Source of the DNA: Nocardioidaceae bacterium
GTDB lineage: Bacteria; Actinomycetota; Actinomycetes; Propionibacteriales; Nocardioidaceae
Length of the DNA stretch: 64,000 nt
NCBI GenBank assembly: GCA_018672315.1
Contig: CP076053.1
Location: forward strand, 1,661,827 to 1,725,826
Direction of reading: 5' to 3'
In this document: in pieces, positions 1-64,000 of the stretch
How the letters are laid out: each line of letters begins with the position of its first letter
Numbering within the stretch: the first letter of the stretch is position 1
Program-made: the position numbers and the translations under genes
Notes under the pieces: model-generated
Database searches by the model: none
The model's input: only the letters and a program-made list of their open reading frames with translations
What the model was told of the DNA's origin: nothing

Positions 1-723
1 GCGATCCCGGTGACACTGATGATGCCGTTGGATCAAGGAATGGCGTCCTACCTACAACGGATGGACGTGCTGCGCCACCTGCCGTCTCGGCCCAAGATCG
101 TCGGCCGCGTCCCACCCGACACCAGGTCCGATCGATCCGGGTCCTTACTCGAGGTCACCGCGCTCAATCGCGGCAACGTCGATGACCTCGCCGAACGTCT
201 CGGACCGCTCGTCATGGGGTTCTACGGCGAGGACAGCGAGGCTGGCGCTGCCGTCCTGCGAGCTTGCGGTGAGCTCGTTGGGAACGCCACCGAGCACGGC
301 CACAGCGAACGCGGCGCTTTCATGGCCGCTCAACTTCATAGGGGCGCAACCACAGGCGGCCCCAGACTCGAGTTCGCGGTCTGCGACACCGGCATGGGCG
401 TCATGGAGCATCTACGGCTGAACCCCAAGTACGCGCACTACACCCTCGACAAGCACGCCATCGCGAAGGCTACTGAAGCGGGAGTCACAGGTGTTCCCGA
501 CGATGAGCGGGGCAACGGCTTGTACGACGTCATCAAGGCGAGGCAGGTCGGAGAAGTGTCTCTACAGATCCGGTCCGGCAGGGGCGAAGTCCGCATCCAA
601 GGCTCCCCGACCAGCCAACAGCAGACGCTGCACGACCGTCCAGATCAGACTGCGGGCACATGGGCGTGGCTTACCCATCGGCTGAGCGCGGGAAGCAACA
701 CTGTGGTTCAATCGAGAAAATGA
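1..723 (+). CDS. GHKL-type ATP-binding protein (possibly 5' partial)
   Basis: The frame is open to the window edge, so the true start may lie outside; GTG at 10 and ATG at 19 are internal candidates. Counting from GTG-10 (237 aa), the N box ELVGNATEHGH is at residues 88-98, the G1 box CDTGMGV at about 125-131 and a G2-like GNGLYDV near 170. These are the ATP-binding motifs of histidine-kinase/MutL/Hsp90-fold ATPases. No histidine phospho-acceptor domain or membrane segment is seen, so this is a cytosolic anti-sigma/RsbW-like or signalling ATPase rather than a full kinase. The next gene, 13 bp away on the same strand, encodes a STAS-like protein, so the two probably form an ATPase/STAS partner-switching or defence-linked pair. 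The partner role is inference; the ATPase fold is well supported. Confidence 0.75.
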   Translation, partial: AIPVTLMMPLDQGMASYLQRMDVLRHLPSRPKIVGRVPPDTRSDRSGSLLEVTALNRGNVDDLAERLGPLVMGFYGEDSEAGAAVLRACGELVGNATEHGHSERGAFMAAQLHRGATTGGPRLEFAVCDTGMGVMEHLRLNPKYAHYTLDKHAIAKATEAGVTGVPDDERGNGLYDVIKARQVGEVSLQIRSGRGEVRIQGSPTSQQQTLHDRPDQTAGTWAWLTHRLSAGSNTVVQSRK

Positions 724-736
724 AGCCGGAGAAGCC

Positions 737-1345
737 ATGACAGATGCAACCATCTTTTCCGTCGTCCAGCTCGGCAAGTACCCCGCCACGCGCGCGCGTG
801 GTCAAGAAGGCCGAGCCAGACTCGACGACCTACTCGAGGGCCGTGCTGGACTCGACCTGACCATCGACTTCAGCGGAGTCGAAGTCATGAACATCAGCTT
901 TGCCGATGAGTTTCTCGGCAAGTTTCTGACCTCGCACGACTTCTCGGCCAGTAGTGCGACCGTCAGAGTCGCCGGCCTCAATGCAGACAACCGCTACTCA
1001 GTCCTCGTCTGTGTCGAACGCCGCAAGACGGCCGTCGCCGTCCTTGAGGTCGACGGCTCAGTGTCGCTCCTCGGTGACCCAATCCTTGGGATGACGTTCG
1101 AAGTCGCCCGGGACCTGATCGAGTTCAAAGCAAGCGACGTTGGCGCCAAGCTCAACCTGACACCGCAGAACGCGAACAACCGACTCAAGCGCCTGGTCGA
1201 TGTCGGCGCACTGCGCAAGAGCCAGATTCTGGGCTCGGCGCGCGGCGGTAAGGAGTTCGCCTATTCCGTTGCGACCCCACCAGAGGGAGGGAGCACTCTC
1301 TCTCCCGCCCAACGAGCGTTGGCTGGCGGCAGCACAAGACCGTGA
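737..1345 (+). CDS. STAS-like (DUF4325-type) protein with C-terminal winged helix
   Basis: 202 aa, ATG start with a GGAG Shine-Dalgarno just upstream. Residues about 25-95 (LTIDFSGVEVMNISFADEFL, the segment around it) match the STAS-like DUF4325 pattern: a beta strand ending DFSGV, then an acidic/aromatic helix. Residues about 125-185 read like a winged helix (ASDVGAKLNLTPQNANNRLKRLVDVGAL), a classic helix-turn-helix spacing. It follows the GHKL ATPase, as such proteins often do. A plausible role is a regulator whose DNA binding or partner binding is controlled by the ATPase, by analogy with anti-sigma/anti-anti-sigma switches; this is inference. It converges on the conjugation operon. Confidence 0.7.
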   Translation: MTDATIFSVVQLGKYPATRARGQEGRARLDDLLEGRAGLDLTIDFSGVEVMNISFADEFLGKFLTSHDFSASSATVRVAGLNADNRYSVLVCVERRKTAVAVLEVDGSVSLLGDPILGMTFEVARDLIEFKASDVGAKLNLTPQNANNRLKRLVDVGALRKSQILGSARGGKEFAYSVATPPEGGSTLSPAQRALAGGSTRP

Positions 1346-1385
1346 CCGGTCGCGTCACTCTGCGCGGAAGGCCGCGGGCTGTCGG

Positions 1386-2603
1386 CTAGTTGCGGACAGG
1401 CTGATTCACGAGCCACGGCGAAGGGTCGATGGGGTCTTCGTAAATGCTGCCGCCGTCGGGGTGGACCTCGAAGTGAAGGTGGCAGCCGGTGGAGTTGCCT
1501 AGGTCGCCGACTTCGCCTATCTGTTGTCCGGCGGCGACGGCCTGGCCGTCGTGCACGCGGACGTCGCTCATGTGGGCGTACCAGGTGGTGAGCTGGCCGG
1601 GTGCGGTGGCGACTTTCACGAGCCATGGCCCCGACCAGGACTGGGTGGTGTCGATCTCGATGACGCCAGCGTGAGCGGCGAGGACGGGGGTGCCGCAAGC
1701 GGCGGAGAGGTCGGTGCCGGTGTGGGTGTTGGCCCAGCGTGCGCTGGTGCCGCCGAAGTTGTGCTGGTCGACGTACGCGGTGCCAGCGGGCAGCGGGAAA
1801 GCGCGAGGTCCAGTGATGGCGGCGACGGTAGTGATGGCGGGTTCGCAAGCCGCTGCTGACGCGAAGGATGCGTTCGACATGCCGGGGGTGCCGCGCCGCG
1901 TCTCGGCGAGGAGCTGTCGTGCGAGGGCTTCGTCGTCGGCGTACGCATCGGGATACGCGGAGACTTGCACGGCCTGGGCGGCGGCGGTGACCGGCATCTG
2001 CTCCCAGGCCGGCACCTCGATAAGAGATCGGTAGAAGATACGTGCAGAGATGGCGGGATCCATCAGCTCTCTCATCGATCCCCAGTAGGGCCACTGCTGC
2101 TGGAAGACCCCGAGAGAGCCGTGGTCGGTCCCGACGGCTTCATGCGGGAGGCGCAGGGAGGCGGCGATCCCGTCCCGGAAGTAGGTGAGGTCGCCGCCGA
2201 GCCCGTCGTTGGCGTAGTTGAGGAAGCGCGACTCCTGGCTGGCGGTGGCCAGCGCGATGACGATCGCTTTATCCGGCAGATGGAGGCGCTCGCCCTCTGC
2301 GATGATCGTGCTCGCGTTCGCCCGCTGCGCCGGCGTGAGGTCGGCCAGGTTCGCTGCTCCGCCGGAGGTCGCCGCGCCGCCAGATCCTCCGTCCGCGTCA
2401 GCAGCGCTGAGGCACGCCGCGCTGCGGGAGCTGGGCCCGATGATCAGGACGAAGAGGATGGCGAAGAAAGGCGTGCCGAGGACCATCGCGAGAACCACCA
2501 CAATCCTGAGCAGGATCCCGCCGGTCTCGTCGACCCAGCGTCCCTCCCGGCTCCGCAGCTCACGGATCCTGGCCGGATTCCATCGGAGCACCGCCGCGAT
2601 CAT
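1386..2603 (-). CDS. Muralytic conjugation protein: lysozyme-like domain plus M23 peptidase
   Basis: 405 aa. The start at 2603 is chosen because ATG overlaps the upstream stop (ATGA) as in the rest of the operon, although the frame stays open further upstream. One N-terminal membrane segment (about residues 30-55, ILLRIVVVLAMVLG...), then a lysozyme-like region (ATASQESRFLNYAND, GSLGVFQQQ) and a C-terminal LytM/M23 domain with HTGTDLSAACGTPV, WYAHMSDV and HLHFEVHP, the zinc-binding and catalytic His/Asp set. It should cut peptidoglycan strands and peptides locally so that the conjugation channel can cross the wall. It is the last gene of the transfer operon. Assignment to families is secure; the transfer role follows from context. 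Confidence 0.9.
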   Translation of the reverse strand: MIAAVLRWNPARIRELRSREGRWVDETGGILLRIVVVLAMVLGTPFFAILFVLIIGPSSRSAACLSAADADGGSGGAATSGGAANLADLTPAQRANASTIIAEGERLHLPDKAIVIALATASQESRFLNYANDGLGGDLTYFRDGIAASLRLPHEAVGTDHGSLGVFQQQWPYWGSMRELMDPAISARIFYRSLIEVPAWEQMPVTAAAQAVQVSAYPDAYADDEALARQLLAETRRGTPGMSNASFASAAACEPAITTVAAITGPRAFPLPAGTAYVDQHNFGGTSARWANTHTGTDLSAACGTPVLAAHAGVIEIDTTQSWSGPWLVKVATAPGQLTTWYAHMSDVRVHDGQAVAAGQQIGEVGDLGNSTGCHLHFEVHPDGGSIYEDPIDPSPWLVNQPVRN

Positions 2604-3586
2604 TCGGTCAGTCCGAGGCGTGCACGGATCATCCGCCGCTGCTGAGGCCACAGCGAGTTCAGTCGTGCGTAGGCGTGACTCGTGGCCGACGTCCCGGGGT
2701 CGGTGGAGAGTCGGTCGAGCTCGTCGGAGGTGGCGAGGACGGCGGCCTGGACCGACTGGTCGAGCACGCGGCGCGCGGTGGTGACGGTGTCGCCGACGAG
2801 CGGTGGGAGGGGTGCTCGGTCGGTGAGGGTTTCGCAGATGGGGCCGGCGATGCCGACGCGGGCTGCTCGCCAGGCCAGGGTGAGTCGGTCGATGGGGTTG
2901 CGGGCGTGGTGGAGCGCGGTGAGTTCGCCGTAAAGCAGTCCGGCTTCGTTGTCGTCGAAGTCGGAGGTGCGGAGCCATCCGATGATGTCGTTGAGTGCGC
3001 GTGGCTGCTGCACGAGGTCGAGGATCAGGTCGCGTTCGGCTTCGTGGTGCTCGCTGCGGTGGGGGCGCAGCAGCCGAGGGAGGTCGTGCTCTGGCAGGGG
3101 CGGGCTGACCGACAGCGAGCTGTTGGCGGCGGCCACGCGGGTGTGGAGGTGCTCGACGCCGCGACGGAGCTGGTCGACGGTGGCGAAGACGCGGTTGAGC
3201 TGGTCGGTCTCGGTGGCGTTTTCCCCGACTTGCCGCAGTCGGATGGCGCTGTCGGCGACGTGCCGGCGGATGGAGAGCTCGAGGACCATGCGTCCGTACG
3301 TGGCGGCTCGGGTCGGTTCGGGCGCCCAGGTCATGACGTCGGTGAGCCAGGCAGCGTCGGCACGCTGGGTGCCGCGGATGAGGGTCTCGCGGAGTTCGGC
3401 GTCGACGGCCACTGGCGTCGGGGTCTGCCCGCGTCCGTACAGGTCGCGGATCGCGGCGTACGCCTGCTGCTCGGGTGCGCCGAAGAAGTCCTCGACTTCG
3501 AGCCACTCGCGGACGTCGTCGTAGCAGCTCGGGTTGGTGAGGATCGATCCGATCACGGCGCGCTCGGCGGCCTGTCGGACGCTCAC
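2600..3586 (-). CDS. DnaB N-terminal-domain-like protein of the conjugation operon
   Basis: 328 aa. Residues about 1-110 (QAAERAVIGSILTNPSCYDDVREWLEVEDFFGAPEQ in part) match the helical N-terminal domain of replicative helicase DnaB. A second, weaker repeat of the same pattern starts near residue 180 (AERDLILDLVQQPRALNDIIGWL). There is no RecA-like ATPase domain, so it is not a helicase. Such stand-alone DnaB-N proteins occur in actinobacterial conjugative elements; the function may be to contact the primosome or host helicase during transfer replication, which is inference. ATGA-type overlaps link it to both neighbours (2600-2603 and 3583-3586), implying translational coupling. Confidence 0.75.
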   Translation of the reverse strand: MSVRQAAERAVIGSILTNPSCYDDVREWLEVEDFFGAPEQQAYAAIRDLYGRGQTPTPVAVDAELRETLIRGTQRADAAWLTDVMTWAPEPTRAATYGRMVLELSIRRHVADSAIRLRQVGENATETDQLNRVFATVDQLRRGVEHLHTRVAAANSSLSVSPPLPEHDLPRLLRPHRSEHHEAERDLILDLVQQPRALNDIIGWLRTSDFDDNEAGLLYGELTALHHARNPIDRLTLAWRAARVGIAGPICETLTDRAPLPPLVGDTVTTARRVLDQSVQAAVLATSDELDRLSTDPGTSATSHAYARLNSLWPQQRRMIRARLGLTE

Positions 3587-4491
3587 GTCGTCTCACCATT
3601 TCTGGGGGCGTCTGCGTCATCGGGCCCGTCGTTCAGCGTCTGGTTGCGGGCGCGTTCCTGTGCGGCGACGGCTTCGTCGGCGAGAGCGAGCCTGCGGCGT
3701 ACCTGGTGCAGGTAGGCGACGGTCTCGGGCTCCTCGATGAGGGTCCAGGCGTGGTCGAGCGGGGCGTAGAAGTCCTCGTCGACGGCGACCGGTGACCCCG
3801 GCAGGCCGCCGAGGGAGGTGGCGCGTCCGGTGGCGAGCAGCTGGCGCATGGTGGCGTGGTCCATCGAGGTCTCCTGACGTGACGCGACGGTGATAGAGGG
3901 GTGGCTGTCTCCGAGTACCGATCCGGCTTCCGATTCGGCTGTCTGAGCGCGGTTGCCGGGTGTGGCGGCGGCGAAGGCGTCGGCGTCGTCGACGGCGGAG
4001 TCGCCGTACTGGCCCGCGACGAGGGGCCGGTGGCTGGTCTCGCAGGCGACGTTCCACCCGCCGGTGCCGATGCGGCGCAGGAACTCGGGTAGCCAGCGGC
4101 CGTGCCAGTCGGCGCCGGCCGAGAGCGGTGCGTCTCTCTCGGTGTACGCCTCGCGCCAGGCCAGCCATAGGGCGGTGATCTCTTCGACGAGCTCGGGGTG
4201 GCGCCACCAGCACGGCGGGACCTTCCGGGCGAGCGGGTAGCGGCCTCGGAGCCATCCGACCCAGGTGCCGAGCTGCTGCCACAGGTGGTCTGCGTCGTGT
4301 GGGGCGAGCTGCGCCCAGACGATGGGCCGGCGCAGCACGGACCCAGGCGGCGGTTTGTCGACGAGCTCCGCGAGTGCCTCGGCCATAGCTGCGATCTGCT
4401 GGTCGTGCAGGGCGGCGATCTCGGCAAGGCCCGGGATCGAATCGGCGTCGAGGAGCTCCCCGGTCTCGGGGTGGACGAGGTCGATCGTCAT
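3583..4491 (-). CDS. DUF4913-like protein of the conjugation operon
   Basis: 302 aa, soluble, no signal peptide or membrane segment. Residues about 75-130 carry WVGWLRGRYPLARKVPPCWW, then H-P-E-L-V-E-E-I-T-A-LW-AW, a Trp-rich pattern resembling DUF4913, a family found beside actinobacterial TraG/VirD4 genes. The rest, including the C-terminal charged segment, is not recognised. ATGA-type overlaps with the coupling-protein gene upstream (4488-4491) and the DnaB-N gene downstream suggest co-translation. A role as accessory factor to the coupling protein is inference from position only. Confidence 0.6.
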   Translation of the reverse strand: MTIDLVHPETGELLDADSIPGLAEIAALHDQQIAAMAEALAELVDKPPPGSVLRRPIVWAQLAPHDADHLWQQLGTWVGWLRGRYPLARKVPPCWWRHPELVEEITALWLAWREAYTERDAPLSAGADWHGRWLPEFLRRIGTGGWNVACETSHRPLVAGQYGDSAVDDADAFAAATPGNRAQTAESEAGSVLGDSHPSITVASRQETSMDHATMRQLLATGRATSLGGLPGSPVAVDEDFYAPLDHAWTLIEEPETVAYLHQVRRRLALADEAVAAQERARNQTLNDGPDDADAPRNGETT

Positions 4492-6281
4492 GCCGCCTCC
4501 CCAGGTCTGCGCGGCGTGCTGATGGCGGTGGACGACGGCTTTTGGTCAAGTGGTCGTACGAGTGAGCGGAGTCGGCGGTCCCGGAACCACATGCGCAGGG
4601 TGACGCGGGTGCCGGGGAGGTTCTCGTACACCAGTACGGCGTGGCCGGCGGGCAGCTGCTGGAGCAGGTGGACCGGTGCGAGGGCTTCGCGGTGGTCGGT
4701 CTCGGAGCTGGAGCGACGGCCGTCGGGTCCGGTCTGGCGGCTGACGGCCCCGACGGTGGTGTGGCCGAGGAGGTCGGAGAAGTACCGCAGGGTGTCGATG
4801 TCGCCGACACCTGGGAGCAGCAGCCGCATCTTGGCGTTGGACAACACGGTGCGGGCGACGTCGCGGCCGCCGTACAGGTGCTCGATCTGGGCGATGTCGT
4901 GGTAGGCGAGCAGCAGCTGGACGCCGTTCCCGCGGGCGGTGGTGAGCAGGTGGGGGAGTCGCGGGTAGCGGAACACGTTTCCGGCCTCGTCCAGGGCGAG
5001 CAGCAGGCGCGGGTTGACGGGGCCGCCGGTGTGCGCGGCGCGGGTCTCGGCCTCGTGGACGATCGCAGAGAGCAGGGCGGTGAAGTACGGGGTGAAGCGC
5101 TCGACCTCGGACTGCGGGGTGACCAGGAGCAGCATCGCGGGCTCGGGGCCGAGGAGGTCGGCGGGGGTGAGGTCGCTTCGACTGCAGGCCTGGCGCACGC
5201 CGGGTCGGTTGTAGGTGTCGGCGAGCCCGAAAGCCGTGAACATGACCGAACCCTTGCCTTCCTCGTGGATCCGCCAGGTGGAGCGGTACTCACGCAGCGC
5301 TTCGTCGTGGCCGGCTTGCTCGAGGATCTCGCCGACCTCGGCGGAGGCGAGCTCGCCGTCGTAGGCCCACTCGACGAACCCGCTGATCCCGCGGCCGGAG
5401 ACGTTCGCGGCGAGCAAGAGTCCCTTGAGGTACTTGCGGGCCTGGGCGTTCCACGGTCGGGCGCGGACGTCGCCGGTCATGCCGGAGGCGTCGACCATCC
5501 AGCCGGCCATACGGTCGGCGGTCTCGGGGTCCTCTGCGTAGTCGACCGGTGACCAGCCTGCGGTAGGGACACCGGGTGCCCCGCCGGGCGCGATGACCCA
5601 GGTACGACGGCCAGCGTGGGCGGCGAGCACCGCGGTGAGGTCCTGGGGCTTGGCGGTCGTCATGACCACCGACCCCGCCCACTCGATCGTATTGGGCAGG
5701 ATCAGCCCGGCGGTCTTACCCGACCCATTGGGGCCGAACGCGACGGCGGAGATGCAGTCCTCGGCGGCCAGCAGCCGCTTGGTCGTCCGGCTGCGTCCGG
5801 CGACGAGCCGGAACGGCCGATCTGCCGGGTCCCGAGGGACGGTGAGGCGCTTCTCGTCCTTGGCAGTAGCCCACGCGGCAGCCTCGGCCTCGCCGCAAGA
5901 TCGGCCGCCCGAATGACCAGCGGTGAAGCGGCCACGGAGCAGGCTGACGCCCCACACGCCCACGGCGAGCAGGGACACCAGGACAAGCAGCAGGCCGGCC
6001 GTGGCCCAGGTGGCGGGCGGGGTGACGTCGTACGCCGCCCGCCACGCGCCGTCGAGGGACCCGGTCGTGGCGAGCCCACCGAGGTACTCAGCGAGGTGCT
6101 CACTGCTTGCGGTGGCTCGGCCACCGCCAGTGAGGCTGTGCGCTGCCAGGGCTGCGGCGTAAGCGGCCGCGCCGCCGACCAGCACGAGACCGCCCAGCGC
6201 GAGCAGGATGCCGGTGACGCTCTCGCGGGGGTCCAGGCTGAGCGGCGATGTCGCCGGCCCGGCCGCACGGGGAGACGTCAT
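4488..6281 (-). CDS. VirD4/TraG-family type IV coupling protein
   Basis: 597 aa from ATG at 6281, which overlaps the upstream stop in an ATGA junction; the longer frame to 6368 is antisense to nothing useful and lacks support. Two N-terminal membrane segments (about residues 23-48 and 94-115) precede a cytosolic ATPase: Walker A GPNGSGKTAG at about 183-192, Walker B-like LLLALDEAGNVF and a downstream LLAYHDIAQIEHLYG sensor-like region, all typical of TraG/TraD. It docks the relaxosome to the secretion channel and powers DNA transfer at the inner face of the membrane. It sits between the VirB4-like ATPase and DUF4913-like genes in the operon. Family assignment is firm. Confidence 0.93.
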   Translation of the reverse strand: MTSPRAAGPATSPLSLDPRESVTGILLALGGLVLVGGAAAYAAALAAHSLTGGGRATASSEHLAEYLGGLATTGSLDGAWRAAYDVTPPATWATAGLLLVLVSLLAVGVWGVSLLRGRFTAGHSGGRSCGEAEAAAWATAKDEKRLTVPRDPADRPFRLVAGRSRTTKRLLAAEDCISAVAFGPNGSGKTAGLILPNTIEWAGSVVMTTAKPQDLTAVLAAHAGRRTWVIAPGGAPGVPTAGWSPVDYAEDPETADRMAGWMVDASGMTGDVRARPWNAQARKYLKGLLLAANVSGRGISGFVEWAYDGELASAEVGEILEQAGHDEALREYRSTWRIHEEGKGSVMFTAFGLADTYNRPGVRQACSRSDLTPADLLGPEPAMLLLVTPQSEVERFTPYFTALLSAIVHEAETRAAHTGGPVNPRLLLALDEAGNVFRYPRLPHLLTTARGNGVQLLLAYHDIAQIEHLYGGRDVARTVLSNAKMRLLLPGVGDIDTLRYFSDLLGHTTVGAVSRQTGPDGRRSSSETDHREALAPVHLLQQLPAGHAVLVYENLPGTRVTLRMWFRDRRLRSLVRPLDQKPSSTAISTPRRPGEAA

Positions 6282-7786
6282 CGCATCCGGCTGTCGGTGT
6301 CGATGAGGGCGGCTTCGTGCGGGCCGAGGACGTGGTCGACGACGAACGACCGACGTCCGACCTTCCACAGTCCCCGGCCGACGGGGAAGCCGTTGAGGAG
6401 GTGGGCCTCGACGTCGGTGAGCCCGAGGGAGGACGCGGTGACACCGACCTGGTCGGACTCCTGGGCGTACACGATGCGGGTGGAGCAGTCGGCCAGCAGA
6501 CCTCGTGCGAGAGCGACGGCCTCAGACCCGGCGTCCCCGACCGCACCGAGGTCGCTGAGCCGGTGGACGACAGCCATGTTCGAGATGCCCCACGCACGGG
6601 AGAGCTTCCAGTGCGACTGCATCCGCCGCACCAGCGCCGGGATCCGCATCATCCGCCAGGCCTCGTCGTAGACGACGAGACGGTGCCCGGAGTTCGGATC
6701 GGTCAGTGCCGTCTCCATCCAGGCCGATGCGCATGACATCAGCAGCGCGATCGCGGTGTCGTCACCGCTCAATCGGGAGGTGTCGACGACCTGGCAAGGA
6801 GCGTCGAAGTCCAGCGGGTGGGTGGTGGGGCCGTCGAAGAGGCCCGCGAGGTCGCCGACCACCAGGCGACGGAGCTCGAGGGTGGCGTCGCGGGACTGCG
6901 TCGCCAGGTCCGAGGCAGTCATACCGATCAGCGACGCCATCTCCTCGGTCGGTCGCATGAGGACCTCGACGACGTCGGGCAGGATCGGAACGGCCTGACG
7001 ACCGGGCGAGGCGTGGGCGCGCGTCGTCTCATCGAGAGCGAGCACGAGGGCGTTGCGCTCGACCGGTCGGAGCCGGCGTTCGAGCCCGGTCTCGCTGAGT
7101 GCCTGCAGCAGCCCGATGCGGCGAGCGCGGATCTCGGCAACCCAGCCCTCGTCGTCGAGGTCGCTGGGACGGCGTCCGGCGTCCAACGGATTGATCCGAG
7201 AGGCGAGCCCGCGTCCAAGGGTCAGCGGCTCGACCCCGAGCGCCCGTGCGACCGGCGCCCATTCGCCCTTGGGGTCCGCGGACACGTAGATGCCGACCCC
7301 GAACGCGGCCAGCCGGTACGCCAGCGTCTTGGCGAGCGAGGACTTCCCGCGTCCGAGGACGCCGGCGAGCAGGATGTTGGGGTTGGAGAGCACCTGCCGG
7401 GCGTAGAGGTGCCACGGGTCGAACACGAACGACGTGCCGGAGCCGACCTCGCGGCCGACGTACGCGCCCTCGCTGCCGAGCCCTGACTCCACGACGAACG
7501 GGTACGCCGCCTGCAGGTTCGCCGTGGTGCCTCGGTGGAACGGCAGCCGCATCGGCAGCAGCGGATCCGCGCCGTGACGTCGACGCTGCCGCTTCGCCGG
7601 CGGGCCGAGCTTCGGGATCTCGACGGTGCCGGGCGCGTCCGCGGTCATGTCGCGGCGGCGGGCGATCCGGCTTCGGCGCGTACGCCGCGGGGTGAGCGCC
7701 TCCAGCTCGCGACGCGCGGCTGACTCGGTCGGGCTGGGCCTCGTGATGATGCGGGTCGGGCGGGTGGTCAGCTGCGGCGTGCTCAT
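6278..7786 (-). CDS. VirB4-like conjugation ATPase
   Basis: 502 aa, ATG at 7786 overlapping the upstream stop (ATGA). A basic N-terminal stretch (many Arg between residues 30 and 70) is followed by an AAA/HerA-type ATPase: Walker A AGVLGRGKSS at about 141-150, Walker B RLVVYDEAW near residue 390, then WGISNMAVVHRLSDLG. This matches the VirB4/TraC-like ATPases encoded next to SCO6880-type proteins in Gram-positive conjugative elements. It would energise channel assembly or substrate transfer at the membrane. No membrane segment is seen, so it presumably attaches through the SCO6880-like partner encoded immediately upstream. Confidence 0.9.
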   Translation of the reverse strand: MSTPQLTTRPTRIITRPSPTESAARRELEALTPRRTRRSRIARRRDMTADAPGTVEIPKLGPPAKRQRRRHGADPLLPMRLPFHRGTTANLQAAYPFVVESGLGSEGAYVGREVGSGTSFVFDPWHLYARQVLSNPNILLAGVLGRGKSSLAKTLAYRLAAFGVGIYVSADPKGEWAPVARALGVEPLTLGRGLASRINPLDAGRRPSDLDDEGWVAEIRARRIGLLQALSETGLERRLRPVERNALVLALDETTRAHASPGRQAVPILPDVVEVLMRPTEEMASLIGMTASDLATQSRDATLELRRLVVGDLAGLFDGPTTHPLDFDAPCQVVDTSRLSGDDTAIALLMSCASAWMETALTDPNSGHRLVVYDEAWRMMRIPALVRRMQSHWKLSRAWGISNMAVVHRLSDLGAVGDAGSEAVALARGLLADCSTRIVYAQESDQVGVTASSLGLTDVEAHLLNGFPVGRGLWKVGRRSFVVDHVLGPHEAALIDTDSRMR

Positions 7787-9255
7787 CTGACACCTCGGGT
7801 CAGCGGTAGGGCTGCTGCGGCGAAGGCCTGGTCCTGTTCGCCGTAGACGCGGCGGACCTCGAGGACGCTGCGGACTGCGGCCTGCTCGACCTGGGCGCAG
7901 GCGTCCTCGAGCTCGTTCTCGGTGGTGGCGGAGACGGTGACGTAGCCGGTGAAGCGGTACTCGATGTGCCCCGCGACGAGCTCACGCTCGCGTCGCAGCA
8001 GCGCGGCGTGGGCTTCGTCGTCCAGCGCGCTGTCGACCTGCCCGAGACGCTCGCGTTGCGCGTCCTCGGTGAGCTTCTGGACCTTGGCGTTGCGCACCTC
8101 GCGGAAGGACTGCGACGGCGGGACGGGCTCGGCGGTGAGCGAGACGGTGCGGCGTACGCCGCCGAGGACCAGCAGCGGGTAGAGCCAGGCGGCCTCGACC
8201 TGCATCCGCGGCCACGAGGCCACCCAATAAGTCGCGTGGAAGCCGGAGTCGGTGCGGTAGTGCGTGAACGCCGCGTGCGCCGCCATCGGGCCGGCGGCAG
8301 CGAGGTCGACGCCCGCGCCACGACGCTTGTCGATGGCGGTGAGCGCCATCGGGTCATACTGCGTGCGGACCAGGCGCGCGAGGTCCTCGCTGTTGAGCCA
8401 GCCCAGGACCTCGACGTCGCTGCGGCGCAGACCTGCCTCCAGCCAGGACAGCTCGGTGGCCAGGACCGACGCCATGCCCTCGGGTCCGCCGCCCGCTGCG
8501 CGGAGCGCGCGACGGCAGCGGCGTTCATCCACCGCGACGGCAACGAAGGTCTCGTGCCGGGTGGCGGCGGGGCCGGCACCGTCGATGAGCAGCCGGTAGG
8601 ACTCGGCGGCCGGGCTGCCGGTCTGCCCGTGACGTTGCCACCAGTCCTCGAGACCGCGGCCGGAGTCCGGGATGGTGCGGGTGAGCCACTGCACCGACGC
8701 GATGCGCGAGCCTTCCTGACCGAGCTGCGCCAGGAGCGACCCCCACGCTGAGACCCGCTCGTGCTGGGTCGCGCGGTCGGCCAGCGGGTACGCCGGCGCA
8801 GCGACCTGCACGACACCGACCCAGCGGTTGCCCTGCCGGATGACCGCGATCTCGCGGTGCTGGATGGTGAACGCCCGAACCTGCATCGGACCGGCAGCTC
8901 CGGGAAGCGCCAGGCGCTTGCCGCCATCGGGGGAGTGCAGCGCCCACGGGCCGCCGAGATAGGAGGCCTCACCGGTGAACCGGCCGAATAGGTAGTTGCC
9001 GATCGGTCGAACCCAGTCGACCATCGGCCGGCTCTGCACCGGGAGGAACGCCACCGCGAGCGTCAGCAGAGCGATGGCGGCAGCGAGCGGGAAAGGGACG
9101 AGCGTGCCGAGCAGCCCGAGCAGGAGGACGCCTCCGCCGAGTGCGACGAGAAGGAGCTGGGGCAGTCGCATTCCCAGCAGGAGCGCTCGCCGGTCACGGG
9201 GTCCGAAGATGTACGTCGGCTCGTTGGCGGCTGCTGCCTCGGTCGTGGTCGACAT
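7783..9255 (-). CDS. SCO6880-family (PrgI/TraC-like) conjugation membrane protein
   Basis: 490 aa. Two adjacent membrane segments near the N-terminus (about 27-50 and 53-70: LPQLLLVALGGGVLLLG, then AAAIALLTLAVAFLPV) lead into a long soluble region. This layout and the opening YIFGPRDRRALLLGMR are characteristic of the SCO6880 family, which combines a PrgI-like membrane anchor with a VirB4 N-terminal-like domain. It likely forms the inner-membrane base with the VirB4-like ATPase. Its stop overlaps the next start (7783-7786), and its own start shares one base with the upstream stop (TGATG at 9253-9257), so the three genes are coupled. Confidence 0.9.
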   Translation of the reverse strand: MSTTTEAAAANEPTYIFGPRDRRALLLGMRLPQLLLVALGGGVLLLGLLGTLVPFPLAAAIALLTLAVAFLPVQSRPMVDWVRPIGNYLFGRFTGEASYLGGPWALHSPDGGKRLALPGAAGPMQVRAFTIQHREIAVIRQGNRWVGVVQVAAPAYPLADRATQHERVSAWGSLLAQLGQEGSRIASVQWLTRTIPDSGRGLEDWWQRHGQTGSPAAESYRLLIDGAGPAATRHETFVAVAVDERRCRRALRAAGGGPEGMASVLATELSWLEAGLRRSDVEVLGWLNSEDLARLVRTQYDPMALTAIDKRRGAGVDLAAAGPMAAHAAFTHYRTDSGFHATYWVASWPRMQVEAAWLYPLLVLGGVRRTVSLTAEPVPPSQSFREVRNAKVQKLTEDAQRERLGQVDSALDDEAHAALLRRERELVAGHIEYRFTGYVTVSATTENELEDACAQVEQAAVRSVLEVRRVYGEQDQAFAAAALPLTRGVR

Positions 9256-10688
9256 CAGTTCTCCTTCGTGGGGCCGGGAGCGGGTGCGGTCGGACCATCG
9301 GTCTGGCGCATCGAGCTGTCAGGGCTGCTCGCAGGTCCTGTTGTTGCGCCACTTCCTGCCGTCGCGGCCGACGCGGTACTGCGCACGGCGCGGGAGACGT
9401 TCGCCTTCGCTGCGCCGTTCTTCTGCTTCACGGCGCCGGCCGCCATGACCGCGGCGCCGGCGACGGGGACTGCCGCCGACGCGGCGGCGCCGGCCCCGGC
9501 ACCGGCCGCGCCGGCGGACGACGATCCGGCTGCGCCCGAGCCGGCGGCCCGCGCTGCACCGGCGTTGGTGGCGCCTGCCGCGCGGGGTCCCGCAGCGCCG
9601 GTACCGGCAGAGCTGCCGGCGGTTCCACCGCCGAGCGTGGTGGCCTTCGAGGTCCGGGCGGTGCTGGCGTAGTCGGCGGCCATCCTCTGCCGCGGTGCGC
9701 CGGCGACGTGACCGGCCGCTGCGACTTTGGCCATCGTCGGCTGGGCACCGGACCGGAGGGTGGCGACCATGTCGCCGGCGACGTGGGAGTCCGCGGCGAA
9801 GTGCACCAGTCGCAGCATCACCAGCGGCGCTAAGCATGCGCCGCACAGCAGGACGACGACGCCGACGAAGTCCGACAGGGACTGGTTGCCTCGGAGCAGC
9901 AGCGACATCCCGATGCCGAAGACCATGTAGATGACGGACTTGGCGAAGACCAGCGCGACGAGGACCTCGGTCGCCTTGCGGGACCAGCTGCGGGTCGGCG
10001 CCCACAGCCAGCCGGCGATGAGGATGGGCGCGAACGCGACGACGACGAGGATCGCCATCTTGCGGAGCAGCAGCACGACCCACAGCACGATGCCGGCGAC
10101 GAGGGCGGCTGCCATCAAGATGAGCATCAGGGCGTTGGCGGCGAGACCGCCGGCGGTGTCGCCCATGACGTCGAACTTGTCGGTGAGGTCGCCCATCTGC
10201 TCGCCGAAGTCGGCGCCGGTCGTGGCGACGATGCCATGCGCGAGCCAGTCGTCGAGTGAGACGAGCAGCTGGGCGAAGATGACGTACACGACGCTGCCGA
10301 TGCAGGCCACGATCAGCCCGACCGTAGCGCGGGTGACCGCCCGGAGGTCGTGATGCACGGCCGAGACGAGCAGCGCGATGATGTAGATGATGGCGATGAG
10401 CGGCACCGCCAGCTGGGCGAATCCGTAGTAGGTGTCGCGGTAGACCGGGTCGCCAAGCGGCACGCGCGTCGACTCGTCGACGATCTTGGTGATCTGACCG
10501 AACAGGGCGACCAGGCCGGTCACCATCCAGGACGTGATCGCCGAGAAGCCGCTGTCGGCGACCTGCTGGCCGCCCTGACAGACCAGGTTCCACCAGTCGC
10601 AGTCCAGGCCCTCCGCGCGCGGCTCGACGGCCACGGCAGGGACTGACGTCGACGTGGCGGGCAGCAGGTCTGCAGGGGAGGGGCGCAC
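9255..10688 (-). CDS. VirB6/TrbL-like polytopic conjugation protein
   Basis: 477 aa. At least six hydrophobic segments between residues about 50 and 300 (for example LAVPLIAIIYIIALLVSAV, ALMLILMAAALVAGIVLW, MAILVVVAFAPILIAGWLW) and a long Ala/Gly/Ser-rich, low-complexity tail from about residue 350 to the end. This is the architecture of VirB6/TrbL-type channel subunits of actinobacterial elements. The N-terminus has a hydrophilic CDWWNLVCQGG stretch with two Cys. It would form the DNA path through the membrane. The low-complexity tail explains the open shadow frames on the other strand here. Confidence 0.87.
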   Translation of the reverse strand: MRPSPADLLPATSTSVPAVAVEPRAEGLDCDWWNLVCQGGQQVADSGFSAITSWMVTGLVALFGQITKIVDESTRVPLGDPVYRDTYYGFAQLAVPLIAIIYIIALLVSAVHHDLRAVTRATVGLIVACIGSVVYVIFAQLLVSLDDWLAHGIVATTGADFGEQMGDLTDKFDVMGDTAGGLAANALMLILMAAALVAGIVLWVVLLLRKMAILVVVAFAPILIAGWLWAPTRSWSRKATEVLVALVFAKSVIYMVFGIGMSLLLRGNQSLSDFVGVVVLLCGACLAPLVMLRLVHFAADSHVAGDMVATLRSGAQPTMAKVAAAGHVAGAPRQRMAADYASTARTSKATTLGGGTAGSSAGTGAAGPRAAGATNAGAARAAGSGAAGSSSAGAAGAGAGAAASAAVPVAGAAVMAAGAVKQKNGAAKANVSRAVRSTASAATAGSGATTGPASSPDSSMRQTDGPTAPAPGPTKEN

Positions 10689-10691
10689 GAG

Positions 10692-10979
10692 TCAGACCTG
10701 CTGGCCCAGGCTGTTGAAGAAGTTGATCAGCGCCGGCGCGGCACCGATCAGCAACGCAGTGATGCCAGCGACGACGACGCCGGTCTTCCCGCGGCCGGCA
10801 GCGTGGTAGTTGCCGCTGTTGGCACCCAGCGCCCACACCAGCGCGCTGATCAGAAGCGCGGCGAGCGAGGCGAACAGCGCCCAGCCGGCGAGCCCGTCGA
10901 TCAGCTGCTGGATGACGCGGCCGCCGGGGAGCTTGCTCGGGTCGGGGTTGGTCGTGATGAGCGGGAGGATCCGGTGCAT
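10692..10979 (-). CDS. DUF6112-type small membrane protein (VirB2-like position)
   Basis: 95 aa from ATG at 10979, chosen over the in-frame start at 11009 because GGAG lies 7 bases upstream. Two membrane segments (WALFASLAALLISALVWAL and VVAGITALLIGAAPALINFF) separated by a short Gly/Lys-rich loop. Small two-span proteins of the DUF6112 family occupy this position in actinobacterial transfer operons, where a pilin-like VirB2/TrbC protein would be expected. That functional equation is inference from size, topology and location. It lies 3 bp before the VirB6-like gene. Confidence 0.8.
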   Translation of the reverse strand: MHRILPLITTNPDPSKLPGGRVIQQLIDGLAGWALFASLAALLISALVWALGANSGNYHAAGRGKTGVVVAGITALLIGAAPALINFFNSLGQQV

Positions 10980-11206
10980 GGTTGCTCCTGGGTGAGGGAG
11001 GAGCCGCACCGTGTACGACGCCTCGGGGCCGGTGTCGTGCCCGACCCGGACATCGAGGCCGAGGCACAGCCCTCACCCAACGTGGAGCCTGTCGCTCGCA
11101 GAAGGTGTCTTCTGTTGTGCTGGTGTGGCGCAACCCGTCGGCGGCGCACGCGACAAGGCCGGCACCTCCGCCGGTCGCTGCCGGCGCTTTTGACCAGTGG
11201 CTCTGC

Positions 11207-11506
11207 TCAGCCGGCGAGGATCGCTACAAGCATCAGAACGACGAACAGCGCCATGATCGCGAGGCCGATCAGGCGGAGCCGGCGGCGCAGACCGCGCCGG
11301 CGCCGGATGGTCACGGTTGTCGAGCGGCCCTCGGCACGTCCGGCGGCCAGGCCTTCGGCGTACGCATCAGCACGTGCGGCTGCGATCGCCTGCTCGTGTT
11401 CCTCGACCCAGACGAAGTCGCCTTCAATCTCGCGCATCGGGTCGTCGGCGTCGACCATCACGACACGACGAGGCCGGCCATCCCTGTCCAGCTTCTTGTC
11501 GGTCAT
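11207..11506 (-). CDS. Small C-terminally anchored membrane protein, first gene of the conjugation operon
   Basis: 99 aa from ATG at 11506, supported by GGAGGAG 6 bases upstream; the longer frame to 11641 has no such signal. The acidic N-terminal half has VDADDPMREIEGDFVWVEEHEQ and an Ala-rich helix; a very basic patch (RRRRGLRRRLRL) precedes a single C-terminal membrane span (LIGLAIMALFVVLMLVAILAG). The product should be a tail-anchored cytosolic protein. I do not recognise the family. The 227-bp gap to the next gene and its leading position suggest that the operon promoter lies upstream of 11506. Confidence 0.7.
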   Translation of the reverse strand: MTDKKLDRDGRPRRVVMVDADDPMREIEGDFVWVEEHEQAIAAARADAYAEGLAAGRAEGRSTTVTIRRRRGLRRRLRLIGLAIMALFVVLMLVAILAG

Positions 11507-11859
11507 GGCAACTCCTCCGAACTTCAGGAAAGCACGCGGCATGCACGACGGGCTAGAGGCCGAGCGACCAGCCGGTGGGAAATTCGTCTTCAGGCCGGCC
11601 TGTCGAGTCCGATCCCGAGTCGAGAGCAGAAGAGGACACACCTCTTGCAGATGCTCTGCACCAGCGCGTGATGCCGAGTCGTCACCAACTCGTTGCGCAC
11701 GGGCGGGCTCTCTGTCCCGGCGAACGACGCGGACGGGTCATACGGTGAGCTGCTCAAGAACAGCGGCAAGGTTCCACGGCCGAGAGGGCCGGCGTCCCAG
11801 TCAAGGTTCAGCTATCGGGATGCTTCGCAGACGCCTTGGACGTCGTCGAGCAGGGCCTG
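11507..11859. other. Intergenic region upstream of the conjugation operon
   Basis: About 350 bp with no convincing gene. It lies between the start of the transfer operon and the left end of the IS1380 element and probably holds the operon promoter, but I see no promoter motif strong enough to mark. Confidence 0.4.
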
Positions 11860-13500
11860 AGCCCTGATCCACCGATGTCGAGTGGTGGCGTGAGCGTGGC
11901 GTAGAACGAGAATGCCCTCCTGAGCAGGGAGGATCTGGATTGCGACGTCCGATCCGAACCACTCAAGAGGGGCACCTCGTAAGTGAAACCTTCTCACACG
12001 ATCCGGCCTGTGTTCGATGACCCGAACCTGGTGTCGGCAGCCGGTCTGGTCCCGGCGCTGCGGCTGGCCGAGTCGGCCGGGCTCTACGACCTTCTCGACG
12101 ACCTGACGGTGGCCTCGCCGAACGCTGCTGCGAAGACCGCGTCGGTGGTCGGCGGGATGCTCGCCGGTGCGGATTCCATCGATGACCTCGACCTGTTGCG
12201 CCACGGTGGGATGGGCCGACTGTTCGCCGGGGTCCGGGCACCGTCGACGCTGGGCACGTTCCTGCGCTCGTTCACCCACGGGCACGTGCAGCAGCTCGAC
12301 AAGATCAACGCCGGGCTGCTGGCCGGACTCGCGACCCGGGTGCCCGGCCTGCTCGCCGGTTCGGACGCGGACGGGATTGCGTTCGTTGATGTCGACGACA
12401 CCGTCCGCGAGGTCCACGGCTACGCCAAGCAGGGAGCGGCGTTCGGGTACACCGGCCAGCGCGGTCTCAACGTCCAGCTGGCGGCGATCTCGACTCCGAC
12501 CGCAGCACCAGTCATCGCCCGCGCCCGGCTCCGCAAGGGCAACACCGCTTCCGCGAGGGGCGCCGGCAGGTTGTTGGCCCAGGTGATCACGACCGCCCGC
12601 GCCGCTGGCGTGACCGGTCGGATCCTGGCGCGTGCGGACTCCGCCTACTACGGGCACGCGTTCGTCGGCACCGCCCTGCGGCACAAGACGTGGTTCTCGG
12701 TGACCGCGCGGATGACGCCGAGCGTGACCGCGGCGATCACCAGCATCGACGCAGGTGCCTGGAAGCCGATCGAGTACCCCAACGCGGTCTACGACGAGGA
12801 CGAGCAACGCTGGGTCAGCGACGCCGAGGTCGCCGAAGTTCCCTTCGTGGCGTTCACCGGCCGCCGCAAGCGCGAGCACGTCCGGTGTCGTCTGGTCGTG
12901 CGCCGGGTCAAGCGACTCCAGCCCCTGGCATCGGACGGGACCGAGCAGGGCGAGCTGTTCGCGACCTACCGCCACCACGCCTTCATCACCAACAGCACAC
13001 TTTCGACCGTCGAGGCTGATCAACGTCATCGTGACCACGCGCTGGTCGAGCAGGTCATCGCCGAGCTCAAGGATGGTCCGCTCGCGCACCTGCCGTCGGG
13101 GAAGTACGCGGCCAACGCCGCCTGGGTCTCCCATGCCGTGATCGCGTTCAACATCGCCCGCGCTACCGCGGTCGCTGCCTCGATGCGCACCGCCCGCTGG
13201 GCAACCCTGCGCACCCGGATCATCAACATCCCCGGCCGGATCGCGACCACCGGCCGGCGCCTCGTCCTGCACCTTCCCACCCACTGGCCGTGGGCATCGC
13301 GCTGGAAACTGTTGTGGTCGACCGCGTCCGGGCCACCAGCCCTTGTCACGACCTGACCACCCAGCCAGAGACGGCGCGACCGAGGACCTCGAAGTGGAAA
13401 AGCCGGCACCGACCGGCAGATCAGCCACGCCCCGAGACCAAGCGACGCGAAGGCTCCACCGGAATCACCGACCACAAATCAACGGTGGTGGATCCGGGCT
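11860..13500 (+). mobile_element. IS1380-family insertion sequence, apparently complete
   Basis: Imperfect terminal inverted repeats are visible: AGCCCTGATCCACC at 11860-11873 and GGTGGATCCGGGCT at 13487-13500 (13 of 14 positions complementary). They enclose one intact transposase gene. The total of about 1.64 kb fits the IS1380 family. I could not identify a target-site duplication, so the exact outer ends may be off by a few bases. Confidence 0.75.
11983..13356 (+). CDS. IS1380-family transposase
   Basis: 457 aa, ATG/GTG-type start giving MKPSHTIRPVFDD. DDE-type catalytic candidates are visible: FVDVDDTVREVHG (about residue 130), ARADSAYYG (about 213) and the glutamate in QVIAELKDG (about 361), with the family-typical HHAFITNS and VIAFNIARA segments. 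It should catalyse cut-and-paste transposition of the element. No frameshift or internal stop, so it may be active. It lies between the conjugation operon and the ATPase cargo, which it probably joined after the operon was in place. Confidence 0.92.
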   Translation: MKPSHTIRPVFDDPNLVSAAGLVPALRLAESAGLYDLLDDLTVASPNAAAKTASVVGGMLAGADSIDDLDLLRHGGMGRLFAGVRAPSTLGTFLRSFTHGHVQQLDKINAGLLAGLATRVPGLLAGSDADGIAFVDVDDTVREVHGYAKQGAAFGYTGQRGLNVQLAAISTPTAAPVIARARLRKGNTASARGAGRLLAQVITTARAAGVTGRILARADSAYYGHAFVGTALRHKTWFSVTARMTPSVTAAITSIDAGAWKPIEYPNAVYDEDEQRWVSDAEVAEVPFVAFTGRRKREHVRCRLVVRRVKRLQPLASDGTEQGELFATYRHHAFITNSTLSTVEADQRHRDHALVEQVIAELKDGPLAHLPSGKYAANAAWVSHAVIAFNIARATAVAASMRTARWATLRTRIINIPGRIATTGRRLVLHLPTHWPWASRWKLLWSTASGPPALVTT

Positions 13501-13506
13501 GAGCGA

Positions 13507-13560
13507 GCGCGCGTCCCGCGCGACGATCCCTGTGTGCGCGCGTCCCGCGCGACGATCCCT
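13507..13560 (+). repeat. Tandem pair of 25-bp direct repeats
   Basis: Two identical 25-bp copies at 13507-13531 and 13536-13560, 29 bp apart, sharing the core GCGTCCCGCGCGACGATCCC. A third copy of 23 bp is at 16692-16714, beyond the ATPase gene. The core contains a short GC palindrome (CCGCGCG). The repeats directly abut the right end of the IS1380 element. Confidence 0.85.
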
Positions 13561-13913
13561 GAGCGGCACCTTCCGGCACCTTGACAACGTGAACGAACAC
13601 GGCAACCTCTTGCGCGACAAGCAGAAGAGCAAGAGCCTGGTCGAGCTCCTCGAACGGCTCAGCGGGCCGGTCCCGAGGAGACACACCGGGCTGCGCTCGA
13701 GGGTGGGTTCCAGAGCTTGCTCTAAACCTGCTCATCGAGCGGGCCAACTCCGACGGTTCGTGAAGGTGCACGCGCCGCACTCGCCGAACTGGGATTTGAA
13801 CTGGCGCACAGTTATCGATCTGAAGGTAGCTGAAACCGAGTAGCACAGCTTGTCGCTGAGCACCGCCCGCACCTGATCTCGGAGGGGAACTCCCCGTACG
13901 GCGGTACCCGGCA
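13561..13913. other. Region without a supported gene
   Basis: About 350 bp between the direct repeats and the 3' end of the ATPase gene. A frame reading NEHGNLLRDKQKSKSLVELLERLSG in parts looks protein-like but has no start, family match or ending that I can support; it may be a gene remnant. Confidence 0.4.
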
Positions 13914-16502
13914 CTACGGCGTGATGTAGGCGGCCCGCGCCGCCTTGGCCTTCTCCCAGTCCGCCTGAAGCTCCGAAACAGTCGGCTTCGTGCTCATCTT
14001 CTCAGCGGCGTGCGAGTGACCGGTCATCCGGTCGCACGCCCTCGCGAAGAGTGGCTCGATAACCGCGGTCGCGGCGTCGAGTCGACTGGCGTCGATCTTC
14101 GACAGCTTGGTCATCATGATGTTGTGTCGATAGCGCTGGGTGACGCTCTGGAGCAGTTCCTGTTCCACGAATGCCTCGCACCAGGCACGTAGCAGGTCGT
14201 ATGCCTCCTTGATCAGCGCGTCCTGCACGACCGGCTCGGCTTTCGGCATCTCCTGCAGCTTCACGTTGATGCGGCTCGCCAGATCGGCCGGCGTATCGAG
14301 CTGTGGCTCGACGTTGGGCGCGAGGATGCCCTTCTGGTCGCCGCCGTCGCGAACCTCGTAGATCTTCACGCGTAGTTTCTTCTTCTGCCGGTTGGAGATC
14401 AGCGCCGAGGCGAACATGATGTTGTGCGTCAGCACGATCACCTGATGTGTCTCGGCGAGGTGCTGGATGCGTGCCGCGACCTCGTCGAGGCGTCGGTAGT
14501 CCAGACTGGTCACCGGGTCGTCGAACACCAGTGGAGCCCGGGTGCCGCGCATGCGGCTCTCCGCCAGGAAGTCAGCCAGCGCCAGTACTTTCTGCTCACC
14601 CTCTGACAAGACGGCTGAGGGACGGTAGTTCGCGACGACCTTCTTGCGCTGCGCTTTGCCGCTCCTGCCCTGGAAGTGCAGCGCAACCCTCGGGGCGTTG
14701 AGTCGCTCGCACTCCTCGGCGAAGAGCGTCTCGAAGTTCTTGTTGACCAGGTCTTCGCTTGCCAGCTTGGACTGGATGGTCAGTTGCTTGGTTGCACCGC
14801 TGGAGATGGCGCGCGACAGCTTCTCCAACTGCTGTGCCCGCTTCGCTCGACGGACGTACTCCCGCGCGGTTGCCAGGTTCTTCTTGAGCTCTATGCGGGC
14901 GGTAAGCTCGGCGAGCTCCTTCTGCTTGGTCGCGAGTGCGGCCGCCGAGTTCTCCTTGTCGGTGGCGAGTTGTTCGGCACGTGTTTTCGCGGCACCAAGC
15001 GCAGCGTCGACCTCCGAGGCGGCGCTGGCGGCATCCGCCGCCACGCTGGTTACCGACAGCGCTTGACCCTTGGCCGTCTCCGTCCTCACGGTGGCCGCGT
15101 CAACCAAGGCCTTCGCCACCGCGGTCGACCACTCGGGAGCCTCGTCTTCGTGCGCGAGGTCGGTGACGTACTCCTTGGCTCGACTCAACTCAGCCTCGTC
15201 CAGCACCAGGCGTGCCGCGGTGAGAATGGTCTGCGCTGTCGTGAGCTGCTGCACAAGCGTCTCGTCGAGGAATGTGCGGTAGCGAGTTAGCAGGTCGATC
15301 GCGGTCGGTGATAGCGGCTGCATGCAGTACAGGCAGGCGTCGCCGTCCTGTGGGTACTCGTCGTGACCCAGATGCTGCCGATATGTGTCGCCTGCTGCAA
15401 CGAATCGCTGCCACTCCTCGTCCGGCTGCCCCGGCAGCTCGTCCTCGCTGAAAAGCTGCTCGCGCGCTTCGGCGCGCCGCTGCTCAGCCTCGGCGACAGC
15501 CGCAACGGCGGCGTCGTATCGACCGGCGTCGAAGCTCTTGATCATGGACAGGAGCCCGCTGAGGCGCCGCAGTTCGCGTTCGGCCTGCTGGGCGTTTGTG
15601 ACAAGCGCGTCGAGTGCGTTCGCGCGCAGCGCATGGACCTCACCGGTCAGCCGCTCGTGGATGGATTCGGCATCGCTGTCGACGGCTGCGGCCGCTTCGA
15701 GCTCGCCGAGGTCGGTCGCCGCGCCGAGGGTCTCGATCAGGGGGTAGACCTTAGTCTCGCGAGCGAATCTCCCGAGCAGCGGATTGGAGCCGCCAGCCAG
15801 GCTGCTGACCTCCGAAGCGATGCGTTGCTGGAGATCCTGTAGTCCGGCGGCAACGTGGCCGAAGAGCGCAAGTTCGGCGGGCGTGTAGACGTAGCCAAGA
15901 TCGGTGTCGACGTGAAGCTGCACGGCGTCCGCGTCGAACACACTGATCCTGGTGAACGGCGTTAGACCGGCTTCGTTGTTCCATCGCGCCGTGCGCTCCT
16001 CGGCGCCCACCCGGTACTTAATGTCTGCCGACGGTTGAGGTGGTGGATCGAAATGCGCCGTGTGGGCGTTCGGCAAGATGTCTTCGGGTGAGCGCACGGC
16101 CGAAAGCCGCTTGATGATGCGTGCGTAGCCAGTCTTGCCCGACCCGTTCTGGCCGAACAGGATCGTCAAGCTCTGGTCGAACTCGAGTTCCTGATCGCTC
16201 GCCAAAGCGTTGACGCTCTGAACGTTGCCGAGGCTGGCGAGTTCGAGCGTCTCGTCCTTCGTGTCTTCGACTTCCTGAACCTCGAGCTTTGGCACGCTCG
16301 CCAGTTCCTCGTCCGAGAGTCCCTTCTCGGAGAGGAACACCGCGTAGACCGAGTCGATCAGGTCGGCGGTGGGTGCCTGTCGGGACAGGATCGTCTCCGC
16401 CGTCAGCTTTCGCACCCAGGCGTCTTGGCCGTTCGCCCAGTCCACGAGAAGGCGGCGTGGCGTAGCCTCGCCGAGGTTGACAACACCATCGCCGACGGTC
16501 AT
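13914..16502 (-). CDS. RloC/PrrC-like (AAA_13) ABC-type ATPase with zinc-hook motif
   Basis: 862 aa from ATG at 16502 (GGAG 7 bases upstream); in-frame starts at 16514 and 16607 are possible. Walker A FGQNGSGKTG at about 116-125, long coiled coils split by a CLYC zinc-hook-like motif at about residue 395 (DACLYCMQPL), then the ABC signature LSEGEQKVLAL, Walker B APLVFDDPVTSLD and H-loop VIVLTHN. This is the SMC/Rad50-like layout of the AAA_13 group that includes the anticodon nucleases PrrC and RloC. A C-terminal RYRHN segment could be a nuclease site, but I cannot confirm the RloC catalytic triad. Likely a DNA-damage or phage-responsive defence ATPase. It sits alone as cargo bracketed by direct repeats. 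Confidence 0.8.
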   Translation of the reverse strand: MTVGDGVVNLGEATPRRLLVDWANGQDAWVRKLTAETILSRQAPTADLIDSVYAVFLSEKGLSDEELASVPKLEVQEVEDTKDETLELASLGNVQSVNALASDQELEFDQSLTILFGQNGSGKTGYARIIKRLSAVRSPEDILPNAHTAHFDPPPQPSADIKYRVGAEERTARWNNEAGLTPFTRISVFDADAVQLHVDTDLGYVYTPAELALFGHVAAGLQDLQQRIASEVSSLAGGSNPLLGRFARETKVYPLIETLGAATDLGELEAAAAVDSDAESIHERLTGEVHALRANALDALVTNAQQAERELRRLSGLLSMIKSFDAGRYDAAVAAVAEAEQRRAEAREQLFSEDELPGQPDEEWQRFVAAGDTYRQHLGHDEYPQDGDACLYCMQPLSPTAIDLLTRYRTFLDETLVQQLTTAQTILTAARLVLDEAELSRAKEYVTDLAHEDEAPEWSTAVAKALVDAATVRTETAKGQALSVTSVAADAASAASEVDAALGAAKTRAEQLATDKENSAAALATKQKELAELTARIELKKNLATAREYVRRAKRAQQLEKLSRAISSGATKQLTIQSKLASEDLVNKNFETLFAEECERLNAPRVALHFQGRSGKAQRKKVVANYRPSAVLSEGEQKVLALADFLAESRMRGTRAPLVFDDPVTSLDYRRLDEVAARIQHLAETHQVIVLTHNIMFASALISNRQKKKLRVKIYEVRDGGDQKGILAPNVEPQLDTPADLASRINVKLQEMPKAEPVVQDALIKEAYDLLRAWCEAFVEQELLQSVTQRYRHNIMMTKLSKIDASRLDAATAVIEPLFARACDRMTGHSHAAEKMSTKPTVSELQADWEKAKAARAAYITP

Positions 16503-16691
16503 ATCGGGCTCCATCAAGCTGAGATTGATACATAGACGGCCGCACGGAAGGCGACCGCACTCAGCATCCTGCCTGACGGCACCGACACAGTTGATGTTCG
16601 ATGTCACATCGGCCGACGTGAGCTGGTTGCGCTTGCCAGGCCGAAGTTGGATTCCGTAGTGGTCAGGCTCCGCGTGACGATCCTGTTCGGA

Positions 16692-16714
16692 GCGCGTCCC
16701 GCGCGACGATCCCT
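16692..16714 (+). repeat. Third copy of the 23-25 bp direct repeat
   Basis: Matches the pair at 13507-13560 over 23 bp without mismatch (core GCGTCCCGCGCGACGATCCC) and in the same orientation. It lies upstream of the ATPase gene, so the repeats bracket it. Just downstream a shorter near-repeat occurs twice (GCGGGACGCAGTG and GCGAGACGCAGTG at about 16718-16743). Confidence 0.85.
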
Positions 16715-17902
16715 TTGCGGGACGCAGTGGTTGCGAGACGCAGTGTGAGAGCCGAAGCGTGACCGCCAGGTTGAGGGGAGTAGAGGCTCTTCAGGGTGAC
16801 GGGCAACGACGAACCTGGGAGTCGATGGCTCACCGTCCGAGCGAACGCATGGGTGCCCCCGGGAGCGTCCGCATCAGTTTCGCGAGTCGGGTGCGTTGGG
16901 TCGCCGGCATGGCGTCGCCGCAGCTATCGAGGGCTAGGAATGGCGGCCGGGGAGTGACGGATTCCTGTGTCTGCCGGGTGGCGCCCACGAGTCCCTCGTG
17001 CGCTATCGCGAGGACTCGCTGCGCGACGGCGCGGTCCAGTTGAGCGAGTGTGTGCGGCGTTGTATCGGCGCTCGCAGGTTCGAGCCGGCCGCTGCGTCGC
17101 ACGAGTAGCGTGATCTCGCGTTGCTGCAGGATGGTCTTCTGGCCGCGGTCGGGCATATGGTCGCGAAGTTTTACGCAGCTGCGGTGAAGGTCCGCGTACG
17201 CATGGGCTCGCCCGCGGAATCGCACGGCGATTTCCTCGTCACCCATAGCGTCGGCTCCTCGTGCGTACGCGAGGGACAGTTGCGCCTGGCCGACGGCGAC
17301 GGTGCGGAGCGCGCGTAAGCCGGCGCGTGTGTGGGCTCCGGTCACGCCTGGCATCGACGGGTCCCCATGCAGGGCGGCAGCGAGGGAGATGAGGGCTCCG
17401 GGTAGGTCCGCCGAGGTTCGGACAATGCGTATCGCAGCGTTGCCTGCGGTCTGCGCCCCGACGCTAGGCGCGATCGTGTCCGCTGCAGGATTGCGACCCC
17501 AGGCATCGGCGAGGCCTGCGACGTCGAGCAGGGAGAGTTGCCGACCGATTCGGGCGTTGCCGGACAGCCGCGGAAGGATCTCTTGAGCGCCCAAACGGTC
17601 ATCCAGGCTGCACATCGCTGCGGTCGTCATCGCGAGGTCGCCGAGAAGATGCCAGGCGGCTGACTTGTCGTCCTCCCACGGCTTCGACTCCGCGCGCTGC
17701 AGTGCAGCCGTGGCGAGGGTGAGGGCCCGGGCAGCGTGACGCCAGGCGCCGACTATGGGCGGATCCTGCGGCCGCAGCCGAAGCACCTCGGAGGGCCACC
17801 CTTCACCGTCTGTGGGAGTCGGAAGAGCCGCGAGGGTTGTCGCGACGTGTGACAGTGGGCGGCTTGCGACGCCGATAGTGGTGATCTGCCGTCGACGAGG
17901 TT

Positions 17903-19330
17903 GGTCAAGTCCCAGGTAGTGGTGTAGCGCTGCGTTCTCCTTCACCGGGTGGTTCAGGCGGTCAGTGAGGGCAGGTCGTCGCCTCCGATCTGGGCGTCGG
18001 TGTCGAGGACGGTGGTGAGTCTGCAGCGGGTGAGGACCTCGAGGCCGAGGTAGCGGCGGCCTTCGGCCCACTCATCGGTCTGCTCAGCCAGGACGGCGCC
18101 GACGAGCCGGACGATGGCTTCGCGGTTGGGGAAGATCCCCACGGCGTCGGTCCGGCGGCGGATCTCTCGGTTGAGCCGCTCGGCGGGGTTGTTGGACCAG
18201 ATCTGGGACCACACGTCCTTCGGGAACGTGGTGAACGCCAGGATGTCGGCGCGGGCGCCGTCGAGGTGGTCGTGCACCGCGGGCAACCGCTGGTCGACGT
18301 AGTCGATGAGGCGGTCGAACTGCGCGTGCACCGAGTCGGCGTCGGGCTGGTCGTAGACCGAGTGGAGCATCGCCTTCACCGCCGGCCACATCGCCTTCGG
18401 CGTCACAGCCATCAGGTTCGCGGCGTAGTGCGTCCTGCAGCGCTGCCACACCGCGCCGGGCAGGTTCGCTGCGACCGCGTCGACGAGGCCGGCGTGGGCG
18501 TCGGAGGTGACGAGCCCGACCCCAGCCAGGCCGCGGGCGACCAGGTCGGCGAAGAACTCGTTCCAGGCGGCCCCGGTCTCGCTGGTCGCGACGCGCATGC
18601 CGAGGACCTCGCGGTGCCCGTCGCCGTTCACGCCGGTCGCGACGAGCACGACGGCGTTGACCACGCGGCCGCCCTCGCGGACCTTCATCGTCAGGGCGTC
18701 GGCGGCGACGAAGGTGAACGGCCCGGCCCCGTCGAGGGGTCGGTGGCGGAACTCCTCGACGTGCTGGTCGAGCTCGACCGCCATCCGGGAGACCTGGGAC
18801 TTCGAGAGCGAGTCGATGCCGAGCTGCTTGACGAGCTTGTCCATCCGGCGGGTCGAGACGCCGGCGAGGTAGCAGTCCGCCACGACGGTGATGAGCGCTG
18901 ACTCTGCGCGCTTTCGGCGCTCGAGGAGCCATTCGGGAAAGTAGGTGCCCTTGCGGAGCTTGGGCACGGCGACGTCGACGGTGCCGACGCGGGTGTCCAG
19001 CGGCCGGTGCCGGTAGCCGTTGCGCTGAGACGTGCGACCAGCGCTGGGGCGGCCATACTCGGCGCCGACCACGGCGTCGGCGTCGGCAGAGAGCAGTGCG
19101 TTGATCATCGTCTGCAGCAGCTGCCGCAACAGGTCAGGGCTCGCCTCGCCCAGGGCTTCTTCGAGGAGGCCTGCAGGGTCGACAATGTGTGGAGCGGTCA
19201 TCGTGGGGTCCGTTCGAGAGAGCTGTGAGAGGTGAACTCGAAGGATCACGTGGTGGCCGCGTCCTCGTCCGGCCCCATGCCGGTGACGATCTGGGCGACC
19301 TCGCGCTACACCACTATCGGGGACTCAACT
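17903..19330 (-). mobile_element. IS256-family insertion sequence, copy 1
   Basis: 1428 bp. Imperfect terminal repeats of about 28 bp: the left end begins GGTCAAGTCCCAGGTAGTGG and the right end, read inward, begins AGTTGAGTCCCCGATAGTGG. Flanked by a perfect 8-bp target duplication ACGAGGTT at 17895-17902 and 19331-19338. It is identical in length, and as far as I can see in sequence, to copy 2 at 26295-27722, and has the same orientation. Confidence 0.95.
17954..19201 (-). CDS. IS256-family transposase, copy 1
   Basis: 415 aa from ATG at 19201 (MTAPHIVDPAGLLEEALG), the usual family start; an in-frame start at 19249 also exists. DDE candidates: VAADALTMKVREGG, LVTSDAHAGL and the glutamate in NNPAERLNREIRRRTD, plus the Cys-containing WQRCRTHYAANL, together the mutator/IS256 signature. 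It is intact. The insertion broke the coding gene of the 94-aa/415-aa operon. Confidence 0.95.
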   Translation of the reverse strand: MTAPHIVDPAGLLEEALGEASPDLLRQLLQTMINALLSADADAVVGAEYGRPSAGRTSQRNGYRHRPLDTRVGTVDVAVPKLRKGTYFPEWLLERRKRAESALITVVADCYLAGVSTRRMDKLVKQLGIDSLSKSQVSRMAVELDQHVEEFRHRPLDGAGPFTFVAADALTMKVREGGRVVNAVVLVATGVNGDGHREVLGMRVATSETGAAWNEFFADLVARGLAGVGLVTSDAHAGLVDAVAANLPGAVWQRCRTHYAANLMAVTPKAMWPAVKAMLHSVYDQPDADSVHAQFDRLIDYVDQRLPAVHDHLDGARADILAFTTFPKDVWSQIWSNNPAERLNREIRRRTDAVGIFPNREAIVRLVGAVLAEQTDEWAEGRRYLGLEVLTRCRLTTVLDTDAQIGGDDLPSLTA

Positions 19331-19515
19331 ACGAGGTTCGAGGTCGACGCGTCGGCGCGCGCCGAGAAGCGCTGCGCGATCGCGAAGCGTCAGGATGATC
19401 TGGTTCCGGGCCTGCAGCACCGGCGTGATGCTCTCCGGCTGGAGCGTTGAACGCTGCGTGACCAGATGTTGCAGGGCGAGAGCGGCGAACTCCTGATACG
19501 GCCCGTACGACTCGG

Positions 19516-19800
19516 TCACGACGACGCTGCTCCCTGGAGGAACAGCAGGGCCCGCATCCAGCGTGATCGTGTGGCTGCGTCGATGGTCTCGGCGAGCAGG
19601 TGCTCAGCGGCTTCGGAGGCGCGATCGAGAGCGTCTTCGATCGGCATGCGCGCCACCGATACCGGTGGGACGTCGAGCTCGCGGCCTTCGACGAGCTCGT
19701 TGTACGCCTCCATCACCAGGAGCTGCCGGAACAGCGGCATCTCGTCAGCCTCGATAACGTACGCGCAGTGGTTGACGGCGTCGACCCAAGGGGTGTCCAT
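19516..19800 (-). CDS. Small acidic hypothetical protein
   Basis: 94 aa from ATG at 19800 (MDTPWVDAVNHCAYVIEADE), chosen because GAGGAG lies 5 bases upstream; longer frames to 19890 lack a signal. No membrane segment; helical, rich in Ala, Glu and Leu. Family not recognised. Its stop overlaps the start of the IS-split gene (ATGA), so the two products probably acted together. It is divergent from the NUDIX gene, with 127 bp between the starts that must hold both promoters. Confidence 0.65.
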   Translation of the reverse strand: MDTPWVDAVNHCAYVIEADEMPLFRQLLVMEAYNELVEGRELDVPPVSVARMPIEDALDRASEAAEHLLAETIDAATRSRWMRALLFLQGAASS

Positions 19801-19927
19801 GACTGCTCCTCTCGTCCCGAGAAGCGTCGGATTTCCGCGTACGCGGCAGAAGCGGTCTCGTGTTGCGTTGCCGCGCGGCTGCGACGGCAACCGGCGCTAC
19901 CCGTCGATGCGGGTAGCGTCGGACTTC

Positions 19928-20527
19928 ATGGACGACGAGCGCGACGAAGCGCGGCTGGACACGTCAGTTGATGGCTCGGGGGAGGTCTCGCGTCGGTGGG
20001 ACGCGTTCAGCTCGCGCACCGTCTATGACGGCCCGCCCTGGCTTCGCGTCGAACTCGTCGACGTGCAGACCCCCACCGGTCGACGGTTCGAGCATCACGT
20101 CGTGCGGATGCAGCGCGTCGTGGTCTGCGTCCCTCTCAGCGATCCCGGCGACTCAGTGCTGATGATGCGCCGCCACCGCTTCGTCGACGACTCCTGGGGG
20201 TGGGAGCTGCCGACCGGCATCGTCGAGGCAGGCGAAGACCCCGCGGCGGCTGCCGTGCGCGAGCTGCGGGAGGAGACCGGCTGGCAGGCCACCGGATGCA
20301 CCGAGGCTCTCACCTTTCAGCCGATGCTGGGGATCGCCGACAGTCCGCATCAAGTGTTCGTGCTCGACGGCCTCTCCCACGCGGGCGAGCCCACGGATGC
20401 CGAGGAAGCGGGCGCGACCCGCTGGGTCGAGGTTGACGAACTCCTCGCGATGGTGAGCGGCGGCGAGATCCGCGACGGCGCGTCGGTCACCGCAGTGCTC
20501 TACCTGCTGGCCTCTCGGACTGCCTGA
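19928..20527 (+). CDS. NUDIX hydrolase
   Basis: 199 aa from ATG at 19928. The NUDIX box is complete: G-x5-E-x7-RELREETGW (residues about 97-119, within GIVEAGEDPAAAAVRELREE), giving the Mg-binding glutamates. The fold-typical VLMMRRHRFVDDSWGWELP precedes it, as in ADP-sugar pyrophosphatases. The substrate is probably a nucleoside diphosphate linked to a sugar or similar; not determinable here. It converges on the XRE regulator gene with only 5 bp between the stops, and is divergent from the 94-aa gene. Genes of this kind near regulators in conjugative elements may tune a nucleotide signal, which is inference. Confidence 0.88.
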   Translation: MDDERDEARLDTSVDGSGEVSRRWDAFSSRTVYDGPPWLRVELVDVQTPTGRRFEHHVVRMQRVVVCVPLSDPGDSVLMMRRHRFVDDSWGWELPTGIVEAGEDPAAAAVRELREETGWQATGCTEALTFQPMLGIADSPHQVFVLDGLSHAGEPTDAEEAGATRWVEVDELLAMVSGGEIRDGASVTAVLYLLASRTA

Positions 20528-20532
20528 GCCGG

Positions 20533-21654
20533 CTACATCTTCTCGCGTCGCAGCGTGGCGACCCGGCCGAGCTGCCGGAGCGAGCCGATCTTGTGTGCGC
20601 TCGCTTCGGCGTCTCTGAGCTCGATGTCGGCTCGCTCGCGGTCGCCGGTCAGAAGAGCGCACTGGGCGAGGTCGACGCCCAGCGACACGGCCGCTCGGGT
20701 GAACGTCTTGTCCATGTCGCTGCGCGCCTGCCGCAGCAGGCTGTCGGCCGCGACGTCGCCCATCATTGCCAGGCTGTGACCGGTCCACCGGTGAAGGTGG
20801 ACGTCGTTGAAGACCAGGTACGTCGGACGGTCACCGTCGAGGGCGGGGGAGAGCCGCTCGGCGAGCGCGAGTGCGGAGCGCGCCTCGGTAGCCTTGCCGG
20901 CGTGCGCGAGCATCTCGCCCACGGCCGAGACGAGCCAGCACCGCAGCGCGCCGCCGACGTCGTTCTTGAACGTCCCCCACACGTCGTGGGCGAGCTGAGC
21001 AGCGTCGTCGAGGTAGCCGAGATCGGCGAGCACGTGCGCCATCTCCATGCGTACGAAGGCGTGCAGCTCGCGGTCGCCCGCAGCGCTCGCGGCGCGGTTG
21101 GCGGTCTCGTAGAGCCGGTAGGACTGCTGCAGCCCGCCCAGGTCGAGGGCCTGCCAGGCAGCGAGAGCGGCGGCATCGGCGAGCAGGCGTGCGTACGCCG
21201 CACGAACGGCGTCGAAGGCGGCGAAGTGGACCAGGTCCTCCAGGTGCGCAACGTGTCCGCGCATCTGCTCGAGGAGTTGTCCGGCGCCGTATTGACGGTC
21301 CATGCGTCTGATCGCTTCGGTCTGGCCGGCGAGCAGCGACAGCAGCTCGGGGTCGGGGACGCGCTCCAATGACAGTCGGTTCTTGAGCTCGTCCTCGGCG
21401 CCGAGTCGCGTGGTGATTCCGGCGTCGACGAAGCCGAGCTCGACGTCGTCGCGGCCGAGTACTTCGCGCAGCAGGCTGCGGTAGAAGTCGTCGGGCACGG
21501 CCCGCCCGTTCTCCCAGCGCGAGACGCGCGACTTCAGCGTCTCCCGTGACGGGAGCTTGGTGCCCTTGCGTGCGCCGGCCTTGGTCAGTTCGGTGATCAG
21601 CTGGGTCTGTGACCATCCGTGCTGCAGCCGTGCGTCCTTGATCCGATTCGTCAT
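20533..21654 (-). CDS. XRE-family regulator with C-terminal TPR-like domain
   Basis: 373 aa, ATG with GAGGTGAGAG upstream. Helix-turn-helix at residues 1-60 (RIKDARLQHGWSQTQLITEL ... SRVSRWENGRAVP), followed by about 300 residues of Ala/Leu-rich helical repeats (LYETANRAASAAGDRELHAF, ARSALALAERLSPALDGD) typical of TPR-carrying actinobacterial regulators that sense peptides or control element transfer. It lies between the relaxase gene and the NUDIX gene and may repress transfer functions; that role is inference. No frame defects. Confidence 0.88.
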   Translation of the reverse strand: MTNRIKDARLQHGWSQTQLITELTKAGARKGTKLPSRETLKSRVSRWENGRAVPDDFYRSLLREVLGRDDVELGFVDAGITTRLGAEDELKNRLSLERVPDPELLSLLAGQTEAIRRMDRQYGAGQLLEQMRGHVAHLEDLVHFAAFDAVRAAYARLLADAAALAAWQALDLGGLQQSYRLYETANRAASAAGDRELHAFVRMEMAHVLADLGYLDDAAQLAHDVWGTFKNDVGGALRCWLVSAVGEMLAHAGKATEARSALALAERLSPALDGDRPTYLVFNDVHLHRWTGHSLAMMGDVAADSLLRQARSDMDKTFTRAAVSLGVDLAQCALLTGDRERADIELRDAEASAHKIGSLRQLGRVATLRREKM

Positions 21655-21815
21655 CTCTCACCTCACCGCCGGCGACCTGCTACCAAGATCACCGCTGACG
21701 GCCCGGCCGAGACCGGTTGCGACAACCCACGACAATCAGAAACCCCGCGAATCGTCCTGACAAGAGGGTCACCCCGGTTTGTGAATAGCTCCGACGAAAA
21801 GTGCAGGCGGGACGC

Positions 21816-24800
21816 TCACATGCGCCGGACCGGTCCGGTCGTGGCGTGCGCGAGTGGCGCAGTCCGGCGCCGGACCGGCGGATTCGATGGCGGTTCGTCG
21901 TGTGGTCCAGGGGCCGTCTCGGGCCTCTGCGCCTTCGGTAGTAGCGGCGTAGCGGGCTGTTGTGCCGAGGTGTGTGCGAGCACTGCTTCGAGGACGTCCT
22001 CGGGGGACGCGGGATCCTGGTCGAGGTGCTCACCCGTGGTGTCGCTAATGGCGACGTAGACGGTGGTGCTGTGCCGGGCTCGGGTGAGGGCGACGTACAG
22101 CGCCTCGCGCGTCGTGCGGGTGGAAATCAGGGCGTGGGCAGTGTCAGCGGTGGCGCCCTGCGCGCGGGTGACGGTGGTGGCGTAGCCGAGTTCCACGTCG
22201 CGGGCGACGTACGCGGCAGGCAGTCGCGTGCTCGCGCCGGTGCCGGTGTGGCGTACGCCGAGCGAACCGTCGGCGTGCCGGGCGGTGACGGTCCAGTGGT
22301 CCCCGTTCTTGACGAAGGCGCCGCGGGTCAGGGAGAGGCGTCGGTCGTTGCGGCGGGTGACCACCACGTCGCCGACGCCAGCCCGGGTATGATCGTGCAG
22401 AGCGACTCCGTCAGCGTCGACGTCGCCGGTGGCCACTCGTGTGGCTCGAGCGCGTGAGTTGAGGCGTCGTACGTCGGCGGCGGTGTCGGCGATGAGGAGG
22501 CTACGTAGTCCGCGCTCGGTGTCGCGGGTCCAGGCGGTGAAGGCGTCGTGCGTCATGCCGGCGCGGATCCCTCCGTGGACGCGGTCCGCGCGGAGGTAGA
22601 AGTCGAGGCCGGCACGGTCACCGTTGCGGATCGCGAGTGTCGCGGCCGCCTCACCCGGGTCGGAGAAGCGGTGCAGGTCGGTAAGCTCGTACGTCGGCGT
22701 CTGTTGCGCCAGCAGCGACAGGGCACCTCCCGCCTCAACGGGTGACATCTGCGCCGGGTCCCCGAGCAGACGTACGAGTGCCCCGCGCTCGCGCGCATAG
22801 GTGATGAGCCAGTCGAGCATCTTCGTCCCGGCCATCCCGGCTTCGTCAACCAGGACGAGATCGCCTCGGCGCAGCGTGAACCACTCATCTGTGGTTGGCG
22901 CACCGTCCGCAGTCGGTTGCTCTTCGAACGTCGACTGGGTCAGGGCGTGGTGGAACTTGTGAAGGTTCTCCGCACGGCAGCCGAGCTCGGCAGACAGGAC
23001 CTCGGCAGCTGACGCGGTGGGCGCGAGGGGGACGAGTCGCCTGCCTTCGCCTCTCCAGGCGTACGCGAGCGCCCGCATGGCCGTCGTCTTGCCCCCACCC
23101 GCCGGGCCGATACCGACGACGAGTCGACGAGGGTCGGAGGCGAACCCGACCGCGAGCGACCGCTGCGAGGCATCGAGCCCACCGCTCTCCGCCTGATCAA
23201 AGTCCGTGACCGCCGTCGACGCAGACTGCGGGTCCATCGCGTACGTCGTGGCTGCGGCGGCGTGGTCAAGCAGCCGGCGCTCGGCGTCGAGGATCCAAGG
23301 GACGGTCCACCGCCCCGCTCCATGCTGGGTCAGGACGCTGCTGCCATCACGTCGTCGTTGACCAGGATTCAGCGATGTCGTCGCGCTTGGCGTGCTGAGC
23401 TGCGCGTCGACGGTTGGAGTGAGCGCAGTGGCGAGGTCGGGGGAGAGGGCGCGATCGACAAGTGCGGTGGTGGCGATCTCACGATCTACGGCGGAAGCGA
23501 ATCGGTGTGTACGCAACTGCCGTTCCGCCTCGGCGATGACGTTCCATCGGGTCCACGTCGACCGTCGTGCCGAGAGCTCAGACAGAACTCCCTGAGCCAG
23601 TTCATTCACGGTTCGGTTCTCAACGGCTGGATCTTTCGTCCGTCCGCTCAGCGGACGGCCGAGGGCCTCAAGCCGTGCAGCACCGACGACTTCGATGGCC
23701 TGCGTGCGCCAGTCTTGAATTTTCGCGGCCAGCGCGACGGGTGCCGGCTTGCCCTGCCGGGTCTCCAAGGTCGCCTGCTGAGCGAGGCGGAGGTTCGCCG
23801 TGTTGTCTGGGTCCCGGCCGTGCCGCAGGCGGTAGTCGACGGCGAGCTGATCGAGCCGGGTCTCGATCGCCGCTCGGCGTCGCGAGAAGTGCCGGATCAA
23901 CGCAATGGGCACACCGTCGACCTCGCGGATGACCCGTTTCTGATCGCGACCGCTGCCCGGACGGTCGACGAACTCGACTCCGAGTCGGCGGACGATCTGG
24001 TCCTCGATGCGGGTGTTGTATCGCTCCGAGGCGGCGACGGCGGCTGCGTGGAGCGCTCGCGCGTCGAGCGCGAGCCACCTCGGGCATCCGTCGTCTCTGT
24101 CCTGCAGTGCGCGGACCTTGTTCGCGATGGCGACGTGTGTGTGGAGGTCGGGATCTCCGGCGCGCGAGTCGAAGTGATCGAACGCAGCGGCGATGAAGCC
24201 GCGGGTCTCGATCTGCTGCTCGCCCCGGTCACCGATGCGGGCGAAGGCGGTCTCTCGCTCGAGCCAGGCGAGGGTGTCAGCGACGGCGGCGTGATGCGCC
24301 TCTTCAACTTGTTCGCGAATCCACGCAGGCCCCAGGCCCCACAGGACAGATACCGACTTCACCGGCGTGAAGACGAGGTCGTACCCAGCGACCGGCTTGC
24401 GCTCCTTACGGCGCTCGGCCTGCTCGATCCGCTGTTGGATCGCGACGCTGGGGGAGTGGCCGAGCTTGGCTGTCAATGAGGCGATACGGGCAGCGACGCG
24501 TTCGGCGCGAGGCCCCAGGGGCGTGTACGCCGGGAACACGCGACCCAGCTTGGCGGCCTGAGCGGCTTCGGTAGCGGTGGCGCCAGCGGCTACTTCGAGC
24601 GCCACTATCTGCTCGGCATCCGGATGGAGCCCCTTGCCGAACAGGGCTCTCATCTGACGCTCTTCGACGATGCCGTCCACGCCCAGATCGTGCGCGCCAG
24701 AACCGATCCATCGCCCTGGCGGATTGCCTGACGCGACGTAGTAGTCCGCCAGAAGCTGGCCAGGAGAGCGGCCGATGTCCGCGGCGGCGACCTGCCGGGT

Positions 24801-24845
24801 GAGATAGGTGTAGCCGTCGCCTGCGTGAAGTTTGTGAAGGGTCAT
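21816..24845 (-). CDS. MobF-family relaxase/helicase (TrwC/TraI-like)
   Basis: 1009 aa from ATG at 24845 (MTLHKLHAGDGYTYLTRQVA), the standard family opening; the frame is open to 24947. N-terminal relaxase domain with Tyr residues near 12-14, the histidine cluster DLHTHVAIANK near residue 230, and LVFTPVKSVSVLWG. C-terminal superfamily 1 helicase: Walker A GPAGGGKTTAM, Walker B LVLVDEAGMAG, LLGDPAQMSPV and the late motifs TVTRAQGATAD and LYVALTRAR. It nicks the transfer origin, stays linked to the 5' end and unwinds the strand to be moved. It is 10 kb from the channel operon, from which it is separated by IS and cargo insertions. Any oriT is expected nearby but I could not identify one. Confidence 0.95.
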   Translation of the reverse strand: MTLHKLHAGDGYTYLTRQVAAADIGRSPGQLLADYYVASGNPPGRWIGSGAHDLGVDGIVEERQMRALFGKGLHPDAEQIVALEVAAGATATEAAQAAKLGRVFPAYTPLGPRAERVAARIASLTAKLGHSPSVAIQQRIEQAERRKERKPVAGYDLVFTPVKSVSVLWGLGPAWIREQVEEAHHAAVADTLAWLERETAFARIGDRGEQQIETRGFIAAAFDHFDSRAGDPDLHTHVAIANKVRALQDRDDGCPRWLALDARALHAAAVAASERYNTRIEDQIVRRLGVEFVDRPGSGRDQKRVIREVDGVPIALIRHFSRRRAAIETRLDQLAVDYRLRHGRDPDNTANLRLAQQATLETRQGKPAPVALAAKIQDWRTQAIEVVGAARLEALGRPLSGRTKDPAVENRTVNELAQGVLSELSARRSTWTRWNVIAEAERQLRTHRFASAVDREIATTALVDRALSPDLATALTPTVDAQLSTPSATTSLNPGQRRRDGSSVLTQHGAGRWTVPWILDAERRLLDHAAAATTYAMDPQSASTAVTDFDQAESGGLDASQRSLAVGFASDPRRLVVGIGPAGGGKTTAMRALAYAWRGEGRRLVPLAPTASAAEVLSAELGCRAENLHKFHHALTQSTFEEQPTADGAPTTDEWFTLRRGDLVLVDEAGMAGTKMLDWLITYARERGALVRLLGDPAQMSPVEAGGALSLLAQQTPTYELTDLHRFSDPGEAAATLAIRNGDRAGLDFYLRADRVHGGIRAGMTHDAFTAWTRDTERGLRSLLIADTAADVRRLNSRARATRVATGDVDADGVALHDHTRAGVGDVVVTRRNDRRLSLTRGAFVKNGDHWTVTARHADGSLGVRHTGTGASTRLPAAYVARDVELGYATTVTRAQGATADTAHALISTRTTREALYVALTRARHSTTVYVAISDTTGEHLDQDPASPEDVLEAVLAHTSAQQPATPLLPKAQRPETAPGPHDEPPSNPPVRRRTAPLAHATTGPVRRM

Positions 24846-24909
24846 CACGGCGATTCGCCACCCGTGTCGAGGATCCTGGCCACGACCAACGGTCTCGCCG
24901 ACGCTTGGC

Positions 24910-25539
24910 ATGGAAAAGTTGCGGTCGGGTGTTCCCGCAGAACTCATTCTGCGATCCCTTGGCAGCGAGCCGAGCAGTCACCTGTACGCGCAGCAGCCGC
25001 GTGTGCGAAAGCAGCGCAGCCGTACCCCCGTTGTAAGGCCCCGCCGGCTCAAAGGCATCGGCGGGGTCTGGCAGCTCACCGCGGTCGATGTCGCGACCCG
25101 CACCGCGGTCGTGCAGCTGATCGTGGGGGACAAGACCGCAGCCGTCGCGGCGGCGTTCTTGGACCACCTCCGAAGGGCGCTGCGTCAGCACGGCATCGGC
25201 CTGGACGGTGTGCTCACCGACAACGGCCCGGAGTTCACCGGCAAGGCGTTCACGACCCGTGCCGCTGAGCTCGGGCTGACACATCACCGGATTCCGCCCC
25301 GGTCGCCGAACCACAACTCGGTGTGCGAGAGGTTCCACGGGACCGTGCTCGATGAGTTCTACCGGCCCCAATTCCACCGCGGGCGGGTCGATGACGTCAG
25401 GCTGCTGGACCGGTCGCTGCAGGCCTGGCTGGTCGACTACAACACCGCCCGCCCCAACCACGGCGCCTACATGGCAGGAAGGACACCCCTGGAGGTCAAG
25501 AAGCACCTCAAGAAGCGGCTGCGCAAGACTGCAGCCTGA
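24910..25539 (+). pseudogene. IS481-like transposase remnant (3' part)
   Basis: The frame carries a DDE integrase core without its N-terminal HTH: VDVATRTAVV (first Asp), VLTDNGPEFTGKAF (second Asp), SVCERFHGTVLDEFY (Glu), then WLVDYNTARPNHGAYM and TPLEVKKHLKK. The first 45 or so codons look unrelated, so the junction with foreign DNA is around 25,040. It is divergent from the relaxase gene and starts in the region expected to hold that gene's promoter. It cannot be an active transposase. Confidence 0.8.
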
Positions 25540-26286
25540 CCCATCACTCAGACGGTCACAGAGACAGCCACCTGTCATCCGCACCCGTGCGCCGGAAGCC
25601 CTAGGACAAGGTCCTAGCTTGAGGATGTACCGCCCCTGCCTTCGCGACACTAAGCAAACGGCTAAGCGCCTGGAAGCGCGGGGTCCACCCTTTAGCGATG
25701 ACCTCGACATCCTGCCGACAACCGCATCTCGATCGACCGCAGGGTGCGCCATCGGGGGGCTATGGCTTGGACGGCGGCGATGACGCTGCCCGCGATCGGC
25801 GTGGGCGCCGCAGGTGGGATGGCCGCCATGTCGGCTGTTGAGCGCTTCCAGGCAAGCAGGGCTTCCAAGACGCTCCGCGGTACTGGGCGGTCATCCTCAC
25901 CGTGTCGGTAGCGCTGGTCACCATGGGGCGTGGCCGTCGGGATGATTCGTGAGATCTGACGCGATCATGGGTCTGAGTGGCGGTGATGAGATGAGGTCAC
26001 GCAGCTGCTCGGCGTCGGGTCGCCAAAGAAGATCGAAGCGGTGTCGGCAGGCCGCAGGCGACGTCGGTCGGCGGCCCGGAGCGACCAGCGTGAAGTCGGT
26101 GGGGGTTTGGCCGGTTCGACGGCCGCCAGCCCTTCAAGCGCTGAGACGACCTCACGCACCCGTCGAGGCCGCGCGCCACGCTCGTCACCCGACGCCAGCA
26201 GTCGGTGAAGTCTCGAACTCGAGAATCTTCGACTCGCAGCGGTGCGCGTGATGGCCCGCGCGGGTCAGCCCCCGGCAGGTACTGCC
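25540..26286. other. Region without a supported gene
   Basis: About 750 bp between the IS481 remnant and IS256 copy 2. Short hydrophobic readings occur (MAWTAAMTLPAIGVGAAGG near 25,762, and ILTVSVALVTMG in another frame near 25,893), suggesting a frameshifted fragment of a membrane protein. Nothing is intact. Confidence 0.45.
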
Positions 26287-26294
26287 TTCACAGG

Positions 26295-27722
26295 GGTCAA
26301 GTCCCAGGTAGTGGTGTAGCGCTGCGTTCTCCTTCACCGGGTGGTTCAGGCGGTCAGTGAGGGCAGGTCGTCGCCTCCGATCTGGGCGTCGGTGTCGAGG
26401 ACGGTGGTGAGTCTGCAGCGGGTGAGGACCTCGAGGCCGAGGTAGCGGCGGCCTTCGGCCCACTCATCGGTCTGCTCAGCCAGGACGGCGCCGACGAGCC
26501 GGACGATGGCTTCGCGGTTGGGGAAGATCCCCACGGCGTCGGTCCGGCGGCGGATCTCTCGGTTGAGCCGCTCGGCGGGGTTGTTGGACCAGATCTGGGA
26601 CCACACGTCCTTCGGGAACGTGGTGAACGCCAGGATGTCGGCGCGGGCGCCGTCGAGGTGGTCGTGCACCGCGGGCAACCGCTGGTCGACGTAGTCGATG
26701 AGGCGGTCGAACTGCGCGTGCACCGAGTCGGCGTCGGGCTGGTCGTAGACCGAGTGGAGCATCGCCTTCACCGCCGGCCACATCGCCTTCGGCGTCACAG
26801 CCATCAGGTTCGCGGCGTAGTGCGTCCTGCAGCGCTGCCACACCGCGCCGGGCAGGTTCGCTGCGACCGCGTCGACGAGGCCGGCGTGGGCGTCGGAGGT
26901 GACGAGCCCGACCCCAGCCAGGCCGCGGGCGACCAGGTCGGCGAAGAACTCGTTCCAGGCGGCCCCGGTCTCGCTGGTCGCGACGCGCATGCCGAGGACC
27001 TCGCGGTGCCCGTCGCCGTTCACGCCGGTCGCGACGAGCACGACGGCGTTGACCACGCGGCCGCCCTCGCGGACCTTCATCGTCAGGGCGTCGGCGGCGA
27101 CGAAGGTGAACGGCCCGGCCCCGTCGAGGGGTCGGTGGCGGAACTCCTCGACGTGCTGGTCGAGCTCGACCGCCATCCGGGAGACCTGGGACTTCGAGAG
27201 CGAGTCGATGCCGAGCTGCTTGACGAGCTTGTCCATCCGGCGGGTCGAGACGCCGGCGAGGTAGCAGTCCGCCACGACGGTGATGAGCGCTGACTCTGCG
27301 CGCTTTCGGCGCTCGAGGAGCCATTCGGGAAAGTAGGTGCCCTTGCGGAGCTTGGGCACGGCGACGTCGACGGTGCCGACGCGGGTGTCCAGCGGCCGGT
27401 GCCGGTAGCCGTTGCGCTGAGACGTGCGACCAGCGCTGGGGCGGCCATACTCGGCGCCGACCACGGCGTCGGCGTCGGCAGAGAGCAGTGCGTTGATCAT
27501 CGTCTGCAGCAGCTGCCGCAACAGGTCAGGGCTCGCCTCGCCCAGGGCTTCTTCGAGGAGGCCTGCAGGGTCGACAATGTGTGGAGCGGTCATCGTGGGG
27601 TCCGTTCGAGAGAGCTGTGAGAGGTGAACTCGAAGGATCACGTGGTGGCCGCGTCCTCGTCCGGCCCCATGCCGGTGACGATCTGGGCGACCTCGCGCTA
27701 CACCACTATCGGGGACTCAACT
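26295..27722 (-). mobile_element. IS256-family insertion sequence, copy 2
   Basis: 1428 bp, same ends and orientation as copy 1. Flanked by a different perfect 8-bp duplication, TTCACAGG, at 26287-26294 and 27723-27730, showing an independent insertion. The right duplication contains the stop codon of the lipoprotein gene that follows, so the insertion abuts that gene without breaking it. Confidence 0.95.
26346..27593 (-). CDS. IS256-family transposase, copy 2
   Basis: 415 aa from ATG at 27593. The translation is the same as that of the copy at 17954-19201, with all DDE motifs present. Intact. It marks the left edge of the metal-resistance island. Confidence 0.95.
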   Translation of the reverse strand: MTAPHIVDPAGLLEEALGEASPDLLRQLLQTMINALLSADADAVVGAEYGRPSAGRTSQRNGYRHRPLDTRVGTVDVAVPKLRKGTYFPEWLLERRKRAESALITVVADCYLAGVSTRRMDKLVKQLGIDSLSKSQVSRMAVELDQHVEEFRHRPLDGAGPFTFVAADALTMKVREGGRVVNAVVLVATGVNGDGHREVLGMRVATSETGAAWNEFFADLVARGLAGVGLVTSDAHAGLVDAVAANLPGAVWQRCRTHYAANLMAVTPKAMWPAVKAMLHSVYDQPDADSVHAQFDRLIDYVDQRLPAVHDHLDGARADILAFTTFPKDVWSQIWSNNPAERLNREIRRRTDAVGIFPNREAIVRLVGAVLAEQTDEWAEGRRYLGLEVLTRCRLTTVLDTDAQIGGDDLPSLTA

Positions 27723-27723
27723 T

Positions 27724-28614
27724 TCACAGGTCGACAGCGGTTGTGATCTCGGTCCAGGAGTCGCCCTCGTCTTGCGAGATCAGGATCGCGCCGTCGATGG
27801 CGGCGAACCAGCGTTTGCTCCCGGTTTCGAGCGCCTGGGGCGCTCCCGGCAGCCGACCCCGCGACACCCAGGTGACCCCTTCGTCGACGCTCACCTGCAC
27901 GTCGCCGTCGGGTCCCAGACCGACGAGCGCCCCGGGCTGCCAGTCGACCAGCGCGAGCGGAGGTGCCGTCGCGATGCGCTCGGGGGCGCGGCCGGACTGA
28001 AGGCGACGGAGGCCGCCGCGAGGGTCGGTGTACAAGACGACGCGACGTCCATCGGGGTCGGCCGCGAGGTCGACTGCTGGGACGCGTCCCCACGACTCCC
28101 ATCGCGTCCCGTCACGCGAGACCAGCAGATCGCCCGACTGCGAGTCGAGGCCGTAGAACGTGCCGCCCACTGTCTCCAGGGCGTGGAAGTCCGCTTCGCC
28201 GCTCAGGGACACCGGAGTCCAGGTCCGTGCAGCGTCGGTCGACTCGATCAGTCCGAGGAACGTGGGAAGGTCCTCGCGCAGGTCCGGGTGCCCACTGGCC
28301 AAGAATCGATCGGGCCCGGCGATAGCGAAGGCCATGGTGTCCTGGTAGCGATCGGCGACCCGACTGAATCCGTCCGACTCCAGCCGGAAGACGCCCGTGT
28401 GCGACGCGACGTACAGACGGTCGTCTGCTGGATTGACCCCTAGGCCATGGACGTGGGCGAACCGGGTCCCCTGGGCGACGCCCGCGTCGTCTTCACCATC
28501 GACGGAACACGAGGCTGCGAGGAGCATCGCGACTGCGGCCAGAGTCGGCGCTACCTTCCAGCGACGGAGCCCCGGGTGGCGTCGATGTTGCCGATGCGTG
28601 GACTGACAGGTCAT
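27724..28614 (-). CDS. Secreted beta-propeller lipoprotein (F510_1955-type, copy 1)
   Basis: 296 aa; ATG at 28614 overlaps the oxidase stop (ATGA, 28611-28614). Lipoprotein signal with lipobox LAASC at about 33-37. The body is built of BNR/sialidase-like propeller repeats: HVHGLGVNPADDRLYVASHTG, GLIESTDAARTWTPVSL, LLVSRDGTRWESWG, VSVDEGVTWVSRG, ISQDEGDSWTEI. Proteins of this F510_1955 type are recurrent companions of copper and mercury genes; their role is not known and the glycosidase label is doubtful. Extracellular, membrane-tethered. It has a paralogue at 39012-39923 in the same island. Confidence 0.82.
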   Translation of the reverse strand: MTCQSTHRQHRRHPGLRRWKVAPTLAAVAMLLAASCSVDGEDDAGVAQGTRFAHVHGLGVNPADDRLYVASHTGVFRLESDGFSRVADRYQDTMAFAIAGPDRFLASGHPDLREDLPTFLGLIESTDAARTWTPVSLSGEADFHALETVGGTFYGLDSQSGDLLVSRDGTRWESWGRVPAVDLAADPDGRRVVLYTDPRGGLRRLQSGRAPERIATAPPLALVDWQPGALVGLGPDGDVQVSVDEGVTWVSRGRLPGAPQALETGSKRWFAAIDGAILISQDEGDSWTEITTAVDL

Positions 28615-30077
28615 CGCACCTCCACGACACCCATCATGCCTCGATCCTCGTGGTCGAGGATGTGGCAGTGGTACACGCTGCTGCCCGTGTAGTCATCGAA
28701 TGCGATGAGCACTTTCACCTCACCATCGGCAGGCACGTTGACCACATCGAGCCGCCCCACCTCGTTCCGGGGAGCGCCGTCCTCTTCGATGAGCTGCATG
28801 GGCCACACGTGGAGATGGAAGGGGTGGTCCATCGTGCTCGCGTTGCGGATCGTCCACTCCTCGACGGCTCCGGCGTCCACGCGCTGATCGACGCGGTTGG
28901 CGTCGTACGCTCTGCCGTCGAAGCCGAAACTCATGCCGCCACCCATCCCCATCATTCCGCCGCCGGTGGTCAGCGTCAGGGTCCGTCGTCTGGCGACCTG
29001 CTCGTCCCTGAGGTCGCGGAGGGCAGGGGCCGACAGCGTGGACGCAGAGAGAAGCCCCCTGCCATCCCGACCCTCCCGGCTCGACCCGCTCGTCACGACG
29101 GTGGCCAGCTCCACCTCCGGCGACACGGACCCGCCGAACATCCCTCCCATGCCGGCCGACCGGTTCACGGCCGCCGATACCAGCCGGGAACTGCCGCTGC
29201 CGGGCGTCACGAGGAGATCCGCCCGGTTGCCCGGAACGAGGTCGACCGACCTGACGTCGCGCGACTGGGGGAGCCGGTGCCCGTCGCGGCGGAGCAGCTG
29301 CAGCGAGTGGCCCGGCAGGCCGAGGCTGAGGTAGCGCGAAGAGCAAGCGTTGACGATCTGCCACCGCTCGGTCTCGCCGGTCGTGAGCTGGAGCCGGGGC
29401 ATCACCTGTCCATTCAGGAGCACCTGGTCGCCCTCGCGGCCGGTCATGTGCTCCTCCATCGAGCCGCTGCGGACGGTGCCGTCACCGCCCAGGGTGATGT
29501 CGGAGACCACGATGAGCCGAGTGCGTGCGACAGGGACCCCGTCGTCCGACCCCTCGATGAGGATGGCGCCGTACAGCCCGGAGAAGACCTGCTCGGCGAC
29601 GCTGCCGTGAAGGTGGGGGTGGTACCAGAAGAGTCCCGTCGGGTGGTCGGAGGGGATGCGGTACTCGTAGGCCTGCTCCTCGCCAGGGCCGACGGTCAGG
29701 AAGACGTTGTCGCTGCGACCCTCGGGTGAGACGTGCAGACCGTGGACGTGCAGGTTGGTCGGCTGGTCGAGGCGGTTCACCAGCTGGAGGCGGATCGTCT
29801 CGCCGGGGCGCGCTCGCAGCGTCGGTCCGGGAAGTCCGCCGTTGTAGCTCATCGTGCGTGCGGCGACGCCCCCCACCTCGTGCTCGGTCTCGGCCGCAAC
29901 GAGGCGTGCGTCGAGGGTTCCGCCCGTGCTGCTCAGGACGGGGGGCTCCCTCAGGTCCTGGCCCGTCACGACGTCGAGGGTGCTGCGCTGGACGAAGAGT
30001 CCGGTGGCGCCCGTGACGGCGCTCGCGACTCCGAGCCCACCCAGAGCGAGAAAGCGACGACGACCGACAGGACGCAT
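28611..30077 (-). CDS. Multicopper oxidase, Tat-exported
   Basis: 488 aa. Twin-arginine-type leader (GRRRFLALGGLGVASAV). All four copper-binding segments are present: NLHVHGLHV (about 107-115), FWYHPHLHGSV (about 150-160), DHPFHLHVWP (about 419-428) and YHCHILDHEDRGMM (about 468-481), giving type 1, 2 and 3 sites with a Met axial-type ligand. A Met/Gly insert GGGMMGMGGGMSFGFDG near residue 380 resembles the Met-rich Cu(I) regions of CueO. It should oxidise Cu(I) to Cu(II) outside the cell. Start is adjacent to the stop of the SHOCT gene and its stop overlaps the propeller gene, so they form one operon, probably under the CsoR-type regulator upstream. Confidence 0.93.
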   Translation of the reverse strand: MRPVGRRRFLALGGLGVASAVTGATGLFVQRSTLDVVTGQDLREPPVLSSTGGTLDARLVAAETEHEVGGVAARTMSYNGGLPGPTLRARPGETIRLQLVNRLDQPTNLHVHGLHVSPEGRSDNVFLTVGPGEEQAYEYRIPSDHPTGLFWYHPHLHGSVAEQVFSGLYGAILIEGSDDGVPVARTRLIVVSDITLGGDGTVRSGSMEEHMTGREGDQVLLNGQVMPRLQLTTGETERWQIVNACSSRYLSLGLPGHSLQLLRRDGHRLPQSRDVRSVDLVPGNRADLLVTPGSGSSRLVSAAVNRSAGMGGMFGGSVSPEVELATVVTSGSSREGRDGRGLLSASTLSAPALRDLRDEQVARRRTLTLTTGGGMMGMGGGMSFGFDGRAYDANRVDQRVDAGAVEEWTIRNASTMDHPFHLHVWPMQLIEEDGAPRNEVGRLDVVNVPADGEVKVLIAFDDYTGSSVYHCHILDHEDRGMMGVVEVR

Positions 30078-30326
30078 TCAGTCGCTGCCCATCGCGCGCT
30101 TGCGCCGTTCGTAGTCCTCGTCGTCGATCTCTCCGCGCGCGTAGCGCTGGTCCAGCAGTTCGCGCGCGGAGAGCTCAGACGAAGACGAAGGCGCCTGGGA
30201 AGACTTCTGGTCCCCGGTCCGGCCGCTGACACCCCCGAGCAGCGCCCAGACGACGACCACGACGATCAGCACCAGACCGATCATCATCAACAGGCCGAAT
30301 CCCAGACCGGCGCCACCGCCCATCAC
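30078..30326 (-). CDS. SHOCT-domain small membrane protein
   Basis: About 82 aa (GTG at 30326 or ATG at 30323). Met/Gly-rich N-terminus MMGGGAGLG, one membrane span (LMMIGLVLIVVVVVWALLGG), a Ser-rich linker and a C-terminal SHOCT motif ELLDQRYARGEIDDEDYERRK. SHOCT domains form short helical ends that mediate oligomerisation. Such proteins often accompany multicopper oxidases in actinobacterial copper loci. Function unknown; membrane location clear. It abuts the oxidase gene without a gap. Confidence 0.82.
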   Translation of the reverse strand: MMGGGAGLGFGLLMMIGLVLIVVVVVWALLGGVSGRTGDQKSSQAPSSSSELSARELLDQRYARGEIDDEDYERRKRAMGSD

Positions 30327-30440
30327 TGACGGTCTCGCCGGGTGGTCGAGTCGAGGTTCCGGCGAATGCAGGTGAGGCGGGGGCCTCCCGGGGGGTGTGA
30401 CACTGGATTCTCCTTCTTGACGCGGCGTTAGCGGCTGAGC

Positions 30441-30773
30441 TCAGGACTTGACGAGGCGGGCGATGGCGTCCGAGGCCTCTCGGATCTTGGCTCGAGCTGC
30501 GGCGTCATCTGCCTTGGCGGCATCGACGACGCAGTGCTTCAGGTGCTCGTCAAGCAAGCCCAGCGCGACGGACTGCAAGGCCTTCGTCATGGCGGACACC
30601 TGGGTGAGGATGTCGATGCAGTACTTCTCCTCCTCGACCATCCGCTGCAGCCCGCGGGCCTGTCCCTCGATGCGGCGAAGCCGCTTGAGGTAGCCGTCCT
30701 TGTCGTGGATGTAGCCGTGCTGGTGGTCTCCAGAGGAGGTCCCTGCACCCTCGCCAGGCGTCGTGTCCGCCAC
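30441..30773 (-). CDS. csoR: CsoR-family copper-sensing repressor
   Basis: 110 aa from GTG at 30773, preceded by GGGGAGAGG at good spacing. The Cu(I) ligand set is exact: Cys52, His77 and Cys81, with the C-x25-H-x4-C spacing of CsoR (YCIDIL and EHLKHCV). Helical DUF156 fold: KRLRRIEGQARGLQRMVEEEKYC. Without copper it binds DNA; Cu(I) releases it. The His-containing N-terminal tail (DHQHGYIHD) is an extra often seen in actinobacterial members. It is divergent from the nuo-like operon, and a dyad typical of CsoR targets lies between them. Downstream on the same strand are the SHOCT, oxidase and propeller genes, which it likely also controls. Confidence 0.9.
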   Translation of the reverse strand: MADTTPGEGAGTSSGDHQHGYIHDKDGYLKRLRRIEGQARGLQRMVEEEKYCIDILTQVSAMTKALQSVALGLLDEHLKHCVVDAAKADDAAARAKIREASDAIARLVKS

Positions 30774-30851
30774 ATCGACCTCTCCCCGGCGACACCGCCC
30801 GGCCCGAGCGTGCCTGGGCGTCGGCTCGTTCACCTGCCGTGTTGTCGTATT

Positions 30852-30875
30852 GATACTATACCCCCGCATAGTATC
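30852..30875. promoter_or_regulatory. Probable CsoR operator
   Basis: A 24-bp dyad: left arm GATACTAT, central ACCCCCGC, right arm ATAGTATC. The arms are perfect inverted repeats around a C-run, matching the AT-flanked G/C-tract pattern of CsoR operators. It lies in the 144-bp region between csoR (start 30773) and the nuoA-like gene (start 30918) and could control both. Confidence 0.75.
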
Positions 30876-30917
30876 CCTGTTTGGAGCATCCGTCGCAGAA
30901 CCCCGAGAGGAGCTGTC

Positions 30918-31259
30918 GTGCTGAGTCTCGTCACCCTGCTGGCCATGCTCGTCGCGGCAGGCCTGATGCTTGCGGCCTTCCACTGGAGCCTGGCCGACGC
31001 GCGGACCCCCCTCCTGGTGCTGCCGCAGGCGTCGGGCCGCGTGCCCACCCAGCACGCCCTGTCGCGCTACCACCCGCGGTGGTACGCCGCGAGCGTGGTG
31101 TTCCTGGCCTTCGACGTGGAGATGCTCTTCATGTACCCGTGGGCCGTCGTCGTCGCCGAGCTCGGTCCCGGGGCGGTCATCGAGATGTTCGTGTTCCTCG
31201 GCGTACTGCTCGCCGCCGTGGCCTGGGCGCGCCGCGAGGGGGCCTTCCGGTGGGCCTGA
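30918..31259 (+). CDS. nuoA: NuoA-like complex I membrane subunit
   Basis: 113 aa from GTG at 30918 with GAGAGGAG upstream. Three membrane spans, and the NuoA signature FDVEMLFMYPWAVV (about 74-87), which keeps the conserved acidic residues, plus LSRYHPRWYAASVVFLAFD. In complex I NuoA helps join the membrane arm to the quinone module. Here it heads a cluster that lacks the NADH and Fe-S subunits. Its stop lies inside the next gene, which starts at 31250. The CsoR-like dyad 43 bp upstream suggests copper control. Confidence 0.85.
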   Translation: MLSLVTLLAMLVAAGLMLAAFHWSLADARTPLLVLPQASGRVPTQHALSRYHPRWYAASVVFLAFDVEMLFMYPWAVVVAELGPGAVIEMFVFLGVLLAAVAWARREGAFRWA

Positions 31260-32287
31260 GGCGACGACTGGTCTCCGCAGCGACCGTCCGACCCCGCGTG
31301 TACGTCGTCGAGTCGCCCGGCGGCGCGGCCGTACGCATGGCGGTCGAGGACGAGCTCGACCGCCGGCACTGGCTGGCCGCCGAGAGCCCAGCCTCGGCCG
31401 ACGTGCTGCTGCTGGCCGGCGCGACGCCCGCCGCCCTCGTCGACGCCGAGCAGCTGCTGTGGTCCCAGCTGCCCGGACCCCGCACCCGCACCACAATCAC
31501 GGATGCGCGTGAGGCCGCTCCGGCGTTGGACCGGGCACGGCGCGCTCTGCGCGACGCGGAGGCGGTGCGGCGTGATGCGCGCCAGCGCCCGACCGACCTG
31601 GTCGAGCCCTGGGTGAGCCTGGGTCACGACGACCACGCTGACACGTCCCACGAGCACGAGGACCACCACGATGGCGGCGGCGGCGACCACGACCACGAGG
31701 GCATGGACATGGCCCCGGGCGGAGTTCCGCTCGCCGGGGGCGCGGAGGATCGGGACGGACTCGAGATGGACGTGCTCGAGCACCCCCTGGGGCCCTTGCT
31801 CGACCGGTGGCCCGGGGGTCTGCAGCTGACCACGAGACTGCACGGCGACACGGTGGCTGAGGTCGAGGTGAGGTGGTGGGCGCGCACCGGTGTGTCGTCG
31901 CTCGCCGACGACCGCGGAGGAGCGACCGACGCGCTGGACGCGGTCGCCACGGTCCTGTCCCTCGTCGGCGACGAGCGCTGGGCCCACCGCGCTCGCCGGA
32001 ATCGCGCGGAGGGATCAGGCGGCCCTGCGGGTCGCGACGCCCCGGGTCTGCGGCGGCGCTTGAGGAGGCTCAAGCGCCTGGGGGTGCTGCCCGGCGAGGC
32101 GGTCAGCACGCTTCTACGCCAGCTCGACGGTGACGCGGACCCCCTGGACGACGACGACCTCGTGGCGGTGCTCGCCGGGCGCGACCTCGGCGACGTGCGT
32201 CTCCTGGTCGCCTCCTACGCGCCGCTCCTGCACTGTCGTCCGCACGGATCGCCGTCAGACCTGACCGAGCAGGGCAGCGATGCCTGA
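31250..32287 (+). CDS. His-rich protein with NuoB-like N-terminus
   Basis: 345 aa from GTG at 31250, overlapping the end of nuoA. Residues about 15-80 (ASADVLLLAGATPAALVDAE, LWSQLPGPRTRTTIT) resemble the NuoB stretch SDVMIVAGT...LYDQMPEPRYVI, but the Fe-S cysteines are absent. Residues about 125-155 are a His/Asp/Glu/Gly-rich stretch (HDDHADTSHEHEDHHDGGGG, then DHDHEGMDM), a probable metal site. The C-terminal half (HPLGPLLDRWPGGLQLTTRL) is only faintly like NuoD and otherwise unknown. Soluble, probably on the cytoplasmic face of the membrane complex. The NuoB relation is an inference from a short pattern; the His-rich region is plain. Confidence 0.7.
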   Translation: MGLRRRLVSAATVRPRVYVVESPGGAAVRMAVEDELDRRHWLAAESPASADVLLLAGATPAALVDAEQLLWSQLPGPRTRTTITDAREAAPALDRARRALRDAEAVRRDARQRPTDLVEPWVSLGHDDHADTSHEHEDHHDGGGGDHDHEGMDMAPGGVPLAGGAEDRDGLEMDVLEHPLGPLLDRWPGGLQLTTRLHGDTVAEVEVRWWARTGVSSLADDRGGATDALDAVATVLSLVGDERWAHRARRNRAEGSGGPAGRDAPGLRRRLRRLKRLGVLPGEAVSTLLRQLDGDADPLDDDDLVAVLAGRDLGDVRLLVASYAPLLHCRPHGSPSDLTEQGSDA

Positions 32288-33173
32288 GCTCGCCGTCCTC
32301 GTCCTCGTCCTGGCCCTGGCGTGGACCTCCAGCGCGGTCCGCGCCGTCGCGACCGGTCGTCCGCTCCCGATATCGGTCAGCCACGGCCCCGTCGAGGCGG
32401 TGCGTCTCGTGCGGCAACGTCGGCGACGCACCCTCGCGGCCGACCTGCCCCTGTGGCGGCTGGGCGCCTGGGGCCTCTTGCCGACCGCTGCGCTGCTGCT
32501 GGCGCTGGTGCCCTTCGGGGACGAGGCGCTGCTCGCGAGCCCCGTCGGCGTGGTGTGGACGAACACCCTCGACATCGCCGTCTGGGGCCTGGTCTGGCTT
32601 CTCGGGTGGGGGGCCAACTCGGTGGTCGGTCTGGTCGGGGGCTACCGGTTCCTCGCGTTGGGGCTGGCCTACGAGCTGCCGCTGATGTTCGCCATCGTCG
32701 CCCCGGCGCTCGCCGCGAGCAGCCTCGACCTCGCCGCCATCGGGGCCGCCCAGACCGGTCTCTGGTACGCCGTGTGGATGCCCGTGGCGTTCGCCGCCTA
32801 CCTGGTCGGGGTGCTCGGCTTCGCCGTGCTGGGCCCCTTGGCCGCCCCGGCTGGGTCGGAGTCCACCTGCGGCGTGCTGGCCGAGCTCTCGGGACCCGAT
32901 CTCCTCGTGGCTCGTCTCGGGCGTCACGCCTTGCTGGGTGCCGGCGCGGCGGTCGCCGTGCCGCTGTTCCTCGGTGGGGGAGCGGGGCCTCTGCTTCCCG
33001 CTGCGGTCTGGGTCGTCGTCAAGGCGCTGGCGCTGACCGCGGGGCTCGCCTTCGTCGCGGGACGACTCCCCGCCTGGCGGGTGCACCGGTTGATGGAGCC
33101 CCTGTGGACCAAGCTGCTGCCCCTGGTCGTGGCGCAGGACCTTGTCGTGGGGGTCGTGGTGGTGCTGCGATGA
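32280..33173 (+). CDS. nuoH: NuoH-like complex I membrane subunit
   Basis: 297 aa, slightly shorter than usual NuoH (about 325-400). Seven to eight membrane spans. The segment ANSVVGLVGGYRFLALGLAY followed by ELPL corresponds to the NuoH region that ends SYEIPL, which lines the quinone chamber. Some acidic and Arg residues of canonical loops are not obvious. It starts 8 bp inside the preceding gene and overlaps nuoJ by ATGA (33170-33173). In full complex I, NuoH binds quinone together with NuoB and NuoD; here those partners are missing or degenerate. Confidence 0.8.
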   Translation: MPELAVLVLVLALAWTSSAVRAVATGRPLPISVSHGPVEAVRLVRQRRRRTLAADLPLWRLGAWGLLPTAALLLALVPFGDEALLASPVGVVWTNTLDIAVWGLVWLLGWGANSVVGLVGGYRFLALGLAYELPLMFAIVAPALAASSLDLAAIGAAQTGLWYAVWMPVAFAAYLVGVLGFAVLGPLAAPAGSESTCGVLAELSGPDLLVARLGRHALLGAGAAVAVPLFLGGGAGPLLPAAVWVVVKALALTAGLAFVAGRLPAWRVHRLMEPLWTKLLPLVVAQDLVVGVVVVLR

Positions 33174-33778
33174 CGACGTTCGCGATCGACAGCAGCGTGC
33201 TGGTCGACGTGACCTTCTGGGTCTGCGGGGTGGTCGCCGTGGTGGCGGGCGCCCTGGTGTTCGTGTTCGACTCCATGGCCCGCGCGACGTATGCGCTGAT
33301 GACCTCGTTCCTGGCCACCGGTGCCGCACTGCTGCTGATGCAGCAGGACTACCTCGGCGTGATCGTGGTGCTGATGATGATCATGGAGATGGCCGTCATG
33401 GCCGTCTACATGATGATGTTCATGGGGATGAACCCGGCCCTCATGCCGATGAGCATGGTGCACTCCCACCGCACCGCCGTCGGTGTCGCGGTCGTCACCT
33501 TCGTCGTGCTGGGGTCCGGCGCCGTGCTCGTGCCGTGGCCGACGCGGCGCGGTGCGCCCTCGCCGGACGTCACGGCCGCCCTGGGTCGGGCGATCATGGA
33601 GAGCCACATGCTCGTGATGATGGCCGTGGGCCCGGTCATGGTCGGCACCATCGTCGTCGGTGTCGTGCTGTCCTCCGCCCGCAGCCGCTACGACCGGTTG
33701 GGCGACGACCTGGACCAGCCCCCGTCGGACCCACCTCGCGTCGGTGGCGGCTCCACCGGTCAGAAGGCCTCCCGATGA
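33170..33778 (+). CDS. nuoJ: NuoJ-like membrane subunit, methionine-rich
   Basis: 202 aa. About five spans. The position where NuoJ normally has its VYAGAIMVLFVFV helix reads MMIMEMAVMAVYMMMFMGMN, followed by PALMPMSMVHSHR: about 14 Met residues in 40, plus two His. The early part (VVAGALVFVFDSMARATYALMTSFLATGAALLLM) follows the NuoJ pattern. Met clusters of this type are common Cu(I) ligands, which fits the surrounding copper genes, but this is inference. The hydrophilic C-terminal tail (about 175-202) is Pro/Gly/Ser-rich. ATGA overlaps join it to nuoH and nuoK. Confidence 0.8.
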   Translation: MTTFAIDSSVLVDVTFWVCGVVAVVAGALVFVFDSMARATYALMTSFLATGAALLLMQQDYLGVIVVLMMIMEMAVMAVYMMMFMGMNPALMPMSMVHSHRTAVGVAVVTFVVLGSGAVLVPWPTRRGAPSPDVTAALGRAIMESHMLVMMAVGPVMVGTIVVGVVLSSARSRYDRLGDDLDQPPSDPPRVGGGSTGQKASR

Positions 33779-34098
33779 CCCTCGAGACCGTGCTGCTCAT
33801 CGCCTCCGCCCTCGTCGCGGTGGGGCTCTACGGTGCCCTGTCCCAACAGGTCGTCGTGATGGTGATGATGGGCCTGGAGCTGATGATCGCCGGGGTGCTG
33901 CTCGCGCTCGGGGGCCTCTGGTGGTTCCTGTCCCCGGACCCCTCCGGCCAGGTGCTGCTGCTGGTCGTGCTCGCCGCCATGACGGTCGAGATGGCCACCG
34001 GGTTCGCGGTGGCGACCCTGCTTCACCGGCGCGCGGGTGCGGACATGACCGACATGCTCACAGACCTCCACGAACGCGTCGCGGACGGTGAGGCGTGA
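33775..34098 (+). CDS. nuoK: NuoK-like membrane subunit
   Basis: 107 aa, normal family length, three membrane spans. The two buried glutamates needed for proton movement are kept: MGLELMIAG (TM2) and AAMTVEMATGFAVATLLHRR (TM3). This means the half-channel at the foot of the membrane arm may still work. Starts inside the end of nuoJ (ATGA) and its stop overlaps the nuoL start at 34095. Confidence 0.88.
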   Translation: MTLETVLLIASALVAVGLYGALSQQVVVMVMMGLELMIAGVLLALGGLWWFLSPDPSGQVLLLVVLAAMTVEMATGFAVATLLHRRAGADMTDMLTDLHERVADGEA

Positions 34099-35987
34099 CC
34101 GCGATACTGCTCACGGTGCTCCTGGGCCCGGCGCTGGTCGGGGCAGTGCTCGCACTGCCCGTCCCGGTGCCCGGCCGCGACCGGTTCGCACCGTCGCTCG
34201 GTGTCGGCGTGCTCGGGGTGAGCGCCGTGGCGTCGTACGCGGTGGTGGACGCCGGCACCACCGTCACCGCTCCCTTCGTCGCCGGGGCCGACCTCGGGCT
34301 CGCGGCGACCGGCCCGGCCCAGGTGCTGCTGCCGATGATCCTGGTGGTCGCGATGCTGGTCATGGTCGTCGCCACCGCCGTCGCCGAGACCCGTCAGGCC
34401 CGCTTCGTCGGCATGATGCTGCTCTTCGCCGCAGCCGCGACGCTCACGGTCCTCGCGAGCACCCTGCCGACCCTGCTCCTCGGGTGGGAGCTGATGGGAG
34501 CCGCGTCCTACGCACTGATCGGGTACCGCCACCGCGACCCGGGTGCGGTCGGGTCGGGCGCCACCGCGTTCCTGACCACCCGGGCGGCGGACCTCGGGCT
34601 CTACGTCGCGGTGGCGGCGGCACTGGCGGGGCGGACCGACCTGAGCCTGGACGCGCTGACCACGACGAGTCCCGGCTGGCTCGACGTCGTCGCCGCGGGG
34701 GTGCTGGTCGCCGCACTGGGCAAGGCAGCGCAGCTCCCGTTCTCGTTCTGGCTCTCCCGCGCCATGGACGGGCCGAGCCCGGTGTCGGCGCTGCTGCACT
34801 CCGCCGCCATGGTCGCGCTCGGCGGCTACCTCCTCGTGAGGCTCTCACCGCTGCTCGCGGCCACCGGCTGGGCCGGCCCGGTCACCGCTTGGGCCGGGGT
34901 CACGACCGCTGTCGCCCTGGGCCTCGTGGCGCTCGCTCAGACCGACCTCAAGCAGCTCCTCGCCGCCTCCACGGCCGCCCAGCTCGGGCTCGTGGTGATG
35001 GCGGCGGGGCTGGGAGCCACCGCCGCGGGAACGGCCCACCTCGTAGCTCACGCAGCCGTGAAGTCGCTGCTCTTTCTCGCCGCCGGTGCCTGGCTGCACG
35101 CCCTGGGCAGCAAGCAGCTCACCACGCTGTCGGGCGCCGCCCGGCGCTGGCCGGCGCTCGGCGCGGTCACGGTCGCCGCGCTGCTCGCGCTCGGCGGCCT
35201 GCCACCGCTCTCGCTGTGGGCCACCAAGGACGCGGTGCTGGCCGCCGCCCACGGGGAGTCGCTCGCTCTCTACCTCGCCGGACTGGTCGCGACCGTGGTC
35301 GCCGTGGCGTACGCGACGCTCGCCCTGGTGACGCTGCTGCGGACGCCTCCCTCCGACCTCGGGCAGCTGCCGGTCCTCGACGACGAGCTGCCCGGCAGCC
35401 GCGTCGTGCCCCGCCGCGTGCCGGCGGCTTCGACGCCGCTCGCGGTTGCGGCCGTGGCACTCGGCGTCTTCGTCCTCCCCGAGGTGCTGCAGCGCCTGCC
35501 CGGCCGGGTGCCGGCGGAGCCGACGACCGACGAGCTGGTCCTCTCGGCCGTGGTGGTGCTGCTGGCGGGCGCTGCGTCCGTCGTGTGGCTGCGACGCCGG
35601 TCCTCGGGTCCCGGCACGGCACCGCCTCGTGGACGGGCGCGCGCCCTGCTGCACGGGTGGCTGCACCTGGAGCAGGTCATCCACGCGCTCGTCGTACGCC
35701 CCACCCTGCGCGGAGCCGACCTCGCGGCGCGTGTCGACGACCGCGTGCTCGCCGCGCTCGTGACCGGTGTGGCCACGGGCGCGTTGCGGCTGGCCCGTGG
35801 CACCGACCGCGGGGACGCCCAGGTCGACCAGGGCGTCCGTGCCGTCGCCGCCGGTGCCCGCGACGGGGGCCGACTGGTGCGGCGCCCGTCCTCGACCGGC
35901 CAGCTCCACCACTACTACCAGCAGCTCGTCGTCGCGCTGCTCGTGCTCGTCGTCATCGTGTCCGCCCTCGTGCTCCTCGGAAGGTAG
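34095..35987 (+). CDS. nuoL: NuoL-like antiporter-type subunit
   Basis: 630 aa from GTG at 34095. Fourteen or more spans. Key residues of the proton channel are present: TM5 Glu in LLGWELMGAASYALIG, TM7 Lys in AALGKAAQLPFSFWL, followed by DGPSPVSALLHSA; the HxxxHAxxK segment HLVAHAAVKSLLFLAAG; TM12 Lys in LPPLSLWATKDAVL. A long C-terminal extension (about 500-600) could be the lateral helix, ending in a final span. It should be a functional Mrp/complex I-type ion translocator. Its stop is 3 bp before nuoM. Confidence 0.9.
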   Translation: MTAILLTVLLGPALVGAVLALPVPVPGRDRFAPSLGVGVLGVSAVASYAVVDAGTTVTAPFVAGADLGLAATGPAQVLLPMILVVAMLVMVVATAVAETRQARFVGMMLLFAAAATLTVLASTLPTLLLGWELMGAASYALIGYRHRDPGAVGSGATAFLTTRAADLGLYVAVAAALAGRTDLSLDALTTTSPGWLDVVAAGVLVAALGKAAQLPFSFWLSRAMDGPSPVSALLHSAAMVALGGYLLVRLSPLLAATGWAGPVTAWAGVTTAVALGLVALAQTDLKQLLAASTAAQLGLVVMAAGLGATAAGTAHLVAHAAVKSLLFLAAGAWLHALGSKQLTTLSGAARRWPALGAVTVAALLALGGLPPLSLWATKDAVLAAAHGESLALYLAGLVATVVAVAYATLALVTLLRTPPSDLGQLPVLDDELPGSRVVPRRVPAASTPLAVAAVALGVFVLPEVLQRLPGRVPAEPTTDELVLSAVVVLLAGAASVVWLRRRSSGPGTAPPRGRARALLHGWLHLEQVIHALVVRPTLRGADLAARVDDRVLAALVTGVATGALRLARGTDRGDAQVDQGVRAVAAGARDGGRLVRRPSSTGQLHHYYQQLVVALLVLVVIVSALVLLGR

Positions 35988-35990
35988 CCC

Positions 35991-37484
35991 GTGCTCTCCG
36001 TCCTGGTGTTCCTCCCGCTCCTCGTCGCCGTGGGACTGCTGTGGCCCGGCATCGGCGACCGTCTCGCCCGCCGGGCGTTCCTGGTCGTCACCGCGATCGA
36101 GGTGGCCGGCGTCGTCGCGCTGTGGACGGCCTACGAGAACCCCGGCCCCGGCCGCCTCGCCTTCGAGGAGCGGGTGCCGTGGATCCCCGGCATCGGATCC
36201 AGCTACCACGTCGGCCTCGACGGGCTGTCGCTGCCACTCGCGGCGATGACGACGGTCGTGTTCCTCGCCTGCGCGGTGTTCGCGCTCGCCGAGGACCAGC
36301 GTCCCCGCCTGCAGGCCGCCCTGTTCCTGTTCCTCGAGACCACGTGCCTCGGCGTGTTCGCCTCCGCCGACCTGATCCTCTTCTTCGTCTTCTTCGACCT
36401 CTCGATCGTCGGGATGTACCTCTCCATCCACGGCTGGGGACACGGTGACCGGGCCCGCTCGGCCCTGCAGTTCTTCCTCTACACCTTCCTCGGGTCGCTG
36501 GCGCTGCTGCTCGGTTTCGTCGGGCTCTACATCGCCTCGGCACCCCACACCTTCGACATGGTCGAGCTGGCCTCGTCACCGCCGTTGCAGGGATCGGGGA
36601 CGACCGGCGTGCTGGTGCTGGGTGCGATCCTCCTGGGCCTGGCGATCAAGACGCCGACCGTGCCGTTCCACACCTGGCTGCCGCCCGCCCACACCGACGC
36701 TCCCGCGATCGGCTCGGCGGTGCTCGCCGGGGTGCTGCTCAAGCTGGGCACCTACGGGTTCGTCCGCATCGCCATGCCGATGCTGCCCGAGGCGTTCCGC
36801 GCCTGGGCCCCGTGGCTGATCGGCGTCGGCATCGCGTCGGTGCTGTGGGGGGCGCTGGTCGCGCTCGCACAGACCGACCTCAAGCGGATGGTCGCCTACA
36901 CCTCGATCAACCACATGGGCTACGTTGTCCTCGCCCTGGGGGCCGCCGGCCTGGCCGCTGACGGGGGCGACCAGACCGAGGCGCGACGTACGGCGGTCTC
37001 CGGCGCCGTCACCCAGATGGTCAGCCACGGCCTGCTCACCAGCGCGCTGTTCCTGCTCGCCGGGGTGCTCTGGCAGCGTCGGGAGAGCTATACGATGAGG
37101 GAGTACGGAGGCCTCGCCGTGCCGGCGCCACGCTTCGCCGCCCTGCTGGGCATCGCCGCCCTCGGCTCCCTCGGCCTGCCGGGCCTTTCCGGTTTCGTCG
37201 CGGAGCTGCAGGTCTTCGCCGGGAGCATCGCGACGACCCCCGTCGCGGCGGTCGGGTTGGTGGGGATCCTGCTGATGACCGCCGTGATGCTCCGGGCGGT
37301 GCAGCAGCTGCTCACCGGGCCGGTGGGCGGACTGTCCGACGGGTTCCCCGACGTACGAGCCCGGGAGTCGGCGCCGGTCGCCGGGCTGTTGCTCCTCTCC
37401 GTCACGGTCGGTGTTCTGCCCCGCCCGCTGCTCGACCTCGTCGAACCGGCGGCCGCTGTCGTGGTGTCGCTGGTGAGCAGGTGA
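35991..37484 (+). CDS. nuoM: NuoM-like antiporter-type subunit
   Basis: 497 aa from GTG at 35991. Channel residues: the TM5 glutamate position reads LFFVFFDLSIVGMYL, that is Asp in place of the usual Glu; TM7 Lys in LAIKTPTVPFHTWLPPAHTD; TM8 Lys in GVLLKLGTYGFVRIA; TM12 Glu in LSGFVAELQVFAG. Normal family length. The Glu-to-Asp change keeps an acid, so proton conduction is still plausible. Seven bases separate it from nuoN. Confidence 0.9.
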   Translation: MLSVLVFLPLLVAVGLLWPGIGDRLARRAFLVVTAIEVAGVVALWTAYENPGPGRLAFEERVPWIPGIGSSYHVGLDGLSLPLAAMTTVVFLACAVFALAEDQRPRLQAALFLFLETTCLGVFASADLILFFVFFDLSIVGMYLSIHGWGHGDRARSALQFFLYTFLGSLALLLGFVGLYIASAPHTFDMVELASSPPLQGSGTTGVLVLGAILLGLAIKTPTVPFHTWLPPAHTDAPAIGSAVLAGVLLKLGTYGFVRIAMPMLPEAFRAWAPWLIGVGIASVLWGALVALAQTDLKRMVAYTSINHMGYVVLALGAAGLAADGGDQTEARRTAVSGAVTQMVSHGLLTSALFLLAGVLWQRRESYTMREYGGLAVPAPRFAALLGIAALGSLGLPGLSGFVAELQVFAGSIATTPVAAVGLVGILLMTAVMLRAVQQLLTGPVGGLSDGFPDVRARESAPVAGLLLLSVTVGVLPRPLLDLVEPAAAVVVSLVSR

Positions 37485-37491
37485 CCTGGCG

Positions 37492-38946
37492 ATGAACGGG
37501 ATGACGGCGGACACCCTCGCGCTGCTGCCCGAGCTGTGCCTGCTCGTGGGAGCCATCGGCTGCCTGCTCCTGGGGTCCTGGACTCCACGCTGGCGTCAGC
37601 GCCGCGTGGCGGTGGCCGCCGGGGTCGCCGTGGCCGCTTCTTTGCTGGCGACCGCGGCCGGCCCGGCGGGGATCACGGCCCAGACGCAGTCGGCCTTCTC
37701 CGGCACCTTCGCCGTCGACGCCACCACGGACGTGCTCCGCCTCGTCGTCGGCCTCTCGCTCGCGGTGCTGCTCATCCTCGCCCGGGCCGAGATCCGCGGT
37801 CATGCGCGCGAGTCCGAGGTCTACGTGATGCTCCTGCTGGGAGCACTCGGGGTGATCCTGGTGGGAGGGGCCACCGACCTCGCGGTCCTCGTGGTCGGCT
37901 TCCTGCTGGCCAGCATCCCGCTCTACGGCCTGATCGGTCTGTCCGCAGGGTCCTCGGCCCCCGAGGCGGCGGTCAAGACCTACTTGCTCGGGGGGCTCTC
38001 AGGCATCCTGATGATGCTCGGGGCCGCCGTGCTCTACGGCCTCGGTGGAGCCACGTCGTACGAGGCGCTCAGCCGACTCGAGGAGGTGTCCTCGGCCGCC
38101 GCGGTCGCTGGCGTGGTGCTGCTGCTGGTCGGGCTGCTGTTCAAGGCGGGCGCCGTGCCGGCGCACCCGTGGGTCCCTGACGCCGTCGAGGGGTCGTGGA
38201 CCGTCACCGGGGCGTTCCTCACGACCGTGCCCAAGCTCGGTGCCGTGCTGGCGATCGCGCGACTCCTTGAGGTCCTCCCCGAAGATCGCACCTGGCCGCT
38301 TCTGATCGGGGCGATCGCCGCGGCGAGCATGACGGTCGGCAATCTCGCGGCGCTGGGGCAGCGAGACGTACGCCGGCTGCTCGCGTGGTCGACGATCAGC
38401 CAGGTCGGCTACCTGCTCGCCGCCGCAGCCGCCGTCACGGGTTCCGATGACGCGCTGCCGGCGCTGCTGCTGTTCCTCGCCGCGTACGCCGTCACCAACC
38501 TCGGCTGCTTCGCCGTGCTGGCTGCCGAGCCCGAGCGTCGCGCCGTCGCTGACTGGCGCGGGGTCGGCCGGTCCCGCCCGGTCCTGATTGGAGCGCTCGG
38601 CGTGGGCGTCCTCGGCCTCGTCGGGACCCCGCCGACGGCGGTGTTCGTCGCGAAGCTGCTCACCATCGCCGTGACCTGGGAGGCCGAGTTGCGGTGGCTC
38701 GCGGTGATCGTCGCCCTGAACACCGTGCTGAGCCTCGCGTACTACCTGCGGTGGCTCGCGGCGTGCCTCAGCCAGGCGACGTCCGGGGCCGAGGGCCGGG
38801 ACGGGGGTCAAGGTGTCTCGCCTCCGACGGGCGACCCCGGACCGCTCCTCGCGGGACGCACCGCCGGACGGCTGGCTGTCTCGTGCGCGGCCGGCGCGGT
38901 GGTGCTGGGTCTGGTCGCCGGGCCCGCGCTGACTCTCACGAGATGA
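37492..38946 (+). CDS. nuoN: NuoN-like antiporter-type subunit
   Basis: 484 aa, ATG at 37492. TM7 Lys (LLFKAGAVPAHPWVPDAVEG), TM8 Lys (TVPKLGAVLAI), the QRDVRRLLAWSTISQVGYLL segment and TM12 Lys (PPTAVFVAKLLTIAV) are kept. The TM5 glutamate is lost: the family pattern L-E-x-x-S-L-P-L is here FLLASIPLYGLIG, with Leu in its place. In complex I this acid is part of the subunit's charge relay, so NuoN-type pumping may be altered. Last gene of the cluster; a 12-bp-stem hairpin follows. Confidence 0.9.
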   Translation: MNGMTADTLALLPELCLLVGAIGCLLLGSWTPRWRQRRVAVAAGVAVAASLLATAAGPAGITAQTQSAFSGTFAVDATTDVLRLVVGLSLAVLLILARAEIRGHARESEVYVMLLLGALGVILVGGATDLAVLVVGFLLASIPLYGLIGLSAGSSAPEAAVKTYLLGGLSGILMMLGAAVLYGLGGATSYEALSRLEEVSSAAAVAGVVLLLVGLLFKAGAVPAHPWVPDAVEGSWTVTGAFLTTVPKLGAVLAIARLLEVLPEDRTWPLLIGAIAAASMTVGNLAALGQRDVRRLLAWSTISQVGYLLAAAAAVTGSDDALPALLLFLAAYAVTNLGCFAVLAAEPERRAVADWRGVGRSRPVLIGALGVGVLGLVGTPPTAVFVAKLLTIAVTWEAELRWLAVIVALNTVLSLAYYLRWLAACLSQATSGAEGRDGGQGVSPPTGDPGPLLAGRTAGRLAVSCAAGAVVLGLVAGPALTLTR

Positions 38947-38960
38947 GTCCCCGATGATCT

Positions 38961-39009
38961 GGCCTCGCCGCCACGACGCCTGCGGGCCAGAGCGCCCGGC
39001 GGCGAGGCC
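38961..39009. terminator. Hairpin terminator between convergent genes
   Basis: Perfect 12-bp stem GGCCTCGCCGCC (38961-38972) / GGCGGCGAGGCC (38998-39009), 25-nt loop, no U-run. It sits exactly between nuoN (+) and the propeller lipoprotein gene (-) and may stop transcription from both sides. Confidence 0.65.
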
Positions 39010-39011
39010 GG

Positions 39012-39923
39012 CTACCAGGCGACCGCGGTGGAGAAGGTCGCGCCGTCGTCGCGGCTCCGCACCAGACCGGTCGTGGTGGACACCCAGACGTCACCCGAGG
39101 GGGTCGTCGTCATGGCGGTCATCTCCTGCGTGACGACGCCTCTGGCCTCCCACGACGAGAGGTCGTCGTCGCTGACGTGCGCCCGGCCGTCGATGTCGAG
39201 ACCGACGAGGCTTCCGTCCTCGGCGAAGTCCACCAGGTAGAGCGTGGGGGCGCCGTCGACCACCCGGAACGAGCGGCCTCCGTCGTCGCTGACCTGGAGC
39301 CCCGCTTGGGTGGTGGCGACCAGTCGACCGTCCTCGGAGGCAGCCAGGTCCGCGACGGGATCGACGAGCGGGAGTCGCGCCCAGGTGGCGCCCTCGTCCT
39401 CGCTGAGGAGCAGGGAGGTGCTCGCGCCGTCGTAGCCGACCACGCCGTCGCTCCAGGCGTCGAGGGCGTGGAAGTCGACCTGGCCGGTCAGCGAGACCGA
39501 CTGCCAGGTCTGGCCTGCATCGGCCGAGGAGATCAGCCCCAGGGCGGCGGGCCCGTCCTCGCCCTCACCTGGGTGACCACTGGCGTACAGCCGCTGCCCG
39601 GATCCCGCTGCGAAGCCCATCATGTCGCTGCGCAGCTGGCCCACACGGCGTAGGCGTCCGTCGGCATACGTGATCAGGCCTTGGTGCGTCGCGATCAGCA
39701 CCCCGTCACCGGCCTGCGTCGGGGACAGGCCGTGCACGTGGGACACGGCGAGAGCTACCGCGTCGTTGGTCTGGGCTCCGGGCGTGCCTCGGTCAGCGTC
39801 AGAGCCGCTTGACTCGCTTCCGTCGCTGCAACCCGACAGCAAGAAGAAGAGCGCTGCGGTGGTCGAGAGGACCTTCGGACGGCGGTGTGACATGGAGGTG
39901 ATGCGGCATCGGGTGCGAATCAC
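39012..39923 (-). CDS. Secreted beta-propeller lipoprotein (F510_1955-type, copy 2)
   Basis: 303 aa from GTG at 39923, chosen because AAGGAGA lies 5 bases upstream; ATG at 39893 is an alternative. Lipobox LLSGC at about 27-31 (or earlier with the shorter start). Propeller repeats: SHVHGLSPTQAGDGVLIATHQG, GLISSADAGQTWQSVSL, LLLSEDEGATWARL, LQVSDDGGRSFRVV, VRSRDDGATFS. The motif order (HVHGL, SGHP, DAGxTW, DFHAL) is the same as in the copy at 27724-28614 with modest overall identity, so the paralogues are old or were gained separately. Role unknown. Confidence 0.82.
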   Translation of the reverse strand: MIRTRCRITSMSHRRPKVLSTTAALFFLLSGCSDGSESSGSDADRGTPGAQTNDAVALAVSHVHGLSPTQAGDGVLIATHQGLITYADGRLRRVGQLRSDMMGFAAGSGQRLYASGHPGEGEDGPAALGLISSADAGQTWQSVSLTGQVDFHALDAWSDGVVGYDGASTSLLLSEDEGATWARLPLVDPVADLAASEDGRLVATTQAGLQVSDDGGRSFRVVDGAPTLYLVDFAEDGSLVGLDIDGRAHVSDDDLSSWEARGVVTQEMTAMTTTPSGDVWVSTTTGLVRSRDDGATFSTAVAW

Positions 39924-40005
39924 GGTTCTCCTTTGTCGTGCACGTGTGTCTTGATTGTGAGAGCGCGTCGGCCGGTCCGTCCAGTGATGGATATCCGTGC
40001 ACCGC

Positions 40006-40230
40006 TCAGGGCCGCCGCTTGCGACCATGCTGCGGTGATGCCAGGTCCGGCTCTCTCGGCGCCCGGCGCTCGGCCCGCTTGGCGCGGCGCGCCGGGCGCA
40101 CGGCCCACCATGCGACAGCGATGAGAACCAGGAGCGCCAGTAGGGCGACCAGCCAGCTGGTGCCGTCGGCGAGGCCGTTGCCCCCGTCTACGGGGCTACC
40201 TACGCGACCTGTCAGGTACGCGTGCCTCAT
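40006..40230 (-). CDS. Small membrane protein of the copper island
   Basis: 74 aa, ATG at 40230 with AGGAGAGGGAGG upstream. One membrane span (SWLVALLALLVLIAVAWWAV) followed by a very basic tail (RPARRAKRAERRAPRE ... GRKRRP), which places the C-terminus in the cytoplasm. Family not recognised. Its start is 44 bp from the perfect BlaI-type dyad at 40274-40302, which may repress it. Confidence 0.65.
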   Translation of the reverse strand: MRHAYLTGRVGSPVDGGNGLADGTSWLVALLALLVLIAVAWWAVRPARRAKRAERRAPREPDLASPQHGRKRRP

Positions 40231-40273
40231 GACGCGCCTCCCTCTCCTGCATGCGGGACGAGACCCGTCGAAC

Positions 40274-40302
40274 GTGATCTACTACCTGAAATAGTAGATC
40301 AC
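40274..40302. promoter_or_regulatory. Perfect dyad, probable BlaI/CopY-type operator
   Basis: 11-bp arms GTGATCTACTA and TAGTAGATCAC separated by 7 bases. The CTACTA...TAGTAG core fits the TACTA/TAGTA half-sites of actinobacterial BlaI-family repressors. It lies between the divergent 74-aa gene and the split membrane-protein gene; a BlaI-like repressor is encoded 1.8 kb away (42098-42481). Confidence 0.7.
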
Positions 40303-40322
40303 CGCCGTCACCGAGGAGTGCC

Positions 40323-41078
40323 CTGCCCCTCCGCAGCCATACCGCAGTCCGCATCGCAGCTCTCGCCTCCTTCGGTTCGGTCGTCATCTACGTCGCTGTG
40401 GTGACCGACCACGCCCGGGTGTGGTGGGTCTCGGGCGCCTTCTTCGCCTTGCTGGCCGTCTTCCAGCTCGCGTGGGGAGTGCGCCCTGCCGCCGCGCCGG
40501 CCGTGGTCTCCGCTGGCCGCCTCCGCACCGTGCTACTGGCATCCGGGATGCTCGTCAGCGTCTCGTCGGCCACCCTGTGGGCGTTGACCCGCTGGGTGAC
40601 CGGGGAACCGTTCGGGCCGCAAGCCGGCACGGAACTGCCCATCGGTCCTGCGGGGATCGCGAGTACCGGTCTGGAGATAGCGACGATTTCTGCGCTGGGC
40701 TGAGCGCTGGCGTGGCCCTCGCGACCACACAAGGGTGGGGCGGTGGCTCTGACCGCAGGAGTCCTGTTGGTGACGGCGCCGACGGCCTGGGGGGTGTCGG
40801 GGGCCCTCGCGCACGACCACGGCGCTCACGCCGACGACGGGCAGCCCCACGAGGACGCCGAACCCCACGACGACGCCGAGCGGCACGACGACCGGACAGC
40901 CCCTCACTCTCCTGAGGCGGGTGCACCGGGCTCGAGTCCGCCCGACAGCCCAGGACCAGCCCACGCGACCTTGCCTGACGACGCTGCGTCTCCTACGACA
41001 GAGCCTCGTCGGTCAGTCGAGCCAGGCTCGTCGCGACGTGACCTGGCCGAGCACGCGGACGATGGTCACGGTCACTGA
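40323..41078 (+). pseudogene. Copper-island membrane protein split by an in-frame TGA
   Basis: Two frames in the same phase: an upstream part (open from about 40323, first conventional start GTG at 40398) encoding four hydrophobic spans ending LEIATISALG, a TGA at 40701-40703, then ALAWPSRPHKGGAVALTAGVLLVTAPTAWG and a His/Asp-rich tail (AHDHGAHADDGQPHEDAEPH and on). Both halves together look like one protein with a metal-binding tail, as found in actinobacterial copper clusters. A TGG-to-TGA change would explain it. A CTG at 40323 after GAGGAG could be the original start. The two parts could also be separate genes (40398-40703 and 40743-41078). Its 3' end overlaps the convergent M56 gene by 86 bp. 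Confidence 0.55.
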
Positions 41079-42101
41079 CCGCCGGGGCGTCACGGCTGGG
41101 GTGCCCCGCCGAGGTGTGACAGACGTGCGCGAGATCGACTGCCATCGTCGGTGACGCGGCGACCACGAAGGGGACGCCGAGCATCGCGACAACCGTCGCG
41201 CCGACGCCGACCGAGTGGACCCGTGAGAGCGGCGTACGGGGGAGCGCCATCCTGTCAACCCTGCTCGCGAGCGCCTCGGTGTCGCCGAGGGCGCTCAGCC
41301 CCTCCGGCGCACCGCCGTCTCGTCCACCCGTGTCCTTCGTCGACCCGTGGCCGGCCAGCGCGAGCAGAGCGCCGGTGAAGTACACCCGTCTCGCCGGCGG
41401 CACCGCGTCGTCGGCGTGCAGCTCGACCAACCAGGCGATCGCGCCCTTGGCCCCACGCGTGCCGAGCCTCCCTCCGAGGGCGTCGTGAGCAACGACGGCC
41501 ACCTGTCGGACGAGGTGGTGCCGGCCGTCGAGATGGGCCCGTTCGTGGGCGAGCACCACCTCCAGCTCTGCGTCGGTCAACGTGGACAGGGCGGCGCTGG
41601 TCAGAACGACGAGGTCCTGCCCCGCCTCGAGGAGCGGGGCAGGCAGAAGGCAGCAGCACCGTGGTGTGGCACCACCACGAAGTCTTCGTCGTGGGACCGC
41701 TTCGACCAGGCGCTCGACACCGCAGCACGTACCGCGGCCGCCGAGGCCTCACGCAGTCGTGAGGAACGGCGTCAGGCCATCGCCACACGTATGGCCAGGA
41801 CGACGGTGGTCGACGTCCCGACGACGACGGAGAGCGCTCCTATCGTTGAGTCGAGATGGCCGCCAAAGAGCTCGGTGCACATGTGCAGGAGACCCGAGAA
41901 GTCGTGCGCCGGGGCCACGTGGGGCACGACGAGGGCGACACCCACGAGCATGAGCGACACGATCACGAAGGTCAGCAGCACCACCCAGGCCGCCAGGGCC
42001 TGGCCGGGCGCTCGACGCGTCCACTCGCTGCGCACCAGCCGTGGCGCTACCAGGTGACCCAGGACCCCAGCGAGCATGAGCAAGGCAGAGGCTGCGATCA
42101 C
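40993..42101 (-). pseudogene. BlaR1-like M56 metallopeptidase, broken by a stop and a frameshift
   Basis: The start at 42101 overlaps the BlaI stop (ATGA). The N-terminal part has three membrane spans (to IRVAMA, TGA at 41772). The same phase then goes on as SRLREASAAAV ... HDEDFVVVPHHGAAAFCLP, after which the frame must shift near 41,645 to continue APLLEAGQDLVVLTSAALST and the zinc motif VVLAHERAHLDGRHH (HExxH type) of the C-terminal part (readable from 41580). BlaR1-type proteins are membrane sensors that cleave their BlaI-type repressor. Both lesions inactivate it unless they are sequencing errors. Confidence 0.7.
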
Positions 42102-42481
42102 TGCTCCTGGCCCCGGGTGACCTCGATCTCCACCTCGATCGAGGCGATCGTGCGTCGCAGCTGCTCGAGCTCGGAGGGATGCAGCCGCTGCACGAACTGC
42201 AACAGCACGGCGTCGCGTCGCTCCACGGACTCCAACACCTCGCCCATCAGCGAGGCCGCGTACTCCTCGCGGCTCGACACGGCCCGGTAGACGAACGCAC
42301 GGTCGGCCGTGCGACGTGAGACGAAGCCAATGCGATGCAGGTTGTGCAGCACCGTCAGAACGGTGGTGTACGCCACGGGACGGACGGCCAGGAGCGAGTC
42401 GCGGACCTCACGCACGGTGGCCTCGTCTCCCCGGTCCCACATCTGGGACATGACGGCTGACTCGAGCACACCCATCGACAC
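42098..42481 (-). CDS. BlaI/MecI/CopY-family repressor
   Basis: 127 aa. Winged helix at about residues 5-75: LESAVMSQMWDRGDEATVREVRDSL, YTTVLTVLHNLHRIGFVSRR, then the dimerisation helices with LHPSELEQLRRTIASIE. This is the BlaI pattern, including the TTVxTxLxxLxxKGxxxR-like recognition helix. The next gene encodes the M56 partner and overlaps it, the standard blaI-blaR1 order. The likely target is the dyad at 40274-40302. With the M56 protease broken, derepression by cleavage would fail; control could be constitutive or use another signal. Confidence 0.9.
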   Translation of the reverse strand: MSMGVLESAVMSQMWDRGDEATVREVRDSLLAVRPVAYTTVLTVLHNLHRIGFVSRRTADRAFVYRAVSSREEYAASLMGEVLESVERRDAVLLQFVQRLHPSELEQLRRTIASIEVEIEVTRGQEQ

Positions 42482-42545
42482 CGAGGACCTCCTGCTGCTG
42501 CGGTGGTCGCATGGTAGTCGTGTCTCCGACCCGACCTTGGTCGCA

Positions 42546-43424
42546 TCAGGTCTGTCCCTCGTACCCGTGATCTCGCGCGAAGGCTGCCAGGGTGCTGGCC
42601 TCGTCCTCGGACCGCCGTAGGTGATGGCGCCGCAACCGCTGCAGCAAAGCGGACAACTCGCCCGCGAGCAACCTGGCGCTGTGCTGCACGGCCGGGGACG
42701 AGGAGCGCTGCCCGGCGGAGGCGAGTGTGTCCACGTACGGAAGGGCGGCGGCGAGGGCGAGGTCCGGGGACGCTTCGCGGAAGTAGTAGGACTCTTCGTA
42801 CTGCACTAAATCAACGTGGACCATCGCCAGCTCGCTGCGCAGTCCCTCCAGGTGGTGAACCGCGGCTGCGTCGCCCGACCCGACCTGCTCCGCGGTGCCG
42901 CATCGTCGCATCGTCGTCAGGTGGCGGGCCAGCGCACGTCGTCGGACGAGTGCGGGATACAGCTGCAGGATCCACGAGATGCCTGCGGTGAGGAGCAGAA
43001 AGCCCAGCAGAGCCTCTATCGGCAGGAGTAGACGGAGCGTCGACGAGGCCGGCTGGATGTCACCGAGCCCGAGCGTCGTGAGGGCGACGACGGACACGTA
43101 CACCGCCCCGAGCGGGCCTGAGGACGTCGGCACGTCGAGGGATGAGGCGTAGTTGAACCCGTCGGGCATGCGCGGGAGGTAGATCAAGGCGAAACCGGCC
43201 ACCAGCATCACCGTCCACACGGCGAGGGTGAGCAACAGACCGAGCGGGCCGCCCAGCTCGGAGCCGCGTGGCCGGCGCGACAGGACCCGGGTTGCCCGCC
43301 ACGTGAGGACGAAAGCAGCGTGGGACAACGGTCCGAAGCCACCGGGGTGCCACAGGGTGTGGAAGATGTCGCGCAACGCGACCGTGACGAGGCTGACGCC
43401 GAGGATGGTGAAGACCCAGTACAA
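42546..43424 (-). CDS. Two-TM potassium channel family protein
   Basis: 292 aa if started at TTG 43424, which has AAGGAT upstream and gives the normal family N-terminus before SLVTVALRDIFHTLWHP; no ATG or GTG is available in frame between there and the next gene. Spans at about 2-20, 60-85 and 125-150, pore helix and filter VVALTTLGLGDIQPAS (TLGLGD in place of TVGYGD). Cytosolic C-terminal helical domain of about 140 residues, without a recognisable RCK fold. A K+ or cation channel in the plasma membrane. Its job in a metal island is not evident. Confidence 0.75.
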   Translation of the reverse strand: MYWVFTILGVSLVTVALRDIFHTLWHPGGFGPLSHAAFVLTWRATRVLSRRPRGSELGGPLGLLLTLAVWTVMLVAGFALIYLPRMPDGFNYASSLDVPTSSGPLGAVYVSVVALTTLGLGDIQPASSTLRLLLPIEALLGFLLLTAGISWILQLYPALVRRRALARHLTTMRRCGTAEQVGSGDAAAVHHLEGLRSELAMVHVDLVQYEESYYFREASPDLALAAALPYVDTLASAGQRSSSPAVQHSARLLAGELSALLQRLRRHHLRRSEDEASTLAAFARDHGYEGQT

Positions 43425-43555
43425 GAGGATATCCTTGAGAGATCTGACGATCAGGTCATGCCTGATCTGTCGGCGGGGATCAGGTGCCGAGCGCGCACTG
43501 CGGCGCCAGCCGCGCCTCCTTGCGACATCGAGGAAGCACGGCTGGCAAGCGTGCG

Positions 43556-44164
43556 TTACGGCTGACGGAGCCGCTTCATCGTGCGGATCTGCTGCTGCTG
43601 CGATGAGGCGATGGAGCGGGCCACGGCGATGGCTGGGTCGAACTTGCCGTTGCGCTCCTCGGCTTGGGCCATGGCGATGGCGCCCGCGTGGTGCTCGATC
43701 ATCATCGATAGCCACATCTGCTGGAACGTGCTGTCGGAGGCCTCGGCGAGGTCGCTCATGTCCTGCTCGGACATCATCCCCTCCATCGACGGCATGCCTG
43801 CGGCACCACCGGAACCGTGGTCGGCCATGGTCGAGGGCACTGGCTCGCCCCACTCGCGAAGCCATCCCGACATCTGCTTGATCTCTGGTGTCTGGGCTGT
43901 GCGGATCTCTTCGGCGAGAGCGCTCACGTCGGACGAGAGCGGGCGACCCTCGACGAGGTCGACCATCTCGAGCGCTTGGGCGTGGTGCGGGATCATCTGA
44001 CGGGCGAAGCGGACGTCGGCGAGATTGTGAGCGCGGGCAGCGCTGGCGCTTGCCGGCGACTTGCCGTCGGCGTCGTCTGGAGCGCATCCCGTCAACGATG
44101 CCCCGAGGGCTACGGCGGCGAGGACGGCGACGGCAGGACGCGTGAAGTTGTGGTTCAAGGACAT
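43556..44164 (-). CDS. DUF305 lipoprotein
   Basis: 202 aa from ATG at 44164. Lipobox LTGC at about 28-31 within AVLAAVALGASLTGCAPDD. Two DUF305 repeats: DVRFARQMIPHHAQALEMVD (about 57-76) and MWLSMMIEHHAGAIAMAQAE (about 152-171), each with the HH pair, and a Met/Gly linker (GMPSMEGMMSEQDM). DUF305 proteins are ferritin-like helical, exported and frequent in copper and mercury loci; the HH and Met residues suggest metal binding. Function not established. Confidence 0.88.
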   Translation of the reverse strand: MSLNHNFTRPAVAVLAAVALGASLTGCAPDDADGKSPASASAARAHNLADVRFARQMIPHHAQALEMVDLVEGRPLSSDVSALAEEIRTAQTPEIKQMSGWLREWGEPVPSTMADHGSGGAAGMPSMEGMMSEQDMSDLAEASDSTFQQMWLSMMIEHHAGAIAMAQAEERNGKFDPAIAVARSIASSQQQQIRTMKRLRQP

Positions 44165-44252
44165 GGCGATCTCAACTTTCAGACTGATGAGGGGCTGCGA
44201 CGTCGAAAGGGCGCGCAGTTGGATCCGGAGCCGGAAGACACCCGGTCCGGCC

Positions 44253-44720
44253 TCAGCAGAGCAGGATCGAAAGTCGATGCAGGTTTGGGCGATCACGTCT
44301 CCGAGACGCGGGAGGCGGGACGCGTTGGCGTGTCGCCCGGGGGCAGACCGTGAGGAGACGACATCGAGACCTCGCGAGCGCGGTGAGGAGGGCCAGCCCT
44401 GTCGCCAGCAGCGCCAAGCAGAGCCCCATGCTCATGCCGATCGTCATCGGCGGGGGGCCGGCAAGCACCTCTGCGGCCTCGCCGATTGAGCCATCGGAGC
44501 CGGCGGACGACTGGTGTACGGATGCACCGGGGAGAACCGTGACGGCCGCGGTGCCGTGGTGGGGGATGGTGGCGACCGCGCTGTACGAATCGTCCGACGC
44601 GGCATTCTGAGCGAAGCCATGCATCATGATCAGCGCGGCAAGGACCGGTAGGACCACGCTCAGGCGGCGGACCGAGGACCGTGTACACACAGCGCGAGCC
44701 AGAGACCGGGAGGGTGTCAT
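44253..44720 (-). CDS. DUF6153-type membrane protein
   Basis: 155 aa. Signal-like or membrane segment near the N-terminus (LSVVLPVLAALIMMHGFAQN) and a second span (MSMGLCLALLATGLALLTALA) followed by a basic, Arg/Pro-rich tail. The middle is His/Ser/Gly-rich and extracellular. Such proteins follow DUF305 genes in actinobacterial copper loci. Role unknown. Confidence 0.72.
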   Translation of the reverse strand: MTPSRSLARAVCTRSSVRRLSVVLPVLAALIMMHGFAQNAASDDSYSAVATIPHHGTAAVTVLPGASVHQSSAGSDGSIGEAAEVLAGPPPMTIGMSMGLCLALLATGLALLTALARSRCRLLTVCPRATRQRVPPPASRRRDRPNLHRLSILLC

Positions 44721-45351
44721 ATCCAGGCAAGCCTAGAGCAACGCGACACATGTTCCACGAGCCTTAGTTCGCTTGCCTTGCTCGACATCAACTTCAACAA
44801 CAACGAACGACGTTCGAAAGGTCTGCTCCGTCGCCGCGGCGTGCGCCGGGGTCGTGGCGAGAGCCAGAAGAAGGCGAGAAGGCGCCGCGGGCGGCGGTGT
44901 CCGCGGCGACCGCGTACCGGGACGGTGAAGTCTCCTGAGAGCCTCGCCGTGCTTAGCCGGTCCACGATCCCAGGCGCCCGCGACGCAGCCGACTGGCAGC
45001 GGCGACGGGCAGGACGGCGACGACCAAGTAATCGGATGTCGCCCCGACGCCTGCCCGGACCGTCAGCCCGGAGGCGCCGGTGATGGTGATCACCACTAGC
45101 AAGGTGCCAGCGGCGTACGCGTGGGCAACGTGAGAAGCAGCCTCGGCGCCGGCACCACTCGGAAGCCACGACGCCGAGGGAGGCCCGTCAGCAAGTCGAC
45201 CGGCATCCTGAGCGTCCGCGGGCAGTCGCACATGCGGTAGTCGAGGAGGGCGATGTGTGACGGTTCGATCACATGGCGCGGAAGGCGGGCCGCACTGGTT
45301 CTTGGGCCTGCGCCACGCCCACGTGGGGCGCCCGGAGTGGTCCGGGGCGGC
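44721..45351. other. Region without a supported gene
   Basis: About 630 bp. A minus-strand frame at 44953-45231 (92 aa) has a hydrophobic second half (GTLLVVITITGASGLTVRAG and on) but no clear ribosome-binding site or family. It could be a remnant of a membrane protein. Otherwise only low-complexity Arg-rich shadow frames. Confidence 0.4.
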
Positions 45352-45861
45352 TCAGCGGAGCGAGCCGCCGAACCAAGAGCTGGTCCAGATCCGCTCGCGC
45401 TTGACGCGCTGAGAGCCGTAAGGCGCGTGGATGATGTACGCGCTGCCGTTCTTGCGACCCGCGAAGACGCCCATGTGGTAGACGCGCCCGTTCTTCGCGA
45501 AGAACACGAAGTCGCCTCGACGCATACTGCGCTTGCTGACCCGCTTGTACGCCGACGCCTGCTGGTTGGAGGTGCGGGGCACATTGCGGAAGCCCGCCTT
45601 GCGGTAGCTGTAGTAGGTCAGGCCGGAGCAGTCGAATGCGTTCGGGCCGGCTGCGCCCCACTGGTAGGCGTCGCCCTTCTGGGCGGCCACGATGCGGACC
45701 GCCTTGCGGATCTTCTCGAGTCGGGCGCTGCCGGCGGCGTCAGCCGAAGGGGCAGCGATGGCGACCGTGGTGAGCACCAAGGCCAGCACCATCAGGGGGA
45801 GCAGCACCGCGGTGCGGAGGGTGCGGAGGGTGCGGAGGGGGAAACGGGCAGCAGCGGGCAC
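45352..45861 (-). CDS. NlpC/P60 cell-wall hydrolase
   Basis: 169 aa from GTG at 45861 with GAAAGGAAC upstream. Signal peptide at about 1-43 (LLPLMVLALVLTTVAIAAPSADA). NlpC/P60 domain: catalytic Cys in AFDCSGLTYYSY, His in GRVYHMGVFAG, third polar residue in IIHAPYGSQ. It cleaves peptidoglycan stem peptides outside the cell. A c-di-AMP riboswitch directly precedes it, as is common for actinobacterial wall hydrolases. It looks chromosomal in kind rather than island cargo. Confidence 0.92.
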   Translation of the reverse strand: MPAAARFPLRTLRTLRTAVLLPLMVLALVLTTVAIAAPSADAAGSARLEKIRKAVRIVAAQKGDAYQWGAAGPNAFDCSGLTYYSYRKAGFRNVPRTSNQQASAYKRVSKRSMRRGDFVFFAKNGRVYHMGVFAGRKNGSAYIIHAPYGSQRVKRERIWTSSWFGGSLR

Positions 45862-45885
45862 GGGTCGGGTTCCTTTCCCACGCCT

Positions 45886-46066
45886 GTGAGGTCAGCTGTC
45901 GGGTTGGAGCCGGAAAGGTGCTCCGCCGCACGGGTGCGGCTTCACCCCGAGCGCCGGGCCGCTGGCGGCCTGGACGCGTGGTGATGTGGGTCCCCCACTC
46001 CTGCCCCGTGTGGTTGGTGGGTTGACAGGACCAGTTCACGGACGGGGCAGGACTCGGCGTACCCGG
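45886..46066 (-). ncRNA. ydaO-yuaA (c-di-AMP) riboswitch
   Basis: Read on the minus strand the leader contains the conserved blocks in order: GCCGAGTCCTGCCCCG, GGGGCAGGAGTGGGGGACCC, GGGGTGAAGCCGCACCC, GGCGGAGCACCTTTCCGGCT and CCAACCCGACAGCTGACCTC. These are the hallmarks of the ydaO class. It ends about 25 bases before the NlpC/P60 start. High c-di-AMP should switch the hydrolase off. Confidence 0.9.
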
Positions 46067-46151
46067 ACTGGCATGAAGTTGTGGTCGGGCACCCGACGGC
46101 GGGTGGCCCGGACAGCAACCCTGCCGGTCCGACGAGCGGAACCTCGCGAGG

Positions 46152-46957
46152 TCACGAGCAGGTAACGTAGACGGCGCAGGTCAGTCCCGCAAGTTCTAGC
46201 CGTTGACCGCTTCGTGGCGTGGTGCCCCGGCGAGATTTGATGGACCGCGGGAGTGGCGTGACCGAGGCGTGAGCTTTCGGTATCGCCCGGGACTCGCGCG
46301 GTCGAGCACGGCTTTCTGGCGCACGAGGATCGACTGCGCCTCGTAGACGATCGCCGCTTGCTCGTTTCCGCTGTCTCGCCGAGGCACGACGAAACGCGGG
46401 TGCCGTGGCGACGTTACTAGGAGTAGCTGTTGAGCCCCATCGCTCCTCCGGGCAGCGTTCCGCGACCGCAGCGTCGTCCGCGTCCGCCTCGCCCCGCCGG
46501 GGGAGATCGCGGCCCGGGCTTAGGGGGAGCGGACTGACCCGCTTCACTGTTGGACTCGGAGCGCGCGGGGACCTGATGGGACTACCGAGAGCCTGATTGG
46601 TGTGGATCCGCCGCTCGACCCCAAGCATTCGGGGGCTCCCGGCAGCAGCCCCCGCGTGCCGAGACGGCGACTTTGGCTTGCCCAGGTTCACTCGACCGTC
46701 GGATGTCACCCCCGGCCACCTTGCCGGGTCGTTGCAATGCCGCAACCCGGGTTGACAGTCGCTCACACGGGTGCAGCCCTTGGCGCAAAGCCATCCGGTG
46801 CACAGCTCCTCGGTCCGCAGAAAGTCCGCAGAAAGTTCGTCGGGACCCGTCGTCGAATCGAAGCGTTCAACAGATTCCGTCACGCGAACGCCCAGTTCAG
46901 CGGCTGTTTTCGTACGTCGCCATCAACTTCCAACGCAGCTCGAAAACCGGTCGCCGA
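46152..46957. other. Region without a supported gene, left of the att-like repeat
   Basis: About 800 bp. Several short frames but none with family features or a good start. A plus-strand frame ends FPWYY with its stop inside the att-like repeat; the same ending appears at the right-hand copy, so it reflects the repeat, not a gene. Confidence 0.4.
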
Positions 46958-46976
46958 CTTCCCCTGGTACTACTGA
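46958..46976 (+). repeat. att-like direct repeat, left copy
   Basis: CTTCCCCTGGTACTACTGA, matching the right copy at 56595-56613 in 18 of 19 positions. Together they bound a 9.6-kb segment with an integrase remnant. Probably an attL core; the exact crossover is unknown. Confidence 0.65.
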
Positions 46977-47019
46977 TCTTGCGCGTTTGCGCAGGCCAGA
47001 GGCCTATTCGGGACTCATG

Positions 47020-47037
47020 CGTGGCAGGTGCGTGGCA
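47020..47037 (+). repeat. Paired arm-type motifs near the left att-like repeat
   Basis: CGTGGCA occurs at 47020-47026 and again at 47031-47037, 11 bp apart. The same pair with the same spacing is at 56472-56489 beside the right repeat. GTTTGCGCAGG is also shared (46985-46995 and 56533-56543). These look like integrase arm-binding sites. Confidence 0.55.
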
Positions 47038-47189
47038 AGAATCGCTGTCGGGCGTTGAGACGATTGGGCGCACGGCGATCAATGACTCCTTCGCGGCTAA
47101 GCCAGCTCTGCGAGCCGTGAACGGCTGGTTCGGATTTCAACGTGCGACAAGATGGCGTACTCAACCGCAAGGAATCATCGGGAGGAATC

Positions 47190-48080
47190 GTGCCACAGCT
47201 CACGAACGGAGTCCTGGTCCTCATCGCATCCCCAGGTGACGCGGTTGAGGAACGGGCGGCGGTGCGTGAAGCGTTGGTCGACTGGAACATCACCCGTGGG
47301 CGACGGGAGCGCGTCGCACTTCTGCCGTGGCTGTTCGAGCGACACGCGGTGGCAAAGGTTGGCGACCGACCGCAGGCGATTATCAACGCGCAGGCCGTTG
47401 ACAAGGCCGACGTCGTCGTGGCGTTCTTCGACAGTCGACTCGGAACGGCAACGGAGGTGGACGTTTCGGGGACGGCCGAGGAGATCAACCGGGCCGCCGA
47501 CCTCGGCAAGCCAGTACATGTGTACTTCTCGGAGGAGCCGCTCCCCCGGGATGTCGACGGCGAGCAACTCGAGGCACTGAGAGCATTCCAAGCCGAGATG
47601 GAGCAGCGGGGACTGATGGGTCGTTACGCGGACCCAGCGGACCTGGTCGGCCAGGTGGTCCGCGCCATCGAATTGGACATCGAGGATGCCGGCTGGGCCG
47701 ATCCGAGTTCGCCCTCGACTGCGGAGGCCGGTGCCGACCTCGTCTGGAGACATATCCATGGGCGCGAGCCCAAGGGCTTCGACAAGCGGGGAAAGATGCA
47801 GTATCGGACGACGGCAAACGATCTCGTTGTCACCAACGACGGCTCGGTGCCCGCCGAGGAGTTGACGTTCGAGATCGTGGCTGTGGGCCCGACGCATTTC
47901 GCTTTCCCGGAGCCGCCCGACGGGCCTGTCACGGTCCATCCGCGCTCGAGCCTCTCGTGGACGCTCATTCCGACGCCGAGTTGGGGCGCGTCGGGTAGCA
48001 CCGTCGAGATCCGCGCCTCCTGGACGGAGAACGGCGAGCCAAAGCAGGCCATCAGGACGATCACCTTGGAGAGTGGTTAG
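47190..48080 (+). CDS. DUF4062-like protein with predicted nucleotide-sensor fold
   Basis: 296 aa from GTG at 47190, preceded by GGGAGGA. The N-terminal 150 residues follow a Rossmann-like, TIR/SLOG-type pattern seen in DUF4062-like proteins: GVLVLIASPGDAVEERAAVR, DRPQAIINAQAVDKADVVVA, FFDSRLGTATEVD, SGTAEEINRAADLGKPVHVY, FSEEPLPRD. The C-terminal part (about 200-296) is a beta-rich domain (NDLVVTNDGSVPAEELTFEI) of Ig-like character. Cytosolic. Proteins of this group are common in defence regions; an effector or sensor role is inference. It is the first gene inside the left att-like end. Confidence 0.72.
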   Translation: MPQLTNGVLVLIASPGDAVEERAAVREALVDWNITRGRRERVALLPWLFERHAVAKVGDRPQAIINAQAVDKADVVVAFFDSRLGTATEVDVSGTAEEINRAADLGKPVHVYFSEEPLPRDVDGEQLEALRAFQAEMEQRGLMGRYADPADLVGQVVRAIELDIEDAGWADPSSPSTAEAGADLVWRHIHGREPKGFDKRGKMQYRTTANDLVVTNDGSVPAEELTFEIVAVGPTHFAFPEPPDGPVTVHPRSSLSWTLIPTPSWGASGSTVEIRASWTENGEPKQAIRTITLESG

Positions 48081-48641
48081 CAGGGCTCGGCAAGCACCGG
48101 CGAGCCGGGACGCCCAGGCTTTCACGCCCTGGAGGCGACCCTCCTCAGCCATGAGGGAGCAGTCGGCCCAGATGGCGCTCTCCAGCTCAAGGAGAGTGGC
48201 AGTTGGGAAGTCGTGGTCGATCCACTTCGCGCGGTAGCCGGCCTCGCCCCATTCATCCAGCACCGCCCGCGCACCCGAGGCGATCGCGCGCTGGAACGCG
48301 ACCAGCGAGCACGTCGCGTCGAGCAGGACCTTGCCCTTCTCGTCGGGGTCCGGTCCCCAGAGCGAGTGGAACCAGAGAACTCGAACAGCCACCTGATCTC
48401 CGGAACGGTCGAGCACCCAGCGGAACTCGCCAGGTTCCTCTGCCCACGACACCCGAATCGTCGATTCTGCGTCAGGCAGGAGGACGGCAGCAGCGACCAG
48501 GTCCCCGAGCGCGTCATCGAGGTACGAAGCCGACAGCGGCGTCGAAGCGGCACCGATTGTCAGACGCGCTTCGCTCCACCCAGCTCCGGTCAGGCGGTAG
48601 GTGAACTCGACTTCGCGGCGGCCCTGCAATACGTCCCTCAC
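48081..48641 (-). CDS. Unknown protein gene lacking its own stop (3' end probably lost)
   Basis: ATG at 48641 overlaps the stop of the preceding gene (ATGA). About 185 codons look real (EFTYRLTGAGWSEARLTIG, AESTIRVSWAEEPGEFRWVL, VLLDATCSLVAFQRAIASGA); after about 48,100 the frame enters sequence antisense to the DUF4062-like gene and stays open to 47175, giving Arg-rich non-protein-like sequence. So the native 3' end was probably replaced when the neighbouring gene arrived. Family not recognised; it resembles the small soluble proteins of immunity clusters in composition. Confidence 0.5.
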
Positions 48642-49393
48642 CAGATCCAGTGCGCGCTCCGGATTCCGAGTTCGTCCTGGCCGCGCACGTACAGGCGGAC
48701 TGACTCGGGGCCCTTGACCGATGGACCACCGATTGGAAATGCCAGACGGTTCTCGCCGGAGTCGATCGCCACGTATTCACCCTCGACGACCGAGAGCTGC
48801 TCGACGGTCTTACCGATCAGCTGAGTGATCGAGGAAGGACCCACTCCCTGGCACCCGATGATGCCGAACGGCTCCGTGTAGCCCGTCAGGATGACGTCGT
48901 CCATGTGCACCTCGATGAAGTCGTGCACGAAGTTGATGCCCGTGATCTTCAGGCCGCGCACGGTGGCGTCCGCATCGTTGTTCAGCCCGCTCGTCGTCTC
49001 CGGAGCGGACAGTGCGGCCTGACCCTGGTCGCGCTGCCACGCGTGCCAGATCTCGGCAGAGACTGCTCGGTATCGCTCGATGGGGCCAGCCGTCTCGGGG
49101 TCGAACCACTGAACGAACGTCTCGTAGGTGAGCGCCCGGACGTCGTCGGCGTTCCGCGCATGCGGCAGGGCGATCACGATCGTCTCTGCCTCAGCGACGT
49201 ACTCGTCGGTGTTCGACTCGAAGTTGATTCCGATCGGGTCGGCTTCGAACAGAATCCGCGAGACCTCGGCAACCAGGTCGCGCCGGGTGACGGTTTGGGC
49301 GAAGCGTGACTCTTTCGCGGCCGTGATCGCCGCCTTGTGCTGGTCCCACTGCTCTTCAGCTGAGGGTGCCTTGGCGCGGCCGAACCACTTCAT
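48638..49393 (-). CDS. Unknown soluble protein, immunity-cluster type
   Basis: 251 aa, ATG at 49393. No signal peptide or membrane span. The N-terminal third is charged and helical (SAEEQWDQHKAAITAAKESR), the C-terminal half beta-rich (ITGINFVHDFIEVHMDDVIL, FGIIGCQGVGPSS, VYLRVRG-like ends). No family recognised. ATGA coupling with the following gene suggests a joint function. It begins 12 bp after the end of the integrase remnant. Confidence 0.6.
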   Translation of the reverse strand: MKWFGRAKAPSAEEQWDQHKAAITAAKESRFAQTVTRRDLVAEVSRILFEADPIGINFESNTDEYVAEAETIVIALPHARNADDVRALTYETFVQWFDPETAGPIERYRAVSAEIWHAWQRDQGQAALSAPETTSGLNNDADATVRGLKITGINFVHDFIEVHMDDVILTGYTEPFGIIGCQGVGPSSITQLIGKTVEQLSVVEGEYVAIDSGENRLAFPIGGPSVKGPESVRLYVRGQDELGIRSAHWIW

Positions 49394-49405
49394 TGGGCAA
49401 CTGTC

Positions 49406-50023
49406 TCATCGCGTCGTGGTCGCGGTCCCTCGACTTTCGTCTTTGCCCTCGACCGCGAGCACCTCGACCGCCATCCCCGCGGCGGCCGCCCGGGTCTTGT
49501 CCTCGGCCGTCGGCCAGAGGTGCGCGTAGGTGCTGAGCGTCGTCGTGGCGGAGGCGTGGCCCATCGCTCGCTGGACCGTGACGACGTCGCACCCGGCGGC
49601 GATCAGGCCGCTGGCGAAGTAGTGCCGCAGCTCGTGGAGCTTGTAGGCCACTCCGGCATCGGTACGGGTGGATCGCCAGCGGTAGTCCACGAGGTTGTCG
49701 TGCCATGGCCTGCCGACCTCATCGAACAGCCACCGCGACGGCTCGCCGTCCGGCGTGTGCACGCGGACGTGCTCGGCGAGGATCGCGATCACCTCGTCAG
49801 GCAGATAGATGGTCCGCTCCGATTCGTACTTCGGTGGGCGGATCACTACGGTGATCCCGCCTGCCGCTTCGACCAGGTTCTTCCCAGCCGCGACGTCAGG
49901 TGCCTTAGCTCGTTGCAGTTGGCGAGTGACGCGCAAGCTGCGCCCTAGGAAGTCGATGTCGCCGACCTGAACACCGAGCGCCTCGCCACGACGCAGCCCG
50001 ACGAAGGCACACAGTGCGACGTA
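49406..50023 (-). pseudogene. Tyrosine integrase, 5' part lost to an IS3 insertion
   Basis: The C-terminal catalytic domain is present: first Arg in FVGLRRGEALGV, the Lys region PPKYESERTIYLP, LHELRHYFASGL with the H-x-x-R box, MGHASATTTLSTYAHL with the second His and the nucleophilic Tyr. The SAM-like arm- and core-binding domains (roughly 150-200 residues) are missing: the reading frame runs straight into the IS3 left terminal repeat at 50024. It is thus a remnant. It probably once moved the segment bounded by the 46958 and 56595 repeats. Confidence 0.85.
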
Positions 50024-50092
50024 GGGACTGCTGCACGGATGGGTGACATCTGATCTGTGGTGCCGAGAGATGCCGCTGGAAGGATGTGCACC

Positions 50093-50386
50093 GTGCCCAA
50101 GCCCTATCCCCGAGAGTTCCGCGAGGACGTCGTCCGGGTCGCCCGGAACCGCGAGCCGGGAGTCCATCTCAAGCAGATCGCTGCCGACTTCGGGATCAGC
50201 GAGTCCTGTCTGACGAACTGGCTCAAGTCCGCTGACGGCGAGGACGGCGTCAGGCCCGGGACGACCGTCAGCGAGAACGCCGAGCTTCGCGATCTGCGCC
50301 GCCGCAATCGGCTGCTGGAGCAGGAGAACGAGGTCCTGCGTCGTGCCGCGGCGTATCTCTCGCAGGCGAACCTGCCGGGAAAATGA
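50093..50386 (+). CDS. IS3-family OrfA
   Basis: 97 aa from GTG at 50093 (VPKPYPREFREDVVRVARN); ATG at 50084 is possible. Helix-turn-helix (IAADFGISESCLTNWLKSAD) and a leucine-zipper-like end (LRDLRRRNRLLEQENEVLRR). It overlaps orfB by 4 bp, the usual frameshifting arrangement of IS3 elements. Intact, but no functional OrfB is encoded here. Confidence 0.88.
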   Translation: MPKPYPREFREDVVRVARNREPGVHLKQIAADFGISESCLTNWLKSADGEDGVRPGTTVSENAELRDLRRRNRLLEQENEVLRRAAAYLSQANLPGK

Positions 50387-51307
50387 TGTACCCGCTCGTC
50401 CGTGAGCTCGCCGCCGAGGGAATCCCGGTGTCGGTGACGTGCCGGGTCCTCAAGCTCGCCCGCCAGCCCTACTACCGATGGCTCGCGGCACCGGTCACGG
50501 ACGCTGAGTTGACCGAGGCGTACCGCGCGAACGCATTGTGGAACGCCCACGACGACGATCCCGAGTTCGGCTACCGGTTCCTGCTCGACGAAGCCAGCAG
50601 CGCCGGGCAGCCGATGGCAGAGCGGACCGCGTGGCGGATCTGCTCGAGCAACGGCTGGTGGAGCGCCTTCGGCAAACCCACGCGCGGGAAGGCCGGCCGT
50701 CCCGGTCCGCCCGTGCGCGACGACCTGTGCGCGGTGACCGACAAGCACGGCAGGGTGCGGCACTAGTTCCAAGCGGACGCTCCGAACCGGCTGTGGCTCA
50801 CCGACATCACCGAGCACCAGACCCGCGAGGGCAAGCTCTACCTCTGCGCCATCCCGTGACAGCAAGGACGCCTACTCCAACCGCATCGTCGGCTACTCGA
50901 TCGACTCACGCATGAAGTCGCGCCTCGCGGTCACCGCGCTCGAGTCCGCCGTGTCCAGGCGCCGCGTCGAGGACGCCGATGTCGCCGGCTGCATCGTGCA
51001 CAGCGACCGAGGCTCTCAATTCCGCAGCCGGAAATTCGGGCACGCTCTGAACCGCCACGGCCTCGTCGGATCGATGGGCCGCGTCGGCGCCGCCTGCGAC
51101 AACGCCGCCATGGAGAGGTTCTTCGCGCTGCTGCAACGCAACGTCCTCGACCGCCGCTCCTGGGCCACCCGCGAGGAGCTCCGGATCGCGATCGTCACCT
51201 GGATCGAACGGACCTACCACCGCCGCCGCAGACAAGCAGCGCTCGGCCGGTTGACCCCCATCGAGTACGAGACGATCATGACCACGACGGTTGCTCAGGC
51301 AGCCTGA
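50383..51307 (+). pseudogene. IS3-family OrfB, broken
   Basis: Reads MYPLVRELAAEGIPVSVTCR ... KHGRVRH, then a TAG at 50764-50766 in place of a sense codon; the same phase goes on FQADAPNRLWLTDITEHQTR. After YLCAI an extra CCGTGACAGC (10 bp, about 50854-50863) shifts the frame, and the rest (YSNRIVGYSIDSRMKSRLAV, VHSDRGSQF, MGRVGAACDNAAMERFFALL) is read in another phase to 51307. DDE residues are all encoded but not in one frame. Confidence 0.85.
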
Positions 51308-51340
51308 CCCAACCTGTCACCTGATCGTGCAGCAGTCCCG

Positions 51341-51526
51341 AACGTCAAGGCGAGCGGCGTCGGCTACGTGACGCGCTTCGATGTCGAGAAGGACTACCTA
51401 GACCAGTACGACGTCCAGCGCGCCGGCGGCGAGACGATCCTGGAGTACTGGATCCCGGCCGAGGACCTCGACGAGTTCAACCGGCACATCGTCGGTTTGA
51501 TCGAAGTCGTTTGCGAGTTCCGGTGA
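51341..51526 (+). pseudogene. 3' fragment of an ADP-ribosylation/crystallin J1-type gene
   Basis: 61 codons with no start, directly at the IS3 right end: NVKASGVGYVTRFDVEKDYL, DQYDVQRAGGETILEYWIPA, EDLDEFNRHIVGLIEVV. This is the C-terminus of a small actinobacterial family commonly labelled ADP-ribosylation/crystallin J1, whose N-terminal half is gone. The stop TGA (51524-51526) overlaps the start of the next gene (GTGA), so the two were translationally coupled. Confidence 0.7.
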
Positions 51527-52044
51527 GCGACTACGACGTCACGCCCGAGCAGGCGTCTCATGGTCGGGTCATCCCGGATCGCGACCTGCCGATGCTTGCG
51601 GCGCAGTGGTTGGTCGACGGCTACGATTCGCCGCTTCTGCGAGAGCTGGCGTCGCTGACATCAAGGGAGGCACTTGAAGGGAAGGTGCGCCTCGCCGACG
51701 TTCTGGCCGAGCTCGGCCATCCGATCCGTGACGTCGATTCCCCTTACGAACACCTACCGTGGCGTGGCCAGTGGGAGGGCATCTGGTGGGCGGTCGACCG
51801 CATGGACCGAACGCACAGGCCATATGCGTCAGCTCAGCATGTTCTCGAGATCATCGGTGACTACGAGGGCCTCTGGGAGCCCGGCGGTGGGGAAGCCCTG
51901 ATGGTTCTGCTGAAGGTTTGGGACGATCACCCAGATCAGCGCCCAGCGATCGACGACGAGATCCGCAGTCACCTCCGAGCACTTCAAGAAGACGATGTAC
52001 CTCCCCTGACGGCGAACGCGCAGCATGGGGAGGGAAGGTCATGA
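51523..52044 (+). CDS. Unknown soluble protein, immunity-cluster type
   Basis: 173 aa from GTG at 51523, overlapping the stop of the truncated gene before it. Acidic, helical, no membrane span: LPMLAAQWLVDGYDSPLLRE, VLAELGHPIRDVDSPYEHLP, Trp-rich WRGQWEGIWWAVDRMD. Family not recognised. It overlaps the polyimmunity-like gene (ATGA, 52041-52044). With its normal upstream partner truncated, expression may depend on readthrough from IS3. Confidence 0.6.
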   Translation: MSDYDVTPEQASHGRVIPDRDLPMLAAQWLVDGYDSPLLRELASLTSREALEGKVRLADVLAELGHPIRDVDSPYEHLPWRGQWEGIWWAVDRMDRTHRPYASAQHVLEIIGDYEGLWEPGGGEALMVLLKVWDDHPDQRPAIDDEIRSHLRALQEDDVPPLTANAQHGEGRS

Positions 52045-53039
52045 CGCAGCCGCATCGCGCGGAGGTCGAGAGGCTATGGGCGCAGCACCTTGCTCGACCA
52101 TTCCCGCCGGACCTGCGGGGAGTTGCTGTCGGCGATGTCGAGGTCGTGTTGCTCGACGCGGACATCGCGGGTTTCGTCTCGTCGTGGCTCGGGTCAGGAC
52201 GACTCGACCGGAACCGGCAGCGGGTCCTTGCGCAATGCATGGACGAGGCACGGAGATTGGCGACACTGCTCACGGATTCGACCGACGCCGCCTACTTTGC
52301 CGGTCTCCAGGGCCTCGCACGTGCTGTGCTCGACGCGGAGGACGCGCTGAGTGAGTTCCCGCCCCCGAGGGCCTACCTCGCGTGCCGTTGGACTCACTCG
52401 AACGCCGAAGACCCGGTGCTCATTCTCAGCGAGCTGGATGGGGCGCGATACGAGGTACGCAAGGTGCACGAGTTCGCCGATGGCAGGCTGGAGCGCGCGG
52501 ACCGCATCGCTGATGCGGCCACCTCGCTGAGTTGGGTGACAACACCGAGTGAGGCGGAGATCGACGCCCAAGAGCTCGAGGTTCTACCTCTGACCGCCGA
52601 CCAGTTCGAGGACAACTGGCGGCGAGCGATGCCGGTCGGACTGCCCATCCTCACCATCGACGGTGCCCGGTTCGATGACTTCGATGGGTTCGTGTCGCGC
52701 TTCTCAGGACTGCTCGACGACTTCGGGTGGCGGGGCAGCCTCGACGCCTTCAACGACATCCTCCGTGGCGGCTGCGGCACGCCGGACGGCGGCTTCGAGC
52801 TTCGCTGGTTGAACTCGGAGCGCTCACGAACTGCGCTCGGTTGGCCCGCCACGATTCGGTGGCTCGAGGACACCATCGACAGGTGTCATCCCTCCAACGC
52901 CCCGAGGTTCACGGCCGAACTCGAAGCCGCGAGACGCGGGGAGGGAACGACACTCTTCGACTGGATCGTCGAGATCATCGAGGCCCACGGCCCGGGTGGT
53001 GCCGAGGCAGAGGACAACGTGGTCCTGCGGCTGCTCTGA
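52041..53039 (+). CDS. Fusion protein: unknown N-terminus, DUF6881-like domain, barstar-like domain
   Basis: 332 aa, strong GGGAGGGAAGG ribosome site. Residues 1-110 unknown (AEVERLWAQHLARPFPPDLR). Residues about 112-165 match DUF6881: LACRWTHSNAEDPVLILSEL, then YEVRKVHEFADGRLERAD. Residues about 200-332 look barstar-like: LPILTIDGARFDDFDGFVSR, FGWRGSLDAFNDILRGG, then WLEDTIDRC. Barstar folds inhibit barnase-type RNases, and DUF6881 occurs in immunity settings, so this may be a polyimmunity protein that neutralises several toxins. Cytosolic. No barnase-like toxin is visible in the window. Domain names are pattern-based and need a profile search. Confidence 0.68.
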   Translation: MTQPHRAEVERLWAQHLARPFPPDLRGVAVGDVEVVLLDADIAGFVSSWLGSGRLDRNRQRVLAQCMDEARRLATLLTDSTDAAYFAGLQGLARAVLDAEDALSEFPPPRAYLACRWTHSNAEDPVLILSELDGARYEVRKVHEFADGRLERADRIADAATSLSWVTTPSEAEIDAQELEVLPLTADQFEDNWRRAMPVGLPILTIDGARFDDFDGFVSRFSGLLDDFGWRGSLDAFNDILRGGCGTPDGGFELRWLNSERSRTALGWPATIRWLEDTIDRCHPSNAPRFTAELEAARRGEGTTLFDWIVEIIEAHGPGGAEAEDNVVLRLL

Positions 53040-53075
53040 AGGCGATTGGTCGTCAGCCCGGCGTAGACTCAATGC

Positions 53076-53321
53076 ATGTCGCTGAGCGAGTCGGAGTTCT
53101 ACGAGGCGGGGATGTCCTTGCCTCCTGACGTGCGCAAGCACGTGGCTCTGCGGTTGCTCGAATCGGTCGATCCGGACGAGGCCTTCGGCCAGGCAGCGGA
53201 GGCGTGGCTTCGCACCGAGGCGGCCGCGGCGTACGACGCGCTCAAGGCTGACCCGTCCCGTGCGATCCCGGTCGAGGACGTTCGCGATCGCTTCGAGGCC
53301 AAGTGGGCCGCCCGTTCATGA
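53076..53321 (+). CDS. Antitoxin, addiction module component type
   Basis: 81 aa. Short helical protein with the family-typical central and C-terminal patterns LPPDVRKHVALRLLESVDPD, YDALKADPSRAIPVEDVRDR and FEAKWAAR. The stop overlaps the toxin start (ATGA, 53318-53321), the usual antitoxin-toxin order. It should bind and mask the ParE-type partner and repress the shared promoter. Confidence 0.85.
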   Translation: MSLSESEFYEAGMSLPPDVRKHVALRLLESVDPDEAFGQAAEAWLRTEAAAAYDALKADPSRAIPVEDVRDRFEAKWAARS

Positions 53322-53659
53322 CGGGGCGGATCAACCTCACTCCCGAAGCTGAACGGCAACTCAACGAGATCGACGACCGGATCGCATCGAAGGCGACCTC
53401 AAATATCGCTCGTCGCTTCGTGACCGCGATCCTTGAGCACATCGACGGGATCCTCGTGTTTCCCCGCGGTGGCCGTGCCCGCGACGACATACGTCCGGGC
53501 ATGCGGACAACGACGTACAAGAAGCGGACGCTGATCGCCTACGAGGTCGACGAGTCGTCGGACGAGCTCGTGGTCAATATCCTCGGCGTCTTCCACGGCG
53601 GCCAGAACTGGGAGGCCACCCTCAAAGAGGGGCAAGGCGTCTCGGACGCAGATGGATGA
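53318..53659 (+). CDS. ParE/RelE-superfamily toxin
   Basis: 113 aa from ATG at 53318. ParE/RelE pattern: INLTPEAERQLNEIDDRIAS, AILEHIDGILVFPRGGRARD, IRPGMRTTTYKKRTLIAYEV, VVNILGVFHGGQNWEA. ParE proteins poison DNA gyrase; RelE types cut mRNA; the sequence fits ParE slightly better. Translationally coupled to its antitoxin, so likely a stability module for the segment. Confidence 0.85.
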   Translation: MTGRINLTPEAERQLNEIDDRIASKATSNIARRFVTAILEHIDGILVFPRGGRARDDIRPGMRTTTYKKRTLIAYEVDESSDELVVNILGVFHGGQNWEATLKEGQGVSDADG

Positions 53660-53754
53660 GCCACCCCTGTATGGCGACTCCGCGGCTGGCCCCATAGCCA
53701 ACAGGATTCGTGAACGCCCGGGTCAGTGTCCTCCGACCCAGCGCGCCGGAGCCT

Positions 53755-54849
53755 CTACGTCAGCGCACTCATGCGGGCGCGAAGTTCTTGGCTGAGCTTG
53801 GCGGGGGTGACCTCTTTCCACGCAGGCGTCTTGATGCGCGTGCCGGCGGGCACTCGATGCGCCTGGACTAAAAGTCGGACGCCTTTTCCGGTCGGGACTG
53901 CGCACACCTTGAACGTGGCGGCTCCCGGCCGAATGCCAGTGAAGCATGTCGTGTGGCCGGGGCAGGGTGCGTCCCGCGTCCAGACCCGTGGAAGTCGGGT
54001 TCGGGATCCGATTGCGGACCCCAGGTCTGCTGGGGCTGCGTACCGGTTGGAGGGATTCGGGTCGATCGCTCTCATCACGATCTGACGCAATCCCAGGGGT
54101 ACGTGGGGTGCCACGTCGCCCAAGGGCCTTGGCGTGTGTGCGGCGACCATCGCCCATATCTGTTGGGGGGTCGCTCCGGCGGCTTCTGCCCGCTCGAGTT
54201 CAGGGTTGAGCGGGTGACCGGCAAGGAGCTGGTACAGCGTCGCGCCGAGGGAATAGACGTCGGTCCTGATGGTCGTGGGGTTCGCCCGCGCGACTTCTGG
54301 AGCCATCGTCTCGACGCTCCCGGCTGCGTGGCCGTTGCCGTTGGCGTCCCAGCGGCACGAGAGTCCGAGATCTCCGACTAGCACGTTGTCGTCGCCGTCG
54401 AGGAAGAGATTCGCAGGCTTGATGTCGTTGTGGAGGAGCCCGAGATCGTGGATACGGGAGACCCCTATGCACGCTTGCTGGGTCCACTTGGCGGCACGGT
54501 CGACAGCAACCCCGACGCCCGCCACAACAGCATCCGCGCAACTGCCGTTGTGCATGATCTCGGTGACGATGAACGGCACACCGGCGTCGTCGTCGGCGTT
54601 CAGTATGGGAAGGATGAAGTCCCCGCGCAGGCCGGTCAGCACCTCCGCTTCGAACCAGGTGCCTACCGGAGCGGCACGGTTGGCGTCCATCAGCTTGAGC
54701 GCTACCTGCTGCTTCTGCTTTTCGTCCCAAACCTCGTAGACGTGGCCGTTCTGTCCGCCACCGAGGTAGCCGTCGATGCGGTACCTGTTGTGGATTCGGC
54801 GCCCGAGCGGGGAGTTCCCGGGCAAGATGTTGGCGGTCTTACTCCACAA
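53755..54849 (-). CDS. Serine/threonine protein kinase with unknown C-terminal domain
   Basis: 364 aa. Kinase domain at about 20-280: Gly-loop LGGGQNGHVYEV, catalytic Lys52 (VALKLMD), HND140-142 catalytic loop (LLHNDIKPANLFL), DLG160-162 in place of DFG, and an activation loop ending APEVARANP. HRD is replaced by HND, which occurs in some bacterial kinases. No membrane span, unlike PknB types, so it is cytosolic. The C-terminal 75 residues hold CPGHTTCFTG with two Cys and AATFKVCAVPTGKGVRLLV and look like a small separate domain. It is divergent from the gene at 54866 (17 bp between starts), which suggests a two-gene module with one shared control region. Confidence 0.88.
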   Translation of the reverse strand: MWSKTANILPGNSPLGRRIHNRYRIDGYLGGGQNGHVYEVWDEKQKQQVALKLMDANRAAPVGTWFEAEVLTGLRGDFILPILNADDDAGVPFIVTEIMHNGSCADAVVAGVGVAVDRAAKWTQQACIGVSRIHDLGLLHNDIKPANLFLDGDDNVLVGDLGLSCRWDANGNGHAAGSVETMAPEVARANPTTIRTDVYSLGATLYQLLAGHPLNPELERAEAAGATPQQIWAMVAAHTPRPLGDVAPHVPLGLRQIVMRAIDPNPSNRYAAPADLGSAIGSRTRLPRVWTRDAPCPGHTTCFTGIRPGAATFKVCAVPTGKGVRLLVQAHRVPAGTRIKTPAWKEVTPAKLSQELRARMSALT

Positions 54850-54865
54850 GGTAGGGGAAGGCGTC

Positions 54866-55357
54866 GTGCGAGCTCTGGGTCTTCACGTCGATGTGCCGAC
54901 GCAGATGCGACCCGTGGTCCGGGTCGTTCTTCTGAATGATCCGTTCGATGCGGCTCAGGTGCCGGCCCTGGGTGACGTGACCGTCGAGACCGAGTTCGAC
55001 CTGACGTTGCCGGACGACGACTGGGCTGAGCTGGCCAGCGGCTACTTCCGAGCCGTGTCTGGTCGCGTTTCCACCTTGAGCCCCGACATCGTCATCGTGC
55101 GCCGCGCCGATATGTCGGCGCGTCCAACCAACAAGGACGGCCCGCGGCTACGGCTGGTCGTCGAAGGCGCCGTGACGGCTGCCGCCCACGAGCACGTCGC
55201 GAACACGCACCTTAGGACTGGTGTGGCGTGCGCGCACGCCTACAACCGGTCGGGCAAGGCTGCGCTGGACGCTGACGGCGTCGGTCTCGTCGAGCGGAGC
55301 AACCGCGGTCCGGCAGCGGCCGCTGCATTGTCCGGTCTGGTCGACAAGCGGGTCTGA
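54866..55357 (+). CDS. Unknown partner of the kinase, possible RNase H-like fold
   Basis: 163 aa from GTG at 54866 with GGGGAAGG upstream; the longer frame to 54776 overlaps the kinase start. Alternating strands and helices: VVRALGLHVDVPTQMRPVVR, LSPDIVIVRRADMSARPTNK, LRLVVEGAVTAAAHEHVANT, then AAAAALSGLV. The order and the VEGAV...VNT helix recall RuvC/RNase H-like resolvase-type proteins, but catalytic acids are not clear, so this is tentative. An eight-T run (about 55375-55382) follows the stop and may end transcription. Confidence 0.6.
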   Translation: MRALGLHVDVPTQMRPVVRVVLLNDPFDAAQVPALGDVTVETEFDLTLPDDDWAELASGYFRAVSGRVSTLSPDIVIVRRADMSARPTNKDGPRLRLVVEGAVTAAAHEHVANTHLRTGVACAHAYNRSGKAALDADGVGLVERSNRGPAAAAALSGLVDKRV

Positions 55358-55411
55358 GTGCTGCGTTCAGGGGCCTTTTTTTACCTCTGGCCACGCCTCT
55401 GGTCCGGTCGG

Positions 55412-55915
55412 TTAGGCCGTGGGTCCGTCGGGGGAGAGCAGCTGCGTGAGTGCGTGGGAGTACCCGTCGGTGACGTCGTCGAGTGTGTCGGCGTCGGTCG
55501 AGGCGGTCTTCAGCATCGCTAGCAGATCGGATGCGACATCGATGAGCTTGCGATTGCGTGCGCGTTCGGCGCGGATCTGGTCTCGGAGAACGTCGAGCTT
55601 GACCTTGAGCTCCTGTGCGGCGGCACGAACTTGGTCGTCCGCCGCCGGGTTCGCCGAGCCAGCGGTGGGCGACGGGCCGGCGAGCCCACCGCGGCTCGTC
55701 TTCGTACGAGCGTCTGCAGCGGCTGCGCGCGAGCGCAGAAGTCGATCGACGCTATCGCGGGTCACGCGGCCGGAGTTTGGAGGGAACCGGAGCCGTCCAG
55801 GGGGGCGTTCGGGGCCCTCGAGTTCGTCGGCGAGAAGTAGTTGATGGACCCGTTGGGTTGAGACGTTCAGGGCGTCGGCGGCCTCTGCCAGGGTTAGGAG
55901 ACGAGACCTTGCCAT
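55412..55915 (-). CDS. Helix-turn-helix regulator with coiled-coil tail
   Basis: 167 aa, ATG at 55915. N-terminal HTH of excisionase/MerR-like type (LLTLAEAADALNVSTQRVHQ, LLLADELEGPERPPGRLRFP), a Ser/Ala-rich linker, then a coiled coil (VRAAAQELKVKLDVLRDQIR, AERARNRKLIDVASDLLAML). It could act as an excisionase-like or regulatory protein of the integrated segment. Divergent from the gene at 55995, with 10-bp inverted repeats between them that may be its operator. Confidence 0.75.
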   Translation of the reverse strand: MARSRLLTLAEAADALNVSTQRVHQLLLADELEGPERPPGRLRFPPNSGRVTRDSVDRLLRSRAAAADARTKTSRGGLAGPSPTAGSANPAADDQVRAAAQELKVKLDVLRDQIRAERARNRKLIDVASDLLAMLKTASTDADTLDDVTDGYSHALTQLLSPDGPTA

Positions 55916-55921
55916 GAGAAC

Positions 55922-55988
55922 AGTATGTAAGGAAGTGCTTGTGATGTCAGCGCGTCGAAGCCCGCTTGACTGCAGCGACTTACATACT
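55922..55988. promoter_or_regulatory. Widely spaced inverted repeats in a divergent promoter region
   Basis: AGTATGTAAG at 55922-55931 and its complement CTTACATACT at 55979-55988, 47 bp apart. They lie next to the starts of the HTH gene (-) and the gene at 55995 (+) and fit a pair of regulator half-sites. Confidence 0.6.
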
Positions 55989-55994
55989 TACTCC

Positions 55995-56405
55995 ATGACT
56001 CACCAGCTGCTCATGAGCGTGCTGGACGCGCAGCGCGCGAACGCAACCCTCGCGGGCGGCGATCTTCGTGCAGCTGCCGAACACCTCGCAGATCTGTGCT
56101 CGGAACGGCGCGTCCTGTTGATGGCCGTCGACAATGCGGGCGAGCGGATCATCGGCGCGGCGATGACCGTCGCGGAGGTCGACCTCGACGTCTACGACTA
56201 CACAAGCGGCTTTCCCCAAGGTTCGACCTGTCTGCTGGTCGGTGGGCACGCGGCTGGCCCTGTGAGGCTGGCTGACGCTGCTGCGGCGGCTTTGTCCGCC
56301 GGCGCGGCTCAAGTCGAGGCGGCGATCCTGGGAGGGTGGCCCGATCCTGTGCCAGGGGTTGCCCAGATCAGAGGCTTTCGGAGCTCACAGTTCTGCGTGG
56401 CGTAG
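55995..56405 (+). CDS. Unknown soluble protein at the right end of the integrated segment
   Basis: 136 aa from ATG at 55995; the longer frame from 55938 crosses the inverted repeats and is less likely. Mixed strand/helix pattern: RRVLLMAVDNAGERIIGAAM, LDVYDYTSGFPQGSTCLLVG, AALSAGAAQVEAAILGGWPD. It resembles the second half of phosphoribosyltransferase-like or Rossmann folds but no binding motif is present. Divergent from the HTH gene and probably regulated with it. Confidence 0.55.
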   Translation: MTHQLLMSVLDAQRANATLAGGDLRAAAEHLADLCSERRVLLMAVDNAGERIIGAAMTVAEVDLDVYDYTSGFPQGSTCLLVGGHAAGPVRLADAAAAALSAGAAQVEAAILGGWPDPVPGVAQIRGFRSSQFCVA

Positions 56406-56471
56406 CGCCGTTGCAGCGACCCGGTCCAGTCGAGTTGGGTCGATTCGTGTTGCGATCGCAGTGGGTTGGTG

Positions 56472-56489
56472 CGTGGCAGAAACGTGGCA
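56472..56489 (+). repeat. Paired arm-type motifs near the right att-like repeat
   Basis: CGTGGCA at 56472-56478 and 56483-56489, with the same 11-bp period as at 47020-47037. Confidence 0.55.
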
Positions 56490-56594
56490 GGAGAGTCATC
56501 GCAGGTCATCGACCACCAACGCCGACAGTCACGTTTGCGCAGGTCAACCGCATAGTGCCGTCAGCAATCGTTACCAGCCGCTGAGCGTGCCGCG

Positions 56595-56613
56595 CTTCCC
56601 TTGGTACTACTGA
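56595..56613 (+). repeat. att-like direct repeat, right copy
   Basis: CTTCCCTTGGTACTACTGA, one mismatch to the left copy at 46958-46976. It marks the junction between accessory DNA and the gene-dense chromosome to the right. Confidence 0.65.
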
Positions 56614-56680
56614 CGCGGCACGCGGGAGCGAGGCGGAAACTTCTCGCGCCCTTCGCCGCGTCCTGACTACCGTCCGGGTC

Positions 56681-57178
56681 ATGCAGGTCAGGTTCGAGCG
56701 CACCGGTGAGCGCCGCTACGCCGTCGTGATCCTCCGCGATCTGCACGGCGACCTCCGGATGGATCCGGCCCCCGGCTACTCCGACCTCATCCCGCACGAC
56801 CTCGTGCACCTGGTCGTCGAGGACGAGCTCGGTCTGCGCGACGGCATCTTCGGCCAGCTCGCGGCGGGCGGCAACGCGGGCACCTTCGTCCCGACGGAGG
56901 AGTTGCGGACGAAGGCCTGGGCACGGCAGATCGAGCGTCGCAACAGGACCACCGGGACGCAGATGCAGCGGTCGGAGGACCTGGTCGCCGCGGTCTACCC
57001 ACGCTGGCTGCGACACATCGGCGGGCGCTACGCCGTCGACGGACCCCCGCGTACGCAGCTCACGCCCCCGACGCTGGACCGGGTCCTGGGCCGCCTCGAC
57101 GACCTGTCCGCGCGGTGGCGCGCGGTCGAGGTCGGCGGCAGCCTGACCGTCGTGTGGCCCCAGCCGGAGCGGGCCTGA
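56681..57178 (+). CDS. Conserved actinobacterial hypothetical protein
   Basis: 165 aa, ATG at 56681. Soluble; HLVVEDELGLRDGIFGQLAA and NRTTGTQMQRSEDLVAAVYP are the most protein-like stretches, with a beta-rich N-terminus (VRFERTGERRYAVVILRDLH). No family or motif recognised. First chromosomal gene right of the att-like site. Confidence 0.72.
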   Translation: MQVRFERTGERRYAVVILRDLHGDLRMDPAPGYSDLIPHDLVHLVVEDELGLRDGIFGQLAAGGNAGTFVPTEELRTKAWARQIERRNRTTGTQMQRSEDLVAAVYPRWLRHIGGRYAVDGPPRTQLTPPTLDRVLGRLDDLSARWRAVEVGGSLTVVWPQPERA

Positions 57179-57202
57179 CCCGGCTGCCGGGGCCGGCGAC
57201 GG

Positions 57203-57994
57203 TCAGCCCCGGGCGGTCGTCGACCAGTCGGCCACCCGCTCGAGGTCGGGCCGCTTGCACACCGGCTGCGCCTCGGGCGGCGCGTTCCGCGCCCGGACGC
57301 GTCCGGCCACCCACGGACCGAGGTACGTCGTCCACCACCACGCCTCGCGCGCAGCCGTGCGCACCGGACCCCGACGCGGCGGCCTCAGGTCGGCCCACGC
57401 CTCGTCACCCGGCAGTCCCATCATCAGTGCCATGCCCTCGGCCACGCGGCGGTGCCCCTCGGGCGATCCGTGGAGCCGATCGGGGTCCCACAGCCCGGGG
57501 TCACGGTTCATCGGCTGGTCGGTCAGCTCCAGGGTGCGTACGCCCAGGTCGGCGTGCAGCTCGCGCACCGCGGCGTGCAGCGCCCGCTGTCGTGGACCGA
57601 GGTGACGCATCGAGGGGAACATCGCGACCACGTCGGGGGCGGTCATCGACACCACCTCCGCGCCCTGCCGCGTCAGCGCGACCAGGGTGGTCTCGATGTG
57701 GTCCATCGTCACGGCGAGGTCGAAGCCGGGGCGCAGCACGTCGTTCATGCCGACCACGACCGTCGCCAGATCGGGCTGCAGCTCCAGCGCCCGCGGCAGC
57801 TGCACCTCCCGGACGTGGGCAGCACCCACGCGCCGGACGGCGAGGTTGGCGCTGAGGAGGTCGGGGCTGGTCGTCGCCGCCAGCCGTTCGGCGAGCCGAT
57901 CCGCCCAGCCGCGCAGCGTCCCGTCGGGCCGGTAGTCGTTCATGCCCTCGACCTGGCTGTCCCCCAGGGCGACGAAGCGGTTGTACGTCTCCAC
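57203..57994 (-). CDS. SGNH/GDSL hydrolase
   Basis: 263 aa. Block I FVALGDSQVEGMND (Ser of GDS), block III VVVGMNDVLRPG (Asn), block V DPDRLHGSPEGHRRVA (Asp/His) make the SGNH set complete. No signal peptide, so cytosolic. An esterase or lipase of unknown substrate. The C-terminal 60 residues (WADLRPPRRGPVRTAAREAW) are a basic, Trp-rich extension seen in actinobacterial members. Confidence 0.92.
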   Translation of the reverse strand: METYNRFVALGDSQVEGMNDYRPDGTLRGWADRLAERLAATTSPDLLSANLAVRRVGAAHVREVQLPRALELQPDLATVVVGMNDVLRPGFDLAVTMDHIETTLVALTRQGAEVVSMTAPDVVAMFPSMRHLGPRQRALHAAVRELHADLGVRTLELTDQPMNRDPGLWDPDRLHGSPEGHRRVAEGMALMMGLPGDEAWADLRPPRRGPVRTAAREAWWWTTYLGPWVAGRVRARNAPPEAQPVCKRPDLERVADWSTTARG

Positions 57995-58111
57995 CGGTCA
58001 GACTCTAGGAGCTGGGCCTGGACCGCCTGGGCGCGCCGACTTGATTCCGCGGCCCATGACACGCACGCTCAGCACGGACTTCCCACGACCGACCCTGAAC
58101 CAGGAGACTCC

Positions 58112-58393
58112 ATGAACAAGCGCGAGCTCATCGACGCCGTCGCGAACGGCACCGACCTCGACAACAAGAGCGCGGGCGCAGCCGTCGACGCCGTCATCGC
58201 CGCGATCACCGACGAGCTCGGCAAGGGCGAGAAGGTCTCGATCAGCGGCTTCGGCACCTTCGAGATCCGCACCCGCTCCGCGCGCTCGGGCCGCAACCCG
58301 CAGACCGGTGAGTCCATGGAGATCAAGGCCAGCACCACCGCGGCCTTCAAGCCGGCCACGGCGCTCAAGCAGGCCCTGCCGGACGCCTCCTGA
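58112..58393 (+). CDS. hup: HU-family nucleoid protein
   Basis: 93 aa from ATG at 58112, AGGAGA upstream; the frame is open far upstream but that part is antisense to the GDSL gene. HU signature: NKRELIDAVANGTDLDNKSA, VSISGFGTFEIRTRSARSGR, then NPQTGESMEIKAS and AFKPATALKQAL. It lacks the long Lys/Ala tail of mycobacterial and streptomycete HupB/HupS, so it is the short form. DNA bending and packing. A hairpin terminator follows. Confidence 0.95.
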   Translation: MNKRELIDAVANGTDLDNKSAGAAVDAVIAAITDELGKGEKVSISGFGTFEIRTRSARSGRNPQTGESMEIKASTTAAFKPATALKQALPDAS

Positions 58394-58421
58394 GGCTCTC
58401 CGCCACACAGTCGTACGACAC

Positions 58422-58460
58422 CGGACGCCGGTCGCGAGCACCGCTCGCGGCCGGCGTCCG
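58422..58460. terminator. Hairpin terminator after the HU gene
   Basis: CGGACGCCGG (58422-58431) pairs with CCGGCGTCCG (58451-58460); inside it CGCGAG pairs with CTCGCG around a 5-base loop. GC-rich stem of about 17 bp, no U-run. Confidence 0.75.
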
Positions 58461-58507
58461 TGCGTGAACCGCTCGACGGGAGGCGCCCGGCGGGGTCTGA
58501 TACGTGC

Positions 58508-60031
58508 ATGCGTACGCCTCGTCGCCACCGGCTGACCCTGACCGCGCTCGGCGCGGCCCTCGCCCTGGCCGCGCCGCTCGTCGGCCCGACGGCCCCGGCG
58601 CGCGCGGCCGACCTCGAGCCGACCGACCCGCGCTACACCCTGCGGGACGCCCGCAACATCGCCGACGCGTACGGCCGCATCACCGGCCCCGGCGGACAGC
58701 TGCGCAACCCGGCGTACCTCCCCGCACTCGTCGAGCAGACGAGCCGGACGAGCGTCGCCCAGCTGCTCGAGCAGGTCGCCACCCCGTCGCGTCCCTCGCT
58801 CACCGCCGGCGCCTTCATCCCGGGCTGGAACGTCGGCAACCCGCTGCGCGCCTCCTGGGACCGCACCCGCGGCCGCATGCGGCCGGTGCAGTGGACGAAC
58901 CGCTTCGGCGCGCTCGTCCGCGGCACCCTGTACGCCCCGCTCCCGGCCGCCCGCGACCCCTACACCGGTGAGGTGCTGCGCGGTCCGTTCCCGGGCGTTG
59001 TCATCACGCCCGGCTCCGTGCAGGGCAGCGAGGGCATGTACCGCTGGCTCGCGCAGGACCTGGCCGAGCGCGGCTACCTCGTGCTGACCTACGACGTGCA
59101 GGGGCAGGGCACCTCCGAGACGTTCCCCCACCAGGGTCAGCAGATCAACGCGTTGCCCTTCTGCAACCCCTTCGCCCCGCCGGCCGCCGGAGAGCTGCTC
59201 GGCTGTCCCGGCGTGCCGTTCCAGCAGCTCGCGAACTTCACCAAGGGCACCCGCGACGCGCTGTCGTTCTTCCTCTCGACCCCTCGCCGTCCCTGGCGGA
59301 ACCCGAACAGCGACGACGTGGCCGTGGACGCCTTCAGCCCCTGGCACCGTCTCTTCGACCGATCGCGCGACCGCCGCACCGACACCCCGGGGCGTACCCG
59401 GCGCGTCGCGATCATCGGCCACAGCCTCGGCGCCGCGGCCGTCAGCCGCGTGCAGGGCGTCGACAACCGCGTCATGACCGTCGTCGCGCTGGACAAGCTC
59501 GCCGCGCAGGCCCAGGGCCCGTTGCGGCCCGGTCGCGTCGAGCCGGTCGTGCCGGCGCTGTCGATCCAGTCCGAGTACGGCTTCACCGTCACGCCCTGGC
59601 CGCTCTCGGGCGGCTCGTCGCTGACGCCGACGCCGTCGCCACAGGGCCCCGACCCTCGCCGGGAGCGGCGTACGGGCTGGGAGGCCTGGAACCGCGCCGG
59701 TGTGGACTCCCTGGTGCTGGTGCCGCGTGCCTCCACCCACCTGGAGTTCACCGACATCCCGCTCGTCCTCCCCGCCAGCCGCTACGGGCAGGCGCTGACG
59801 AGCCACTACGTGCAGGCCTGGCTGAGACGGTACCTCCAGCACGAGCGCAACGACCGTGCGCTGCTGGGTAGGCGGTTCACCTACCTCGAGCCGCGGAACG
59901 AGGGCGCGTGGGAGCCGGTCGCGCTCCCGCGTCGCCGCCTCACCAGCTACGCCTACTGCTCGGCCTACCGGCTCGAGACGCCCGGGGGCGTACGCCGTGA
60001 CCGTGACTGGACCGACGTGGGCTGCCCCTGA
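58508..60031 (+). CDS. Secreted alpha/beta hydrolase
   Basis: 507 aa from ATG at 58508. Signal peptide ending near residue 36 (LTALGAALALAAPLVG, APARAADL). Alpha/beta-hydrolase core: strand and loop FPGVVITPGSVQGSEGMY, nucleophile elbow VAIIGHSLGAAAVS (Ser in GHSLG), late His in ASTHLEFTDIP. Substrate unknown; resembles large secreted actinobacterial esterases. Exported to the envelope or medium. Stands alone between the HU gene and the CapA fusion gene on the other strand. Confidence 0.9.
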   Translation: MRTPRRHRLTLTALGAALALAAPLVGPTAPARAADLEPTDPRYTLRDARNIADAYGRITGPGGQLRNPAYLPALVEQTSRTSVAQLLEQVATPSRPSLTAGAFIPGWNVGNPLRASWDRTRGRMRPVQWTNRFGALVRGTLYAPLPAARDPYTGEVLRGPFPGVVITPGSVQGSEGMYRWLAQDLAERGYLVLTYDVQGQGTSETFPHQGQQINALPFCNPFAPPAAGELLGCPGVPFQQLANFTKGTRDALSFFLSTPRRPWRNPNSDDVAVDAFSPWHRLFDRSRDRRTDTPGRTRRVAIIGHSLGAAAVSRVQGVDNRVMTVVALDKLAAQAQGPLRPGRVEPVVPALSIQSEYGFTVTPWPLSGGSSLTPTPSPQGPDPRRERRTGWEAWNRAGVDSLVLVPRASTHLEFTDIPLVLPASRYGQALTSHYVQAWLRRYLQHERNDRALLGRRFTYLEPRNEGAWEPVALPRRRLTSYAYCSAYRLETPGGVRRDRDWTDVGCP

Positions 60032-60066
60032 CCGACCGCGGTCGCGCCCTCAGCTCGTGGCCCGGC

Positions 60067-61941
60067 TCAGTTCTTGGCGAAATGCTGGTAGTCGGCGAAG
60101 TCCGCGCCCCAGCTCCAGCCCCGGATCGTGAAGGCGTTCATCACCGGACCACCGCGCACGATGACGCCGTCGGCGGCGTCCGCGCCGGCCTGGCGGGGCG
60201 CTTCTGCGAAGCCGTCGGCGCCGCGGGGCTGCACCCCGCTGGAGGTGACGTACGGGTTCTGCCGCGGGTTGATGTCGATGGCCCGGCCGAAGGCGTGGTT
60301 CGACAGGCGGTCGGTGCCCGCGACCGTGCGGCAGTTGTAGCCGGAGGTGTTGTTGGCCCGCATCGAGCGGTTGTCGTCGCCGCCGTAGGCGTCGACCAAC
60401 CGCATGCGACGGATCGGGAAGCCCGCGTCGTAGATCTCGCCGAAGATGTCCACGACCTCGTCGGCGACGTCTTGGTGCACCACGATGCGTCCCTGCTTCG
60501 CGGAGCCGTCGAAGGCGACACGGTCGACCGTCAGCAGCCGCAGCTCGTCCAGGGACACGGGGCACTGGTCGGGCTGGTGGCTCACGCCGGTCATGCGGCG
60601 TCGCACGGCCGGGGGGAGCTCGTCGACCTGGGCCTCGTATGCGGGGAGGCCGTCGTCGGTGCGCGGCGCGGAGGCCGTGCGCAGCGCGTCGTCACGCCGC
60701 TGCTCGGGAGCCCCGACGGGAGCGAGACCGGCGCAGCCGCGCAGGTTCTGCCAGTGCTCGGTGTCCTGGCGCGGGGTCTCCGAGGGTCGGGGGACCCCGC
60801 CCCCGGCGGGGATGCGTGCGGTCGCCCAGTCGTCGCCGACGACCGTGACCCGGTCGCCGTCGACGCTCAGGTCGACGGTCAGGACGCCGGTGCGGGGACG
60901 CTGCCCGTGGTACCAGGCGAAGTCGCCGAGGCCGTAGCCGACGTAGCTGTCGCCCATCATCCCGGCGCCCTGGGTCACGTGCGCGTGGGCGCCCACGATC
61001 ACGTCGGCGCCCGCCTCGGTCAGCTCGGCCGCGATGCGCTGCTGCTCCGCGTCCGGGCAGCGCATGCCCGCGGTGCCCCAGTGAGGCATCACGACCACGA
61101 CGTCGTGGTCGCGCGCCGCACGCCGGGTGGCGGCGAGGATGCGTCCGGTGTCGCGGCCGTGGGCGGCGGCGATGCCGGGACCCGTACCGCGCTCGGCGGA
61201 CCAGACCGGCGAGGCTCCCTCGATGATCGAGGAGTCCACGGCGAGAACGCCGACGGAGACCCCGCGTACGCGGAACGTCGCGGGTCGGAACGCCGCCGCC
61301 CGGTCTCCGCGGGCGCCGACGACCTTCACCGGACTGCGTGAGGCCGCGCCCAGGGCGCTGCGCAGGCCACCCTGGCCGTAGTCGCCGGCGTGGTTGTTCG
61401 CCATGGACGCCGCGTCGACACCGGATCGAGCGAGCACGGCCAGGGCACGGTCGGGGTCGGCGCGGAACCAGTAGCGCTGCCCCGGCACCTCCAGCGCCTT
61501 CGGGTCCCGGGCTCGCGACCCGCTCAGCGCGGTCTCGAGGTTGACGACGGCCAGGTCGGCCTCACGCAGGCGGGGAGCCATCGGACCGAGGTCGGACCCG
61601 CGCCTGGTCAGCAGGCCCTCGAGAGCGCCTTCGAAGTGGATGTCACCGGCGAAGGCCAGCGACAGGCGGCGCGGCGGTCCGTCGTCGCGCTCCTGGGAGC
61701 GCGACCCCTCGGGTGATCGAGGGGCCGCGAGGTCACCGTCGTCGCGGCCGGCGCCCGAGCCCGAGGACGACCCCGACATGCCGGAGGAGCCCAGCGCCGA
61801 GCCGTCGCTCGTGGTGTCCGTCGTCTCGGGGCCTGTGCCTCCGGGGTCCCTGGTGTCCCTGGTGTCCGAGCAGGCGGCCACCGTGCCCAGGGCGACCAGG
61901 GCGACCGCCGACCCGGTGAGGCGACCGAGGGAGTGACGCAC
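60067..61941 (-). CDS. Lipoprotein fusing a CapA-like domain and an M15 peptidase
   Basis: 624 aa. Lipoprotein signal (AVALVALGTVAACSD) and a Ser/Gly-rich linker to about residue 90. CapA/PGA_cap metallophosphatase-type domain at about 92-375: FAGDIHFEGALEG, DLAVVNLETALSG, SMANNHAGDYGQGG, VVVMPHWGTAG, DVIVGAHAHVTQGA. M15 (VanY/D-Ala-D-Ala carboxypeptidase) domain at about 460-624: MRANNTSGYNCRTV, SNHAFGRAIDINPRQNPY, WSWGADFADYQHF with the HxxxxxxD and final His zinc ligands. It would act on wall peptides from the outer face of the membrane and may bind a polyglutamate- or wall-type polymer through the CapA part. The fusion appears intact. Confidence 0.9.
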   Translation of the reverse strand: MRHSLGRLTGSAVALVALGTVAACSDTRDTRDPGGTGPETTDTTSDGSALGSSGMSGSSSGSGAGRDDGDLAAPRSPEGSRSQERDDGPPRRLSLAFAGDIHFEGALEGLLTRRGSDLGPMAPRLREADLAVVNLETALSGSRARDPKALEVPGQRYWFRADPDRALAVLARSGVDAASMANNHAGDYGQGGLRSALGAASRSPVKVVGARGDRAAAFRPATFRVRGVSVGVLAVDSSIIEGASPVWSAERGTGPGIAAAHGRDTGRILAATRRAARDHDVVVVMPHWGTAGMRCPDAEQQRIAAELTEAGADVIVGAHAHVTQGAGMMGDSYVGYGLGDFAWYHGQRPRTGVLTVDLSVDGDRVTVVGDDWATARIPAGGGVPRPSETPRQDTEHWQNLRGCAGLAPVGAPEQRRDDALRTASAPRTDDGLPAYEAQVDELPPAVRRRMTGVSHQPDQCPVSLDELRLLTVDRVAFDGSAKQGRIVVHQDVADEVVDIFGEIYDAGFPIRRMRLVDAYGGDDNRSMRANNTSGYNCRTVAGTDRLSNHAFGRAIDINPRQNPYVTSSGVQPRGADGFAEAPRQAGADAADGVIVRGGPVMNAFTIRGWSWGADFADYQHFAKN

Positions 61942-62223
61942 GACGGATCCTTCCTGCTCGGCCGGCCGCGCCGGTGGGTGATTGAACCTTCATCACATTC
62001 TTCCCCGATCCGAGGTGATGAAAGAGACGCGGTCCCGACGCTCCCTTGCCGCAATCGCTGCCCCGGGCACCAGACCGCTGCGGGTGTGGGGAGTGTCGTA
62101 CGCGGGCACCGGCTCCTCAACCTGTCGAGGACGCGGCCGGTCGTCTCCGGATCGTGCCCGCCACCGGGATCATCCGACAGAGACGGTGGGTACCTCGCGG
62201 GCGACGAGCGCAGGAGGACACCC

Positions 62224-62850
62224 ATGAGCAACCCCACCCAGGGCGACCCCGACCCGAGTCCCGTGACCGGTGACGGCACCCGTCGCGCCGACACGGCGTC
62301 CCAGCCGGTGGTCGACGACCGCCTCGCGCGCGAGCGCTTCGGCGGCCTGAACCTCGGTGCCAGCTTCTTCGGTTGGCTGGTCGCCGTCGGCGTCTTCGTC
62401 CTGCTGACGGGCATCGTCTCGGCGGTGCTGGCGGGACTCGACACCAGCTATGACCTGCAGAGCCGCTTCGACCAGCTCGGCACCGGCGAGGCCGGCATCA
62501 TCGCCGGCGTCGCCCTGCTCGTGCTGCTGCTCCTGGCCTACTACACCGGCGGCTACGTCGCCGGACGCATGAGCCGCTACGACGGCAAGCGGCAGGGGGG
62601 CGGCGTGTGGGCGATCGGACTGCTCGTCACCGCTGCCGCCGCCGTGGCGGGCGTCGTCTTCGGTGAGCGCTACAACGTGCTCGACCGCGTCGAGCTGCCC
62701 ACGCTGCCGGCCTCGGCCGATCAGGTGACCATCGCAGGCATCGCGATCGGGGTCGGGGTGCTGCTGCTGACTCTGCTCGCGGCCGTCCTGGGCGGAGCGG
62801 TGGGCAACCGCTACCACCACAAGATCGATCGTGCGGTGGACATCCGATGA
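62224..62850 (+). CDS. Multi-span membrane protein, conserved actinobacterial
   Basis: 208 aa from ATG at 62224 with AGGAGGA upstream. Four spans: WLVAVGVFVLLTGIVSAVLA, IIAGVALLVLLLLAYYTGGY, GVWAIGLLVTAAAAVAGVVF, ITIGVGVLLLTLLAAVLGG-like last span, then a short basic C-terminus (RYHHKIDRAVDIR). YVAGRMSRYDGKRQGGGVWA is the conserved-looking loop of a family of stress-linked actinobacterial membrane proteins. Function unknown. ATGA overlap with the methyltransferase gene. Confidence 0.8.
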   Translation: MSNPTQGDPDPSPVTGDGTRRADTASQPVVDDRLARERFGGLNLGASFFGWLVAVGVFVLLTGIVSAVLAGLDTSYDLQSRFDQLGTGEAGIIAGVALLVLLLLAYYTGGYVAGRMSRYDGKRQGGGVWAIGLLVTAAAAVAGVVFGERYNVLDRVELPTLPASADQVTIAGIAIGVGVLLLTLLAAVLGGAVGNRYHHKIDRAVDIR

Positions 62851-63494
62851 AGACGCGCTGGGACATGCTGCGCGAGGCCCGGGGCCTCACCGCGCAGGCG
62901 TACGCCGAGGACGTCGCCCCGTCGCCGGAGTCGGCCGGGCAGGCGCACGGCGAGGCCGACCTCGTGGCCTCGGTGGTGCCCCCGGGTGCCCGGGTGCTCG
63001 ACGCGGGGTGCGGCACCGGCCGGGTCGCCGTGCGACTGGCCGAGCTCGGCTACCGCGTGGTCGGCGTCGACTCCGACGCCGAGATGCTCGACGTCGCCCG
63101 TGCCGCGAGCGAGCACGTGACCTGGGTCCACCAGGACCTCGCCGCCCTCGACCTGGGTCCCGGCGGCGCCGTCGAGGAGGGGCCGTTCGAGGTCGTGCTG
63201 CTGGCCGGCAACGTCGTCCCGCTCGTGGCGGAGGGGACGCTCGGGGACGTCGCGGCACACTGCGCCACGCAGCTGGCCCGCTCCGGCGTCGTCGTCGCCG
63301 GCTTCGGGCTCGACGAGGAGCACCTGCCGGGCGACGTCCCGGTCACCTCCTTCGAGGCGTGGGACGCCGCGTGCACGGACGCCGGGCTGGAGCTCTCGCG
63401 TCGCTACGCCACGTGGGACGGGGATGCCTGGGACGACGGGGCCAGCGGCTACGTCGTCGCCGTGCACGCCCGACCGGGGCAGGACCCGTCCTGA
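62847..63494 (+). CDS. Class I SAM-dependent methyltransferase
   Basis: 215 aa. Motif I VLDAGCGTGRVAVRLAEL (about 50-67), acidic end of strand 2 VVGVDSDAEMLDVA, motif for strand 4 FEVVLLAGNVVPLV. Substrate not predictable. Coupled to the membrane protein gene before it (62847-62850), and the Sir2 gene follows after 13 bp, so the three may be co-transcribed. Confidence 0.9.
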   Translation: MKTRWDMLREARGLTAQAYAEDVAPSPESAGQAHGEADLVASVVPPGARVLDAGCGTGRVAVRLAELGYRVVGVDSDAEMLDVARAASEHVTWVHQDLAALDLGPGGAVEEGPFEVVLLAGNVVPLVAEGTLGDVAAHCATQLARSGVVVAGFGLDEEHLPGDVPVTSFEAWDAACTDAGLELSRRYATWDGDAWDDGASGYVVAVHARPGQDPS

Positions 63495-63507
63495 GAGGAG
63501 GACCGCC

Positions 63508-64000
63508 GTGAAGGTCGTCGTGCTCACGGGCGCCGGGATCTCCGCCGAGAGCGGCATCCCGACGTTCCGCGACGCCGACGGTCTGTGGGAAGGGCACCGC
63601 CCGGAGGACGTGGCGACGCCCGAGGCGTTCGCGCGCGACCCCGAGCTGGTCCAGCGGTTCTACGACGAACGTCGACGGTTCCTGCTGGCCGTCGAGCCCA
63701 ACCCCGCGCACGAGGCTCTCGGTCGGCTGTGCGAGGCCAACAAGACGGCGTACGTCGTCACCCAGAACGTCGACGACCTGCACGAGCGTGGCGGTTGCGA
63801 CTCGGTGGTGCACATGCACGGCGAGCTGCGACGTGCCTGGTGCACCGCGTGCGACCGGCGCAGCGCGTGGGACCTCGACCTGGGCGACGCCCCGCCGTGC
63901 CCCGAGTGCGGTGTCGCGTCGATGCGGCCGGACGTCGTGTGGTTCGGCGAGATGCCGTACCGGCTGCAGGAGATCTCCGACCGCATCGCCGAGTGCGACG
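63508..64000 (+). CDS. cobB: Sir2-family NAD-dependent deacetylase (3' end outside the window)
   Basis: 164 codons visible from GTG at 63508 (GAGAGGAGGA upstream). NAD-binding loop VLTGAGISAESGIPTFRDAD, TQNVDDLHERGG, the catalytic His in VVHMHGELRR, and a zinc module CTACDRR ... CPECG, then RPDVVWFGEMP. Lysine deacetylase or desuccinylase (CobB class). Truncated only by the window edge. Confidence 0.93.
   Translation, partial: MKVVVLTGAGISAESGIPTFRDADGLWEGHRPEDVATPEAFARDPELVQRFYDERRRFLLAVEPNPAHEALGRLCEANKTAYVVTQNVDDLHERGGCDSVVHMHGELRRAWCTACDRRSAWDLDLGDAPPCPECGVASMRPDVVWFGEMPYRLQEISDRIAECD

Follow-up and report, generated by a model that had tools for sequence, protein, structure and literature searches.

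PD-T4-6, one of the protein kinases associated with defense, is a single-gene system. So is Stk2, according to the excerpt of the source used here (PMC11341870), and the same excerpt describes the prophage module KKP as an antiphage, toxin–antitoxin-like system that regulates the co-resident prophage and also defends. The locus analyzed here is akin to KKP in being a small mobile multigene module with a Ser/Thr kinase as the predicted effector, but KKP comprises two kinases (CSD and FHA) and a phosphatase, whereas the present module combines one kinase with two putative pseudoenzymes; an all-against-all comparison of the module flanks revealed no second kinase or phosphatase family common to them. 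Proteins with the phosphoribosyltransferase (PRTase) fold are found in defense settings in the DprA+PRTase system and, beside a DNA-binding protein, in type III retrons, and in Retron-Sda1 a HipA-like kinase pair replaces the PRTase/winged-helix effector pair (excerpts of PMC12548924 and PMC9122126). Unlike these retrons and DprA+PRTase, the present module contains a kinase and a PRTase-like gene together, and the PRPP loop of the latter is degenerate. Three further precedents are relevant, each as given in the cited part of its source: DS-6 joins a HipA-like kinase to an unrelated protein with predicted DNA binding (PMC13092281), mobile elements carry PRTase domains that have been suggested to make or sense a nucleotide (PMC5512222), and the genotoxic PRTase domain of RqlH has been probed via its DIVD loop (PMC4670107). 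None of KKP, DprA+PRTase, type III retrons and DS-6 combines the parts of the module, and we recognized no description of the kinase/RuvC-like/PRTase-like gene set in the open-access PMC literature; the three-gene module is apparently previously undescribed.

The module was found in the genome of a Nocardioidaceae bacterium (assembly GCA_018672315.1, contig CP076053.1). The window, that is, the whole stretch of this contig that was analyzed, is 64,000 nucleotides long (positions 1,661,827 to 1,725,826), and the coordinates of its features are given in Table 1. The initial annotation had assigned the kinase and its neighbor to a mobile segment, and the setting indeed looks mobile because it contains an integrase-like ORF, an IS3-like element and an antitoxin/toxin pair, and because its GC content is lower (65.8% at 46001-56500 vs 69.9% in the remaining window). 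No convincing att-like direct repeats were detected around the window module, and the antitoxin and ParE-type toxin are not among the families common to at least three module loci.

Table 1. Features of the module and its surroundings in the window
Feature	Coordinates	Strand	Details
Integrase-like ORF running into the IS3-like element	49406-50167	-	clusters with an integrase of locus L055
IS3-like element (our reading)	50024..51339	+	25-nt terminal inverted repeats
Addiction-module antitoxin and ParE-type toxin at the kinase 3' end	53076..53659	+	Pfam Unstab_antitox 8e-6, ParE_toxin 5.3e-13
Ser/Thr protein kinase	53755..54849	-	364 aa, TTG start; Pfam Pkinase 5.5e-35
Kinase C-terminal domain, [HC]xxHxxC-x(12-16)-C, possible metal-binding	53758..54003	-	
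Divergent intergenic stretch between kinase and partner	54850..54865	.	16 bp
Predicted RuvC-fold protein without resolvase acids (putative pseudo-resolvase)	54866..55357	+	163 aa, GTG start
HTH_17/excisionase-like DNA-binding protein, tail coiled-coil-looking by eye	55412..55915	-	
Predicted phosphoribosyltransferase-fold protein without PRPP-loop acids (putative pseudo-PRTase)	55914..56405	+	163 aa

The kinase and partner ORFs are located where they had originally been called, and the features reported for the kinase, namely the HND and DLG motifs in the active site and the cysteines of the C-terminal part (Cys296, Cys302 and Cys316), were all found. No membrane-length hydrophobic stretch was seen in the window kinase by eye. 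Across 18 relatives, the K, E, H, D, K, N and D residues are invariant, the HxD motif reads HND in 7 and HRD in 11, and the Gly of DxG is kept in 16; the residue set of Hanks-type (eukaryotic-like) Ser/Thr kinases (Lys, Glu, HxD, KxxN and DxG) is present, and the kinase is the predicted effector of the module. The C-terminal domain retains two Cys in 18/18 relatives and the middle His in 17/18, a sequence pattern that suggests metal binding. When this domain was compared with the PDB sequences, the sole match had an E-value of 0.76 and was not a good one, and a profile search of 394 genomes of the class retrieved the domain from this module only. The kinase query matched 37 phage records, all at less than 60% identity and, among the matches listed, mostly over the kinase domain.

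The partner had no Pfam match at E ≤ 1 and none in PADLOC or NCBIfam. Its AlphaFold2 model (eight sequences; pLDDT 89.2, pTM 0.87) has its strands and helices in the order typical of the RNase H fold, every one of the 12 Foldseek matches at E ≤ 0.001 was a RuvC, and VIA comparison with the RuvC of D. radiodurans aligned 145 residues of its 154 (Z 16.8, rmsd 3.0 Å). The model thus predicts a RuvC/RNase H fold, shared with the RuvC resolvase over the whole length of the protein; the differences are the lost acids and the kinase neighbor. The Pfam RuvC profile (PF02075) matches 2 of the 19 partner family members (best E 0.005), and the family profile matched ten RuvCs from related genomes at E 3.6e-4 with a probability of only 37, aligning the partner's RRAD motif with the catalytic Glu of ERVF. 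In this comparison, the beta-4 register comes from hhalign, and the beta-1 and helix positions from motif register (LGxD; DAADAL vs AxxAAL) rather than from a printed structural alignment. So aligned, the beta-1 Asp position holds Asp in 1/18 members and the beta-4 Glu position holds Glu in 0/19, with Arg or Lys replacing the catalytic Glu in 16/19; Glu occurs one column later in 3/19, which is one among several possible alignment shifts. Both helix-C Asp positions are Ala in 19/19, and the window protein has none of the four catalytic acids of RuvC. Three other residues of the partner, Arg96, Glu100 and Gly101, are invariant (19/19), and judging by these sequence patterns the former RuvC site looks remade rather than decayed. 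The guess of an RNase H fold in the initial annotation is borne out by the predicted model, which is of the RuvC type, and not by the RNase H acids, which are largely absent. Nuclease activity of the partner was considered and is unlikely because the RNase H/RuvC acids are largely missing.

For the third gene, the AlphaFold2 model of the window protein (pLDDT 82.0, pTM 0.69) retrieved with Foldseek, in its best 50 rows, only PRTases, PyrR, PurF and PRPP synthetases (best E 1.4e-3; none of the rows listed at E ≤ 0.001; low TM-scores, ≤ 0.46 by query length), and the VIA Z was 9.9. At E ≤ 10, a profile of all 19 members retrieved 33 sequences from the PDB; 30 of them carry names of PRTases, PRPP synthetases or PurF, and the two best PRTase matches (2.1e-4) lie on the PRPP loop. 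Profile-profile comparison with PRTases yielded a probability of 68 with all 19 members and a weak 4.6 with the sub-clade of the window alone; as a negative check, the 19 members compared with a RuvC profile gave 0.4. The model-based prediction is a type I PRTase fold, and the protein shares with type I PRTases and PRPP synthetases (PF00156) both this predicted fold and the PRPP-loop profile match. Unlike type I PRTases, it never has the acidic pair of the PRPP loop complete (0/19): the second acid is present in 0/19 members and the first (D or E) in 7/19, and the window loop, LLVGGHAAG, lacks both. The possibility of an active PRTase effector is disfavored because the PRPP pair is incomplete. 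Loss of chemistry is clearest in the two proteins of the window itself, since some PRTase-like and partner members elsewhere keep or nearly keep the acids.

The kinase and the partner are encoded on opposite strands in 18/18 modules, with gaps of 21-60 nt between script-chosen starts. In the window, the reported head-to-head spacing of 16 bp holds with the TTG and GTG starts and widens to 40 bp if the TTG at 54825 is used; neither start is an ATG, and both are uncertain. The head-to-head layout is unusual for toxin–antitoxin operons, a point against the explanation that we favor below. The position of the PRTase-like gene varies: in 4 modules it immediately follows the partner on the same strand, in the window module and its relatives an HTH gene lies between the two, and in nine modules it is convergent with the partner. 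Five of these nine, all from one clade, show an antisense overlap of 48-54 nt between the two genes (stop codons excluded). The HTH protein of the window matched Pfam HTH_17 at 2.9e-5 (24.7 bits, below the 27-bit cut-off) and a PHROG excisionase at 2.8e-5, and an HTH_17-type gene was matched by profile in 6 of the 19 modules. By our reading, three further modules encode winged-helix proteins, and the second copy in the window genome a ribbon-like one; the two of these proteins that were tested had no Pfam match. The two-gene module originally proposed is conserved as a pair, but the unit consists of three genes, to which a DNA-binding gene is often added.

Searches with the window partner as a single sequence against plasmids, phages, genome contigs and 147 relatives retrieved nothing accepted outside its own genome, so that profiles were needed; the sole match from another genome among the 147 relatives (G073) was, by eye, a shadow ORF. 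The same genome carries a second, diverged copy 221 kb away, also head to head, with the kinase 34% and the partner about 33% identical. Using profiles of two sequences for 391 genomes of the order, six for 394 of the class and nine for 251 of one family and 296 of the phylum, we identified modules in 6/391, 5/394, 6/251 (one at a contig end) and 1/296 (the own genome) genomes, respectively. Chance rows were dropped: 5/12 places in the order search (L011-L015; L011 read by eye, the others without a kinase match), 5/11 in the class search (L028 alone of these read) and 3/9 with the nine-sequence profile (L043, L044 and L045; L043 alone read). A scan of named genomes with a clade profile added 10 loci out of 146 pattern matches, from Mycolicibacterium wolinskyi, a Nocardioides MAG, three Arthrobacter, Rhodococcus sp. 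06-462-5, Occultella aeris, Mycobacterium sp. D16Q14, Tsukamurella spumae and Gordonia polyisoprenivorans. After near-identical loci were merged (L059 and L061 into L060, L021 into L020) and those fetched twice (e.g., L025, L034, L037 and L052) counted once, 19 distinct modules were left, spanning several actinobacterial families.

The initial annotation had left the pairing to stand or fall with the conservation of the partner in other genomes. Kinase and partner are arranged head to head in all 18 modules that reach the kinase, the 19th (L060) stopping at a contig end, and a PRTase-like homolog is present in 19/19. Because the arrangement recurs in each of the 18 distinct homologous loci that reach the kinase, it is beyond chance. 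The association holds in both search directions: with the kinase C-terminal domain alone, the same 394 genomes yielded six confident places, all known modules, plus one shadow ORF (L108; 1/7, dropped), and no further copies without the partner. The partner and kinase C-terminal profiles agree on the same six confident loci, a recovery to be expected because the profiles were partly built from known loci; the informative outcome is the lack of additional partnerless copies. In the all-against-all comparison of the flanks, the families common to at least three loci were the module genes, the HTH gene, their shadow ORFs, an integrase and a transposase family. The three proteins have diverged in step, as their pairwise distances are correlated (r 0.91, 0.91 and 0.87; 0/2000 Mantel permutations each, n = 18). 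All three proteins are under purifying selection, with dN/dS of 0.06-0.20 in two close pairs where both rates were computable (the L054/L055 kinase gave no value, dS in that pair approaches saturation, and NG86 left one dS undefined).

The module moved recently between genera. Mycobacterium sp. D16Q14, T. spumae and G. polyisoprenivorans share, at 99.8-99.98% identity, a 4.5-kb block comprising the partner, a transposase, the HTH gene and the PRTase-like gene. Two other genomes have in common a block of at least 11 kb, with its end about 250 bp past the kinase, at 99.9% identity, while four other aligned blocks of theirs are 85-90% identical. The trees of kinase and partner agree in their three main groups and separate the two copies of the window genome into different ones; the kinase tree places M. 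wolinskyi with Nocardioides, away from the rest of its own family. Integrases are encoded near modules L035 and L055 and the window module, and transposases near L056, L060 and, by eye, L036. A viral origin was also considered; no viral or phage relatives were found in three pattern scans of viral contigs or among the phage records queried with two members, which also counts against the conflict explanation preferred below.

The neighborhoods were compared with PADLOC (E ≤ 1e-10) using 134 proteins of at least 120 aa with midpoints within 4.5 kb of the 19 modules, called with a simple purpose-made gene caller, and, as a control, 119 of the 120 proteins (one long protein omitted) from the central 9 kb of 18 random regions in nine of the same genomes; the control proteins are longer on average than the flank proteins. 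The flank proteins matched 78 redundant families, the best 25 of which include LmuC, PglZ, BrxL, JetA, JetB, CBASS cyclase, AbiU, PDC-S29 and mad3, and the control proteins 8 redundant families (mad3 in two proteins, best 1.2e-75; mad8; four IetA models; GlgB; TRIP13). Twenty flank proteins were also scanned singly: three of the first ten had no match, and the other ten gave one weak match (L055, cll, 2.6e-15). By module, the neighbors are PglZ and BrxL (L048), JetA (L056), the cyclase (L017), AbiU (L057), LmuC (L052), and a type II methyltransferase with a HEC-05-like protein (L018), so that BREX, Wadjet, CBASS, Lamassu, AbiU and methyltransferase/HEC-05 are represented. Nameable defense genes accordingly lie within 4.5 kb of 6/19 modules and 0/18 random regions (one-sided P 0.012), a contrast that depends on the reading of true systems because the controls also match 8 PADLOC families, and that would be weaker if any PADLOC hit were counted. 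In the other 13/19 modules, the best 25 of the 78 families and the 20 single scans revealed no nameable defense gene within this distance, a further point against a defense role. Around the second copy in the window genome lie dnaB and other apparently housekeeping genes.

The similarity of the module to known defense kinases (PD-T4-6, PglW and MAD6) is confined to the kinase domain, and the other module genes match none of these systems. In PADLOC, the window kinase matches PD-T4-6 (best profile 1.8e-42), mad6 (6.8e-39) and PglW (1.2e-13); the best stretches in the 25 rows listed end at or before residue 313, leaving the C-terminal domain outside nearly all of them. As for MADS, a multi-gene system in which mad6 is accompanied by further mad genes, only the kinase (mad6, one of many kinase models that it matches) and a weakly matching HTH protein (mad1, 4.3e-5) had matches among the nine window proteins at 51.5-57.2 kb, and in the flanks mad3 was matched by one of the 134 proteins and mad2 by the L018 methyltransferase (2.4e-13). 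As for BREX, the PglW match is limited to the kinase domain, and none of the nine window proteins matched another BREX model; module L048 adjoins PglZ/BrxL, whereas no such gene was noticed by eye in the listed stretch of L036, a close relative of L048. A crude scan for reverse transcriptase motifs within 7 kb of the 19 modules gave two matches, one in a module kinase and one in a 228-aa ORF of L057, neither convincing.

A complete kinase next to two regulators whose folds persist although their catalytic residues are mostly gone fits the pattern of pseudoenzymes that act as sensors or adaptors. The explanation that we tentatively prefer, while holding it at less than even confidence, is a mobile conflict or abortive-infection module in which a soluble Ser/Thr kinase effector is governed by two pseudoenzymes; judging from the neighbors and the mobility, the module may function in defense. 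We would guess that the RuvC-like protein binds a DNA shape of the invader (replication or recombination intermediates), the kinase itself or both and holds the kinase inactive, and that the PRTase-like protein supplies a second input by binding a nucleotide or a PRPP-like ligand, with the HTH, winged-helix or ribbon protein, where present, setting expression. An invading replicon would signal or upset this balance, and the freed kinase could then phosphorylate host targets and stop growth as in kinase-based abortive infection. The fully specified switch, with a dead resolvase as the DNA-shape sensor, a dead PRTase as the nucleotide sensor and a cytosolic Ser/Thr kinase effector with a metal-binding docking domain, is rather doubtful in all its parts. 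If true, a dead RuvC tied to a kinase would mean direct reading of invader recombination or replication intermediates, and a dead PRTase would serve to sense a nucleotide. Two families without an accepted library match gain here a predicted fold, a linked kinase and an evolutionary unit, and the cassette of about 2.6 kb offers a defined system for the question of how Ser/Thr kinases near defense genes are switched on.

Several other explanations have to be weighed against the preferred conflict module. An accidental abutment of unrelated genes, to which the lack of accepted matches for the partner and the third gene in Pfam, NCBIfam, PADLOC and PHROGs might point, has negligible probability and is refuted by the 18/18 and 19/19 co-occurrence, the reciprocal search and the correlated divergence. 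The module might instead regulate or maintain its carrier elements, the kinase and the DNA-binding gene controlling excision, transfer or stability with defense as a by-product. The resemblance of the HTH protein to excisionases, the integrases and transposases near several modules, the copy on a conjugative plasmid and the precedent of KKP in the cited part of its source (PMC11341870) all fit this alternative, which we nevertheless consider somewhat unlikely given that no element backbone is common to the flanks, that the HTH gene is matched in only 6/19 modules and that no integrase was noticed by eye around L004 and L048.

A role in host stress signaling, with the dead RuvC sensing branched DNA, the dead PRTase sensing PRPP or (p)ppGpp, the kinase adjusting repair or growth and the defense neighbors being incidental to islands, would agree with the folds of both putative pseudoenzymes, the purifying selection and the dnaB-linked second copy; the sporadic distribution (6/391 order and 5/394 class genomes), the recent transfers and the defense neighbors in 6/19 modules make it improbable. 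We assign a still lower probability to a plain kinase toxin–antitoxin module in which the RuvC-like protein is the antitoxin and island stability the function. This proposal has a precedent in DS-6, as far as the cited excerpt goes (PMC13092281), and draws on a plasmid copy with an interrupted kinase; against it, the conserved genes are three and not two, they are divergent and not operonic, and a single IS case is weak. The copy in question (L110, outside the 19 modules) resides on the conjugative Rhodococcus plasmid pLW2, where IS1380 interrupts the kinase while the partner, annotated as 'hypothetical protein' (7.6e-47), and the PRTase-like stretch (8.4e-7) remain.

On the 3′ side of the module kinase, the integrase-like ORF of the window appears to be truncated by an element that is bounded by 25-nt terminal inverted repeats and that, by our reading, is IS3-like. 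Among the neighbours, the 360-aa ORF is immunity-protein-like.

Features neighbouring the module in the window and at homologous loci
Feature	Location	Strand	Remarks
Integrase-like ORF and inverted-repeat element	window 49406-51339	ORF on -	ORF runs into element
Terminal inverted repeats	window 50024-50048, 51315-51339		25 nt
360-aa ORF	window 51957-53036		DUF6881 (2e-18); a barstar-like segment scores weakly (0.0017, below the cut-off)
Antitoxin and ParE-type toxin pair	window 53076-53659		immediately adjoins kinase 3′ end
pglZ, brxL, module kinase	L048:5558-9016		in this order
147-aa ORF	L004:10446-10886		adjoins second module of own genome
IS1380-split kinase	L110:5252-7978		Rhodococcus plasmid pLW2
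4.5-kb block	L059:1-4542, L060:125-4666, L061:1-4508		Mycobacterium, Tsukamurella, Gordonia

BREX genes precede the module at locus L048, where the end of the kinase lies approximately 190 bp past brxL; inspection by eye of the stretch listed for its close relative L036 revealed none. The likeness of the 147-aa ORF to the C-terminus of a type I restriction subunit is visual only, and a Pfam search with this ORF gave no match.

In all five modules of one clade (L035, L036, L048, L049 and L050), the partner and the phosphoribosyltransferase-like gene overlap in antisense orientation by 48-54 nt (stop codons excluded) at the module 3′ ends. The pLW2 copy, whose kinase is split by the IS1380 element, retains the partner and a phosphoribosyltransferase-like stretch. 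The block common to the three genera is nearly identical among them and begins at a contig end in each case.
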